From positions 17,114 to 64,278 of the forward strand of contig PFXI01000088.1 in assembly GCA_002791575.1 (NCBI GenBank): DNA of 47,165 bases, in the 5' to 3' direction. The notes beneath the pieces are model-generated. The model was given only the letters and a program-made list of their open reading frames with translations. It made no database searches and had not been told where the DNA came from. Of the stretch, positions 1 to 47,165 are shown one piece after another. The DNA comes from Zetaproteobacteria bacterium CG_4_9_14_3_um_filter_54_145. GTDB lineage: Bacteria > Pseudomonadota > Zetaproteobacteria > Mariprofundales > Mariprofundaceae. Position 1 is the first letter of the stretch, and every line of letters starts with the position of its first letter. A program made the position numbers and the translations under genes.

Positions 1-10
1 ACTTCTTCTC

Positions 11-835
11 TCACAATTTTTCTGTTGAAGTGCCAAATGCAGATGATAGATACAAAAGCCTATCTCGCTCATCTGCCAAAGAACCTTCGGGGAGAGTTTT
101 TAACAATGAATATTTTTCTACTAACGGTTTGAACTTCTCTCCCCAGGGAGAAATGCAATTGTAGCAGAGTAAGACCAATTCACTGGACGAAAGCTGTGCT
201 CGAATGATATTGGTGTAGTCTCGCTTCCTCTCAATTGAGGACTGATCAACCATCTTGATGATTGTGTAAAGGTTTCGAAAATAGTGACCTAGTAGGTGCT
301 GATACTCTTCATAAAACCCTTTATAGGTCTGATGAAGAATAGCTACATCATAAGGTTCTTTTAATATTATATCTCGAATCCATCCCACGAGTATTTGATT
401 TAAGGTAAATATGCACCGTCTACCTGTATGAATGTCGGCACTGCCGCCATGCCTAGCCATCATAAATTGGTCTTTTATTTCCAACTGATCAACAATCTCA
501 TTATGCAGAGAAAGCATTTGAAAGAATGTGTTTTCAAACCTTTGCTGCTGCATTGTCTTATTTTGCTCTTCGAGTTGCCGTTTCTGATCTATGAGAACTT
601 CACGGGTCTGCTCCAACTCTTTACGCTGAAGCTCCAGCTCTTTACTTTGGAGTATCACAGCATAGATAACACCCGCGAATGCCAACCCAGAGAAAAGAGC
701 GTTGACTGAACCAAACTGATCGCCAAAAGTTCCCGGCCCATCTGTCCCACTCATTATTCCAGGCAACAAAATCCCAACAATCCCCCACAACAGAAATACA
801 ACAACAATACCAACCAGCACATGCCACATTTTCAT
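11..835 (-). CDS. Putative phage abortive infection membrane protein (putAbiC-like)
   Basis: The 274-residue product has two N-terminal membrane segments (about residues 5-28 and 46-63), a charged coiled coil rich in Glu, Gln and Lys (about 64-98), and then a soluble helical domain that opens with a FENTFFQML-LHNEIV stretch. That layout matches my memory of the putative phage abortive infection family (Pfam putAbiC); I could not search. The likely role is inner-membrane phage defence, with unknown mechanism. Its ATG overlaps the stop of the upstream methyltransferase relic (ATGA at 835-832), so it was translationally coupled to it. Base composition is visibly more AT-rich than the neighbouring core genes, which suggests transfer. 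The gene is complete, with TGA at 13-11. Confidence 0.7.
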   Translation of the reverse strand: MKMWHVLVGIVVVFLLWGIVGILLPGIMSGTDGPGTFGDQFGSVNALFSGLAFAGVIYAVILQSKELELQRKELEQTREVLIDQKRQLEEQNKTMQQQRFENTFFQMLSLHNEIVDQLEIKDQFMMARHGGSADIHTGRRCIFTLNQILVGWIRDIILKEPYDVAILHQTYKGFYEEYQHLLGHYFRNLYTIIKMVDQSSIERKRDYTNIIRAQLSSSELVLLCYNCISPWGEKFKPLVEKYSLLKTLPEGSLADERDRLLYLSSAFGTSTEKL

Positions 836-1098
836 TCAGTAGCCCTCTCCTGATTCAGCTTGAAGAGCCGTGCGAGGATTTCTTCGTAGGGTATATCGGG
901 GGTGTAATCGGCCCAGCCATCGCCACCGCCGGTTTTCTTCGCCCCGCGTTCAAAACAGAATCGCTCGCCGGTCGGGTCGGCTACATGTGGCGGGGCCTCG
1001 CCGAGCAGTGAGCAGATATCGTTGAAATGCGACTGAGCGGCAGAGCGCTCTTTCAACCCTGAATGACGCCAGCGTTCAATGAACTCTTTCGGCGTCAC
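832..1098 (-). pseudogene. Internally deleted relic of an MmeI/YeeA-type DNA methyltransferase
   Basis: An 88-codon frame begins MTPKEFIERWRHSG and runs to a GGGDGWAD motif. I recognise this as the start of large class I SAM-dependent DNA methyltransferases of the MmeI/YeeA/DrmMI kind, which usually exceed 800 residues. After GWAD the frame jumps to YTPDIPYEEILARLFKLNQERA, which resembles the extreme C-terminus of the same proteins (a Y-GW-D, then EEIL-RLL-LN-ERA). The whole catalytic core, including the SAM and NPPY motifs, is therefore missing. The join lies inside a short sequence present at both ends of a full-length gene, as expected for a microhomology deletion. The reading frame is kept and overlaps the abortive-infection gene by ATGA. 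No methyltransferase activity is expected. Confidence 0.65.
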
Positions 1099-1186
1099 CT
1101 GTTATTTTTACGCTTGATATGCACACGCCCTCCAACCCTTGCCAAACTATAGACCAAACGCGGGCAGAGGCAAAATCAGCGCCTCC

Positions 1187-1516
1187 TTACTGGCAACCTG
1201 AAAGTATCGCAGTGAGCCGTTCGATATCGGCGAGCAGGGTCGGGGCGGTCTGTCCGGCAATCAGCGCGGCAAGGGGGGCGGCCAGATCACTGCACTGCCG
1301 GTAATACATCCATTTGCCATCACGCCGGGCCTGCACAAGACCTGCTCGACGCAGCTGGCCCAACTGGCGCGAAACCGTACTCTGCGGCAGCTCCAGCGCC
1401 GCGGTCAGATGACAAACGCACAACTCATCATGCGCCGAAATCAGTGCAAACAGGCGCAAACGTACCGGATCACCCAGCGCTTTGAACATCTCTACAATCA
1501 CACCTGCTTCACGCAT
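1187..1516 (-). CDS. ArsR/SmtB-family transcriptional regulator
   Basis: The 109-residue winged-helix protein has the ArsR layout: an N-terminal helix with ALGDPVRLRLFALI, a DELCVCHL metal-site segment (Cys33 and Cys35), a recognition helix LPQSTVSRQLGQLRRAGLV (about 43-61), and a beta-hairpin wing RRDGKWMYYR. Arsenic sensors of this family carry ELCVCDLC; here the third cysteine position is occupied by another residue, but extra cysteines sit at 75 and near the C-terminus (108). It probably senses a thiophilic metal(loid), but the ligand is unproven. It is the last gene of the sppA operon: its ATG lies 2 bases after the dehydrogenase stop, with GGAG seven bases before the start. No ars resistance genes follow; the defence relic begins 89 bases downstream. 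Confidence 0.85.
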   Translation of the reverse strand: MREAGVIVEMFKALGDPVRLRLFALISAHDELCVCHLTAALELPQSTVSRQLGQLRRAGLVQARRDGKWMYYRQCSDLAAPLAALIAGQTAPTLLADIERLTAILSGCQ

Positions 1517-1518
1517 AG

Positions 1519-2889
1519 CTAAACTCCGCAGACCACTGCTTTGATATTGACGAATTCCAGCATGCCGTAAGTCGCCAGCTCACGGCCATAACCACTCTCC
1601 TTGACGCCGCCAAAGGGCAGGCGCGGATCGGAGCGGACAAAATCATTGATCGCCACATTGCCGGCCTGCAGACGGCCGGCGATCGCGAGTGCCTTGTCTA
1701 TATCCCTACTGAATACCGCTGCCCCCAGCCCCAGACGTGAATCATTGGCCAGGCGCACAGCCTCTTCATCATCCGCTGCACGTATCAATGCCGCGACCGG
1801 CCCGAACAACTCATCATCAAAAGCGGGCATGCCGGGCGCAACCTGCTCCAGCAGCGTCGGCGGATAATAAAAGCCTGCCCCTGCCGGTATCGTGCCGCCA
1901 AGCGTGCAGCTGGCACCGGCGGCAATACTCTGCTGCACCTGTCTATGCAGCGTTTCACGCAGATCGGCCCGCGCCATCGGCCCCAGATCGGTATCCGCCT
2001 GCATCGGGTCGCCGCTGTTGAGTACGGCCAAACGTGACAGAACAGCCTCCCGAAACGCATCATAGAGGGCGTCTACCACTATCCAGCGCTTGGCTGCAAC
2101 ACAGGTCTGGCCCGTATTATTAAAGCGGCCGGCCACACAGCGATCAACCGCCAGCGCCAGATCGGCATCGGCAAGTACCAGATAGGGATCGGAGCCGCCC
2201 AGCTCCAGCACACACTTTTTCAGATATTTACCAGCTTGGGCCGCCACAGCCTTGCCTGCCCGGCGACTGCCTGTCAGCGATACGCCGGCGATACGCGGAT
2301 CGGCAATCACCGCGGCTGTCTGCGCATTATCACAATAGATATTTTCTATAACCGGAATCCCTGCCTGATGAAAAAGCTCCACCAACGCGGCCGCACTGGC
2401 CAGCACATTCGGTGCAGGTTTGATCAGTACCGCATTACCGGCCAGCAGCGTCGGCACAGCCAGTCGCACAACCTGCCAGTAGGGAAAGTTCCACGGCATA
2501 ACAGCAAGCACGCAGCCGAGTGGATCAAAGCGCAACTGTGCCTGCCGCCCGTCCATCGCCACCTGCTGACTGTGCAGCGCAGCCGGCCCCGTTTCAGCCG
2601 TATAGCGGCAGAGGCTGGCACATTTGCGCACTTCGGCTCGAGCCTGGCGAATCGGTTTACCCATCTCCAGCACCATGGAAGAGGCCAATCTTTCTCTATG
2701 CGTATCGAGAGCATCGGCCAGCCGCAGCAGGCAGGCGGCACGATGCGACACGTTCTGGCTCGCCCATGTCATTTGGCCGTCACTGAGGCTGGAGAGTTTA
2801 CGTTCAATAGCAGCAGCATCATCCTGCGCATACGATGCAATCACCTGACCGTTGACCGGATTGATGGATGTAAAACGGGTTTCAGTCAC
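1519..2889 (-). CDS. NAD(P)-dependent aldehyde dehydrogenase, succinate-semialdehyde type (Sad/YneI-like)
   Basis: Oxidises an aldehyde, plausibly succinate semialdehyde, to the acid with NAD(P)+. The product carries the ALDH signature motifs in order: MPWNFPYWQV near residue 135, the LELGGSDP glutamate motif, and the nucleophile in NNTGQTCVAAKR. The start chosen is GTG at 2889, overlapping the kinase stop (GTGA) and preceded by CGAGGAAC; this gives 456 residues, close to the Sad/YneI length of about 460 and beginning at TETRFTSINPVNG. An ATG at 2910 would add seven residues. It lies between a PfkB kinase and an ArsR regulator in an overlapping operon. The exact aldehyde is inferred only from family resemblance. 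Confidence 0.87.
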   Translation of the reverse strand: MTETRFTSINPVNGQVIASYAQDDAAAIERKLSSLSDGQMTWASQNVSHRAACLLRLADALDTHRERLASSMVLEMGKPIRQARAEVRKCASLCRYTAETGPAALHSQQVAMDGRQAQLRFDPLGCVLAVMPWNFPYWQVVRLAVPTLLAGNAVLIKPAPNVLASAAALVELFHQAGIPVIENIYCDNAQTAAVIADPRIAGVSLTGSRRAGKAVAAQAGKYLKKCVLELGGSDPYLVLADADLALAVDRCVAGRFNNTGQTCVAAKRWIVVDALYDAFREAVLSRLAVLNSGDPMQADTDLGPMARADLRETLHRQVQQSIAAGASCTLGGTIPAGAGFYYPPTLLEQVAPGMPAFDDELFGPVAALIRAADDEEAVRLANDSRLGLGAAVFSRDIDKALAIAGRLQAGNVAINDFVRSDPRLPFGGVKESGYGRELATYGMLEFVNIKAVVCGV

Positions 2890-3800
2890 GCGTGTTCCTC
2901 GTATTGCCATGTATTTGTTGGCTGCTCTGTCAGTAATTGTTCCAGCGCCGCTCTCTGTGGCAGTGCCGGCCTCGCACCCAGCCGGGTACAGGTAAGTGCG
3001 CCTGCGGCCGAGGCATAACGCAACAGATCCGGCCAAACCATAGCCCGCACCAGCCCCAGCGCAAAGGCACCATGAAAGGCATCGCCTGCGCCGGTGGAAT
3101 CCACGGCCTCAATACGAAATGGCGGCAGCCGCCCCTGCTCGCCCCCGGCAGCCCATAACAACCCCGCCGCACCCTGCGTAATCACCACATGGGAACATAG
3201 GCCGGAAAGCTGCCTGAGCGCCTGCTGCATATCATCCGTCGCACAGTACTGACTGGCGAAGCGGGCGGATGCCACCAGATAATCCACCTGCCCGGCCAGC
3301 AGCGCCGTCCCCTTATGCAGGGAGCCGGCATCGAGTACCGTTTGACTACCATGATTTTTAGCCTGCTGACAGATCGCTTGCGACAGCTGCGGCTCATGGC
3401 CATCAAACAGTATGACCTGAGCTTTTGGCAGCGGATCCACGGCGTCGGCAGAAAGCTGGCGTGTATCGCCCTTGTAGTTCACCACCGAACGCAGGCCGTC
3501 CGGCTTGGCCAGTATCTGAGATACCGGTGTGGGGTGGCAGCCACGCTGCACGGCCGAGATATCCACCCCGGCATCGAGCAACTCACGCAGATGCGCTTCG
3601 CCGAACAGATCGCGTCCCAGATAACCGCAAAATGCAGCCCTGCCACCCAGACGCGCTACGCAGACCGCGGCGTTGGCCGCCGGCCCGCCGCCACAGAGCT
3701 GCATGGCATCCGCCAGCAGTTTCTCATCGGCCAGCGGTTGATGAGCGACCGCCATGACAATATCCCACGATGCATGGCCGACACAGAGTACGTCACTCAT
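2886..3800 (-). CDS. PfkB-family carbohydrate kinase
   Basis: A ribokinase/PfkB-fold sugar kinase that phosphorylates a sugar or nucleoside with ATP. The 304-residue product starts MSDVLCVGHASWDIV, has the CGGGPAANAAVCVARLGG substrate/lid motif at about 36-53, and the second PfkB signature DSTGAGDAFHGAF with the catalytic Asp in GAGD near residue 240. The ATG at 3800 lies inside the last codons of the upstream gene (8-base overlap) and is preferred to longer in-frame extensions, which read as non-coding. The substrate cannot be assigned from the sequence. Overlaps on both sides indicate translational coupling with the YpsA-like gene and the aldehyde dehydrogenase. Confidence 0.87.
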   Translation of the reverse strand: MSDVLCVGHASWDIVMAVAHQPLADEKLLADAMQLCGGGPAANAAVCVARLGGRAAFCGYLGRDLFGEAHLRELLDAGVDISAVQRGCHPTPVSQILAKPDGLRSVVNYKGDTRQLSADAVDPLPKAQVILFDGHEPQLSQAICQQAKNHGSQTVLDAGSLHKGTALLAGQVDYLVASARFASQYCATDDMQQALRQLSGLCSHVVITQGAAGLLWAAGGEQGRLPPFRIEAVDSTGAGDAFHGAFALGLVRAMVWPDLLRYASAAGALTCTRLGARPALPQRAALEQLLTEQPTNTWQYEEHA

Positions 3801-4317
3801 CGGCTGTTCCCCGCAAAACGGCTGTGCCGACAAATGCGCGACCATGTCCGGGTTGCTGCTGCCACTGCCGGAATAACTCCGTAAGCAGCAAATATGCCTG
3901 CCTGTAGACAGGACAGGCCTTGCGCTCGCGCGGGCCGGCCACATTAAGCACCGCCACGCGTCGCACCGACAACCACTGCAGCAGCTCCTGCAATGATGCA
4001 TCGCCGGCCTCATGCAGACGCCAGACAAAACAGGGTTTGGACAGCGCCTGGCAACAGGAGAGGGTCAAAGCAGTGCCGCCGCCCGGCTCACCATGGCAGA
4101 GGATCAGCGTCGCATCGCTGTCACGAACATTCCATTTTGTGCGTGTCTGATATGCCTTACCCCGTGTCTCTGTCAGCGGATAATGCGCCGGAATCACCCC
4201 GTCCAGCGCCCGCCGCCCGCGCGGACACCAGCCGCCGACAGGTATTGCCAGTGACATCGCGGCATCCAGAGCCGCCCGATCCACGCCGGTCTGACCACCA
4301 CTGACGATTTTTTTCAC
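3793..4317 (-). CDS. YpsA-like putative nucleotide/molybdenum-carrier protein (cpYpsA family)
   Basis: The 174-residue protein opens KKIVSGGQTGVDRAALDAA, the hallmark of the cpYpsA/'putative molybdenum carrier' family with a Rossmann-like fold related to DprA and LOG proteins. A second conserved block, WNVRDSDATLIL (about 62-73), is followed by GGGTALT, both typical of the nucleotide-binding pocket. The molecular role is not settled; members have been proposed to bind ADP-ribose- or nucleotide-type ligands, and the molybdenum label rests on weak grounds. The start is a GTG at 4317 overlapping the SppA stop (GTGA). The C-terminal end overlaps the kinase start. Its place between a protease and a sugar kinase is unusual. 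Confidence 0.8.
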   Translation of the reverse strand: MKKIVSGGQTGVDRAALDAAMSLAIPVGGWCPRGRRALDGVIPAHYPLTETRGKAYQTRTKWNVRDSDATLILCHGEPGGGTALTLSCCQALSKPCFVWRLHEAGDASLQELLQWLSVRRVAVLNVAGPRERKACPVYRQAYLLLTELFRQWQQQPGHGRAFVGTAVLRGTADE

Positions 4318-6134
4318 TCGACGCGCAGATTACTCAGAGCCAGTGCACCGGGCTGGTGCAGGGTAAGCCCCAGCCAGCCGGCGCATTCCCGCAGCAAGGC
4401 AGGCGAGAGCGCTGCCGCATTACCCATCAACAGGGAGCTTTGCCATACGCCGGGAAACAACGCATCGGCTTTGCCGATAAGCTTGCTCAGTATGATCTCA
4501 CCCAGCCCCTGCGGCGGCCGGATCCAGTGGCGTCCGTAATCATCACCTAGCGCTGCCAGGCGTGCAGCGGCGTTTACTGCCGCATCAAAGTCGCCCAGAT
4601 GATCCACCAGCCCCAGCCGCTGGGCATCCAGCCCGCTCCAGACCCGCCCTTCAGCGATCTCCTTCACCCGGCTCTCTTCGAGCTTGCGACCGGTAGCAAC
4701 AATATGCACAAAACGCTGATATACATCGGATATGGTCAATTGCATCACCGCTGCCAGCTCCGGCGGCATCGCCCGGTCCACACGCATGCCACCGGCAATA
4801 CTTGTCGTACCCAGCCCGTCGCTATGCACGCCCAGCTCTTCCAGCCCCTGTTGCAGATTCAGCATCACACCGAAGGCGCCGATCGAGCCGGTGATCGTGG
4901 TTGCTGAAGCCCAGATCTCATCAGCCGGTGCTGCCAGCCAGTAGCCGCCGGAAGCGGCCACACCAGCCATCGAGACCACCACGGGCTTGCCCGCTTTCTG
5001 CAGGCGCATGATGGCGGTACGGATCGTCTCCGACGCCTGAGCGCTGCCACCCGGACTGTCGACACGCAGCACGACCGCCTTGATGGCATCATCTTTCTGC
5101 GCCCGTGCCAGCATCTCCAGCATGGACTCGCTGCCGACACTACCTGCCGGCTGCTGACCGTCGAGAATCATACCGCTGGCGGTAATAATCCCCACCTGAC
5201 TGTCATGCCCGTCATCGTTTTCGCTCACGGCGGCATGCAGATAATCACGGAAGGCAATCGCCGGATATTCGCCCTGCTCAATATCCATGGCGCCGGCAAT
5301 ATAGTCTTCGATTGCCCCCTGATCGGCCAGCTCATCCACCAGCCCTTCGGCTTTGGCCAGCTCAGCCAGATTGCCGTGGTAATCTTTCAGGTAGTGGCTA
5401 GGTGCATCCAGCACCTCCTGCAAACGCTGCACACGCAGGTTACGCATGCGGGCGATATCCTTCAGATAACTACCCCACAATGTACTCAGCAGAGCCTGAT
5501 TGGCTTCACGATCGGCATCCGACATATCATTGCGCAGCAACGGCTCAATCGCCGACTTGTATTTGCCGGCACGGAACACCTCGGCCCGGACATGCAGCCT
5601 GTCGAGTGCATCGCGAATATAATTGCGATACATGCTGAATCCTTCCAGCCCGACATAGCCCATCGGATGTAGAAATACGGTATTCGCCGCGGCAGCCAGG
5701 TAATACTGGCTCTGTGTGTAGTTCGGCCCGACAGCAACCACCATCTTGCCTGTGGCGCGGAACGCCTCGATCGCACTGCGCACCTCCTGCAGCTCAGGCA
5801 GGGAAGAGCGGCTCATCTCGTCCAGCTGCAGCACCATCAGGCGTATACGCTTATCCACCGCCGCCTGCCGGATAACAGCCACCAGATCATGCACGCGGGT
5901 TTGGCTCGTCGCCGCCCCGCCGGTCAACGGCAGTGACATCGGCGAGGGCAGTTCGAGCTCCTCGACAATCTGACCAACCGGATTCAGCACCAGTACCGCC
6001 TGATCAGGTACTTTGGGCTGCATGGAGAGCATCACGGCAGCATAAGCCAGAATAATCAGTACAAACAGGCCATTGACCAGAATACGGCGCAGCCGGTCCA
6101 GCCAGCGGAATAGTCCGGTGAAAAATGTTTTCAT
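4314..6134 (-). CDS. sppA: Signal peptide peptidase SppA, 67K type
   Basis: Membrane-anchored serine protease that degrades cleaved signal peptides. The 606-residue product has one N-terminal membrane segment (about 17-37) and the two tandem SppA domains of the long (E. coli-type) form. The Ser/Lys dyad is visible: Lys193 in AGKYKSAIEP in the first domain and Ser395 in GVAASGGYW in the second. The start chosen is ATG at 6134 (MKTFFTGLFRW); upstream in-frame codons lack protein character. It is the first gene of a five-gene overlapping operon and diverges from uppP with a 155-base spacer that should hold both promoters. Confidence 0.95.
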   Translation of the reverse strand: MKTFFTGLFRWLDRLRRILVNGLFVLIILAYAAVMLSMQPKVPDQAVLVLNPVGQIVEELELPSPMSLPLTGGAATSQTRVHDLVAVIRQAAVDKRIRLMVLQLDEMSRSSLPELQEVRSAIEAFRATGKMVVAVGPNYTQSQYYLAAAANTVFLHPMGYVGLEGFSMYRNYIRDALDRLHVRAEVFRAGKYKSAIEPLLRNDMSDADREANQALLSTLWGSYLKDIARMRNLRVQRLQEVLDAPSHYLKDYHGNLAELAKAEGLVDELADQGAIEDYIAGAMDIEQGEYPAIAFRDYLHAAVSENDDGHDSQVGIITASGMILDGQQPAGSVGSESMLEMLARAQKDDAIKAVVLRVDSPGGSAQASETIRTAIMRLQKAGKPVVVSMAGVAASGGYWLAAPADEIWASATTITGSIGAFGVMLNLQQGLEELGVHSDGLGTTSIAGGMRVDRAMPPELAAVMQLTISDVYQRFVHIVATGRKLEESRVKEIAEGRVWSGLDAQRLGLVDHLGDFDAAVNAAARLAALGDDYGRHWIRPPQGLGEIILSKLIGKADALFPGVWQSSLLMGNAAALSPALLRECAGWLGLTLHQPGALALSNLRVE

Positions 6135-6289
6135 CAGCGTCCTCGTTGCAACAGCACGTATAGGTTGGGTGCTATGCCAGATAATCGCGCCAGCGTAGCA
6201 GTGTCGCTTCGAAAAAACATCACGTAGGGTATCGCCGCATCTGTTACGAGCCGCAAAAAAAACACCGGCAAGAGTGAGGAAAGCTGACA

Positions 6290-7057
6290 ATGGATATACT
6301 ACAGGCGATCATTCTGGGGCTGATTGAAGGCGCCACTGAGTTCCTGCCTATCTCCTCTACCGGCCATATGATTGTCGCCAGCCAGTGGCTGGGCATCTCG
6401 CAGAACGAGGAAAACAAGGCCTTTGAAGTGATTATTCAGCTGGCCGCAATCCTTGCCGTCGTCGCCAACTACCGTGAGAAGTTCACCCTGGCCCATCTGG
6501 AGCTGTGGAAAAAAGTAGTGCTGGCCTTTATCCCTGTCGGCGTAGTCGGCCTGCTGCTGCACAAGCAGATCAAGGCCATGTTCACGGTAGAGACCGTGGC
6601 GATCATGTTCATTGTCGGCGGCATCATTTTTCTTGTTGTCGAATACCTGCATCGGGACAAGGTTTATCCGGTACAGCGGGTCGAGGATATGAGCTATCGC
6701 CAGGCGCTGTGGATCGGTATTGCCCAGGTATTCGCCCTGATTCCAGGCACCAGCCGGGCCGGCGCATCCATCATCGGCGCCCTGCTCGTCGGCCTGAGCC
6801 GCAAGGCCAGCGCCGAGTTCTCCTTTCTGCTGGCGCTACCGGTGATGATGGCAGCCAGCGGCTTTGACCTGCTCAAACACTATCAGGATTTCATCGGTGC
6901 CGATTTCACCGCCCTGCTGACAGGCTTTGTCGTGGCCTTTGTCTCGGCCTGGCTGGTCATGCGCCTGTTCATTACCTTTCTCGAGCGCTTTACCTTTGTC
7001 GCCTTTGGTGTCTACCGCATCCTGTTCGGTTGCCTGCTGCTATGGGTGGTGCTCTGA
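6290..7057 (+). CDS. uppP: Undecaprenyl-diphosphate phosphatase (BacA/UppP)
   Basis: Integral inner-membrane phosphatase that converts undecaprenyl pyrophosphate to the monophosphate carrier used for peptidoglycan and other envelope polymers, and gives bacitracin resistance when abundant. The 255-residue protein shows both family motifs, [14 protein letters not shown] at about 14-27 and [10 protein letters not shown] near 155-164, with several hydrophobic helices between and after. A GAGG element lies about ten bases before the ATG. The stop codon overlaps the lgt start (TGATG at 7055-7059), so the two envelope genes are coupled. It is divergent from sppA. Confidence 0.96.
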
Positions 7058-7854
7058 TGATGTGGCCAGCCATCGATCCGGTCGCCCTCCAGCTGGGGCC
7101 TTTGGCCATTCACTGGTACGGGCTGATGTATATCGCCGGTTTTTCCGCCACCTGGTACCTGGTGCGCCTGCAACTGCAGCAGTCGGGACTATGGCAAACA
7201 CGTGTGCCCGAACAGGCGTATGAAGGGCTGTTCACCGCGCTGATTCTCGGCGTCGTGCTCGGCGGTCGCATCTGGTACACGCTGTTCTATAACTTTGATT
7301 ATTACCTGCACCACCCGATTGAGGTACTCTATGTCTGGCAGGGCGGCATGTCGTTCCACGGTGGCCTGATCGGACCGATCATTGCCGGCTGGTGGTATTG
7401 CCGCAAACATGATCTGCCATTTCTGCAACTGGCCGACCGCTTTTTTACCGTTGCCCCGCTCGGTCTGATGTTCGGTCGTATCGGCAATTTTATTAACGGT
7501 GAGTTGTGGGGGCGCGTGACCGATGTACCGTGGGGCATGATCTTTCCGGGTGCAGGGCCAGAGCCGCGGCATCCAAGTCAGCTCTATGAGATGACGCTGG
7601 AAGGCATCGTGCTGTTTCTGCTGCTATGGAGCCTGAGAGGGCGTGACTGGCCGCCCGGTGCACGCGTGGCGCTGTTTCTGACCGGTTACGCCATTGCCCG
7701 TATTATCTGTGAGCAGTTCCGTCAGCCGGATGCCCAGCTGGGCTTCCTGTTCGGCTCGCTTACCATGGGAATGCTGCAATCCTTGCCCATGCTGATCGCA
7801 GGAGTCGTATGGCTGGCGATCCTCTTCCGCAAGCAGAACAGCGCAGGCGCATAA
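7057..7854 (+). CDS. lgt: Prolipoprotein diacylglyceryl transferase
   Basis: Transfers diacylglycerol from phosphatidylglycerol to the lipobox cysteine of prolipoproteins, the first step of lipoprotein maturation in the inner membrane. The 265-residue product contains the family signature GRIGNFINGELWGR (about 143-156), the GGMSFHGG motif and repeated hydrophobic helices. The ATG at 7057 overlaps the uppP stop; a second ATG follows directly at 7060. Its clients in this window include the cytochrome c lipoprotein and the OmpA-family lipoprotein, both of which carry lipoboxes. The end of the gene is followed by a promoter region for the xseB operon. Confidence 0.96.
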   Translation: MMWPAIDPVALQLGPLAIHWYGLMYIAGFSATWYLVRLQLQQSGLWQTRVPEQAYEGLFTALILGVVLGGRIWYTLFYNFDYYLHHPIEVLYVWQGGMSFHGGLIGPIIAGWWYCRKHDLPFLQLADRFFTVAPLGLMFGRIGNFINGELWGRVTDVPWGMIFPGAGPEPRHPSQLYEMTLEGIVLFLLLWSLRGRDWPPGARVALFLTGYAIARIICEQFRQPDAQLGFLFGSLTMGMLQSLPMLIAGVVWLAILFRKQNSAGA

Positions 7855-7873
7855 CAATTTGTGACGCTACGCA

Positions 7874-7901
7874 TTGACCGCAACAGCCTGCCTCCTAGAA
7901 T
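7874..7901 (+). promoter_or_regulatory. Sigma70-type promoter for xseB-ispA-dxs-tlyA
   Basis: TTGACC at 7874-7879 and TAGAAT at 7896-7901 are separated by 16 bases, a close match to the housekeeping consensus. It lies 68 bases before the xseB start in the only non-coding gap of this cluster, so it should drive the whole isoprenoid operon. Confidence 0.65.
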
Positions 7902-7969
7902 CTGCTCTCTTTATCTGGCATCACCGACTTTTCGGGTGTCGTTAATTCGAAAACAGGGAGTGTGCGGCG

Positions 7970-8182
7970 ATGACAAGCGCGAATAACAGCAAAGATCTCA
8001 GCTTCGAAGAGGCGCTGACCGAACTGACTGCTCTGGTGGAAAAACTCGAATCAGGCGCCCTGTCACTGGAAGATAGCGTCGGCGCATTTGAACAGGGCGT
8101 AAAGCTCTCCCGCCGCTGTGAATCCCTGCTCGATGAGGCGGAACAGCGCCTGCAAGTACTCAATACCAGCGACCCTGCCTGA
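7970..8182 (+). CDS. xseB: Exodeoxyribonuclease VII small subunit
   Basis: The small helical subunit of exonuclease VII, which together with XseA degrades single-stranded DNA from both ends. The 70-residue protein has the standard layout SFEEALTELTALVEKLESGALSLEDSVGAFEQGVKL split over two helices, followed by CESLLDEAEQRLQVL. The length is normal for the family. XseA is not in this window. The stop overlaps the ispA start (TGATG). The linkage xseB-ispA-dxs is a classic proteobacterial arrangement, which supports the call. Confidence 0.95.
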   Translation: MTSANNSKDLSFEEALTELTALVEKLESGALSLEDSVGAFEQGVKLSRRCESLLDEAEQRLQVLNTSDPA

Positions 8183-9069
8183 TGCGGGCACCTGCATTTT
8201 TAGCCACTCATGCTGCAGAGCTGGAGCATGCCATGTCTGCCATGCTCGATGCACGCGCAAGCGTAGTACCCGAGCGTCTGCTGGATGCCATGCGTTACAG
8301 CCTGATGGCCGGTGGCAAACGCATAAGACCGGCACTGCTGCTGGAGTGCTACCATGTCTGTGGCGGTGTGGATCATGCCCTGCCCATGCCGGCAATGCTG
8401 GCGATTGAGTGTATCCACACCTATTCACTGATTCACGATGATCTGCCCTGCATGGATGATGATGATCTGCGCCGTGGCAAAGCCACATGCCACCGCCGTT
8501 TCGATGAGGCTACGGCCGTGCTGGCGGCAGATGCGCTGCAGACGCTGGCTTTTGAGCTGCTCGCGGTCGCTGATATCGACAGTGAGCTGCGCCTGGAGCT
8601 GATCCGCAAGCTGGCTCTGGCTGCAGGCTGTCAGGGCATGGTCGGCGGTCAAATGATGGATATGCAGTCAGAGCAGGATCCGGGCATCGATATGCTGATG
8701 GTGGAGCGCATTCATCTGCATAAAACCGGCGCCCTGCTCTGCTGGTGCTGTGAGGCCGGTGCCATACTGGCCGGAGCCAGTGCAGCGCAACTGGAAGCCT
8801 GCTCCCGCTACGGCAAGGCGGTCGGCCTGTTATTCCAGATTGCCGATGATATCCTTGATGCCACAGCCAGCTCGGAAGCACTGGGCAAGAGTGCCGGCAA
8901 GGATGCCGCACAGAGCAAGGCAACCTATGTCTCCGTACTGGGCCTGGTACAGGCCAGGGAGCTGGCGGGTGAAATGCTGGAACTGGCGCTTTCGGCATGC
9001 GCAGAGCTGGGTAAGGGCGGTAATCATTTGAACAGATTGGCACAATACATGATGGAACGCGGCCGATGA
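8182..9069 (+). CDS. ispA: Polyprenyl (farnesyl) diphosphate synthase
   Basis: Condenses isopentenyl diphosphate with allylic diphosphates, normally giving farnesyl diphosphate for quinones and undecaprenyl carriers. The 295-residue protein contains the first aspartate-rich motif DDLPCMDDDD near residue 87 with the RRG that follows it, GGKRIRP near residue 50, and the second motif FQIADDILD near residue 220. The insertion of two residues in the first motif (DDxxxxD) is the bacterial FPP synthase form. It overlaps xseB upstream and dxs downstream (ATGA at 9066-9069). Product chain length cannot be settled by eye. Confidence 0.95.
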   Translation: MRAPAFLATHAAELEHAMSAMLDARASVVPERLLDAMRYSLMAGGKRIRPALLLECYHVCGGVDHALPMPAMLAIECIHTYSLIHDDLPCMDDDDLRRGKATCHRRFDEATAVLAADALQTLAFELLAVADIDSELRLELIRKLALAAGCQGMVGGQMMDMQSEQDPGIDMLMVERIHLHKTGALLCWCCEAGAILAGASAAQLEACSRYGKAVGLLFQIADDILDATASSEALGKSAGKDAAQSKATYVSVLGLVQARELAGEMLELALSACAELGKGGNHLNRLAQYMMERGR

Positions 9070-10928
9070 GCTATGCGCTGCTGAACAGCATACACGGCAC
9101 AGCCGACCTGAAGGCGCTGCGTCCTGATCAACTGCCGCAACTGGCACTGCAGATGCGCAACTATCTGATCGAGACACTGGCTCCGATCGGCGGCCATCTG
9201 GGCGCTGGGCTGGGCGTGGTCGAGCTGACCATTGCACTGCATTACCTGCTCAACTCACCCCGTGACAAGATCATCTGGGATGTCGGTCATCAGGCTTACC
9301 CGCACAAGATACTCACCGGACGACTCTCCGGTATGCCCAGCATACGCCAGTACGGCGGCCTGTGCGGCTTTACCAAGAGATCCGAATCCGAGCATGACCC
9401 ATTTGGCGCAGGTCACGCATCCACCTCGATCTCGGCGGCCTACGGCATGGCAGTGGCTCGCGACTTGAACCATCAGGAGAATCAGGTGGTAGCGGTCATC
9501 GGCGACGGTGCGCTGACCGGCGGCATGGCATTTGAAGCGCTCAACCATGCCGGTGCGCATGACAACAAGATGCTGGTCATCCTCAATGATAATGAGATGT
9601 CCATTGCGCCCAATGTCGGCGCCATGTCATCCTATCTGGCACGCATCATCTCCGGCAAATCGTATACGCAGGCAAAAGACACAGCCAAACGCATTCTGGT
9701 GAAGCTGCCCGGTGCCCTGGATGCAGCCAAGCGCGTGGAAGAACACGTCAAGGGCATGATTACACCCGGCACACTGTTTGAAGAGATGGGCTTTCGCTAT
9801 ATCGGTCCGGTTGACGGCCATGACTTTGCGCATCTGCTGCCCACGCTGCAAAATTGCACTCACTTAAGTGGTCCGACCCTGCTGCATGTCATTACCCGCA
9901 AGGGACTGGGCTTTTCACCCGCCGAAGATGATCCGGAAACATGGCATGGCCTGGGCCCTTACGACGTCAAGAGCGGCCTGCCACACAAGAGCAATGGCAA
10001 ACCGGCGAGTTATACCCAGGTATTCGCTGATATGCTGGCCGATATGGCTGATACAGATGATCGCATTGTCGCTATTACCGCCGCCATGCCGGGCGGCACC
10101 GGTCTGACCCGCTTTACCGCCAGACACCCCGATCGCTGCTTCGATGTCGGTATCGCCGAACAGCATGCCGTCACATTTGCCGGTGGCCTGGCTGCCAGCG
10201 GCAAGCGCCCCTATGTCGCCATCTACTCGACCTTCCTGCAGCGCGCCTATGATCAGATTATTCACGATATCTGTATCCAGAATCTACCGGTCACCTTCTG
10301 CATCGATCGCGCCGGCATCGTCGGCGCCGATGGTGCTACCCATACCGGCATGTTTGATCTGGCCTTTACGCGTAACCTGCCCAATATGACCGTGATGGCC
10401 CCCAGGGATGAGGCCGAGCTGCGCCGCATGCTGGCGACAAGCCTGACCATCGACGGACCTGTGGCTATCCGCTATCCGCGCGGCAATGGCTATGGCGTCA
10501 ATCTCGATGATGTGACACCACTGCCCATCGGGCAGGCGGAGATAATCGAAGCCGGTGAAGACGGACTGGTGATTACCGTCGGTACGCGTGCGCGCGATGC
10601 GCTGCAGGCAGTGGAAACAGTGCGCCGGGAAGACCATCAGGCCATGACACTGCTGAACCTGCGCTTTATCAAGCCACTGGATGAACAGAGCATCCTGAGC
10701 CATTTGAAGCATGGCAAGCCGCTGCTTATTGTCGAGGAGGGCATTGCTGCCGGCGGTATCGGCCAGCAGATCGCTACCCTCGCACTCACCAGCGGTTGGT
10801 CCGGTCCGTTTGCCCATCTCGCCATGCCGGATGCATTTCCTGCTCATGGCACACAGGCGGAAATCCTGCGTGATCTTAACCTGGATGCCACAGGCATTCT
10901 GGCCCGCCTTCGACAGCTGCTTGCCTGA
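9066..10928 (+). CDS. dxs: 1-deoxy-D-xylulose-5-phosphate synthase
   Basis: Thiamine-diphosphate enzyme that makes DXP from pyruvate and glyceraldehyde 3-phosphate, the entry step of the non-mevalonate isoprenoid pathway, and also feeds thiamine and pyridoxal synthesis. The 620-residue product is full length and shows VGHQAYPHKILTGR, the diphosphate-binding block GDGALTGGMAFEALN (about 145-159), and the transketolase-type FDVGIAEQHAVTFA carrying the conserved glutamate. It sits in the same operon as ispA, which uses its downstream products. Confidence 0.97.
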   Translation: MSYALLNSIHGTADLKALRPDQLPQLALQMRNYLIETLAPIGGHLGAGLGVVELTIALHYLLNSPRDKIIWDVGHQAYPHKILTGRLSGMPSIRQYGGLCGFTKRSESEHDPFGAGHASTSISAAYGMAVARDLNHQENQVVAVIGDGALTGGMAFEALNHAGAHDNKMLVILNDNEMSIAPNVGAMSSYLARIISGKSYTQAKDTAKRILVKLPGALDAAKRVEEHVKGMITPGTLFEEMGFRYIGPVDGHDFAHLLPTLQNCTHLSGPTLLHVITRKGLGFSPAEDDPETWHGLGPYDVKSGLPHKSNGKPASYTQVFADMLADMADTDDRIVAITAAMPGGTGLTRFTARHPDRCFDVGIAEQHAVTFAGGLAASGKRPYVAIYSTFLQRAYDQIIHDICIQNLPVTFCIDRAGIVGADGATHTGMFDLAFTRNLPNMTVMAPRDEAELRRMLATSLTIDGPVAIRYPRGNGYGVNLDDVTPLPIGQAEIIEAGEDGLVITVGTRARDALQAVETVRREDHQAMTLLNLRFIKPLDEQSILSHLKHGKPLLIVEEGIAAGGIGQQIATLALTSGWSGPFAHLAMPDAFPAHGTQAEILRDLNLDATGILARLRQLLA

Positions 10929-10931
10929 GCG

Positions 10932-11693
10932 GTGGCCAAATCCAAAGTAAAAAAAATTCGCCTGGATGCGCTGCTGTTTGAGCGCGGCCTGAGCGACACT
11001 GTCGATATCGCCCGTCGCCATATCATGGCCGGCCTGGTGTATGTCGACGGTCAGAAGGCTGACAAGGCAGGTATGACCTGGCGCGAAGATGCCGCCATCG
11101 ATGTGCGCGAAGTACTCCCCTATGTATCACGCGGCGGTCTGAAGCTCGCCGGTGCACTCGATTTCTTTCCGTTTCAGGCCAAAGGTGCCGTATGTATGGA
11201 TGCCGGTGCCTCCACCGGCGGATTTACCGATGTGCTGCTGCAACAGGGTGCCGTGAAGGTATACGCTGTTGATGTCGGACACGGTCAGCTGCATTACAAG
11301 CTGCAGCACGATGCACGCGTGATTAACATGGAAAAAACCCATGTTCGCAAGCTCGACACGACGCTGATACCGGAACAGGTCGATGCGCTGGTGATCGACA
11401 CCTCTTTCATTTCACTGACCCGGGTGCTGCCCTGCTGCTGGCCGTTCGTAAAGCCGGGCGGCTGGTGCGTAGCGCTGATCAAGCCCCAGTTCGAGGTGGC
11501 TGCAAAGCATCTGGATCGCGGTGTAGTACGTGATGATGAGTATCGTCAGCAGGCCATTCGTCGCGTATGCGATATGGTTACAAGCCTGCCGCAAGCCGAG
11601 ATTGTCGGCATAACCGAGTCCCCGATTCACGGCCCCAAGGGGAATGTCGAATTCCTGCTGGGCCTGTCGCGCACTCATAACACAACAACCTGA
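10932..11693 (+). CDS. tlyA: TlyA-family rRNA 2'-O-methyltransferase / hemolysin-like protein
   Basis: The 253-residue protein joins an N-terminal S4 RNA-binding domain (RLDALLFERGLSDTVDIARR, about 9-28) to a FtsJ-like SAM methyltransferase domain with the DAGASTGGFTDVLL motif near residue 88. In mycobacteria, TlyA methylates riboses in both rRNAs; the same role here is inferred. The start is a GTG at 10932, three bases after the dxs stop; no ATG is available nearby. It closes the xseB-ispA-dxs-tlyA operon, a common order in proteobacteria. Confidence 0.9.
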   Translation: MAKSKVKKIRLDALLFERGLSDTVDIARRHIMAGLVYVDGQKADKAGMTWREDAAIDVREVLPYVSRGGLKLAGALDFFPFQAKGAVCMDAGASTGGFTDVLLQQGAVKVYAVDVGHGQLHYKLQHDARVINMEKTHVRKLDTTLIPEQVDALVIDTSFISLTRVLPCCWPFVKPGGWCVALIKPQFEVAAKHLDRGVVRDDEYRQQAIRRVCDMVTSLPQAEIVGITESPIHGPKGNVEFLLGLSRTHNTTT

Positions 11694-11748
11694 GCCAGGG
11701 AAAGCCCCTCCACCCGTATCAACAGCGGCTGTGCAGGCCCCCCTTAAA

Positions 11749-11786
11749 TTGACACCTGACTGAGCGACATATACTTTGCCAGGTGT
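11749..11786 (+). promoter_or_regulatory. Promoter with overlapping 7-bp inverted repeat before the PAP2 gene
   Basis: TTGACA at 11749-11754 is a perfect -35 box. Possible -10 boxes are TATACT at 11770 (15-base spacer) or TACTTT at 11772 (17-base spacer). A perfect inverted repeat, ACACCTG at 11752-11758 and CAGGTGT at 11780-11786, brackets the spacer and -10 region, as a repressor operator would. Confidence 0.5.
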
Positions 11787-11823
11787 ACGAATCCCGGAAT
11801 AGATAAGTCCGTGCGGAGAAAAA

Positions 11824-12741
11824 ATGTCCCGTTTATTGTTAACCACGCTATTTCTAGCTTTTCTCCATGCATCAACGGCTGTTGCCGCTGACACGCAAAC
11901 AGACGATCCGCTCAGCGGGCGCTCCGTTCAGGATGAAGGGCGCATGGAAAAATCATCCCGACTCATTTCAAATGCATTCTTCAACCTCGATGACGACCTG
12001 AAAGGCATTGCACTCTATCCGATCGAACATACCAGAGAGACACTGTTTTTTCTCGGCGGCATCGGGGCGTTAGTTGCTGTCGACAAGCCGGTCACACGTT
12101 ATTATCAGGACAAAGTGGAACCAGTGTTCAACGGCTATACAATAAAAACACCTGGCTGGGGAGCAAACCTGGGCTTGAACGGGGCCGACAGCTATCTGGT
12201 CGCCGGCATAGCCGGCTCTTATGCGCTTGGCATCGCATTCAATGATGAAAAATCGCAGCAAGCGGCGCTGCTGGCCACCAAGGCAAGCATCTACTCCATC
12301 ATGCTGTCACATCTGTTGCTGAAAGCGATCACCGGCAGACAGCGCCCCGTATCAAACCTGAGCACAGCCACAGGCGACAAGCCACCCTTTACAACCGACC
12401 CCTACGCATTCGGTCACTTCACCAAGCCCACACTGGGTTCATTCTCTGGCGGCAGTTCGATGCCATCCTATCATTTCACCCAGTACTTTGCCGTGGCGCG
12501 GGTCTATGCCAAAGTCTACGACAACTATCTTATCCCCTACGGTGTTGCCGCAGCCCTCTTGACTGCAGATATCAAAAGTCATCGCCACTGGGTCGCCGAC
12601 ATGGTGGCCGGCGCGTTGATCGGCACGATGATCGGCAGCGTTGTCGCCGGCAATGCAGAGGATACAACTGCGTCCACCACCATGGTGTTCCCCGCTTACA
12701 GTGGTGAACAGATTTCGCTGAATATCTACCATCAATTCTGA
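11824..12741 (+). CDS. PAP2-superfamily phosphatase, exported
   Basis: A membrane-associated lipid or diphosphate phosphatase of the PAP2 family. The 305-residue protein has a signal peptide ending near Ala22 (ASTAVAAD). The three PAP2 motifs are present: KAITGRQRP (about 174-182), PSYHFT in place of the usual PSGHT, and SHRHWVAD carrying the motif-3 histidine. The glycine-to-tyrosine change in motif 2 occurs in some subfamilies, and the catalytic histidines remain. Hydrophobic helices lie near 68-84, 124-140 and 232-275. It has its own promoter with an operator-like repeat and ends convergent with the FAD reductase. The substrate is unknown; undecaprenyl or phosphatidate phosphates are possible. 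Confidence 0.85.
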   Translation: MSRLLLTTLFLAFLHASTAVAADTQTDDPLSGRSVQDEGRMEKSSRLISNAFFNLDDDLKGIALYPIEHTRETLFFLGGIGALVAVDKPVTRYYQDKVEPVFNGYTIKTPGWGANLGLNGADSYLVAGIAGSYALGIAFNDEKSQQAALLATKASIYSIMLSHLLLKAITGRQRPVSNLSTATGDKPPFTTDPYAFGHFTKPTLGSFSGGSSMPSYHFTQYFAVARVYAKVYDNYLIPYGVAAALLTADIKSHRHWVADMVAGALIGTMIGSVVAGNAEDTTASTTMVFPAYSGEQISLNIYHQF

Positions 12742-12793
12742 ACAAGGCTGCTGCCATCAGACCAGGGCGGTTGGCATCACAGATGGGTGAGCA

Positions 12794-12823
12794 GCAGGTG
12801 GCTGGTTAAACAACAACACCTGC
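12794..12823. repeat. Inverted repeat between convergent genes
   Basis: GCAGGTG (12794-12800) and CACCTGC (12817-12823) form a perfect 7-bp inverted repeat with a 16-base loop, in the 103-base gap between the convergent PAP2 and FAD-reductase genes. It may act as a bidirectional transcription stop, but it lacks a clear T tract. Confidence 0.3.
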
Positions 12824-12844
12824 AGCGGATTGGAACGCATCCAC

Positions 12845-14050
12845 TCAGCCAGGATCCTGAGCAATACAAGTTTGCAGGTTTTGTGCATCAAATGGCCCGG
12901 GAGCTGCAATAAGTGCACGCGCCTGATCCATATGACCCCAGAAGTTACACAATAATACCCCGCGTACACGGCCTGCATCCAGATAATAGACCACGCCTTT
13001 TCTGCACGGCTGCTGCCACACTGCAACGGTTTCCATCTCGGCATCCAGTATGCCGACTGCCTCATAGCCGAGATCAAACATATCGGAGTAGAAGAATGGC
13101 AGGTGGTGATACCTGATACGCTCTCCGCTCATATTCAGACCGGCGATCTCGCCCATGACATTGGCATTGTCTTCATGCTCCACGCGCATTCTGCTGCCCA
13201 GTGCGGGATTGAAAAAGTTTGCGACATCTCCGGCCGCATAGATATCAGCATCAGCCGTCTGCAGAAATTCGTCAACGAGTATACCGTTATCCACCGCCAG
13301 CCCCGCTTGCGCTGCCAGCCCGGTATTACAGCTCAGACCAATACCGGCGACGACACCATCAGCATGCACGGTTAGTCCCGCTGCGGTTCTGATTTCGTAT
13401 CTGTCGGCAATGCGGGTAATAGAGGCGGGGGTATCACCGGCGATCACCTTAACCCCCTGCGACCGATAGCAGGCCGTGATATGGGCAGCCAGTTCCTGTG
13501 GATAGATACGCATGCCAATCAGCGCTTCAGGAAAGATCATTGTCACCTGCCGCCCTGTCGTGGTCAGGGCGGCAGCAATTTCAGAACCGATAAAGCCGCC
13601 ACCAATAACGACAAAATGATCGCGCTTCTCTGCCAGGGCTTTCAGATTCAGGTAATCATCCAGATTGCGGAAATAGATAAGCCCTTCTACATCCCAGGGC
13701 AGGTGCCTGGCTGTACCGCCCGTTGCCAGCAGCAACTTATCGTAGCTGTATATAGCGCCCGTATGATCAATAACCTGTCTTGACTCGCGATCAATGCGGG
13801 TGACGGATCGGGATAGATGCAGCTCAACCTGTTTGCTATCGAAACTCAACCATACCTTGGACAAGCGGGTACCTGTCCAGAGCGCTTTAGAGAGAAAAGG
13901 CCGCTTGTATGGTGGATGGGACTCATTGCTGATGATACCAATGCGGCCATCGGGATCGGATTTGCGGATGCCGCGAGCGGCAGCAACCGCTGTCATGCCA
14001 CCGCCGATAATCAGATATGGGTAATGCGTCACGGCGCCCTGACTAGTCAT
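12845..14050 (-). CDS. AIF-like / ferredoxin-reductase-type FAD-dependent oxidoreductase
   Basis: The 401-residue flavoprotein has an FAD Rossmann motif IIGGGMTAVAAARG near residue 13, a second NAD(P)H-binding motif VVIGGGFIGSEIA near residue 147, and the FAD-closing motif DADIYAAGDVANFF. The C-terminal domain contains FFYSDMFDLGYEAVG, which recalls the apoptosis-inducing-factor / rubredoxin-ferredoxin NAD reductase family. It probably moves electrons from NAD(P)H to a small iron-sulfur partner or quinone; the partner is not adjacent. The start is ATG at 14050, overlapping the stop of an upstream open frame (ATGA); no good ribosome site precedes it. Longer in-frame extensions are not protein-like. 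Confidence 0.85.
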   Translation of the reverse strand: MTSQGAVTHYPYLIIGGGMTAVAAARGIRKSDPDGRIGIISNESHPPYKRPFLSKALWTGTRLSKVWLSFDSKQVELHLSRSVTRIDRESRQVIDHTGAIYSYDKLLLATGGTARHLPWDVEGLIYFRNLDDYLNLKALAEKRDHFVVIGGGFIGSEIAAALTTTGRQVTMIFPEALIGMRIYPQELAAHITACYRSQGVKVIAGDTPASITRIADRYEIRTAAGLTVHADGVVAGIGLSCNTGLAAQAGLAVDNGILVDEFLQTADADIYAAGDVANFFNPALGSRMRVEHEDNANVMGEIAGLNMSGERIRYHHLPFFYSDMFDLGYEAVGILDAEMETVAVWQQPCRKGVVYYLDAGRVRGVLLCNFWGHMDQARALIAAPGPFDAQNLQTCIAQDPG

Positions 14051-14402
14051 CGCTGCAGCGGCCCGGCCGGGGTGGTGGCTTGTGCAGCACGGATGAGCCA
14101 CCGGATAATGCCGCCGCATGCAGCGGCAGGATCTTCATGGCGTAGCTCAATCAGCGTCTGCTTGTTTATATCATCACCACCTATGCCCCGATCATGTTAA
14201 CCATGGCGCCAGGCTATCCCGTGATGATCGTGATATTGAAACAAACAGCGGGATACGGCGTCCTGTATGAGCATAGACGATTTCATGCGTTAGTGAAAGG
14301 CGGTCATGCGCGTTCTGTGCACGATGACAAACCGGGCCACTGCTTAGCCTCTCTGTTCAGGGCCGGATTAAAAAAGCGGGCATCCTTCCCGCTTTTCTGA
14401 AC
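14051..14402. other. 352-base gap between HU and the FAD reductase
   Basis: No conventional gene is visible. The HU terminator occupies 14369-14396. On the minus strand, a 49-codon frame with no ATG, GTG or TTG start (14196-14047) overlaps the reductase ATG by ATGA and reads protein-like (for example LIELRHEDPAAACGG). A TGCCGC/GCGGCA hairpin lies near 14108-14127. No tRNA fold was found. Confidence 0.5.
14369..14396 (-). terminator. Rho-independent terminator of HU
   Basis: A perfect 9-bp stem (AAAAGCGGG at 14372-14380 pairing with CCCGCTTTT at 14388-14396) with a 7-base loop. On the minus strand it is followed by a T tract (A run at 14370-14375 on the plus strand), just after the HU stop. 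Confidence 0.85.
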
Positions 14403-14675
14403 TTAATTAACCGCGTCTTTCAGCGCCTTGCCAGCCTTGAACTTTGGCGCATTGGAAGCAGCCACATCAATAGACTCTCCGGTGCGGGGATTGCGTGCCA
14501 CGCGAGCCGCACGCCCAACCGCCGAAAAGATACCAAAACCTGCAATACTGACTGAACCACCTTCGGCCAGCGTAGTGGTAATGCCGCCGATAACCGCTTC
14601 AACAACCGCGCCTGCTGCTGCCTTGCTCAAGCCTGCTGATGAAGCCACATGATTAATCAAACCTGCTTTATTCAT
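14403..14675 (-). CDS. HU-family DNA-binding protein
   Basis: Histone-like nucleoid protein that bends DNA as a dimer. The 90-residue product begins MNKAGLINHVASSAGLSKAAA, has the GGSVSIAGFGIFSAVGRAAR beta region, and carries the DNA-binding arm signature RAARVARNPRTGESID at about 54-69 with the intercalating-proline motif. The start at 14675 is set by a strong GGGAGGGACAA ribosome site; an upstream in-frame ATG is not supported. It is monocistronic, with a promoter at 14714-14741 and a terminator immediately after the stop. It could be called HupB-like, but the paralogue cannot be assigned. Confidence 0.95.
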   Translation of the reverse strand: MNKAGLINHVASSAGLSKAAAGAVVEAVIGGITTTLAEGGSVSIAGFGIFSAVGRAARVARNPRTGESIDVAASNAPKFKAGKALKDAVN

Positions 14676-14713
14676 TTGTCCCTCCCGAGATCTGTGCTGC
14701 GATATAGTATGTA

Positions 14714-14741
14714 TTTGTATGTTTTCATGATGTGTTGTCAA
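14714..14741 (-). promoter_or_regulatory. Promoter of the HU gene
   Basis: Reading the minus strand, TTGACA (plus-strand 14741-14736) and TACAAA (14719-14714) are 16 bases apart. The -35 is a perfect consensus, and the region is AT-rich as expected for a highly expressed gene. Confidence 0.55.
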
Positions 14742-14769
14742 TCACATTTCTCAAACAACACGCCGGGAC

Positions 14770-15264
14770 TCACTCGCTACGACGTTGTGGTGGATGCATT
14801 GCCTGCAAATAACTCAGCAGCTTTTCGGCATTGGCCACCAGCATATGGTAAGCATCCTCAAAACCATCGGCTCCGCCGTAATAGGGGTCGGGCACATCCA
14901 GCTCGGTTTCAGCATCCTCAAACTGACGCATCAGCAGCAGGCGATCGGCGGCAACGCCCATAGCCAACAGGTCGTTCCGGTTTTGTCTGTCCATGGCAAT
15001 AAACCAGTCCCATTCCCCTACTCTGGCCGAGGTTACCTGTTGGGCGCGATGGCGACTCAAATCCAGACCGTGCGCCTGTGCCGTGGCGGATGAACGCGGA
15101 TCGGCCGGACCACCGACATGCCAGTCACCGGTGCCTGCTGAGGCAAAACAGTAATGATCCAGGCCGCGTTGCTCAGCGACTGAACGCACAACGATCTCGG
15201 CCAACGGTGAGCGGCAGATATTGCCCAGACAAACAAATAGAATACGAACGGGTTCAACCGGCAT
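14770..15264 (-). CDS. Low-molecular-weight protein tyrosine phosphatase
   Basis: A cytoplasmic phosphatase of the LMW-PTP family (164 residues). The P-loop CLGNICRS gives the CX5R nucleophile Cys12 and Arg18, and the general-acid loop VPDPYYGG is present near residue 130. In Gram-negative bacteria such enzymes often act on tyrosine kinases of polysaccharide export, or on arsenate in related proteins; no kinase is nearby, so the substrate is open. The ATG at 15264 is placed five bases after AGGAG; a GTG two codons earlier would overlap that site. It overlaps the end of tsaB by 11 bases and is the last gene of galU-tsaB-ptp. Confidence 0.92.
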   Translation of the reverse strand: MPVEPVRILFVCLGNICRSPLAEIVVRSVAEQRGLDHYCFASAGTGDWHVGGPADPRSSATAQAHGLDLSRHRAQQVTSARVGEWDWFIAMDRQNRNDLLAMGVAADRLLLMRQFEDAETELDVPDPYYGGADGFEDAYHMLVANAEKLLSYLQAMHPPQRRSE

Positions 15265-15925
15265 GTGCACTCCTTTCCGCCTGCGATAACTGCATGTAGT
15301 CCGGCTTTGGGTAGCGCGGCAAACTGCTCGATGCGTCCTCTACAAGCTCTGCTGCCAGGACCTGCAGACCCAGCGCCTCGGCGCGACTGATGGCAAGCGG
15401 TATACGGTGCCAGCCGGGTAGCTCAACAGGTGGCTCGGCATGGCAGACAAAGTTGCCTGGCGTAAGCTCTGCCACGATATCCTGCCACTGCATGCAGCGC
15501 TCGGGCAGAAGCGGCTTGCCTTGTTGATAACAGCCGACAAATGCTTCGCCGGCACGAGCATCTTCCAGCACCCAGAGCGGATCACCCGATACTGTCTGTC
15601 TGGCTGTCACAGCCAGTGCGGAGAGGTGCAATACCGGCAGATGCAGACCCGAATTGATCCCGGCAAGTGTTGCAGCACCGATGCGCAGACCGGTAAATGA
15701 ACCGGGGCCATGACTGAAGGCCAGCAGCTTCAGATCCGACCACGTCAGCCCCGCCTGATGCAGCAGATCGATCAGCATCGGTACAATGCCAGTCGAGCGC
15801 ATGCGCTGATCACCGGCAAGCAGGGCCGGATATGTGCGTCCCCCTGCAAGCAGGCAGGCGCAGGTGTCACCTGTCGCAGTATCCAGCGACAGGATGTTCT
15901 CAATCGCGCTCATCGCTTTACTCAT
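15254..15925 (-). CDS. tsaB: tRNA threonylcarbamoyladenosine biosynthesis protein TsaB
   Basis: An ASKHA-fold partner of TsaD required for the t6A modification at position 37 of ANN-decoding tRNAs. The 223-residue protein shows ILSLDTATGDTCACLL near the N-terminus and the diagnostic HGPGSFTGLRIGAATLAG block near residues 70-87. Length and layout match TsaB (YeaZ); it lacks the metal-binding histidines of TsaD. ATG at 15925 overlaps the galU stop (ATGA). A second ATG four codons in is an equally plausible start. TsaD, TsaC and TsaE are not in the window, but RimI, often linked to tsaB, is nearby at 19793. Confidence 0.93.
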   Translation of the reverse strand: MSKAMSAIENILSLDTATGDTCACLLAGGRTYPALLAGDQRMRSTGIVPMLIDLLHQAGLTWSDLKLLAFSHGPGSFTGLRIGAATLAGINSGLHLPVLHLSALAVTARQTVSGDPLWVLEDARAGEAFVGCYQQGKPLLPERCMQWQDIVAELTPGNFVCHAEPPVELPGWHRIPLAISRAEALGLQVLAAELVEDASSSLPRYPKPDYMQLSQAERSAHAG

Positions 15926-16785
15926 AACCAGCCCTTCAGCGCCTGTCGGAAGCCGTCACCATAGTCCGGATGCTGCAGTCCCAGTATCGCATTGGCCTGC
16001 AAAAAGCCCTCGGGCGTACCTGCATCGAAGCGCTGGCCCTCAAGCAACACGCCATAGACCGGCTCCTGTCTGGCAAGTGCCGCAATGGCATCTGTCAGCT
16101 GGATTTCGCCTCCTTTGCCCGCCTTCACATCTTTTAGCAGTGTCATCAAAGCCGGAGTGAATATATAGCGGCCGACAATTGCCAGGTGCGATGGTGCATC
16201 CTCAGCAGCCGGTTTTTCAACCATATTCATCAGTCTGAGCAGGCCATGCTCTTCGGCTACAAAATCAACGATACCATACCGGTGCACCTGACTCTCGGGC
16301 ACCTGCACAAGACCAACAACCGAGCAACCGGTTGCCTCATACACATCGCGCAACTGCCGCATGGCGGGCTTGTCATGGACAATCAGCTCATCCGCCAGCG
16401 ATACTCCGAATGGTTCATCATTGATCCAGGGGCTGGCGCAGAGTACGGCATGGCCCAGACCCAGTGCCTGCTTCTGCCGCACATAGACCACCTCAGCCAT
16501 GCGCGATACATCCGACACGGCCTTGTACAACTTGCTCTTGCCGGCACTTTTCAGATTAGCTTCCAGCTCGGCCGAAATATCAAAATGGTCTTCTATCGCC
16601 CGTTTACCGCGACCTGTAACCATAATGATTTCATCCATGCCGGCAGCCAGCGCCTCTTCAACGCCGTACTGAATCAGCGGTTTATCGACGATGGTCAGCA
16701 TCTCTTTCGGGCTGGCCTTGGTCGCCGGCAGAAAGCGTGTCCCCATCCCTGCTGCGGGAAAGATAATCTTGCGCAATGGCCTCAT
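15922..16785 (-). CDS. galU: UTP--glucose-1-phosphate uridylyltransferase
   Basis: Makes UDP-glucose from UTP and glucose 1-phosphate, a precursor for LPS, exopolysaccharide and other glycans. The 287-residue protein starts MRPLRKIIFPAAGMGTRFLP, with the nucleotide-binding GMGTRFLPATKASPKEML motif and later IMVTGRGKRAIEDHFD, both standard for GalU. ATG at 16785 follows AGGGG by eight bases; longer in-frame starts are rejected. It overlaps tsaB by ATGA and is followed by an LMW phosphatase, a pairing seen with capsule or exopolysaccharide control. It diverges from the receiver gene at 16959. Confidence 0.95.
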   Translation of the reverse strand: MRPLRKIIFPAAGMGTRFLPATKASPKEMLTIVDKPLIQYGVEEALAAGMDEIIMVTGRGKRAIEDHFDISAELEANLKSAGKSKLYKAVSDVSRMAEVVYVRQKQALGLGHAVLCASPWINDEPFGVSLADELIVHDKPAMRQLRDVYEATGCSVVGLVQVPESQVHRYGIVDFVAEEHGLLRLMNMVEKPAAEDAPSHLAIVGRYIFTPALMTLLKDVKAGKGGEIQLTDAIAALARQEPVYGVLLEGQRFDAGTPEGFLQANAILGLQHPDYGDGFRQALKGWL

Positions 16786-16900
16786 GATGGTAACCCCTTC
16801 TCGGCTCAATTCATTCGATTGGCAGAGTTTAACATAAAATCGGCCAACAACAGCAGCACCTGTGGACAACCCCTGTAGCCATGTCCGTCAGGCCGGCAAC

Positions 16901-16929
16901 TTGACGAACACGCGATTGCCGACTATAAA
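16901..16929 (+). promoter_or_regulatory. Sigma70-type promoter of the receiver gene
   Basis: TTGACG (16901-16906) and TATAAA (16924-16929) are separated by exactly 17 bases and lie 30 bases before the ATG at 16959. This is one of the best promoter matches in the window. Confidence 0.75.
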
Positions 16930-16958
16930 ATTTAGACGGATGACAAGGCGGGAACAGG

Positions 16959-17306
16959 ATGAGTATCTATGTGGTCGATGATAACAGTCATATTTGTGAG
17001 TTCCTGGCTTACCTGTTGAGCAGTCAGGGCCACAAGGTTCATGTCTTTGCTCACCCGGATCATGCGCTGGAGCATCTGCGCAACAAACGAAGCGTACCGC
17101 GCCTGCTGATCAGTGACTTCAATTTACCGTGCATGAACGGTGTTGAGCTGCATCAGGCAATGATGAAATATGTACCGCAGATCAAAACGATTATTATTTC
17201 AGGGCGCGACGTCATGCATGAACTCGGCGGCCTGCCATTCCTGCAAAAACCATTCTCACCCGATCAACTGCTTAAACTGGTGCACGCCTACAAGCAGGAG
17301 GCATAA
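16959..17306 (+). CDS. Single-domain response regulator (CheY-like receiver)
   Basis: A stand-alone receiver domain of 115 residues with no output domain. The acidic pocket (Asp7, Asp8), the phosphoacceptor Asp53 in ISDFNLP, Ser81 in IIISGRD and Lys97 in FLQKPF are all present, so it should be phosphorylated. It is preceded by a strong promoter and lies alone between galU and the convergent ilvH. No histidine kinase or chemotaxis gene is nearby, so its partner is unknown. It may act like CheY or Spo0F, or tune a distant kinase. Confidence 0.9.
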   Translation: MSIYVVDDNSHICEFLAYLLSSQGHKVHVFAHPDHALEHLRNKRSVPRLLISDFNLPCMNGVELHQAMMKYVPQIKTIIISGRDVMHELGGLPFLQKPFSPDQLLKLVHAYKQEA

Positions 17307-17320
17307 AAACCGCAACAGCT

Positions 17321-17818
17321 TCAGCCCAGGCTAAACCCCTTGGCATCGCGGCGCATACCGACAGGGCCGGTGCGGGTCATGGCAATAATCCCGTAGGGTG
17401 TCAAAGCCAGCAGAAATTTATCCAGCTGCTCCGCCTTGCCGGTCAACTCGATAATCATATGACTATCGATATGATCCGTGACGATATTGGCGCCGCTGCT
17501 CTCAGCCAGGGCCAACAGTGCATCATAGCTGTCACTGCAGGCGGCCACCTTGACCAGCAACATCTCGCGCTCCAGATGGACAGTATGGGAAATATCTTCC
17601 ACCTTGATCACCGGTATCAGCTTGTTCAGCTGCTTCTTGATCTGCTCAATGGCCCGCTCATCACCACGCGTGACGATGGTCATGCGGCTGACCGTTTTAT
17701 CCTGAATCGGAGCCACATTCAGGCTTTCGATGTTATAGCCGCGTGCAGAGAAGAGCCCGGCCACCCGGGTCAGCACACCAAATTCATTTTCTACCAGAAC
17801 AGTAATTGTATGCCTCAT
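17321..17818 (-). CDS. ilvH: Acetolactate synthase small (regulatory) subunit
   Basis: Regulatory subunit that activates the catalytic subunit and carries valine feedback inhibition. The 165-residue protein has an N-terminal ACT domain starting RHTITVLVENEFGVLTRVAGLFS (broken across two strands) with RGYNIESLNVAP near residue 28, followed by the C-terminal ALS_ss domain. Its ATG overlaps the ilvB stop (ATGA at 17818-17815). Full length for the family (about 160-165). It ends 14 bases from the convergent receiver gene. Confidence 0.96.
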   Translation of the reverse strand: MRHTITVLVENEFGVLTRVAGLFSARGYNIESLNVAPIQDKTVSRMTIVTRGDERAIEQIKKQLNKLIPVIKVEDISHTVHLEREMLLVKVAACSDSYDALLALAESSGANIVTDHIDSHMIIELTGKAEQLDKFLLALTPYGIIAMTRTGPVGMRRDAKGFSLG

Positions 17819-19530
17819 GATAGCACCATCTCATTCAGTGCCGCACCGGCCGGCACCATCGGATATACATTTTCTTCCTTCGATACCGCTACATCAACCA
17901 GCACAAAACGCCCGTTATCGATAGCAAAAGCCTGCTCAAGAACACTGTCCAGCTGCTCGATTTTATCCACTTTCAGACCGGTACCGCGATAGGCTTCCGC
18001 CAGTTTGACAAAATCCGGCAGTGAGTCGAAATAGGATTGCGAGTAGCGCGATTCGTAAAACATCTCCTGCCACTGGCGAACCATGCCCATATAAGCATTG
18101 TTCAGGATAATGATCACGATCGGCAACCGGTACTGATACATCGTGGCCAGCTCCTGAATGCACATCTGGATGGAGGCATCGCCGGTAAAGACGACCACCC
18201 GCTCACCGGGTGAGGCAATCTGGGCACCGATGCCGGCAGGCAGACCATAGCCCATGGTACCCAGACCACCGGATGTCACCCAACGGTGCGGCTTGCGAAA
18301 ACCGTAGTGCTGAGCCGCCCACATCTGGTGCTGGCCGACATCGGTGGCAACAAGGGCATTGCCATGGGTAATCTCATGTACAGCCTGGATGACACGCTGG
18401 GGCCTGATCGGGGAATCGGGAAGCTGCTCGAAATGCAACGAATCCACGCTGCGCCACTCGGCAATCTGCTCCCACCACAGTGCCAGTGCAGCCGCATCCG
18501 GCGCGCCGTTTTTACGGGCAATCTCTTCCAGAATCTGTTTGAGAACCACGCCGACATCACCAACAATAGGCAGGTGCGCATGGATGTTTTTGGAGATGGA
18601 TGAGGGGTCAATATCGACATGGATAATCGTCGCATCCGGCGCGAAGGCTTCCAGCTTGCCTGTAACCCGATCATCAAAGCGGGAGCCTATGGCAATCAAC
18701 AGGTCGCAGTGAGACACGGCCATATTCGCTTCATAGGTACCATGCATGCCCAGCATGCCAAGAAAATGAGGGTCGTCATAGGGTATGCCGCCCAGCCCCA
18801 TCAGGGTATTGGTCACCGGCGCATTCAGCGCGTGCGACAACTCACGCAGCAGTGATGCACTGCCGACTGCGTTCATAATGCCGCCACCGGAATAAATAAC
18901 CGGTCGCTGGCAGGCAAGCATGGCCCGCACAGCCTTTTTGATCTGGCCGGGATGGCCCTGTGTAACCGGCTGATACGAGCGCATATTGACCACTTCCGGC
19001 CACTCGAACTCACAGATATTGATACTGATATCCTTGGGAATATCGATCAACACCGGCCCGGGCCGGCCTGTCGTGGCAATATGAAATGCCTGCCGGATAA
19101 TCAGCGCCAGATCTTCGACGTGCTTGACGAGAAAATTATGCTTGGTGGCCGAACGGGTAATACCGACCACATCCGCTTCCTGAAAGGCATCATTGCCGAT
19201 CAGCGCCGAAGGCACCTGGCCGGAAAAGCAGACCATCGGGGTGGAGTCAGCCAGCGCATCGGCCAGTCCCGTAACCGCATTGGTCGCACCCGGCCCCGAA
19301 GTAACCAGCGCCACACCGCACTTGCCGGATATACGCGCATAGCCACTGGCAGCATGCAGCGCGCCCTGCTCATGACGCACCAGATAATGTTTAAAGTGGC
19401 TCTGCTGGAAAATAGCATCGTAAATCTGCAGCACAGAGCCACCGGGATAACCGAAGATGGTATCCACACCTTCGCGTTTCAGACATTCAACTAGTATTTC
19501 GGCGCCGGACAGTTTCATGATCGTATGCAT
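17815..19530 (-). CDS. ilvB: Acetolactate synthase large (catalytic) subunit
   Basis: Thiamine-diphosphate and FAD enzyme that joins two pyruvates, or pyruvate with 2-ketobutyrate, in valine, leucine and isoleucine synthesis. The product has up to 571 residues and shows GVDTIFGYPGGSVLQ, the catalytic Glu in VRHEQGALHAASGYAR near residue 54, and the TPP-binding GDASIQMCIQELATMYQY-N motif in the C-terminal domain. The true start may be ATG 19530 or the ATG four codons later (MKLSGAEIL); GAAGG lies closer to the first. The 262-base upstream region has two hairpins that may control it. Confidence 0.95.
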   Translation of the reverse strand: MHTIMKLSGAEILVECLKREGVDTIFGYPGGSVLQIYDAIFQQSHFKHYLVRHEQGALHAASGYARISGKCGVALVTSGPGATNAVTGLADALADSTPMVCFSGQVPSALIGNDAFQEADVVGITRSATKHNFLVKHVEDLALIIRQAFHIATTGRPGPVLIDIPKDISINICEFEWPEVVNMRSYQPVTQGHPGQIKKAVRAMLACQRPVIYSGGGIMNAVGSASLLRELSHALNAPVTNTLMGLGGIPYDDPHFLGMLGMHGTYEANMAVSHCDLLIAIGSRFDDRVTGKLEAFAPDATIIHVDIDPSSISKNIHAHLPIVGDVGVVLKQILEEIARKNGAPDAAALALWWEQIAEWRSVDSLHFEQLPDSPIRPQRVIQAVHEITHGNALVATDVGQHQMWAAQHYGFRKPHRWVTSGGLGTMGYGLPAGIGAQIASPGERVVVFTGDASIQMCIQELATMYQYRLPIVIIILNNAYMGMVRQWQEMFYESRYSQSYFDSLPDFVKLAEAYRGTGLKVDKIEQLDSVLEQAFAIDNGRFVLVDVAVSKEENVYPMVPAGAALNEMVLS

Positions 19531-19549
19531 ACCTTCACTGGTAAAAGAT

Positions 19550-19571
19550 GATGACTTCGCCAGAAGTCACC
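19550..19571 (-). promoter_or_regulatory. Leader hairpin directly upstream of ilvB
   Basis: GATGACTTC (19550-19558) and GAAGTCACC (19563-19571) pair over nine positions (one G-U in RNA) around a 4-base loop. It lies 20 bases before the ilvB ATG and could influence translation initiation or be part of an attenuator. Confidence 0.4.
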
Positions 19572-19592
19572 GGCACACCCGTGAATGGGCGC

Positions 19593-19629
19593 ACAAATCA
19601 GCATTTTACAGCGCAAGCTGCTGATTTGT
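19593..19629 (-). promoter_or_regulatory. Perfect 11-bp inverted repeat upstream of ilvB
   Basis: ACAAATCAGCA (19593-19603) and TGCTGATTTGT (19619-19629) form a perfect 11-bp stem with a 15-base loop, 63-99 bases before ilvB. It is not followed by a T tract on the minus strand, so it is not a simple terminator. It could be a regulator-binding palindrome or a leader RNA element. Confidence 0.5.
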
Positions 19630-19792
19630 ATGGAAAGTGAGCTGGCAGATATCGCTTCCCATGCGGCAAAAAGACCATGGGCGGACTTTTCACGACTTCA
19701 TCAAAGTTAGGCCAAGGCTGCACCGGGCTGGTGGAAGGGTCAAGAATACGGGGATGAAAAAGACCTATAAAATAAAGGGATGTGCGGCCTGT

Positions 19793-20269
19793 TCAGCCGG
19801 CTTCCCCGGCTGCCGGCTGCATCATTAGCAACACGGCATCTTCGCAGATACCGGCGGCGTTCGGAGCATAGTACTGCTTGCGATAGCCTGTTTCGCTAAA
19901 GCCCAGGCTCGCATAGAGCGCGCGTGCCGGCGCATTGGAGAGGCGCACCTCAAGGGAAACAGCCTGAATACCCGCAGCATGGTCGATCAGGTAACGGCTC
20001 ATGCGCCGGGCCACGCCCATACGACGACAGTCAGGGGAGACAGCCACTTGCATGATCTGGATTTCATCCAGCACCGTCAGGCTGAGGATAAAGCCGGCGA
20101 GCCTGCCTGCCTGCTCGCAGAGCAGCAGATCGTAACCGCTCTCCAGCGCCGAATAGAGCGACTGCAACGACCAGCACTCCTCAAAGCAGAGCCTGTTCAG
20201 CAGGCACACTGCATGCAGATCTTCCTGTGTACCGGCGCGCAAGCTGAATGATTGGCTGCAAAATGGCAT
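19793..20269 (-). CDS. rimI: Ribosomal-protein-alanine N-acetyltransferase (RimI-like GNAT)
   Basis: A GNAT acetyltransferase that in E. coli acetylates the N-terminal alanine of ribosomal protein S18. The 158-residue protein has the acetyl-CoA loop QIMQVAVSPDCRRMGVARR (about 80-98; Q/RxxGxG/A form) and the C-terminal NAPARALYASLGFSETGYRKQYY block characteristic of RimI. The start chosen is ATG 20269. A TTG at 20305 is preceded by AAGGAG, but that sequence lies inside topA codons and would overlap topA by 23 bases, so it is the less likely option. The gene follows topA in the LysM-dprA-topA-rimI run. Confidence 0.85.
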   Translation of the reverse strand: MPFCSQSFSLRAGTQEDLHAVCLLNRLCFEECWSLQSLYSALESGYDLLLCEQAGRLAGFILSLTVLDEIQIMQVAVSPDCRRMGVARRMSRYLIDHAAGIQAVSLEVRLSNAPARALYASLGFSETGYRKQYYAPNAAGICEDAVLLMMQPAAGEAG

Positions 20270-20282
20270 AAACGCTACCGCG

Positions 20283-22553
20283 TCAGCTAGTCTCGGCCGC
20301 CTCAACCGACTCCTTCCAGCTGCACCCTTCGCGGGCGCAAATCAGTTCGGTGCCGTTGCGCTTGGTTGTTTTTTCCGTCACAAAAGGCGCGCCACAGCTC
20401 GGGCAGGGCCGATCAACGGGCTTGTTCCACAGCGCATTCTTGCACTTGGGGTAGCTGGAACAGGAGTAAAACAGCTTGCCACGTCTGGATTTTTTCTCCT
20501 GAAATGTACCCTTGCCACACTCCGGACAGCTGATGCCTGTATCCACCGGTTTTTCCAGCGGCTGGATGTTTTTGCATTTGGGGTAGGCCGAGCAACCGAG
20601 GAATTTACCAAAACGGCCATGCTTGATCACCATGGCTTCACCACACTGATCACACATCTGATCAGACAACTCCGGCTCCTCCGGCTCTTTGCTGCCACCA
20701 ATCGGACTGGCATGCTTGCATTTCGGATAGCCGGTACAGGCTAGAAACTTGCCATAGCGGCCGAGCTTGATGGCCAGCGGCTTGCCACACTCCGGACACA
20801 CCTCTTCAGTCTCTTCTGCCGGGCGTTCGGCCTCCAGCGCCTGATCCACTGCTATTTTAAACGGAGCCCAGAACTCGCGCAGGATCGGTTTCCACCCCTC
20901 TTCGCCACGGGCAACGGCATCCAACCGGTCTTCAACAGCGGCGGTAAACTTCGGTGCAATAATATCGGAGAACGAGGCAACGAGAAACTTGGTGACCCAC
21001 TCACCGACATCGGTTGGTACAAAGCGCTTGTTCTCCATATCCACATACTTGCGTACGCGCAGTACATTGAGGATATTCGCATAGGTGGAGGGGCGACCGA
21101 TACCGTCGGCCTCCAGTGCCTTGACCAGTGTCGCCTCGGAAAAACGCGGCTTGGGTTCGGTAAAGTGCTGCTTTGCATCGGACTGCTGGATGCTGATCGC
21201 ATCACCCTCAGCCAGTGGCGGCAACAGGCGTTCACTATCCTGTTTGGCCGGCTCATCCGTGCCCTTGATATACAGTTTGCGGAAACCGGCAAAGGAGAGG
21301 GTGGAGCCGGTCGCACGCAGGGTCAGGCCGTCCGCTTCCAGATCAGCACTGACCTGATCGAGCACGGCAGCACTCATCTGTGAGGCAAGCGCGCGCTTCC
21401 AGATCAGTTGATAGAGTTTCCATGCATCCGGATCCAGTACCGACCGCATCGCTTCCGGCGTGCGGCCGATCGAGGAGGGGCGAATCGCCTCATGTGCTTC
21501 CTGTGCATTTTTGCTCTTGGTCTTGAAGTGACGGGCCTTGTCCGGCAGGTAGGCATCGCCGTAGACCTGCTGGATATGGCCTCGGATATCCGCCAGGGCA
21601 TCTTCTGACAGGGTCAGTGAATCGGTTCGCATATAGGTGATCAAACCGACCGGCTCGCCATCCACCTCAATACCCTCATAGAGCTTCTGAGCCACCTGCA
21701 TGGTCTTACGGGCGGTAAAGCCCAGCTTGCGTGAGGCATCCATCTGCAGCGTCGTGGTGATAAACGGTGGCGAAGGCTGCTGGTGTGCCTTCTTTTTGGT
21801 CACAGCAGCAACGCGGAATGCGGCTTTGCCAACCCTGCGCGCCATGGTTTTGGCGGACACACCATCGGTAATGGCAAACTTGCCCAGTTTCTCGCCATCC
21901 ACGGCAAACAACTGTGCGTCAAAGTCTCCGGCATCGGCTGCCGCACTCACCCGGCAGGTGGTATCAATCGTCCAGAACTCTTTCGGCGTGAACTCACGAA
22001 TATGCTGTTCGCGCTCGCAAATCAGTCTGAGCGCTACCGACTGCACACGCCCGGCAGAGAGCCCACTGCGAACCTTGCGCCAGAGCAGCGGCGAGAGCGT
22101 AAAGCCCACCAGATAATCCAGGGCACTACGCGCCTGTTGCGCATCAACCAGCTGCATGTCCATTTCGCCGGGGTTATCAACGGCAGCCTGAATGGCTTTT
22201 TTGGTAATTTCATTGAATGTAATGCGCTGAATCTGCTTACCTTCGAGGGAGCCGCGTTCACGCAGCACCTCTGCCACATGCCAGGCAATGGCCTCACCCT
22301 CGCGATCCAGATCGCTCGCCAGAATCAGCGTGTCCGCATTTTTTAACGCCTTGTCGATGGCATCGAGTCGTTTTTTCTTATCCGGAATAACTTCATACCT
22401 GATGGCGAAATCCTGTTCGGGATCCACTGAACCATCTTTCTTCGGAAAAGCGCGCACATGCCCGTAAGAGGCCAGTACCTTGTAGCCTTTGCCGAGATAT
22501 TTTTCGATGGTTTTTGCTTTGGCGGGGGACTCCACCACTACGACTGCACTCAT
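20283..22553 (-). CDS. topA: DNA topoisomerase I
   Basis: Type IA topoisomerase that relaxes negative supercoils. The 756-residue protein begins with a Toprim domain (VVVESPAKAKTIEKYLG, then LASDLDREGEAIAWH), and the active-site tyrosine is Tyr307 in LITYMRTDS. The C-terminal third carries four C4 zinc ribbons of the CPxCG...C.YPKC type (about 590-750); the last, CPSCGAP...ICAREGC, is the more divergent. Its ATG overlaps the dprA stop (ATGA). The dprA-topA linkage is common in proteobacteria. Confidence 0.97.
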   Translation of the reverse strand: MSAVVVVESPAKAKTIEKYLGKGYKVLASYGHVRAFPKKDGSVDPEQDFAIRYEVIPDKKKRLDAIDKALKNADTLILASDLDREGEAIAWHVAEVLRERGSLEGKQIQRITFNEITKKAIQAAVDNPGEMDMQLVDAQQARSALDYLVGFTLSPLLWRKVRSGLSAGRVQSVALRLICEREQHIREFTPKEFWTIDTTCRVSAAADAGDFDAQLFAVDGEKLGKFAITDGVSAKTMARRVGKAAFRVAAVTKKKAHQQPSPPFITTTLQMDASRKLGFTARKTMQVAQKLYEGIEVDGEPVGLITYMRTDSLTLSEDALADIRGHIQQVYGDAYLPDKARHFKTKSKNAQEAHEAIRPSSIGRTPEAMRSVLDPDAWKLYQLIWKRALASQMSAAVLDQVSADLEADGLTLRATGSTLSFAGFRKLYIKGTDEPAKQDSERLLPPLAEGDAISIQQSDAKQHFTEPKPRFSEATLVKALEADGIGRPSTYANILNVLRVRKYVDMENKRFVPTDVGEWVTKFLVASFSDIIAPKFTAAVEDRLDAVARGEEGWKPILREFWAPFKIAVDQALEAERPAEETEEVCPECGKPLAIKLGRYGKFLACTGYPKCKHASPIGGSKEPEEPELSDQMCDQCGEAMVIKHGRFGKFLGCSAYPKCKNIQPLEKPVDTGISCPECGKGTFQEKKSRRGKLFYSCSSYPKCKNALWNKPVDRPCPSCGAPFVTEKTTKRNGTELICAREGCSWKESVEAAETS

Positions 22554-23659
22554 GTATCACTCAACTCCATCGCTAATAAATAGCGGCTGCCGGGCAGGCG
22601 TTCGATAACGCCCTGCAGCTCAAGGCGCAGCAAGATGGTGGAAAGTTCAGGTAGGGTCAAGCCGCACGTGTCTGCCAACAAATCCAGATGCACGGCTTCA
22701 CCGGCCATGGCCATCAGTATTCTGGCCTCCGCCGCATCGGCCGGGCGATACTGTTTTCCTGTCCGCATTTCCGTCGATCTGTCGTTATTTAGCCCCAATA
22801 ATTGCAACAGCGTTTCGGCTCTGTCCAGCAGCATCGCCCCGTCACGAATCAACTGATGACAGCCGGCATGATTGCTGGCGAGCACGGAGCCGGGCACTGC
22901 AAACACATCACGTCCGTACTCACCGGCCAGGCGGGCGGTAATCAATGAACCGGAGCGGATGTCCGCCTCCATCACCAGCGTGGCTTGAGCCAGAGCAGCG
23001 ATCACCCGGTTGCGGCGTGGAAAATGCGCGGGCCTGGCCGACTGCGCAGGCAGAAACTCCGATACCACACAACCGTGGCGGGCAATGGCGGCAACCTGAG
23101 TCTGCTGCTCCTCGCTCAGTGTCATCAGCCCGCAACCGAGCACGGCGATGGTCGTGCCGCCTGCTTCCAGCGCACCGCCATGGGCTGCGGCATCGATACC
23201 AAAAGCCATGCCGCTGACAATGGCAATATCGTGCTGACAGAAGTAGTGGCTCCAGCGACGGGTGAGCAGCCTCCCTTCGCGACTGGCCCTGCGTGCGCCA
23301 ACCATCGCCAGCATGGGCACATGCTGCAGGCTGGCCGGATTGCCACGGTAAAATAGCACCAGCGGGGCATCGTCCACGCCGGCCAGAGCCATCGGCCAAT
23401 CCGGATCATCCGGACAGATCAGCCCTATCTGCATGGATCTGCACTGCGTTAATATATCTGCTACAGGAGCATGGTGGCTGCCGCCGATGGCTGCCAGCAG
23501 CTGCGGCCCCATGCCATCAACTGACTTCAGCTCGCAGGCAGTGGCCGACCAGAGGGCCTCAATACCACCGGTGGCAGCAAGTAGCCTGCGCCCCAGCATC
23601 GGGCCGATACCGCGTACCATGGCCAGACGCAGCCACTGCAGTGCGGATTCAGAATGCAT
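22550..23659 (-). CDS. dprA: DNA processing protein DprA (Smf)
   Basis: Loads RecA on incoming single-stranded DNA during natural transformation. The 369-residue protein has an N-terminal helix-hairpin-helix/SAM-like part (LRLAMVRGIGPMLGRRLL), the Rossmann DprA core with VGARRAS and SGMAFGIDAAAHGGAL (about 190-205), FPRRNRVIAALAQATLV, and a C-terminal winged helix. It overlaps topA and follows a LysM gene with a 32-base gap. Whether the strain is transformable cannot be told from the window. Confidence 0.96.
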   Translation of the reverse strand: MHSESALQWLRLAMVRGIGPMLGRRLLAATGGIEALWSATACELKSVDGMGPQLLAAIGGSHHAPVADILTQCRSMQIGLICPDDPDWPMALAGVDDAPLVLFYRGNPASLQHVPMLAMVGARRASREGRLLTRRWSHYFCQHDIAIVSGMAFGIDAAAHGGALEAGGTTIAVLGCGLMTLSEEQQTQVAAIARHGCVVSEFLPAQSARPAHFPRRNRVIAALAQATLVMEADIRSGSLITARLAGEYGRDVFAVPGSVLASNHAGCHQLIRDGAMLLDRAETLLQLLGLNNDRSTEMRTGKQYRPADAAEARILMAMAGEAVHLDLLADTCGLTLPELSTILLRLELQGVIERLPGSRYLLAMELSDT

Positions 23660-23691
23660 GAATCCGGCCGACGATCGTCGGCCATGCCGGT

Positions 23692-24735
23692 TTACCGGGC
23701 AGGTTCACCGAATACGGCATCACCAATATTGACCGGAGCGGTGGAGCTGGTGATCAAGGCAATCGATGCATGCGGCTGCGCCACCAGCACCAGCACATTG
23801 CCAATCTTCTCCGAGGGCAACTGCACAGGCTCATCGGTAACCTGATCCTCAACAATGCGGCCGGTGCGCATGATCGACAACGACATCCCCGCCTTGACGC
23901 CCTGCTCCTGCCCGAGGGTGAGGCCGATCACCTGATTCTGGGCCGCCTCATGCGCACCACTGCGGATATACATGATTGTGCCTGCGAGTTTCTGCTCCGG
24001 CTGTACCGGCTGCAGATGCGGATCAATCACACGGGCGGGCTTCAGTCGATCGCCACGTGAAATCTCGGTAAAGGCTTTGGTGACAATGCCGCGCTGCACA
24101 CCGCCCTGCCCAGACTGGATCTCTACCTGACCAAGATGCTCGACCAGCAGCCCCATCTTTTCACCGCTTTGGGGATTGATGATCACATCCGTCGTGCGGA
24201 ACACATCAAACAGTGTGCCGACTGGTGCGGGCTGATCCAGCTTCACATAAACACGGTCATGAATGCCGTAATTCAACCGCTCATCGGGTGAAGCCAGCAG
24301 ATGCCCCACGCCCTGCTCCTGTTCCGGCAGGATAAAATCCTGACGCTCCAGAGCCGTCATCAGCATGGCGGTGTCGGTGTTTGCCGCAAGCCTCTCTACA
24401 GGCCGGACAATCACCTGCGGCATCGGCCTGACTGTGGTCAGTCCACTCTGATGATTGGGATCAAACCAGATTTTATTACCCGGATAGATCAGGTCGGGAT
24501 TGGTGATATAGAGGTTCTTTTCCCAGATGTGCAGCCACTGCATCGGCTCTTTGAAAAAATAGTTGGCAATATCCCACAGCGTATCGCCTTTCTTCACGAT
24601 ATAAGGTTGTGGCAGGTCGCTCTTTACGCTCGCAGCACCGGGCTGCGCCGGGCCGGCAGCAGCCGGCAGCGTGGCTACAGGTATCAGCAACAGCGTCGCG
24701 ACCAGTGCCGGTAGCAGTATCTGTCTAAACTTCAT
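23692..24735 (-). CDS. Exported LysM-domain protein
   Basis: The 347-residue protein has a signal peptide (MKFRQILLPALVATLLLIP, cleavage near the PAAA stretch) and one LysM peptidoglycan-binding domain starting YIVKKGDTLWDIANYFF (about 46-95, ending NPDLIYPGNKIWF). The remaining 250 residues form repeated beta-rich segments, with a conserved arrangement of RGIVTKAFTEISRGDRLKP and MYIRSGAHEAAQNQVIGL. LysM proteins of this kind, upstream of dprA, are widespread in proteobacteria. It likely binds the cell wall in the periplasm; no catalytic domain is seen. The ATG at 24735 follows GGGAGGAACTG, which settles the start over an ATG six codons upstream. Confidence 0.88.
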   Translation of the reverse strand: MKFRQILLPALVATLLLIPVATLPAAAGPAQPGAASVKSDLPQPYIVKKGDTLWDIANYFFKEPMQWLHIWEKNLYITNPDLIYPGNKIWFDPNHQSGLTTVRPMPQVIVRPVERLAANTDTAMLMTALERQDFILPEQEQGVGHLLASPDERLNYGIHDRVYVKLDQPAPVGTLFDVFRTTDVIINPQSGEKMGLLVEHLGQVEIQSGQGGVQRGIVTKAFTEISRGDRLKPARVIDPHLQPVQPEQKLAGTIMYIRSGAHEAAQNQVIGLTLGQEQGVKAGMSLSIMRTGRIVEDQVTDEPVQLPSEKIGNVLVLVAQPHASIALITSSTAPVNIGDAVFGEPAR

Positions 24736-24801
24736 CAGTTCCTCCCGCATCAATAGAGAGCAGCAGCCCCCGCTCAGTCAGCGTGTTGTGTATAGCCTTG
24801 T

Positions 24802-25410
24802 TCATGGCTGTGCCTTCCGGTCCTGTGCCGTGGTCGGCTCCGTGCCATCGAGCAGGCGTTTAATATTCGAGGCATGTTTCAGTGTCACCAGTGATGCGAT
24901 AAGCATACCCACTATCAGCGCCGGTATTGAGCCTCCGGTCAGGCCGACCAGCAGCGGCAGCGCGAGTGCAGCCAGAATGGATGCCAGCGATACATAGTGA
25001 CTGAGCTTCATCAGCACAAACCATAACAGCAGGCCAATAACTGCCACCAGCGGCTGCCAGGGGAGCATCACGCCGAGCATCGTTGCCACACCTTTGCCAC
25101 CTTTAAAGCGCAGATAGACAGGAAAAAGGTGACCGATAAATGTCGCTGCCGCCACCACCCCGATCCATAGTTCGGAGAGCCCGGCATAGATGGCCAGTGC
25201 GACCGGAATCACCCCTTTGATAATATCGGCCAGCAGCGTCAGTGCGCCCGCCAGCTTGCCGCCGGTACGCATGGCGTTAGTAGCACCGATATTGCCGCTG
25301 CCATGCTCTCGCGGGTCGCGATTGCTCAATACTTTGGTCAATAACAAGCCGAACGGGATAGCACCGAGCAGATATGCGGCAAGGACCGCGCCAGTCAGCG
25401 TGAGGCTCAA
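24802..25410 (-). CDS. plsY: Acyl-phosphate--glycerol-3-phosphate acyltransferase
   Basis: Integral membrane enzyme that transfers the acyl group from acyl-phosphate to glycerol 3-phosphate, giving lysophosphatidic acid. The 202-residue protein contains the PlsY motifs EHGSGNIGATNAMR (about 35-48) and GGKGVATMLG (about 104-113), plus five hydrophobic helices. The start is a TTG at 25410 whose TGA partner closes the upstream gene (TTGA); an AAGGG precedes it. It is followed by a hydrophilic C-terminal tail. Confidence 0.95.
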   Translation of the reverse strand: MSLTLTGAVLAAYLLGAIPFGLLLTKVLSNRDPREHGSGNIGATNAMRTGGKLAGALTLLADIIKGVIPVALAIYAGLSELWIGVVAAATFIGHLFPVYLRFKGGKGVATMLGVMLPWQPLVAVIGLLLWFVLMKLSHYVSLASILAALALPLLVGLTGGSIPALIVGMLIASLVTLKHASNIKRLLDGTEPTTAQDRKAQP

Positions 25411-26357
25411 ACGCTACCCTTGCGGTAGTGCTGCCGCGAAACATCCATTTGCTGCTGCAGTGTCTCAGCCTGATTGCCAAAAATGAAGGTGGGCAATATC
25501 TGTTCAAGACGTGCTGGCACACCGAATAGTGCAGGGAAAGGCTCGCCCGTGGCGATATTGTCATGCTCCAGCAGTGTCAGCTGATCCATGGTAAACAGCG
25601 GGGTTGGCAGCAGACTACCGAAACCGGCCATCAGACCGGCAATGGTCAATGGTACGGGGATCAGCTTGCGTTTCAGGCCCAGCTCATCGAGCATCATCTG
25701 CAGCAGCTGATTGAAACTGTAGGCAACCGGGCCTGCCAGCTCATAACGCTGTCCGGCGGTATGGCGGTTGCCGATAGCCGTAACGAAGGCGCGTGCCACA
25801 TCTTCCACCCATACCGGCTGGAAAAGCGTGCCACCGCAAATCACCGGCATCACCGGCAGGGCACTCATCGCCTTGAATTTATTGAAAAAGGAGTCGCCGG
25901 CGCCGTAAATGATGGAGGGACAAAATATTGTCCAGTTCGATCCAAAACCGGGTACGCGCGCCTCAGCCTCGCCCTTGGTCGTAGCATAGATGCTCTCCGG
26001 CACAGCACCGGCGCCAAGCGCGCTCATGTGCAGGTACTGGCCTACGCCGGCTATCCGGCAAGCGGCAAGCACATGTTCAACACCGTCAACATGCGCAGCC
26101 TGAAAACTGTAGCGGCCACGCTCAAACAGCAGACCAACCAGATAGATCACGGTATCACAACCTGAAACCGCCTCATCGATACCGCGCCCGTCTACGACAT
26201 CCACCTTTTTCATGCGCACGCCATCAATCAGCATATCACGGGCCCGTTCCGGATGGCGGCAGCCCACCGTGACCTGATGACCGGCTGCCACAGCCTGTTT
26301 CGCAATGGCCCGCCCGACAAATCCGCTACCACCGATAATGCAAACACGTTGTCCCAT
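25407..26357 (-). CDS. NDUFA9-like NAD(P)-binding epimerase-family protein
   Basis: The 316-residue atypical short-chain dehydrogenase has VCIIGGSGFVGRAIAKQA at the N-terminus. It resembles the 'complex I NDUFA9 subunit family' and related proteins such as YbjT-like epimerases: the SDR catalytic YxxxK is only partly recognisable (SIYATTKGEAEARV). A role in quinone or respiratory-complex assembly, or a nucleotide-sensing role, is likely but not shown. ATG 26357 follows GAGGGG eight bases upstream. It overlaps plsY. A possible promoter is at 26390-26417. Confidence 0.8.
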   Translation of the reverse strand: MGQRVCIIGGSGFVGRAIAKQAVAAGHQVTVGCRHPERARDMLIDGVRMKKVDVVDGRGIDEAVSGCDTVIYLVGLLFERGRYSFQAAHVDGVEHVLAACRIAGVGQYLHMSALGAGAVPESIYATTKGEAEARVPGFGSNWTIFCPSIIYGAGDSFFNKFKAMSALPVMPVICGGTLFQPVWVEDVARAFVTAIGNRHTAGQRYELAGPVAYSFNQLLQMMLDELGLKRKLIPVPLTIAGLMAGFGSLLPTPLFTMDQLTLLEHDNIATGEPFPALFGVPARLEQILPTFIFGNQAETLQQQMDVSRQHYRKGSV

Positions 26358-26389
26358 CGATTTATCCCCTCCGCATCTGATTTGGTGTA

Positions 26390-26417
26390 AGTATGTCCTG
26401 CATCACGCCAAGGTCAA
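26390..26417 (-). promoter_or_regulatory. Candidate promoter of the NDUFA9-like/plsY pair
   Basis: On the minus strand, TTGACC (26417-26412) and CATACT (26395-26390) are 16 bases apart and 33 bases before the ATG. Confidence 0.45.
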
Positions 26418-26468
26418 TCTACCGTGGGAAAAAGGTCACCGTGCCGCCTGCAAAGCAGCGTCGTTTCA

Positions 26469-26660
26469 TCAGACAGCCTGCCTCAGCGCCAGAGCATAGA
26501 CCCAGACCAGCACGATGGCGGCAGAAGAAAAGCTGAGCAATGAGAGCCCGCACATACCCCAGGCCGCACCCCGCTTATCCACCTTGTACGCCTGCCAGGC
26601 AAACCATGCGGCGAACAGGCCGATCGGGATGGAAAGCAGCAGAAACAGTATAACCAGCAT
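26469..26660 (-). CDS. Small two-helix membrane protein, unknown function
   Basis: The 63-residue product is almost entirely two hydrophobic helices (about 1-24 and 34-57) joined by a charged loop (YKVDKRGAA). I do not recognise a family. No clear ribosome site precedes the ATG, so the start is uncertain. The hydrophobic pattern and basic inter-helix loop favour a real protein. It lies between the NDUFA9-like gene and the CHAD gene, with about 110 bases on each side. Confidence 0.5.
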   Translation of the reverse strand: MLVILFLLLSIPIGLFAAWFAWQAYKVDKRGAAWGMCGLSLLSFSSAAIVLVWVYALALRQAV

Positions 26661-26771
26661 GGCACGATACTATGGTTTTAACAGCGTCAGGCACAGTGCC
26701 GCAACACGGCACTTCGTCTGAACCACGCCTGAATCAGCATGAAGCCCCTCTCTGCCGCCTTCCCGCCTTGA

Positions 26772-27578
26772 TCATACGCCCTTAAGCTGCTCAATCAGCA
26801 GGGCCAACTCCTGCAGCAGCCCGGAGGAGCCCTGCAGATAATCGTGAGAAAAATCCCGGTACTGCTCTTGCATCTCCTGCTCGATCGCCATGCGCGCGAC
26901 ATCTTCCGGCAACAACTGCTCCCGCATCATGGCCAGATCATGCAGCATACCTGTGCAATCCTGAAACAGTACCAGCTGCTGCACCACGCATGCCGCCCGT
27001 TCATCCGATGCGGTAAAGGGTTCTAGCAGGTAGCGCAATCGCTTGCCCCAGATGCGACTGCGATGCATGTGCCGGTCATCGGTCACGTCAACGATCTCAC
27101 GCAACGACGCTGCAAACGCATCAGACAGCACCTGCAAGACACAGGCCGCGCGGCAGGCAAAAGATTCGTTCAGGCCGCCATCGCCAGCTTTACCTGCCGC
27201 CGTGATGACCAGATCCAGCCGGTGGGCCAGCCGATGCCAGCCTGCGGGAAACGGGGCCGTTTTCCGGTGGGGGCATTCACTGTAACCATGTTGTTTCATC
27301 CATTGATTTTGCACATCAGCATCGCGAAAGGCATTGGTTACCTTGATGTAGCGCTTTAAACCTTTCAGCAGCTTCTGATCGGGAAGTGGCAGCAGCCCCG
27401 GCAGCGAGAGCCATGTGTGCAGACGGCGTACCGCCACCCTGAACTGATGCACCGTCTCCGGCTCCCGGCTATCCAGACGCCGGTGAGCGTCGCGTGCATT
27501 CGCCAGCAACAGCTGCAAATAGCCGACAACAAACTGCCGCCACGGTTGCTGCACATCAGGCACGGCTTTGTGCTTCAT
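26772..27578 (-). CDS. CHAD-domain protein
   Basis: A conserved histidine alpha-helical domain (CHAD) protein of 268 residues. The first helical repeat has ETVHQFRVAVRRLHTWLSL (about 40-58) and the second has MHRSRIWGKRLRYLLEPF (about 172-189), with the conserved His and basic residues that bind polyphosphate. No CYTH or triphosphatase domain is fused. CHAD proteins associate with polyphosphate granules or sit beside polyphosphate genes; a polyphosphate-related role is inferred. It is followed closely by a universal stress protein gene reading the same way. Confidence 0.9.
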   Translation of the reverse strand: MKHKAVPDVQQPWRQFVVGYLQLLLANARDAHRRLDSREPETVHQFRVAVRRLHTWLSLPGLLPLPDQKLLKGLKRYIKVTNAFRDADVQNQWMKQHGYSECPHRKTAPFPAGWHRLAHRLDLVITAAGKAGDGGLNESFACRAACVLQVLSDAFAASLREIVDVTDDRHMHRSRIWGKRLRYLLEPFTASDERAACVVQQLVLFQDCTGMLHDLAMMREQLLPEDVARMAIEQEMQEQYRDFSHDYLQGSSGLLQELALLIEQLKGV

Positions 27579-27617
27579 ATCATAATGCAGTGATTCGGAA
27601 GCGGCAGCTTCGGCACG

Positions 27618-28073
27618 CTACTCCAATGACCGGTGTGGCAAGGAAACCAGCACCGAGCAGGGGGCATGGCGCACCACGCGCTCGGCCGTTGAGCCAATCA
27701 GCAGGTGCTCTATAGCTCCCTGTACGCCCTGCCTGCCAATCACTATCAGATCGGCAGGCAGGGAGGTTGCAAATTCACAGATGACACCGGCAGGCTCTCC
27801 CATCGACTCGAGCAGATGCGTCGTTACGCTAAAATCCGCAGCTTCTGCCTGTGCCTGCAGCCGCCGCTTTGCCCCGGCACGTATCGCAGTGGTGATTTCA
27901 TCCAACGGAGAAATGGCAATCATATCTGTTTCGAAAAACACAGCCGGCTCCATCACATGCAGCAGGTGCACTGTGCCATGATTCTGCCGGGCCATGATCA
28001 CAGCCCGGCGCAGGGCTTCTGAAGATGCTTCAGAAAAATCGGTTGGTACTAGTATATTGCCATCTCGAATCAT
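27618..28073 (-). CDS. Universal stress protein (UspA family)
   Basis: The 151-residue single-domain Usp has ILVPTDFSEASSEALRRA at the start and the ATP-binding signature GRQGVQGAIEHLLIGSTAERVV (G2xG9xGS/T form) near residue 112-134, so it should bind ATP. Cytoplasmic stress protein; specific role unknown. A perfect -10 box (TATAAT) lies upstream at 28108-28103. It sits behind the cytochrome gene and ahead of CHAD. Confidence 0.93.
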   Translation of the reverse strand: MIRDGNILVPTDFSEASSEALRRAVIMARQNHGTVHLLHVMEPAVFFETDMIAISPLDEITTAIRAGAKRRLQAQAEAADFSVTTHLLESMGEPAGVICEFATSLPADLIVIGRQGVQGAIEHLLIGSTAERVVRHAPCSVLVSLPHRSLE

Positions 28074-28102
28074 GACGGGCTCCCGTTGACTGATCTGGCT
28101 TG

Positions 28103-28108
28103 ATTATA
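28103..28108 (-). promoter_or_regulatory. Candidate -10 box of the Usp gene
   Basis: A perfect TATAAT on the minus strand 29 bases before the ATG at 28073. No good -35 box is seen at 16-18 bases. Confidence 0.4.
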
Positions 28109-28156
28109 GCCGAAACTTACCGGCAGCGTTCATTTAATTATCCTGCGACAGCGCCT

Positions 28157-29278
28157 CTAGTCAGCGAGAGCAAGGCGCGAAGGTTCTGCTTTCAGCGTAG
28201 ACAGATAGGCGACAATATCTTTCGCATCCTGCCCGCAGCTGTTCTGGCTGGGCATTGTTGTTCTGGCCGTATTAGACCCGGTCAGCTCTTTCACGGCCCT
28301 GCCGGAGTTACAGACCCAGTCAGTCAGAGCGGCTTCATCCCAGCTGAAACTGGCCTGTGCCAGCGTCTTGCTATATTTATATCCCTCGGACTTGCCTGCC
28401 TGCTGGCCCAGAACACCGAAGAGGGTGGGCCCAAATTTACCCTTCTGATTCGCCTCAAATGTATGGCACAGCTGACACTTCCGGCTCAGGTCATGACCGC
28501 GCGCCACATTGGTCGCGGGTGCAGGCGAGAGCGAGGCCAGCTGTACCGGCTCGGCAGCACTACGGCTGACGCGGCTGGCAGGCTTGTGTGTGACCGAAGG
28601 GGGAGTACGTGCAAGCCTAGGTGCAGGCGAGTGATTCCGACTGGCGACAGTCCGTGGCTTGCTTGTCATGGCAGCCTTAGTTGCTACGGTCGGAGGCCCG
28701 GAGGATGCAGCCGCAGTGTCCTGATCAGCAGGGGCACCCATATCGATCGACAACGCCGCCAGCTTTTCTGCGCTGATCACATGCTTGGCCAATCTCTCGG
28801 CATCAATTTTTTCCTGCATGGCTTTACCGGCAATATCCTGCTGGATTTCCACCTGAATGCGCGCCGCCTGCAGTGCCTTGGCCTTTTCTACAACGACTTC
28901 CTCTGCCAGAGACTGCTCTAATGCCGCCTGCAGCAAGCTTGCCCGTGCCGCCTCAACCCGCTCACGGGTAAGTGCTGCCCAGCGGGCCTTGCTCTCGGCA
29001 TTTTTCTTCAACATCTCGGTCTCTTTTTCCATACCGGCGATGACCGCCCTGACTGCGGCACGCTTCACCGCAGCCTGCTGAACGGCTATCTGTTTGTTGT
29101 TGTCGGCGGTCTCGACCGCTCTTCTGGCGCCCATAGCCTGATCCACCACCGTCTGTATTTCGGCGATTTTTTTAGCCGCCATGGCATCCGGCGATTGGCT
29201 GCGCTGATCGTCCGCACTGCCGCAAGCAGTGAGTGCCCCGGCAATCATGACGCTGAAAATCCATACATATCTCTTCAT
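28157..29278 (-). CDS. Coiled-coil lipoprotein with C-terminal class I cytochrome c domain
   Basis: The 373-residue protein is a putative lipoprotein (lipobox LTAC, Cys19) with, in order: an Ala/Lys/Glu-rich coiled coil (about 33-176), a Ser/Thr/Pro-rich linker (about 185-255), and a class I c-type cytochrome domain (about 258-365) with heme-binding CQLCH at 268-272 and a distal Met342. Two extra cysteines (323 and 348) bracket the Met loop. The cytochrome resembles soluble mono-heme cytochromes c of aerobic respiration. It is expected to be exported and lipid-anchored, with the coiled coil as a spacer. No heme lyase or terminal oxidase gene is adjacent. Coiled-coil fusions to cytochrome c are uncommon; the physiological partner is unknown. 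Confidence 0.88.
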   Translation of the reverse strand: MKRYVWIFSVMIAGALTACGSADDQRSQSPDAMAAKKIAEIQTVVDQAMGARRAVETADNNKQIAVQQAAVKRAAVRAVIAGMEKETEMLKKNAESKARWAALTRERVEAARASLLQAALEQSLAEEVVVEKAKALQAARIQVEIQQDIAGKAMQEKIDAERLAKHVISAEKLAALSIDMGAPADQDTAAASSGPPTVATKAAMTSKPRTVASRNHSPAPRLARTPPSVTHKPASRVSRSAAEPVQLASLSPAPATNVARGHDLSRKCQLCHTFEANQKGKFGPTLFGVLGQQAGKSEGYKYSKTLAQASFSWDEAALTDWVCNSGRAVKELTGSNTARTTMPSQNSCGQDAKDIVAYLSTLKAEPSRLALAD

Positions 29279-29356
29279 TTACGGCTCCTGCAATACATCA
29301 TTACAGGGCGCACACTAGTTATGCAGAGCCATCTGCCTGTGACGAAGATTACAGAT

Positions 29357-30738
29357 TCAGGAAGGTCTGGGCAGGCGGGAGAGGCAGTCGAGTGCAGCCA
29401 GCTTGTAGCACTCCGCCAGCGTCGGGTAATTGAACACATTACTGACCAGATCATGCACAGTACCGTTAAAATGCATCAGCAGCTGACCGGTATGGATCAG
29501 CTCACTGGCCGATTCACCGACGATATGCACACCGATCAGCTTGTGTGACTGGGCATCAACAATCAGCTTTACCAGGCCTGCTGTATCGCCGATAATCTGG
29601 CCGCGGGCGGTCTCCTTGAAGTGGCCGCGCCCGACCACATAATCAAGATGCTCTTTTTTGGCCTCTTTTTCTGTTTTGCCGACCCATGAAATCTCCGGAA
29701 TGGCATAGATCGCCATCGGCAGATTTTTCGCCATCACATGCGTCTTGCCGCTAAAGGCATGCAGTACAGCGGCGCGCCCCTGCTCCATACCTGTTGATGC
29801 CAGTGCCGGCCAGCCGATCAGATCACCTACTGCATAGATATTCGCAACACTGGTCTGGAAGTCGGCATTGACGGCAATCCAGCCCTGATCCAGCTCAAGC
29901 CCGATTTTCGGGATATTCAGCCCCTGCGAGTTCGGTTCACGACCAAGGGCATAGAGTACAGCCTCGGCATAGAGTTTTTTGCCCGACTCCAGCAATGTCA
30001 GCGTGCGCCCCTCCTCTATACTCACCGCTGTCACGCGCTCGCGCATATGAAATTCAACACCCATGCCGGCAAAAGAGTCGGCCAGCACGCCAACCACATC
30101 TTCGCTGAGGTAGGCGAGCAGCTGCTCGTGTGAGTCAACAACGGTCACCTCAACACCGAGTGCGGCAAAGATCGATACGAATTCACAACCGATGACGCCG
30201 CCACCAACCACCACCAGACTTTTGGGCAGCTTTTTCAGGTTGAGAATCGAGGTCGAATCGAGCACGGTTTTTTTATCGAACGGGATGTGTGACGGACGAC
30301 GCGGTCTGGAACCGGTAGCCAGCAGAATCACATCGGCGGTAAGTAGTCTCGACGCACCGGACGAATCCGTGACCGCCAGCGTATGCGCATCAACAAAGGA
30401 GGCTTCTCCGGGAATCAGGCTGACACCCGATTTAAGCAGCCGCTTCACAATCACCGACTCCTGCTGGGTGACCACCAGATCCTTGCGCCGGACGGCCTCG
30501 GCCATAACGCCGTAACGCGCGGTACGCGAGGCCTCACGCATGCCCTGCGTACCCGTTCTGGAGGCAAGGTAAGCCGCTTCACGCAGCGCCTTGCTGGGAA
30601 TGGTGCCGGTCTGCAAACCTGCGCCACCGATGCTCGGCTTGCGCTCGATGATGGCGGCTTTTTTACCCATGCGGGCCGCCTGCCAGGCGGCGTGTTGTCC
30701 GGCAGGTCCCGAACCGACAATGAGGATATCGTAATCCA

Positions 30739-30739
<1 letters not shown>
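29357..30739 (-). CDS. sthA: Soluble pyridine nucleotide transhydrogenase (SthA-type flavoprotein)
   Basis: The 460-residue flavoprotein belongs to the pyridine nucleotide-disulfide reductase fold: FAD motif ILIVGSGPAGQHAAWQA, NAD(P)H motif VVVGGGVIGCEFVSIFA near residue 178, and C-terminal dimer domain ending NYPTLAECYKLAALD. The usual redox CxxxxC is absent: the segment is GGAGLQTGTIPSKAL, with no cysteine, and the HxxE general-acid pair of the reductases is replaced by the SthA-like N-Y-P-T. It should exchange hydride between NADPH and NAD+ rather than reduce disulfides. Its ATG overlaps the PFOR stop by one base (TAATG). Confidence 0.88.
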
Positions 30740-34323
<3,584 letters not shown>

Positions 34324-34334
34324 CGTAGCCGCCC

Positions 34335-35984
34335 CTATTCCTGAACTGCACGGTCAGCATCTTCACTGACCATCTCAATGGCATGGCACGGGCACTGCTC
34401 GAAACAGGAGGCGCAGCCGGTGCATTTGTCGTAGTCGTACGCGTAACGTTTACCTTTACCCAGCTTGATAATCGCATCTTCCGGACAGGAGCCGTAGCAA
34501 CCATCACATTCAAAGCAGTTGCCGCACGACAGACAACGCCTGGCTTCAAAGAGCGCCTCTTTTTCACTATAACCCTGCAGGATCTCCTGAAAACCGCCCA
34601 GACGCTGCTCCGGTGTAAGCTCACCCTGTGAGCGTTTCGGCGCTTCGGTACTGTACCAGAGCTGCAGCTTGTCATGTTCTACAATCGGATGTTTGGCAGC
34701 CGGCTCATAGAGATCGCCGCGCAGCCATGCATCGATATAACGGGCGGCCTTTTTACCGTGGCCGGTGGCGATGGTGACCGAGCGCTCGGATGGCACCATA
34801 TCGCCGCCGGCGAAGACGCCGGCAGCACCGGTCATCATGTTCGGCCCGACAACCACCGTGCCATCACGGTTGAATTCAATGCCCTCCACCTTCTTCAAAA
34901 AGCCGGTATCGGTCTCCTGACCAACGGCCATAATCAACGCATCGGTCTCCAGTGTCTCGGTTCTGCCTGTCGGCTGCGGGCGGCCGTTCTCGTCCAGCTC
35001 CATCACTTCAACCGTCATCGTGGTGCAGTCGATCTCCTTGATGGTGCGCAACCAGTTGATCTTGACGCCCTCTTCGATCGCCTCATCCGCTTCAAAATCA
35101 TGCGCCGGCATACTGGCGCGATCGCGGCGGTAGATGATGACAGCCTCTTCGGCACCCAGTCGCTTGGCCGTACGCGCCGCATCCATAGCGGTGTTGCCTC
35201 CGCCATAGATCGCAACCCTGCGTCCCAGCTTCAGGTCTTCGCCGTTCTCCACGCTTTTGAGGAAGCTGACCGCATCGAGCATCTTGCGTGCATCGCGGCT
35301 CGGAATATCAATATTTTTACTCAGGTGGGCACCAACCGCAACGAATACGGCATCAAAGCCGCCCTCCGTTTTCGCCTGCTCAATATCGTCGACACGGCAG
35401 TCCAGCACGATCTTCACGCCCATATCAACCACGCGCTGAATCTCCTGATTGAGCTCTTTGCGCGGCATGCGGTAGGCCGGGATGCCGAAATGGATCATGC
35501 CGCCGGCAAATGGGCCTGCCTCACGAATTTCCACTTCATGGCCAAGCCGAATCAGATGATAGGCTGCGGATAGGCCGGATGGTCCTGCACCAACAATCAG
35601 CACGCGTTTGCCGCCGGCAGGTGCTGTGAACTCCGGCTTCCAGCCTTTCTCCATCGCCAGATCGCCAAGGAAGCGCTCTACTGCATGGATACTGACTTCC
35701 TGATCGGTATAAGCACGATTACAGGATGTCTCACACGGGTGATAACAGACCCGGCCATGAATGGCCGGAAACGGGTTATTCTCCAGCAACTTCTGCCAGG
35801 CGGCCTCATATTCACCGGCCTGCGCCAGCGCCAGCCATGCCTGAATATCTTCACCGGCAGGACAGGCGTGATTACAGGGGGGCAGGAAATCCATGTAGAC
35901 CGGCTTGCGCGAGCGGTGCGCGCCGGTGCCTGCATCATGTTTGGTCATGTCCAGGTTGCCAGTCATGTATTTTTTCGAAGTCAT
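34335..35984 (-). CDS. GltD-like NAD(P)-binding iron-sulfur flavoprotein with 2[4Fe-4S] tail
   Basis: The 549-residue protein resembles the small subunit of glutamate synthase, here fused to a C-terminal two-cluster ferredoxin domain. It has an N-terminal iron-sulfur region (CNHACPAGEDI, CYHPCETSCNRAY), an FAD motif VLIVGAGPSGLSAAYHL near residue 131, an NADPH motif VAIYGGGNTAMDAART near residue 268, and the ferredoxin domain CLSCGNCFECDGCYGSCP / CTGCASCFEQCPCHAIEM. Without a glutamate synthase large subunit it most likely moves electrons between NAD(P)H and ferredoxin, serving the PFOR that starts 11 bases downstream. ATG 35984 follows GGGAGAG seven bases away. Confidence 0.87.
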   Translation of the reverse strand: MTSKKYMTGNLDMTKHDAGTGAHRSRKPVYMDFLPPCNHACPAGEDIQAWLALAQAGEYEAAWQKLLENNPFPAIHGRVCYHPCETSCNRAYTDQEVSIHAVERFLGDLAMEKGWKPEFTAPAGGKRVLIVGAGPSGLSAAYHLIRLGHEVEIREAGPFAGGMIHFGIPAYRMPRKELNQEIQRVVDMGVKIVLDCRVDDIEQAKTEGGFDAVFVAVGAHLSKNIDIPSRDARKMLDAVSFLKSVENGEDLKLGRRVAIYGGGNTAMDAARTAKRLGAEEAVIIYRRDRASMPAHDFEADEAIEEGVKINWLRTIKEIDCTTMTVEVMELDENGRPQPTGRTETLETDALIMAVGQETDTGFLKKVEGIEFNRDGTVVVGPNMMTGAAGVFAGGDMVPSERSVTIATGHGKKAARYIDAWLRGDLYEPAAKHPIVEHDKLQLWYSTEAPKRSQGELTPEQRLGGFQEILQGYSEKEALFEARRCLSCGNCFECDGCYGSCPEDAIIKLGKGKRYAYDYDKCTGCASCFEQCPCHAIEMVSEDADRAVQE

Positions 35985-36218
35985 AATGTTACTCTCCCAG
36001 TCAGGGGTGTGCGTACATTTTTCGGCAAGCAACTATAATGCAAAAAGATGCGAAAGAGTATATAAGAATCAGGGTTATTGCAGCGACCATGCCAAAGCGG
36101 CCGCACAGCCCCGCCCCGGAAGTAAGATACCCTGTCACCGTTCATCCATACCGTGATCCCTGATACCTCTTCCGCCCGGCGACTCAGCTGGCAGCCCGGC
36201 ACTCACGGCAAGAAAAAC

Positions 36219-36941
36219 TCACTGTCCGATCATGTGCACAATAATCTTGTTTGCCGGGTAGGGGCTGGAACCTTTTCTCAGCACCACACGCGCTTTACTG
36301 ACGTCAGTCAGCACCGCCAGCAGTGATTCGGCCAGGCCCTTGTAACTTTTATCGTAATAAAAAACCGTTGTCGTGTCGGCCATACTCATTTTTTCAGATG
36401 GTGCCGGATATTTCCCCTTGAACCCCTTCTCAGCCAGTGCCTGTGTCACCGCCTGCTGCAGCTCGGGCGCAATTTGTGCATTATATATATCGAGATCGAC
36501 ACTGGCAGCTGTCGCCTCAATCGGCCTTACCTTACCCCTTGTTTCGGGTTTCGCGGCTGCTGTTTTCGCACGGCTAGTGCTCGCCGCTCCGGCCGTAAGC
36601 CTGTTATCCAGGCGGCGGACCTGCGCCTCAAGGTCGCCGACACGGGTATTGGCATCGTCCAGCGCTTCGCGCAGGCGGCTGTTTTCCTGCAGCAGACTAT
36701 CCCGGCCCTTGATCGCCAGCTCGGCATCCACCAGCTGTTGAATGGTTTTCATTTTGATGTCTGTGATATCATTTTTTGCCAGCTGCAGTTGATCTTTTGT
36801 ATCCCTGAGGCTGCTTTCCAGACCGGCAAGATTATTCTGACGGTAATTGACCACACCGGACACCAGCGCGAGGACAAGTGCTGTGATGGCAATAATAACA
36901 GTAATATTTTCTGTTGGTTTGCTCTGGTTTTCTTCAGACAT
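36219..36941 (-). CDS. Membrane-anchored coiled-coil protein with C-terminal LytR_C-like fold
   Basis: The 240-residue protein has a short cytoplasmic N-terminus, one membrane helix (about 14-32), a coiled coil (about 38-112) with LQENSRLREALDDANTRVGDLE, an Ala/Lys/Thr-rich linker, and a compact C-terminal domain (about 140-240) ending PANKIIVHMIG. The last domain recalls the LytR C-terminal/SPOR-like alpha-beta folds by its TTTVFYYDKSYKGLAESL strand-helix start, but that is weak. Function is unknown. It is transcribed with, and downstream of, the OmpA-like gene, with a terminator-like hairpin between. GGAG precedes the ATG. Confidence 0.8.
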   Translation of the reverse strand: MSEENQSKPTENITVIIAITALVLALVSGVVNYRQNNLAGLESSLRDTKDQLQLAKNDITDIKMKTIQQLVDAELAIKGRDSLLQENSRLREALDDANTRVGDLEAQVRRLDNRLTAGAASTSRAKTAAAKPETRGKVRPIEATAASVDLDIYNAQIAPELQQAVTQALAEKGFKGKYPAPSEKMSMADTTTVFYYDKSYKGLAESLLAVLTDVSKARVVLRKGSSPYPANKIIVHMIGQ

Positions 36942-36976
36942 ATCGTGTCACTCCGGTAGATAGATAAATTGCAGTT

Positions 36977-37006
36977 AAAAAAATAGCCCGGCATTACCGG
37001 GCTATT
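36977..37006 (-). terminator. Rho-independent terminator of the OmpA-like gene
   Basis: A perfect 10-bp stem, AATAGCCCGG (36982-36991) and CCGGGCTATT (36997-37006), loop CATTA, followed on the minus strand by seven T's. It separates the OmpA-like gene from the coiled-coil gene, which therefore probably has its own promoter or depends on read-through. Confidence 0.88.
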
Positions 37007-37036
37007 GATTGTTTCAATCACAACAGGGGATGGGCT

Positions 37037-37666
37037 TTAGTTTCTTACCAGATGAATTTCAGCCCTGCGGTTTCTTTGCCGACCCGCATCTGTTGTATTG
37101 TCTGCCACATAATTACTGGCTCCAAAGCCCACTGCACGAACCACATCCTTGGCAATGCCGGCAGCAATCAGCGCCTGAGCCACATTGGTCGCGCGCGCAT
37201 GACTCAGCGCCATATTGGTCTGGTACGGGTGGCGCGATGTGTGCCTGTGGCCGGGGTAGCCGCCGATCGGCTCGTTATCGGTATAGCCGCGCACTTCAAT
37301 GGTCTGTGCCCTCGGCTTGGAGAGGAATTTTTCAGCCAGACGCTTAAGGGCACTGCGTGACTCGCGGGTCAGCTCCATATAGCCGGAGCGAAATGATACG
37401 GTGACCCATAAACGGTCTGTCGGGGCAGCCTGATCCTCTTCTGCCTGTGGACTCGACGCGGCTTTGCTGTCCGCGATCTCCTGCTTCACCTGCTTCAGCG
37501 ATTCCCGCAGGGCTGCAACCTCAGTTCCCAGCTGTTGGTTTTCACTGGCCAGCTGCTGATTCTCGGCTGGCGCTACCGGCTCATCCGGACCAAAAATAGC
37601 CTCAATGGTGCTGCAAGACGACAGCATCAGTAATAAAGCGACACACAGTAATCTAAATCTGTACAT
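37037..37666 (-). CDS. OmpA/Pal-family lipoprotein with coiled coil
   Basis: The 209-residue putative lipoprotein has a lipobox LSSC (Cys18), a short coiled coil of ENQQLASENQQLGTEV type (about 36-72), and an OmpA-like peptidoglycan-binding domain (about 85-209) with VRGYTDNEP, LSHARATNVAQAL and a terminal RQRNRRAEI, which are the diaminopimelate-contacting motifs. A His/Tyr-rich insert (GGYPGHRHTSRHPYQTN) lengthens the loop between the GYTDN strand and the following helix. It should tether the outer membrane to peptidoglycan, comparable to Pal, though no tol genes are near. GGGGAG lies nine bases before the ATG. Confidence 0.9.
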   Translation of the reverse strand: MYRFRLLCVALLLMLSSCSTIEAIFGPDEPVAPAENQQLASENQQLGTEVAALRESLKQVKQEIADSKAASSPQAEEDQAAPTDRLWVTVSFRSGYMELTRESRSALKRLAEKFLSKPRAQTIEVRGYTDNEPIGGYPGHRHTSRHPYQTNMALSHARATNVAQALIAAGIAKDVVRAVGFGASNYVADNTTDAGRQRNRRAEIHLVRN

Positions 37667-37983
37667 TGTTAAAAACTCCCCGGCAATTCCCCGACTGCTG
37701 AAACAATAGATGACATTTTTCTATTCAGCAAGAATTTTCTCCGGTACCGCCATGCAATTTCCGCTGAGTTCAGATGGCTCTACACCGACGCTGTTTAGAA
37801 ACGGCGTGGAATATGTTTTGCATATAGCGGGCCAATTTTTAATAATGGGCCACTATTGCGCTCACGTCCTGAAGAAAACCGGCCCCATCACGGCTCTATG
37901 GCAACCTTTCGGGTGAATGCCCCGCTATGCTATACATACAGGCATATCAGTCACCGGCACGTGCAGAGAATATGGAGAAGATC
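37667..37983. other. 317-base divergent intergenic region
   Basis: Lies between the divergent OmpA-like and SH3-protein genes, so it should contain both promoters. It is AT-rich near 37690-37750 and 37830-37850. I see no strong -35/-10 pair, gene or RNA fold. Short in-frame codons before the SH3 gene exist but are not supported. Confidence 0.5.
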
Positions 37984-38613
37984 ATGAGATTAATATTTGC
38001 CATCATAGGCCTGCTTGCCTGTGCCACTGCGGCCTCGGCTGAAACGCGTTATATCGTTGATCAGGCCACACTGCCTATGCGATCCGGCCAAAGCCTCTCA
38101 TTCAAAATTACCGCCATGCTACCCAGCGGTATGGCGGTAGAGGTTCTGGAGCAATCGGAAGCGGGCTACTCGCGCATACGCACGCCAACCGGCAAGGATG
38201 GGTGGATTCTCAGCCGCTACCTGATGAACACTCCGGCCGCTCGTGATCGGCTGGTACGGGCCGAGATGGAACTGGCCAAACTCAATGAGTTGAAACAGCA
38301 GAAAAAAACAGTCGAGGCTGAACGGGATCAACTGCTCAGCACCAAAAGCCGGTTGGAGAAGGAGCTGGGGCATATCAGCGAAACAGCGGCCAATGCCGTG
38401 GAGATTGCAGCCGAGAACAGCGCGCTGAAGGAGACTACTGCCGCAGCCGAACAGGAGCTGGAGTCGCTGCGCCAGCAGACCAGAGACATTCGTAACGGCG
38501 CCCAGCAGCGCTGGTTTATGCTCGGCGGCGGTGCGATTCTGCTCGGCATCCTGCTTGGTCTGATCCTCCCGCGCATGAAAGTACGGCGCAAATCGCAATG
38601 GGGCGGCTACTGA
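37984..38613 (+). CDS. Exported SH3-domain/coiled-coil protein with C-terminal membrane anchor (TIGR04211-like)
   Basis: The 209-residue protein has a signal peptide (MRLIFAIIGLLACATAASA), a bacterial SH3 domain (about 20-88; YIVDQATLPMRSGQS then GWILSRYL), a long coiled coil (about 95-175), and a C-terminal membrane helix (about 178-198) with a basic tail. This is the layout of the YgiM/TIGR04211 family. The start at 37984 is favoured because GGAGAAG lies before it; an ATG four codons earlier is possible. Function unknown; cell-wall sensing is suggested for such SH3 domains. It is divergent from the OmpA-like gene and followed by smpB. Confidence 0.85.
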   Translation: MRLIFAIIGLLACATAASAETRYIVDQATLPMRSGQSLSFKITAMLPSGMAVEVLEQSEAGYSRIRTPTGKDGWILSRYLMNTPAARDRLVRAEMELAKLNELKQQKKTVEAERDQLLSTKSRLEKELGHISETAANAVEIAAENSALKETTAAAEQELESLRQQTRDIRNGAQQRWFMLGGGAILLGILLGLILPRMKVRRKSQWGGY

Positions 38614-38633
38614 TCAACGCAGGCAAGCAGAGC

Positions 38634-38659
38634 GAATTGTCTGGTCAGTCGGGCAATTC
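38634..38659. repeat. 6-bp inverted repeat before smpB
   Basis: GAATTG (38634-38639) and CAATTC (38654-38659) form an inverted repeat with a 14-base spacer in the short gap before smpB. It may be an operator or chance. Confidence 0.25.
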
Positions 38660-38675
38660 AGGCTAGCATTCGCAC

Positions 38676-39116
38676 ATGGCCATAGTGAACCGCCGGGCAC
38701 GGCATGAATATCATATCCTGGAAAACCTCGAGACCGGCATGATCCTGACCGGGCCGGAAGTGAAATCCATCCGGCAGGGGCTGGCCAACCTGGCCGAGGC
38801 GCACTGTATTATCCGCAACGGCCGCATGCTGCTGATCGGCTGTCATATCAGCCCGTACAAGCCGGCCGCCATGAACAACCCGCACGACCCCACCCGCTCG
38901 CGCCAGCTGCTGCTCAACAAACGAGAGCTGGAACGTCTGGTCGGCAGACTCAAGGAGAGCGGCCTGACCATCGTACCGCTCAAGCTCTATTTTAACGCCC
39001 GCGGCTTTGCCAAGCTGGAAGTAGGCCTGGCCCGCGGCAAAAAGATGCATGATAAACGCGCTGCCACCAAAGAACGTGACGTCAAACGCGACCTGCAACG
39101 CAGCTACAAAATGTAA
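38676..39116 (+). CDS. smpB: SsrA (tmRNA)-binding protein
   Basis: Binds tmRNA and delivers it to stalled ribosomes for trans-translation. The 146-residue protein shows RRARHEYHILENLETGMIL-GPEVKSIRQG at the start and the C-terminal KKMHDKRAATKERD-KRDLQR tail that enters the decoding centre. Length is normal. The tmRNA gene itself was not found in the window. No clear ribosome site precedes the ATG, so a short leader is likely. Downstream is an AEC transporter. Confidence 0.96.
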   Translation: MAIVNRRARHEYHILENLETGMILTGPEVKSIRQGLANLAEAHCIIRNGRMLLIGCHISPYKPAAMNNPHDPTRSRQLLLNKRELERLVGRLKESGLTIVPLKLYFNARGFAKLEVGLARGKKMHDKRAATKERDVKRDLQRSYKM

Positions 39117-39177
39117 TTTATCCAGACTCCGGACACCGGCGATAGTGAGCCGGACGCCGGGCATGTAGGCTCGCCCC

Positions 39178-40113
39178 ATGATCAATGTCCTGTTCGGCAT
39201 GGCCGCAATTATCCTGACCGGCATCGTCTGGCGACTGGTGCTTGGCGGCAAATCCGCCGATACCATGCGCAGCCATCTGGCGCAGGCCGTCTACCATATC
39301 TTTTTACCGGCGCTTGTCGTGCATGTGCTGTGGCAGTTTCCTGTTGGCCTGAACACGCTGCGTGTGCCGATCGTTGCCGCACTCGCCGTACTGCTATCGC
39401 TGCTGGTCGCATTCCTGCTCTATGGCAATGGCAAACTGGTGCGCGCCTTTATGCCGGGCAATGCCAACAAAGCCACCGGCGCGCTGTTGCTCGCCTGCGC
39501 CTTCGGCAACTTCTCCTATCTGGGCCTGCCCGTACTCAGCCAGACCTTCGGCACCTGGGCACAGGTGGTCGCCATCCATTTCGATCTGCTCGCCAGCACC
39601 CCGATCCTGTTTACCGTCGGTATTATTCTGGCCCGCTATTACGGCACGGGCGGCGAAGGCATGCACCCGCTGATCAGTCTGATCAAGGTGCCCGCCATCT
39701 GGGCGGCACTGGCCGGACTCATGCTCAGCGTCTTTGCCGTACCGATGCCCGCATGGCTGGACGAATCCCTCGGCACGCTGGGCGCTGCGGTTGTGCCGCT
39801 GATGCTGCTCTCGGTGGGCATGGCGCTGCGCTGGCAGACCGGCTGGCTACCGCGTATTCCCGTGCTGCTGCCTGTACTGGTGATTCAGCTGCTCTTGATG
39901 CCGCTGATCGCCTGGGGCGCCGCTATCGGCGTCGGCATGCCGGATAAATTGCTGGCACCGGTGGTTATCGAAGGTGCCATGCCGACCATGGTGCTGGGGC
40001 TGGTGATCTGCGACCGCTTCAAACTCGATGTCGCGCTCTATGCCGAGGCGGTCACGCTGACCACGCTATTGTCACTGCTTACCCTGCCACTGTGGTTGCA
40101 ACTGCTCTCCTGA
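39178..40113 (+). CDS. AEC (auxin efflux carrier)-family transporter
   Basis: The 311-residue integral membrane protein has about eight to ten hydrophobic helices in two five-helix halves, with the second half starting KVPAIWAALAGLMLSV. The family includes malonate, malate and auxin efflux transporters. Residues such as FGNFSYLGLPV in helix 4 and EGAMPTMVLGLVICD near the C-terminus are typical. Substrate unknown. It begins 61 bases after smpB and is probably independent. Confidence 0.87.
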   Translation: MINVLFGMAAIILTGIVWRLVLGGKSADTMRSHLAQAVYHIFLPALVVHVLWQFPVGLNTLRVPIVAALAVLLSLLVAFLLYGNGKLVRAFMPGNANKATGALLLACAFGNFSYLGLPVLSQTFGTWAQVVAIHFDLLASTPILFTVGIILARYYGTGGEGMHPLISLIKVPAIWAALAGLMLSVFAVPMPAWLDESLGTLGAAVVPLMLLSVGMALRWQTGWLPRIPVLLPVLVIQLLLMPLIAWGAAIGVGMPDKLLAPVVIEGAMPTMVLGLVICDRFKLDVALYAEAVTLTTLLSLLTLPLWLQLLS

Positions 40114-40246
40114 TCGACATCTGCTTCAGCAACCAAAAAGATACTTATTCCCGCTAACAGGCTATGCTTACACAAGTAAGTACGCATAAGTCAGAATCGT
40201 TCCACTGATTCAATGTGTAAATTGTGGGGATTGGATAGGGCATAAA

Positions 40247-40642
40247 ATGAAATTCAGCTTCAATATGGAAGATGCGGGTCAGGTATTTGTGGGTGCATTT
40301 GCGCTGGCAGTGCCCATTTCCTTTTCAGAAGAGGCATGGCGATTAGGAGAAACACTGCCTCTTCCTAATTTGGTTATGCTCTTCGTGCTCTCGGTTGTAT
40401 TTCTTGCCCTTTTCACCTACCAAAGTGTGTTTCAGAATAATATTAAATCCCGATTATCCGTATTCATTTTTCGCATCGTGATCGCCTACTTGATGACAGC
40501 GTTAGTTGTTGGCCTGGTTTTGCTCTGCCTGGATAAACTGCCTCTGCTGGATGACCCTATAACATCCTTGAGGCGCATTATAGTGATCTCTATGCCCGCA
40601 TCTATGGGTGCAATTATTGTCGATAGTTTTGACAAAGAGTGA
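40247..40642 (+). CDS. DUF2391/TIGR02587-like integral membrane protein
   Basis: A 131-residue protein with about four hydrophobic segments (about 14-24, 43-58, 71-93, 112-125) that resembles the TIGR02587/DUF2391 family of putative membrane proteins, mainly through the N-terminal GAFALAVPISFSEEAW region. No function is known to me. An AGGG six bases upstream supports the start. It ends nine bases before the DUF2971 gene, so the two are probably one transcript. The patch is AT-richer than its flanks, which fits transferred DNA. Confidence 0.65.
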   Translation: MKFSFNMEDAGQVFVGAFALAVPISFSEEAWRLGETLPLPNLVMLFVLSVVFLALFTYQSVFQNNIKSRLSVFIFRIVIAYLMTALVVGLVLLCLDKLPLLDDPITSLRRIIVISMPASMGAIIVDSFDKE

Positions 40643-40651
40643 GGCAGGACG

Positions 40652-41308
40652 ATGAGGCTGTACCACTTTCTGAACGAACAGTTCGGATTGGAGAGCATCG
40701 ATCGGCGGCGTCTGAAAGTCGCGAGAATCAATGAACGCAACGACCCATTTGAATTTTCAAGCGTCAATTTTGGAGATGAAGCTATCAGGCGAGCTTTTGG
40801 GGTGATGAAGCAAGATCTGGCGGCAAGGCGAGGGCTGCTGTGCTTTAGCTCCAAATGGAAAAATCCTGTCATGTGGAGTCACTATGCCGAGAAACATCGG
40901 GGCCTTTGCCTCGGTTTCGATGTCGACGATGAGTCAATTGGTGAGGTTTCGTACTCTGGCAAACGATTGGTGGTCGAGCTCGAACAGCTGAAATCTCCCA
41001 AAGAATTTCGACCCGAGGAGGCTAGGAAGCTGCTTTTCACAAAGTATGCCCACTGGAGCTACGAGAATGAGTTTCGGGCGTTCGTTACCCTTGACGAGAT
41101 GGATACAGATACCGGCCTATACTTTGCAAGGTTCTCAGATAAACTGAACTTAAAGCAGGTTATTGTTGGAGCAGAGTCGTCGATTACACGTGAACACCTT
41201 TCTGCGACACTTGGTGAGGAGCTTCGGCAAGTTGAAACATTCAAAGCCAAGCTGGCATTCAGATCCTTTTCGGTGGTCAGACAGAGGGATGCTGCACTGT
41301 GGGCATAG
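40652..41308 (+). CDS. DUF2971-family protein
   Basis: The 218-residue protein shows the DUF2971 pattern: LYHFLNEQFGLESIDRRRLKVARINERNDPFEF near the start, then GLLCFSSKWKNPVMWSHYAEKHRGLCLGFDV (about 61-92), and a C-terminal YENEFRAFV. Such proteins are frequent in accessory and defence contexts but their activity is unknown. GAGG lies eleven bases upstream. No catalytic motif is clear. It is transcribed with the DUF2391-like gene. Confidence 0.75.
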   Translation: MRLYHFLNEQFGLESIDRRRLKVARINERNDPFEFSSVNFGDEAIRRAFGVMKQDLAARRGLLCFSSKWKNPVMWSHYAEKHRGLCLGFDVDDESIGEVSYSGKRLVVELEQLKSPKEFRPEEARKLLFTKYAHWSYENEFRAFVTLDEMDTDTGLYFARFSDKLNLKQVIVGAESSITREHLSATLGEELRQVETFKAKLAFRSFSVVRQRDAALWA

Positions 41309-41452
41309 TCGCATGGTCAGCAATAAACATTCGAATACGAAGGAAGAAGCCTAGTTCCAACCATCAATCTTTGTGGTGATGTTCAAGATTTGAGACTCGA
41401 CAACCCAGACGAAGTGAATATAACCCTGAAACGCCGGATTCCTGTAGCGAAA

Positions 41453-41476
41453 ATCAGACAAAGGGCAGGGCCAGCA
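41453..41476. repeat. Direct repeat, copy 1
   Basis: Matches 42272-42295 with a single difference, in the same orientation. Homology does not extend beyond the VTT stop region on the right. The distance between copies is about 820 bases. Confidence 0.75.
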
Positions 41477-41548
41477 GTGCCAGGCATGACTTATTGATTT
41501 ATCAGCGTCCAAAAAAACAAGACCTGTGTTTCAGCTGTCGGCCTCATC

Positions 41549-41577
41549 TTGCACAATGGTAACATAAACGTTACTAT
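41549..41577 (+). promoter_or_regulatory. Promoter with embedded palindrome for the toxin-antitoxin pair
   Basis: TTGCAC (41549-41554) and TACTAT (41572-41577) are 17 bases apart. A palindrome with 8-base arms (ATGGTAAC at 41556-41563, GTTACTAT at 41570-41577, one mismatch) fills the spacer and -10, as an antitoxin operator would. The -10 ends only 7 bases before the toxin ATG (41585), implying a nearly leaderless transcript. Confidence 0.55.
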
Positions 41578-41584
41578 TGGCGCC

Positions 41585-41904
41585 ATGAAGGTCGTAGAAT
41601 ATGTCCGAACAGACGACTCGATACCTTTCAAAAGGTGGTTCGACCATTTGGATGCGCAGTCCGCTGCAAAAGTAACAGTTCCACTCGCCCGGCTGGAACA
41701 GGGCAACACGTCAATATCAAGTGGTTTGCAGGCATTGGTGAATACAGGATCAACTGGGGCCCCGGCTATAGAATATACCTGGCTCGGGAAGGCACCTCCC
41801 TGATCATCCTTTTCGGCGGCGGAACAAAAAAAGGGCAGCGACAAGATATAGAGAAGGCAACACAGCTTTTTCGTGAATATAAGAGTCGCAAGCAAGGCAG
41901 GTGA
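41585..41904 (+). pseudogene. Frameshifted HigB/RelE-type toxin gene
   Basis: The first frame gives MKVVEYVRTDDSIPFKRWFDHLDAQSAAKV and then loses homology after about 42 residues, but the neighbouring frame continues with NIKWFAGIGEYRINWGPGYRIYLAREG and FGGGTKKGQRQDI-KA, the C-terminal half of the phage Gp49/HigB-type toxins (PF05973). The two halves rejoin if one base is restored near 41711-41714, where TCAAT would have been TCAAAT. The product therefore should be a truncated, inactive toxin. A sequencing error is possible. The antitoxin frame starts three bases downstream and is intact. Confidence 0.75.
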
Positions 41905-41907
41905 ATC

Positions 41908-42228
41908 ATGCTGACAAGAAGCTATAGAGATACGATTAACGAGCGCGCTCTTGAAGACAATGCGTTCGCCACAGCATTGTTGGATGAGGCTATTTCACTG
42001 TTTCTGAATGGCGAGTCCGATATGGCACGCCTGATCCTTCGGGATCTGGTCAATGCCACGGTCGGATTTGAAGAGCTGGCTCTGGCAGTGAACAAGCCAA
42101 GCAAAAGCCTGCACCGGATGCTTTCAGCCAAGGGCAACCCGACCATGGATAACCTGACAAAAATATTCAGCGTACTGAAAAACAGACTGCGTGTTGATTT
42201 TGAAGTGCACACAGTCGCTCATGCCTGA
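41908..42228 (+). CDS. Antitoxin of HigA/addiction-module type (HTH)
   Basis: The 106-residue protein has an N-terminal helical region followed by a helix-turn-helix (about 50-90) with NKPSKSLHRMLSAKGNPTMDNL, the sequence typical of addiction-module antidotes paired with Gp49/HigB-type toxins. It should bind the operator at 41556-41577 and neutralise the toxin. Its start lies three bases after the toxin stop codon. The gene is intact even though the toxin is frameshifted. Confidence 0.82.
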   Translation: MLTRSYRDTINERALEDNAFATALLDEAISLFLNGESDMARLILRDLVNATVGFEELALAVNKPSKSLHRMLSAKGNPTMDNLTKIFSVLKNRLRVDFEVHTVAHA

Positions 42229-42271
42229 GTTAACCTGGATCGCTAGAAAACGCCCGAGGCTTGTAGTACAG

Positions 42272-42295
42272 ATCAGATAAAGGGCAGGGCCAGCA
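42272..42295. repeat. Direct repeat, copy 2 (end of the VTT gene)
   Basis: 24 bases match 41453-41476 with one substitution (C for T). This copy is the final codons and stop of the VTT-family gene on the minus strand. The two copies bracket the toxin-antitoxin pair. Confidence 0.75.
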
Positions 42296-42683
42296 ACGAG
42301 TAGCGGATCAGTTTGCCGATGGTGACCAGAATCAGGAATGGCACGATGCCGCAGCGCAACAGCCCTGCCGCCAGACATAACGGATCGCCGACAATCGGCA
42401 GCCAGGCAAAGAGCAGTGCAGGCTTGCCGTAGGCTGCAAACCAGCGCTCGGCCCGCTCACTCTGCGCCTCGGAGATGCGCAGCCATTTTTTGTGAATCGC
42501 AGCATTGCCGAGCCGCCCCATGGCGTAGGTGATCAGGCTGCCCAGCACATTGCCGACCGTGGCGATCAGCACCAACGCTAGCGCATCGCTGCCCTCATTC
42601 AGGCGATAGAGCAGCAGTGCTTCGGAGCCGCCGGGAAACAGCGTCGAAGAGATCAGTGCCGAAAAAAAGAGTGTCCAATCCAT
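42273..42683 (-). CDS. VTT/DedA-type membrane protein (YqaA-like)
   Basis: The 136-residue protein has three to four hydrophobic helices and begins MDWTLFFSALISSTLFPGGSEALLL; LLFAWLPIVGDPLCLAAGLL (about 92-111) and GSLITYAMGRLGN match the VTT/DedA family, short YqaA form, which may act as lipid scramblases or undecaprenyl-phosphate carriers. Its last seven codons and stop are copied at 41453-41476. It diverges from ogt with 33 bases between. Confidence 0.85.
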   Translation of the reverse strand: MDWTLFFSALISSTLFPGGSEALLLYRLNEGSDALALVLIATVGNVLGSLITYAMGRLGNAAIHKKWLRISEAQSERAERWFAAYGKPALLFAWLPIVGDPLCLAAGLLRCGIVPFLILVTIGKLIRYSLLALPFI

Positions 42684-42716
42684 GCCGGCAGGCTAACCAG
42701 CTGCTATGCTCCGTGC

Positions 42717-43157
42717 ATGGTTTACCGCTTTGACTCCCCGCTTGGCCCGATCGATTACGACTGGAGTGGCGCCATCTGCTCCAGTTTACAGCTGACGCCG
42801 GACACGGAAGCAGTGAACACGGGTAACGATCCGGTCGCGCAGTGGCTGCACGCCTATTTTGAGGGCCGTATCACTCCGCTACCGCCGCTGGCGGCTCCCG
42901 CCACACCGTTCCAGCAGAAAATGCGCGCTGGTCTGCTCGCTATCCCGTTCGGCGAGGTGCGCAGCTACGGAGAGCTGGCCACAGCACTCGGCACCGCACC
43001 GCGCGCCATGGGGCAGGCGCTGGGCGCAAACCCGCTGCCGCTGCTGATACCGTGCCACCGCGTGGTGGCGGCCAACGGCCTGGGCGGTTTTGCCTGTGGT
43101 GTGGCATGGAAAAAAAAGCTGCTCGATTTCGAGTCAGGTTTTTCAGCGCCGCATTGA
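42717..43157 (+). CDS. ogt: Methylated-DNA--protein-cysteine methyltransferase
   Basis: Repairs O6-alkylguanine by taking the alkyl group onto its own cysteine. The 146-residue protein contains the active-site IPCHRVV with nucleophile Cys113 and the preceding GEVRSYGELATALG helix-turn-helix DNA-binding region (about 79-92). It is short and lacks an Ada regulatory domain, hence the ogt label. No evident ribosome site; the 33-base spacer to the divergent VTT gene would have to hold both promoters. Confidence 0.93.
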   Translation: MVYRFDSPLGPIDYDWSGAICSSLQLTPDTEAVNTGNDPVAQWLHAYFEGRITPLPPLAAPATPFQQKMRAGLLAIPFGEVRSYGELATALGTAPRAMGQALGANPLPLLIPCHRVVAANGLGGFACGVAWKKKLLDFESGFSAPH

Positions 43158-43194
43158 GCTGTTAGGGTCCGCCAAACTAATCACGAGGTGACAG

Positions 43195-43473
43195 ATGACT
43201 GTAGCAACAGCACGCCATATTCTGGTAGATACAGAAGCACAATGCGCAGAGCTCAAGGCAGAGATTGAAGGCGGCGCAGACTTCGCTGACGTAGCCAAGG
43301 CACACTCCAACTGCCCGTCCGGCCGCAGTGGCGGTGATCTGGGCGAATTCGGCCCGGGCATGATGGTGCCGGAGTTCGACAAGGTCGTATTTTCCGCCGA
43401 AGTAGGCACCGTACAGGGGCCGGTTAAAACCCAGTTCGGTTATCACCTGCTGGAAGTCACCAGCCGCAGCTAA
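43195..43473 (+). CDS. ppiC: Parvulin-type peptidyl-prolyl isomerase
   Basis: A free-standing rotamase of 92 residues, the size of E. coli PpiC (93). The parvulin features TARHILVDTEAQC, FADVAKAHSNCPSGRSGGDLGEFGPGMMVPEFD and FGYHLLEV (in that order) are all present; catalytic His and Phe sites match. No signal peptide, so it is cytoplasmic. GAGG lies before the ATG at a normal distance. It is followed by a strong terminator. Confidence 0.96.
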   Translation: MTVATARHILVDTEAQCAELKAEIEGGADFADVAKAHSNCPSGRSGGDLGEFGPGMMVPEFDKVVFSAEVGTVQGPVKTQFGYHLLEVTSRS

Positions 43474-43483
43474 ACAGTGTAAG

Positions 43484-43514
43484 CGGACGGGGCGGTTATC
43501 GCCCTGTCCGTTTG
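43484..43514 (+). terminator. Rho-independent terminator after ppiC
   Basis: An 11-bp stem (CGGACGGGGCG at 43484-43494 with CGCCCTGTCCG at 43500-43510, one G-U pair), loop GTTAT, followed by TTTG. Confidence 0.8.
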
Positions 43515-43516
43515 TC

Positions 43517-43732
43517 TCACTGCTTTTTCATCCCTTGCAACCGTGCTAAAACACAGCTGCACAGATCACCATAGAGCGCCATCGCCTTGCCATTCGGCCA
43601 GTAAATGCGGACGATTTCACCCCTCTCATCCCGGCGCAGTGTAATAATCGGGGCGGCTATATCAGTCTCAATTGACGTCGCCCATGCACCCTCTTCGCTT
43701 AACAGATGACCACGAAGCAGCAGAGGCGTGAG
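43517..43732 (-). other. Protein-like open frame without a start codon
   Basis: A 71-codon frame on the minus strand begins right after an in-frame TGA (43735-43733) and ends at TGA 43519-43517. It has no ATG, GTG or TTG near its start (the first ATG is late), yet the translation reads like a protein (for example IITLRRDERGEIVRIYWPNGK). It may be a remnant of a gene that lost its front, a small gene with a rare start codon, or chance. It follows the receiver-GGDEF-EAL gene. Confidence 0.35.
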
Positions 43733-43742
43733 TCAGCCCGAT

Positions 43743-45884
43743 TCAGCCATCCAGCATTGATTTTCTCTCTTTCAGTTGCAGGGCAATAGCATCGGCCGGC
43801 AGCGGCGGGCTGGAGAGATAGCCCAGCATCCCGTCGGAATCATGATCGCGCAGGAACTGTAATTGATCGCTGGTCTCCACACCTTCCGCGACCACCTGAT
43901 GATTGAGGATATGGCCCATGGCGATAATGGCATTGGCAATCTGGCCGCTGTCGCTCTCCTGCCCGATCTGGTTGACCAGTGAGCGGTTCATCTTCAATTC
44001 GTGGATGGCCATACTCTTCAGCGACTGCAGCGAGAAAAAACCGGAGCCGAAATTATCGATGGTTATTTTCACGCCCAGCGCATTCAACTCGTTCATGGTT
44101 TGTGAGACGGCAGCACCATGCAGCATCAGGTCCCCTTCACTGATCTCCAGCTCAAGCATGCCGGCATCAAGCCGGCTCTGCTGCAAAATGCGCATCACCA
44201 GATCCTTGAAGCCGGCATGCCTTAACTGCTCGGCCGTCACATTCACCGATACCGGCACAATGGGCAGTCCGGCCTCCTGCCATGTCCGATTCTGCCGGCA
44301 GGCATGGCGCAGCACCCATTCACCAATCGCCACAATCAGCCCGGTCCTGTTGGCCAGCGGCAGGAACTGGTCGGGCATGACAATGCCCGCATCGCCCCTG
44401 TCCCAGCGCAACAGGGCATGCGTACCGGTAATCAGGCCATGCTTCAGATCAACCTTGGGCTGGTAATAGACCACCAACTCATCATTGCTAATAGCCTGAC
44501 GCAGTGCCTTTTCCAGATCCAGCTCATCATCCCGCCCGCCGACCACGCCCTCAGCGTCGCCCCGGAAAACGCAGTAACGGTTGCGCCCCATCTCCTTGGC
44601 CTGATACATCGCGGCATCCGCCAGCCGCATAAAGGTTTCCGTATCGCTGTAGTCATGCGTCTCAACGCAGATACCAATGCTGATGCCGAGCACATAACGA
44701 CTCTCCTTGAGTATCATCGGCTCCTGAATGACGGCAATAATCTTGTCGGCGAGTGTGCAGGCGGACTGTTCCGAACCGATATCACCGAGAATAATACTGA
44801 ACTCATCGCCGCCGATCCTGGCCAGCGTATCGGTTTCACGAATACAACCGAGCAGCCTTCTGCCGACTTCAATAAGGGCCTTATCGCCCCACTCATGACC
44901 AAGCTCATCGTTGATCGGCTTGAAGTAATCCAGATCCATGAACAGCACTGCCATCGCTGTCTGACTGCGACGGGCTTGTGCAATAGCCTGTTTCAGGCGG
45001 TCATAGTAGAGGCTGCGGTTGGGCAGGCCAGTGAGCAGGTCCGTATAGGCCATCTGCGTAATTTTTTCCTCATTCTGCTTATGCTCGGAGATGTCGGCGA
45101 TAAAACCGAGAAACTCCAGCTGTCCATGTTGATCCTTCGCCAGCCTGACCTCATCACCTACCCAAAAATAGTGGCCATCCTTGTGCTGAAAACGGTATTC
45201 AAAACGATTACTGCCCTGCTCAACGGCACGCTGCAGCTCACTGCATACATGCTCGAGATCCTCCGGGTGAACGCAGTCCAGACGAAAACGAGGCTCACTG
45301 GTGAACGTCTCAGCATCATAGCCGCAGAGCCGCATCACATTATCGCTGATAAATGTCGTGGCGAAATCTTGCGAAATATTCGAGGCATAAATAACAGCCG
45401 CCGTTGATGTAAGCAGGAAATTCAAACGCTCATTGGCTTTGCGTATCTGTGTTTCACTCTGCTGCAACCGCTGATAGATCGCCTGAAAATCCTGCAGACG
45501 CTGGTTCTCCTGCTGCAGCGCGCGAAAATCCAGCCAGTGTTTAACGCTATGCACCAGCTCATGCGGATTGACCGGTTTTTCAAGGTATTCCACGGCTCCC
45601 TGACGCAGGGCATCAATGGTGTTCTCCTTGTCGGCAAAACCGGACATCATAATCACAGGGCAGCCCGGCTGATGTTCACGGATATAGGCCAGAATATCGA
45701 GACCGGACCTGCCGACCAGCTGGATGTCGAGCAGGGCGATATCCAGCGATGAATCGATCAGTGGAATGGCCTGATCATAGCCTTCGGCTGCACAGACGAG
45801 GAATCCCGCCTGCTCCAGAAACTGACCATATGCCTCTCTGATCGATTCCTGATCTTCTACAATGAGGCTTCTGGACTGCTTCAC
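43743..45884 (-). CDS. Receiver-PAS-GGDEF-EAL signalling protein with a degenerate EAL domain
   Basis: The 713-residue protein has a CheY-like receiver (about 5-118; Asp53, Ser81, Lys103), a short coiled linker, a PAS/PAC sensor (about 150-270), a GGDEF domain with intact GGDEF at 358-362 and an RxxD product-inhibition site at 349-352, and an EAL-fold domain (about 455-700). The GGDEF domain should make cyclic di-GMP. In the EAL domain the signature glutamate is replaced (GTHALLRW, His489), the DDFG motif is D-N-F-G (Asn611), and the KIDRS motif is KMNRS (Asn633), so phosphodiesterase activity is unlikely. The start is a GTG at 45884 behind GGGGGG; no ATG is in frame. Confidence 0.92.
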   Translation of the reverse strand: MKQSRSLIVEDQESIREAYGQFLEQAGFLVCAAEGYDQAIPLIDSSLDIALLDIQLVGRSGLDILAYIREHQPGCPVIMMSGFADKENTIDALRQGAVEYLEKPVNPHELVHSVKHWLDFRALQQENQRLQDFQAIYQRLQQSETQIRKANERLNFLLTSTAAVIYASNISQDFATTFISDNVMRLCGYDAETFTSEPRFRLDCVHPEDLEHVCSELQRAVEQGSNRFEYRFQHKDGHYFWVGDEVRLAKDQHGQLEFLGFIADISEHKQNEEKITQMAYTDLLTGLPNRSLYYDRLKQAIAQARRSQTAMAVLFMDLDYFKPINDELGHEWGDKALIEVGRRLLGCIRETDTLARIGGDEFSIILGDIGSEQSACTLADKIIAVIQEPMILKESRYVLGISIGICVETHDYSDTETFMRLADAAMYQAKEMGRNRYCVFRGDAEGVVGGRDDELDLEKALRQAISNDELVVYYQPKVDLKHGLITGTHALLRWDRGDAGIVMPDQFLPLANRTGLIVAIGEWVLRHACRQNRTWQEAGLPIVPVSVNVTAEQLRHAGFKDLVMRILQQSRLDAGMLELEISEGDLMLHGAAVSQTMNELNALGVKITIDNFGSGFFSLQSLKSMAIHELKMNRSLVNQIGQESDSGQIANAIIAMGHILNHQVVAEGVETSDQLQFLRDHDSDGMLGYLSSPPLPADAIALQLKERKSMLDG

Positions 45885-46045
45885 ATGCCCCCCGGTATCA
45901 ACTCACACAGCCTGACCCCGGCCACCACCGGCAAGAGCCTGCTGTACGCAGAGAGCATAGCACAGGTGGTGTAATTTGCTAGGCTGAGCGCATACGCAAC
46001 ATCATTCTATTTTCGCACCATACAGGGTGACACGGGGAGTGATTC

Positions 46046-46546
46046 ATGAGCAAGGCAGCAGGGTGGGTTGAACATCTTGGTCTGGTCAAACATCCGGAGG
46101 GCGGCTGGTACAAAGAGGTATACCGCTCGGCCGAATCTGTGGATGCGGCAGCACTGCCCGAGCGTTTTGACGGCAAGCGCTGCTTCAGCACCAGCATCTA
46201 TTTTCTGCTCAGCGGCGATGAATGCTCGCACTTTCATCGCATCAAACAGGATGAGTTATGGCACTTTTATGATGGCGACGGCTTGAGCGTGCATGTGATC
46301 GATGCTGCCGGCAACTACACCGTCAAGAAGCTAGGGCGCCATCCGGAGCAGGGCGAGGCCTTCCAGCAACTGGTGGCGGCCGGTGACTGGTTCGGTGCAC
46401 AAGTGACAAACGGTGGCTATGCGCTGGTGGGATGTACCGTTGCGCCCGGATTTGATTTTGCCGATTTCGAGATGGCAGACCGGCATGCGTTGCTGGCCCG
46501 CTTCCCCCAACACCGCACAGTCATTGAGCGGCTGAGCCGAACATGA
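46046..46546 (+). CDS. Cupin-fold protein, DUF985 family
   Basis: The 166-residue single-domain cupin shows LGLVKHPEGGWYKEVYRS near the start, SIYFLLSGDECSHFHRIKQDELWHFYDGD (His-rich beta core, about 48-77) and a C-terminal LVGCTVAPGFDFADFEMAD, matching DUF985. The substrate is not known; plausible metal-ligand histidines are in the SHFHR stretch. GGGGAG lies before the ATG. Its stop overlaps the start of the following deaminase-like gene (ATGA). Confidence 0.88.
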   Translation: MSKAAGWVEHLGLVKHPEGGWYKEVYRSAESVDAAALPERFDGKRCFSTSIYFLLSGDECSHFHRIKQDELWHFYDGDGLSVHVIDAAGNYTVKKLGRHPEQGEAFQQLVAAGDWFGAQVTNGGYALVGCTVAPGFDFADFEMADRHALLARFPQHRTVIERLSRT

Positions 46547-47080
46547 TCGCCGAATCGGCTGTGGAGCGCATCACCCTTCGTGGCCGGGAATTCCATATCA
46601 AACGGGACGACCTGATTGATCCGCTGCTCTCCGGCAATAAATATCGCAAGCTCTACAGCCTGATTCACACACCGGCAGATCAATACAGGCGCATTGTCTC
46701 CTATGGCGGCACACAGTCCAATGCCATGCTCTCCATCGCCGCCCTGTGCCGGCAGAAGGGGTGGCATTTTGATTACACGGCCAAAACAGTGGCTTCACAC
46801 CTGAAGCTGGCGCCGTCCGGTAATTTGCGGGTAGCGCTTGCGCTCGGCATGCGGCTGCATGAAGTGGCCCCGGAGCAGTATCAAGCCGCCGTGCAGTTGC
46901 TGCAGGCAGAGAGCAAGCCATCCACCCTCCTTGTGCCACAGGGAGGGGCCGATCCGCTGGCCCGGGCCGGCATCGACATACTGGCCCGTGAGATCAGTCA
47001 ATGGCAGCAGCGCCAACAGATAACAGGGCTACATGTCGTCACGCCATCCGGTACGGGCACAACCGCCTACTATCTGGTGC
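46543..47080 (+). pseudogene. PLP-dependent deaminase / D-cysteine desulfhydrase family, interrupted
   Basis: The frame begins at ATG 46543, overlapping the DUF985 stop, and shows the fold-II PLP motifs: HIKRDDLIDPLLSGNKYRKL with the Schiff-base lysine, SYGGTQSNAMLSIAAL, and VVTPSGTGTTAYYL. This is the ACC deaminase/D-cysteine desulfhydrase family, normally 300 or more residues. Recognisable family sequence stops after about 178 codons at GTTAYYL, where repeats of an IS21-like end begin; the frame stays open to the window edge by chance. The gene is probably disrupted. Confidence 0.78.
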
Positions 47081-47165
47081 GTATTCCGGTGAAGTCGGCA
47101 CCTGATTCCAGTCGAACGCGACACCCTATTCCGGTGAAGTCGACACCCCCTTTGGGAGCCTGTTG
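47078..47165. mobile_element. Likely end of an IS21-family insertion sequence
   Basis: Three imperfect tandem copies of about 22 bases follow one another, with ATTCC at 47083, 47105 and 47128 and the pattern ATTCCRGTNGAANNCGRCACC. Multiple short repeats at the ends are typical of IS21-family elements, where they are transposase-binding sites. No transposase (IstA/IstB) is in the window because it ends here. The exact boundary is uncertain; a TG terminal dinucleotide could start at 47078. Confidence 0.6.

Follow-up and report, generated by a model that had tools for sequence, protein, structure and literature searches.

A Mariprofundus response regulator combining a predicted diguanylate cyclase with a conserved, catalytically degenerate EAL domain

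Within the window (the whole stretch of DNA analyzed here, 47,165 nucleotides of contig PFXI01000088.1), one minus-strand gene encodes a 713-aa REC-PAS-GGDEF-EAL protein that is probably a receiver-gated, response-regulator cyclase with a regulatory pseudo-EAL domain of the CfcR/DgcE kind. The host genome belongs to Mariprofundus (Zetaproteobacteria), an iron-oxidizing marine bacterium, and sits beside M. ferrooxydans PV-1 in an RpoB tree containing 18 of the 20 genomes sought (G018 and G020 gave no match). The closest named relatives of the protein are five Mariprofundus or Zetaproteobacteria records with 72-76% identity. All four Pfam domain matches of the protein exceed their cut-offs, and the gene, its domains and the two motifs of its cyclase half are placed as follows:

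43743..45884, minus strand: REC-PAS-GGDEF-EAL protein, 713 aa, GTG start
45543..45866, minus strand: receiver domain (Pfam Response_reg), residues 7-114
45108..45356, minus strand: PAS domain (Pfam PAS_3), residues 177-259
44577..45050, minus strand: GGDEF domain, residues 279-436, canonical (Pfam and alignment)
44829..44840, minus strand: I-site RETD, residues 349-352 (R349..D352), exact
44799..44813, minus strand: GGDEF motif, residues 358-362, exact
43803..44510, minus strand: EAL domain, residues 459-694, catalytically degenerate (Pfam, 214.6 bits)

The receiver and cyclase half retains the residues of a response-regulator diguanylate cyclase. In the receiver, D11, the phospho-acceptor D53, S81 and K103 are kept in all 14 aligned sequences (window included), and position 10, which is E10 here, is E or D throughout. 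The same 14 sequences keep GGDEF at residues 358-362 and R349 and D352 of the I-site; the alignment takes in two EAL-less proteins, in which the key residues of the receiver and GGDEF domains are kept as well. Residues D317, K322, N325, D326 and D334 of the GGDEF domain are also intact. With the receiver residues, the GG(D/E)EF metal and nucleotide residues and the RxxD I-site all present, the 713-aa protein is predicted to make c-di-GMP in a phosphorylation-dependent manner.

The EAL domain departs from the active pattern at the following codons, which are listed together with retained ligand residues:

44418..44420, minus strand: His489 for the EAL glutamate (metal site M1), codon CAT
44241..44243, minus strand: Asn548, M1 ligand retained, by motif
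44145..44147, minus strand: Glu580, M1 ligand retained, by motif
44055..44057, minus strand: Asp610, first DDFG Asp, retained
44052..44054, minus strand: Asn611 for the second DDFG Asp (metal site M2), codon AAT
43986..43988, minus strand: Asn633 for the KxD Asp (metal site M2), codon AAC
43824..43826, minus strand: Leu687 for the QGY Gln

The preliminary description had called the GGDEF motif and I-site perfect and had reported the His489, Asn611 and Asn633 replacements; the former are exact in 14 of 14 aligned sequences and the latter hold at the codon level, while Leu687, in place of the QGY glutamine, is a fourth loss absent from that description. The nine catalytic positions read HNEDNKNEL, compared to the canonical ENEDDKDEQ, and the domain, although it has the EAL TIM-barrel fold by Pfam and in the predicted model, lacks the full set of catalytic residues of an active EAL phosphodiesterase. 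In PA3825, as described in PMC5301497, site M1 consists of Glu39, Asn98, residue 130 and Asp160, and the Mg at site M2 is held by Asp161 and Asp183. Homology to PA3825, with positions mapped by motif, supports an EAL domain without one M1 ligand (the Glu) and without both M2 protein ligands (the two Asp), and these changes strongly suggest that phosphodiesterase activity has been lost. It is also important to note that PMC4951495 cites phosphodiesterase activity for FimX despite its small number of remaining key residues, so motif loss alone is no proof of a dead EAL domain.

Full-length orthologues with the same output module occur in 11 of the 23 genomes of the genus, host included. Two other genomes of the genus carry an EAL-less form (G005) or a swapped form (G020), and no orthologue was found among the matches listed in the remaining ten, several of which are incomplete drafts. 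When the three changes first described are followed through the 11 orthologues (window included), His489 is invariant and the second DDFG Asp is never kept (Asn in 10, His in 1), but Asn633 is not fixed: nine sequences carry it, and the other two (M. ferrooxydans PV-1 and G002) have the Asp. In 9 of the 11, both M2 protein ligands are altered. Leu687 is invariant in all 11, and the first DDFG Asp (610) is kept in 10 and is Gly in M. ferrooxydans PV-1. Sequencing error or a frame problem can be dismissed, as the changes are common to 11 genomes. Since the His and Leu codons vary synonymously (CAT/CAC and CTG/CTT/CTC, respectively), and Glu to His requires two base changes, the simple reading is that His489 and Leu687 would represent one old event held by selection.

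The EAL domain has 69-79% identity to those of the ten other orthologues; the other EAL matches listed reach at most 46% identity across the class (78 genomes) and 47% across the phylum (398 genomes). Residues were compared across 119 distinct EAL domains of the fetched loci, which were collected by query similarity and supplemented with selected loci of E. coli K-12 rather than sampled at random, with domains shorter than 200 aa left out. In this set, 104 domains are canonical at the nine positions, 11 are the orthologues and four are otherwise degenerate, namely LapD-like L009 and E. coli CsrD, BluF and DgcE (E. coli rows assigned by locus). Neither His at the EAL Glu nor Leu at the QGY Gln is present in the 108 other distinct domains compared. 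Within the sequences compared here, the residue signature appears confined to Mariprofundus; the arrangement of an active cyclase with a degenerate EAL domain is a known type, and it is the set of residue changes that is unusual.

An AlphaFold2 model built from 25 sequences has a mean pLDDT of 86 and a pTM of 0.43, the latter making the placement of the domains uncertain. TBD1265, MucR, MorA and BifA lead the structural matches. The modeled EAL barrel is nearest to ordinary EAL phosphodiesterase structures, aligning best with 3n3t (Z 35.9, rmsd 1.6, 255 aligned, 41% identity) and 5m1t (Z 35.6, rmsd 1.3, 247 aligned, 43% identity) and less closely with FimX (best 7lkq, Z 31.1, rmsd 2.4, 254 aligned, 22% identity; 4foj, Z 30.6), active PA3825 (Z 30.5), YahA (Z 29.4) and LapD (3pjt, Z 27.8, rmsd 2.1, 239 aligned, 25% identity). 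Because FimX scores level with or above active PA3825 and YahA, fold similarity is uninformative on EAL activity. The closest solved structures (39-43% identity) are the EAL domains of TBD1265, MucR and MorA, phosphodiesterases that we take to be canonical active enzymes, whereas four catalytic or ligand residues are altered in the window EAL. By sequence, the pseudo-EAL looks to be derived from this ordinary phosphodiesterase stock rather than from FimX or LapD.

Two plus-strand neighbors of the gene recur in several relatives:

46046..46546, plus strand: cupin (DUF985), near the gene in several relatives
43195..43473, plus strand: PpiC-type isomerase (parvulin), beside the gene in several relatives

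In a comparison of the relatives' flanks with 16 window frames, cupin, PpiC, ogt and VTT are near the gene in five of the ten orthologue stretches (L016, L018, L128, L129, L130). Synteny is partial in L131 (PpiC, ogt, VTT) and L017 (cupin alone), and none of the four is near the gene in L014, L015 and L127. Pfam identified no kinase among the six neighboring proteins scanned. The gene and the PpiC gene are separated by approximately 270 bp in the window (43474-43742), compared to about 66-223 bp in seven relatives, and within this interval is a short frame on the minus strand that lacks both a clear start and a Pfam match. A DUF2971 protein (40652-41308) and a 131-aa ORF (40247-40642) lie inside an otherwise conserved block (40247-41308), with no match to either in the 13 stretches compared.

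At the same locus in G005 (L114 6115-7488, G005:C8), the REC-PAS-GGDEF ORF ends after the GGDEF domain and sits on a long branch. No match to an EAL remnant was found in the 2.1 kb searched downstream (L114 7400-9500). Against the whole 14 kb G005 stretch, the EAL domain gave two matches, one spanning 21 residues on the upstream side of the gene (L114 5442-5504, E 0.002) and another at E 0.76, and an 11-residue EAL match (E 0.36) lies beside the G066 ORF; we take these short matches in both genomes as chance. As G005 is nested by RpoB among EAL-bearing Mariprofundus and shares the locus, an ancestral EAL-less state was rejected and the EAL domain appears to have been lost in this lineage, although the gene, with its long branch, may instead have been replaced. 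In G066, from another genus (L115 about 12018-12307, G066:C7 end), the ORF likewise ends after GGDEF, and the genome gave no EAL match at 1e-30. G066 was rejected as a simple ancestral EAL-less form, since an HTH ORF (Pfam HTH_29/HTH_28), presumably a transposase, follows directly near the contig end. G020 (L116, G020:C51) has a related REC-PAS, but the GGDEF-EAL that follows is a different one whose EAL motifs are intact; as identity is 70% over REC but 42% over GGDEF and 34% over EAL, orthology of its output half was rejected in favor of an output swap.

When the 60 nearest of 128 GGDEF domains are placed in a tree, the GGDEF domain of the 713-aa protein falls in a 20-member clade (support 100/97) made up of 12 rows for orthologues, two of which lack the EAL domain, and of 8 EAL-less cyclases. 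Because the clade holds these 8, the EAL domain was probably joined onto a cyclase of an otherwise EAL-less family, loss in the sisters being a less simple account. In the EAL tree, which is poorly resolved, PV-1 and G002 have long branches (0.39 and 0.60, compared to 0.15 and 0.31 in the REC-PAS-GGDEF tree). Along with the absence of the EAL domain in G005 and G066, these branches suggest that the domain may matter little in some lineages.

The preliminary description envisaged a receiver-gated cyclase whose EAL domain binds c-di-GMP rather than cutting it, as a built-in ligand sensor. Its cyclase motif, I-site, receiver and lost metal ligands all stand, but the ligand sensor competes with a second live reading. 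Quite possibly, though at somewhat less than an even chance, the EAL domain binds c-di-GMP without cutting it and reports the product level to the cyclase, acting as a receptor of the FimX/LapD type built into a cyclase. The pocket is largely preserved: Q475, R493, N548, E580, K631, E667 and E670 are invariant in all 11 orthologues, and 7 of the 8 retained canonical pocket residues are invariant versus 109 of 236 EAL positions (P 0.02; versus polar positions, P 0.003), where the positions were chosen because the window protein keeps the canonical residue and buried positions are uncontrolled. In addition, the Asp to Asn changes would keep shape while removing charge, and FimX binds c-di-GMP with four of ten key residues, according to PMC3527489. 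However, the conservation of these pocket residues may reflect a buried, structural position, and product feedback is already offered by the I-site. All 11 orthologues have Leu in place of the QGY Gln, a residue that corresponds by motif offset to a c-di-GMP contact described in X. citri FimX (PMC7288161); LapD-like L009, CsrD and BluF, though degenerate, keep this Gln. In PV-1, the first Asp is Gly as well. In P. aeruginosa FimX, key residue 10 is kept; we take it to be the same place as the QGY Gln, and PMC3527489 assigns it neither a known function nor a role in pGpG binding.

It is also possible, as a tentative reading, that the dead EAL domain uses no ligand and dimerizes to favor or hinder productive GGDEF pairing, in the manner of DgcE. 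The degenerate EAL domain of DgcE is reported to inhibit the cyclase and destabilize oligomers without c-di-GMP-binding residues (PMC6510439), and work on BlrP1 suggests that inactive EAL domains keep allosteric coupling (PMC3989770). Leu687 and the altered metal ligands likewise speak against ligand use. On the other hand, DgcE reads IPISQLDGY, with eight of the nine catalytic positions lost, whereas N, E, the first D, K and E are kept here.

Improbable by comparison is a functionless EAL domain that is merely decaying, as might be suggested by its absence in G005, its absence beside the HTH ORF in G066 and the longer EAL branches of PV-1 and G002. Against this, the domain appears to be under purifying selection similar to that on the receiver. 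Median dN/dS (NG86, with synonymous sites near saturation) is 0.121 for EAL (36 of 55 pairs usable), 0.122 for REC (37), 0.096 for PAS (12), 0.078 for GGDEF (39) and 0.347 for the GGDEF-EAL linker (10). Mean pairwise identity among the orthologues is higher for EAL (74.7%) than for REC (70.4%) or PAS (66.8%), with GGDEF at 78.7%, and the invariant His and Leu also argue against decay.

It is very unlikely that the EAL domain has been rebuilt as a single-metal sensor in which M2 is erased and M1 consists of Asn548, Glu580, Asp610 and the invariant His489, ligands that together would suit a transition metal. If true, such a domain in an iron oxidizer could read Fe(II) (or Zn/Mn), set c-di-GMP output and tie attachment or stalk formation to the supply of iron. 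This reading is countered by the Gly that replaces Asp610 in M. ferrooxydans PV-1 and by the KxD Asp that 2 of the 11 orthologues keep. Most unlikely of all is continued hydrolysis of c-di-GMP through an altered, one-metal or transition-metal site, for which N548, E580, K631 and E667 are kept, His is able to replace Glu as a metal ligand and FimX offers the precedent given above, but both M2 protein ligands are altered in 9 of the 11 orthologues, the second DDFG Asp and the QGY Gln are changed in all 11 and the set of changes is found in no other of the 119 domains compared.

The response-regulator cyclase with a regulatory pseudo-EAL that is favored here resembles several known systems. CfcR (Rup4959) of Pseudomonas putida is described as a REC-PAS-GGDEF-EAL response regulator and cyclase whose function is abolished by D65A (PMC4951495); the likeness to the 713-aa protein is one of architecture, drawn from the published description of CfcR. 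CfcR has a proposed kinase, CfcA, whereas none was seen among the six neighbors scanned for the 713-aa protein. E. coli K-12 DgcE is a PAS-GGDEF-EAL cyclase regulated by a degenerate EAL domain (PMC6510439), as is proposed here, but it has a MASE1 membrane domain and three PAS domains, and its EAL domain lacks eight of the nine catalytic positions. FimX shares the REC-PAS-GGDEF-EAL order (PMC4951495) and a degenerate EAL domain, but its GGDEF domain is described as degenerate (PMC7288161), while that of the 713-aa protein is intact. LapD also has a degenerate EAL domain in a GGDEF-EAL pair but is a membrane receptor, and the host genome has a separate LapD-like protein (L009). The 713-aa protein thus lacks the degenerate GGDEF beside a degenerate EAL of FimX/LapD-type receptors and instead has, in one chain, the intact GGDEF and the EAL without catalytic residues that characterize active-GGDEF/degenerate-EAL hybrids of the CfcR/DgcE kind.

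The proposed mechanism builds on domains, residues, conservation, selection and gene history read from sequence, from which cyclase activity, loss of hydrolysis, phosphorylation gating and the regulatory role and its sign are inferred. Phosphorylation of D53, perhaps with a PAS signal, would lead the GGDEF domains to pair and make c-di-GMP, with product inhibition acting via the I-site. The EAL domain would have been joined to the cyclase and then have given up hydrolysis as His replaced the M1 Glu, Asn the M2 Asp residues and Leu the QGY Gln. The pseudo-EAL would have been retained for regulation, tuning the cyclase via the EAL dimer interface, either by nucleotide sensing in the remaining pocket or by steering oligomerization. 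The host genome contains 41 GGDEF, 13 EAL (some partial) and 8 PilZ matches, so other c-di-GMP enzymes and receptors exist in trans. Nine of its EAL domains exceed 200 aa; seven are canonical, and the others are those of the 713-aa protein and the LapD-like protein. The latter, a 648-aa protein (L009:1486-3429, contig C24) with LapD_MoxY_N, a weak HAMP, GGDEF and EAL, reads E-N-E-E-H-K-S-E-Q at the nine positions and is the second degenerate EAL domain of the host genome.

The 713-aa protein offers a natural case of a phosphodiesterase domain converted to an apparent non-enzyme that is nonetheless conserved, within what is probably a functional cyclase. Sister species provide natural controls, with G005 lacking the EAL domain at the same locus and G020 joining a related receiver-PAS to a GGDEF-EAL with intact motifs, so that the role of degenerate EAL domains for cyclases is testable by domain comparison. 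Genome comparison has connected stalk formation in Zetaproteobacteria with c-di-GMP (PMC8250860), so the control of such a cyclase is of interest in these bacteria.
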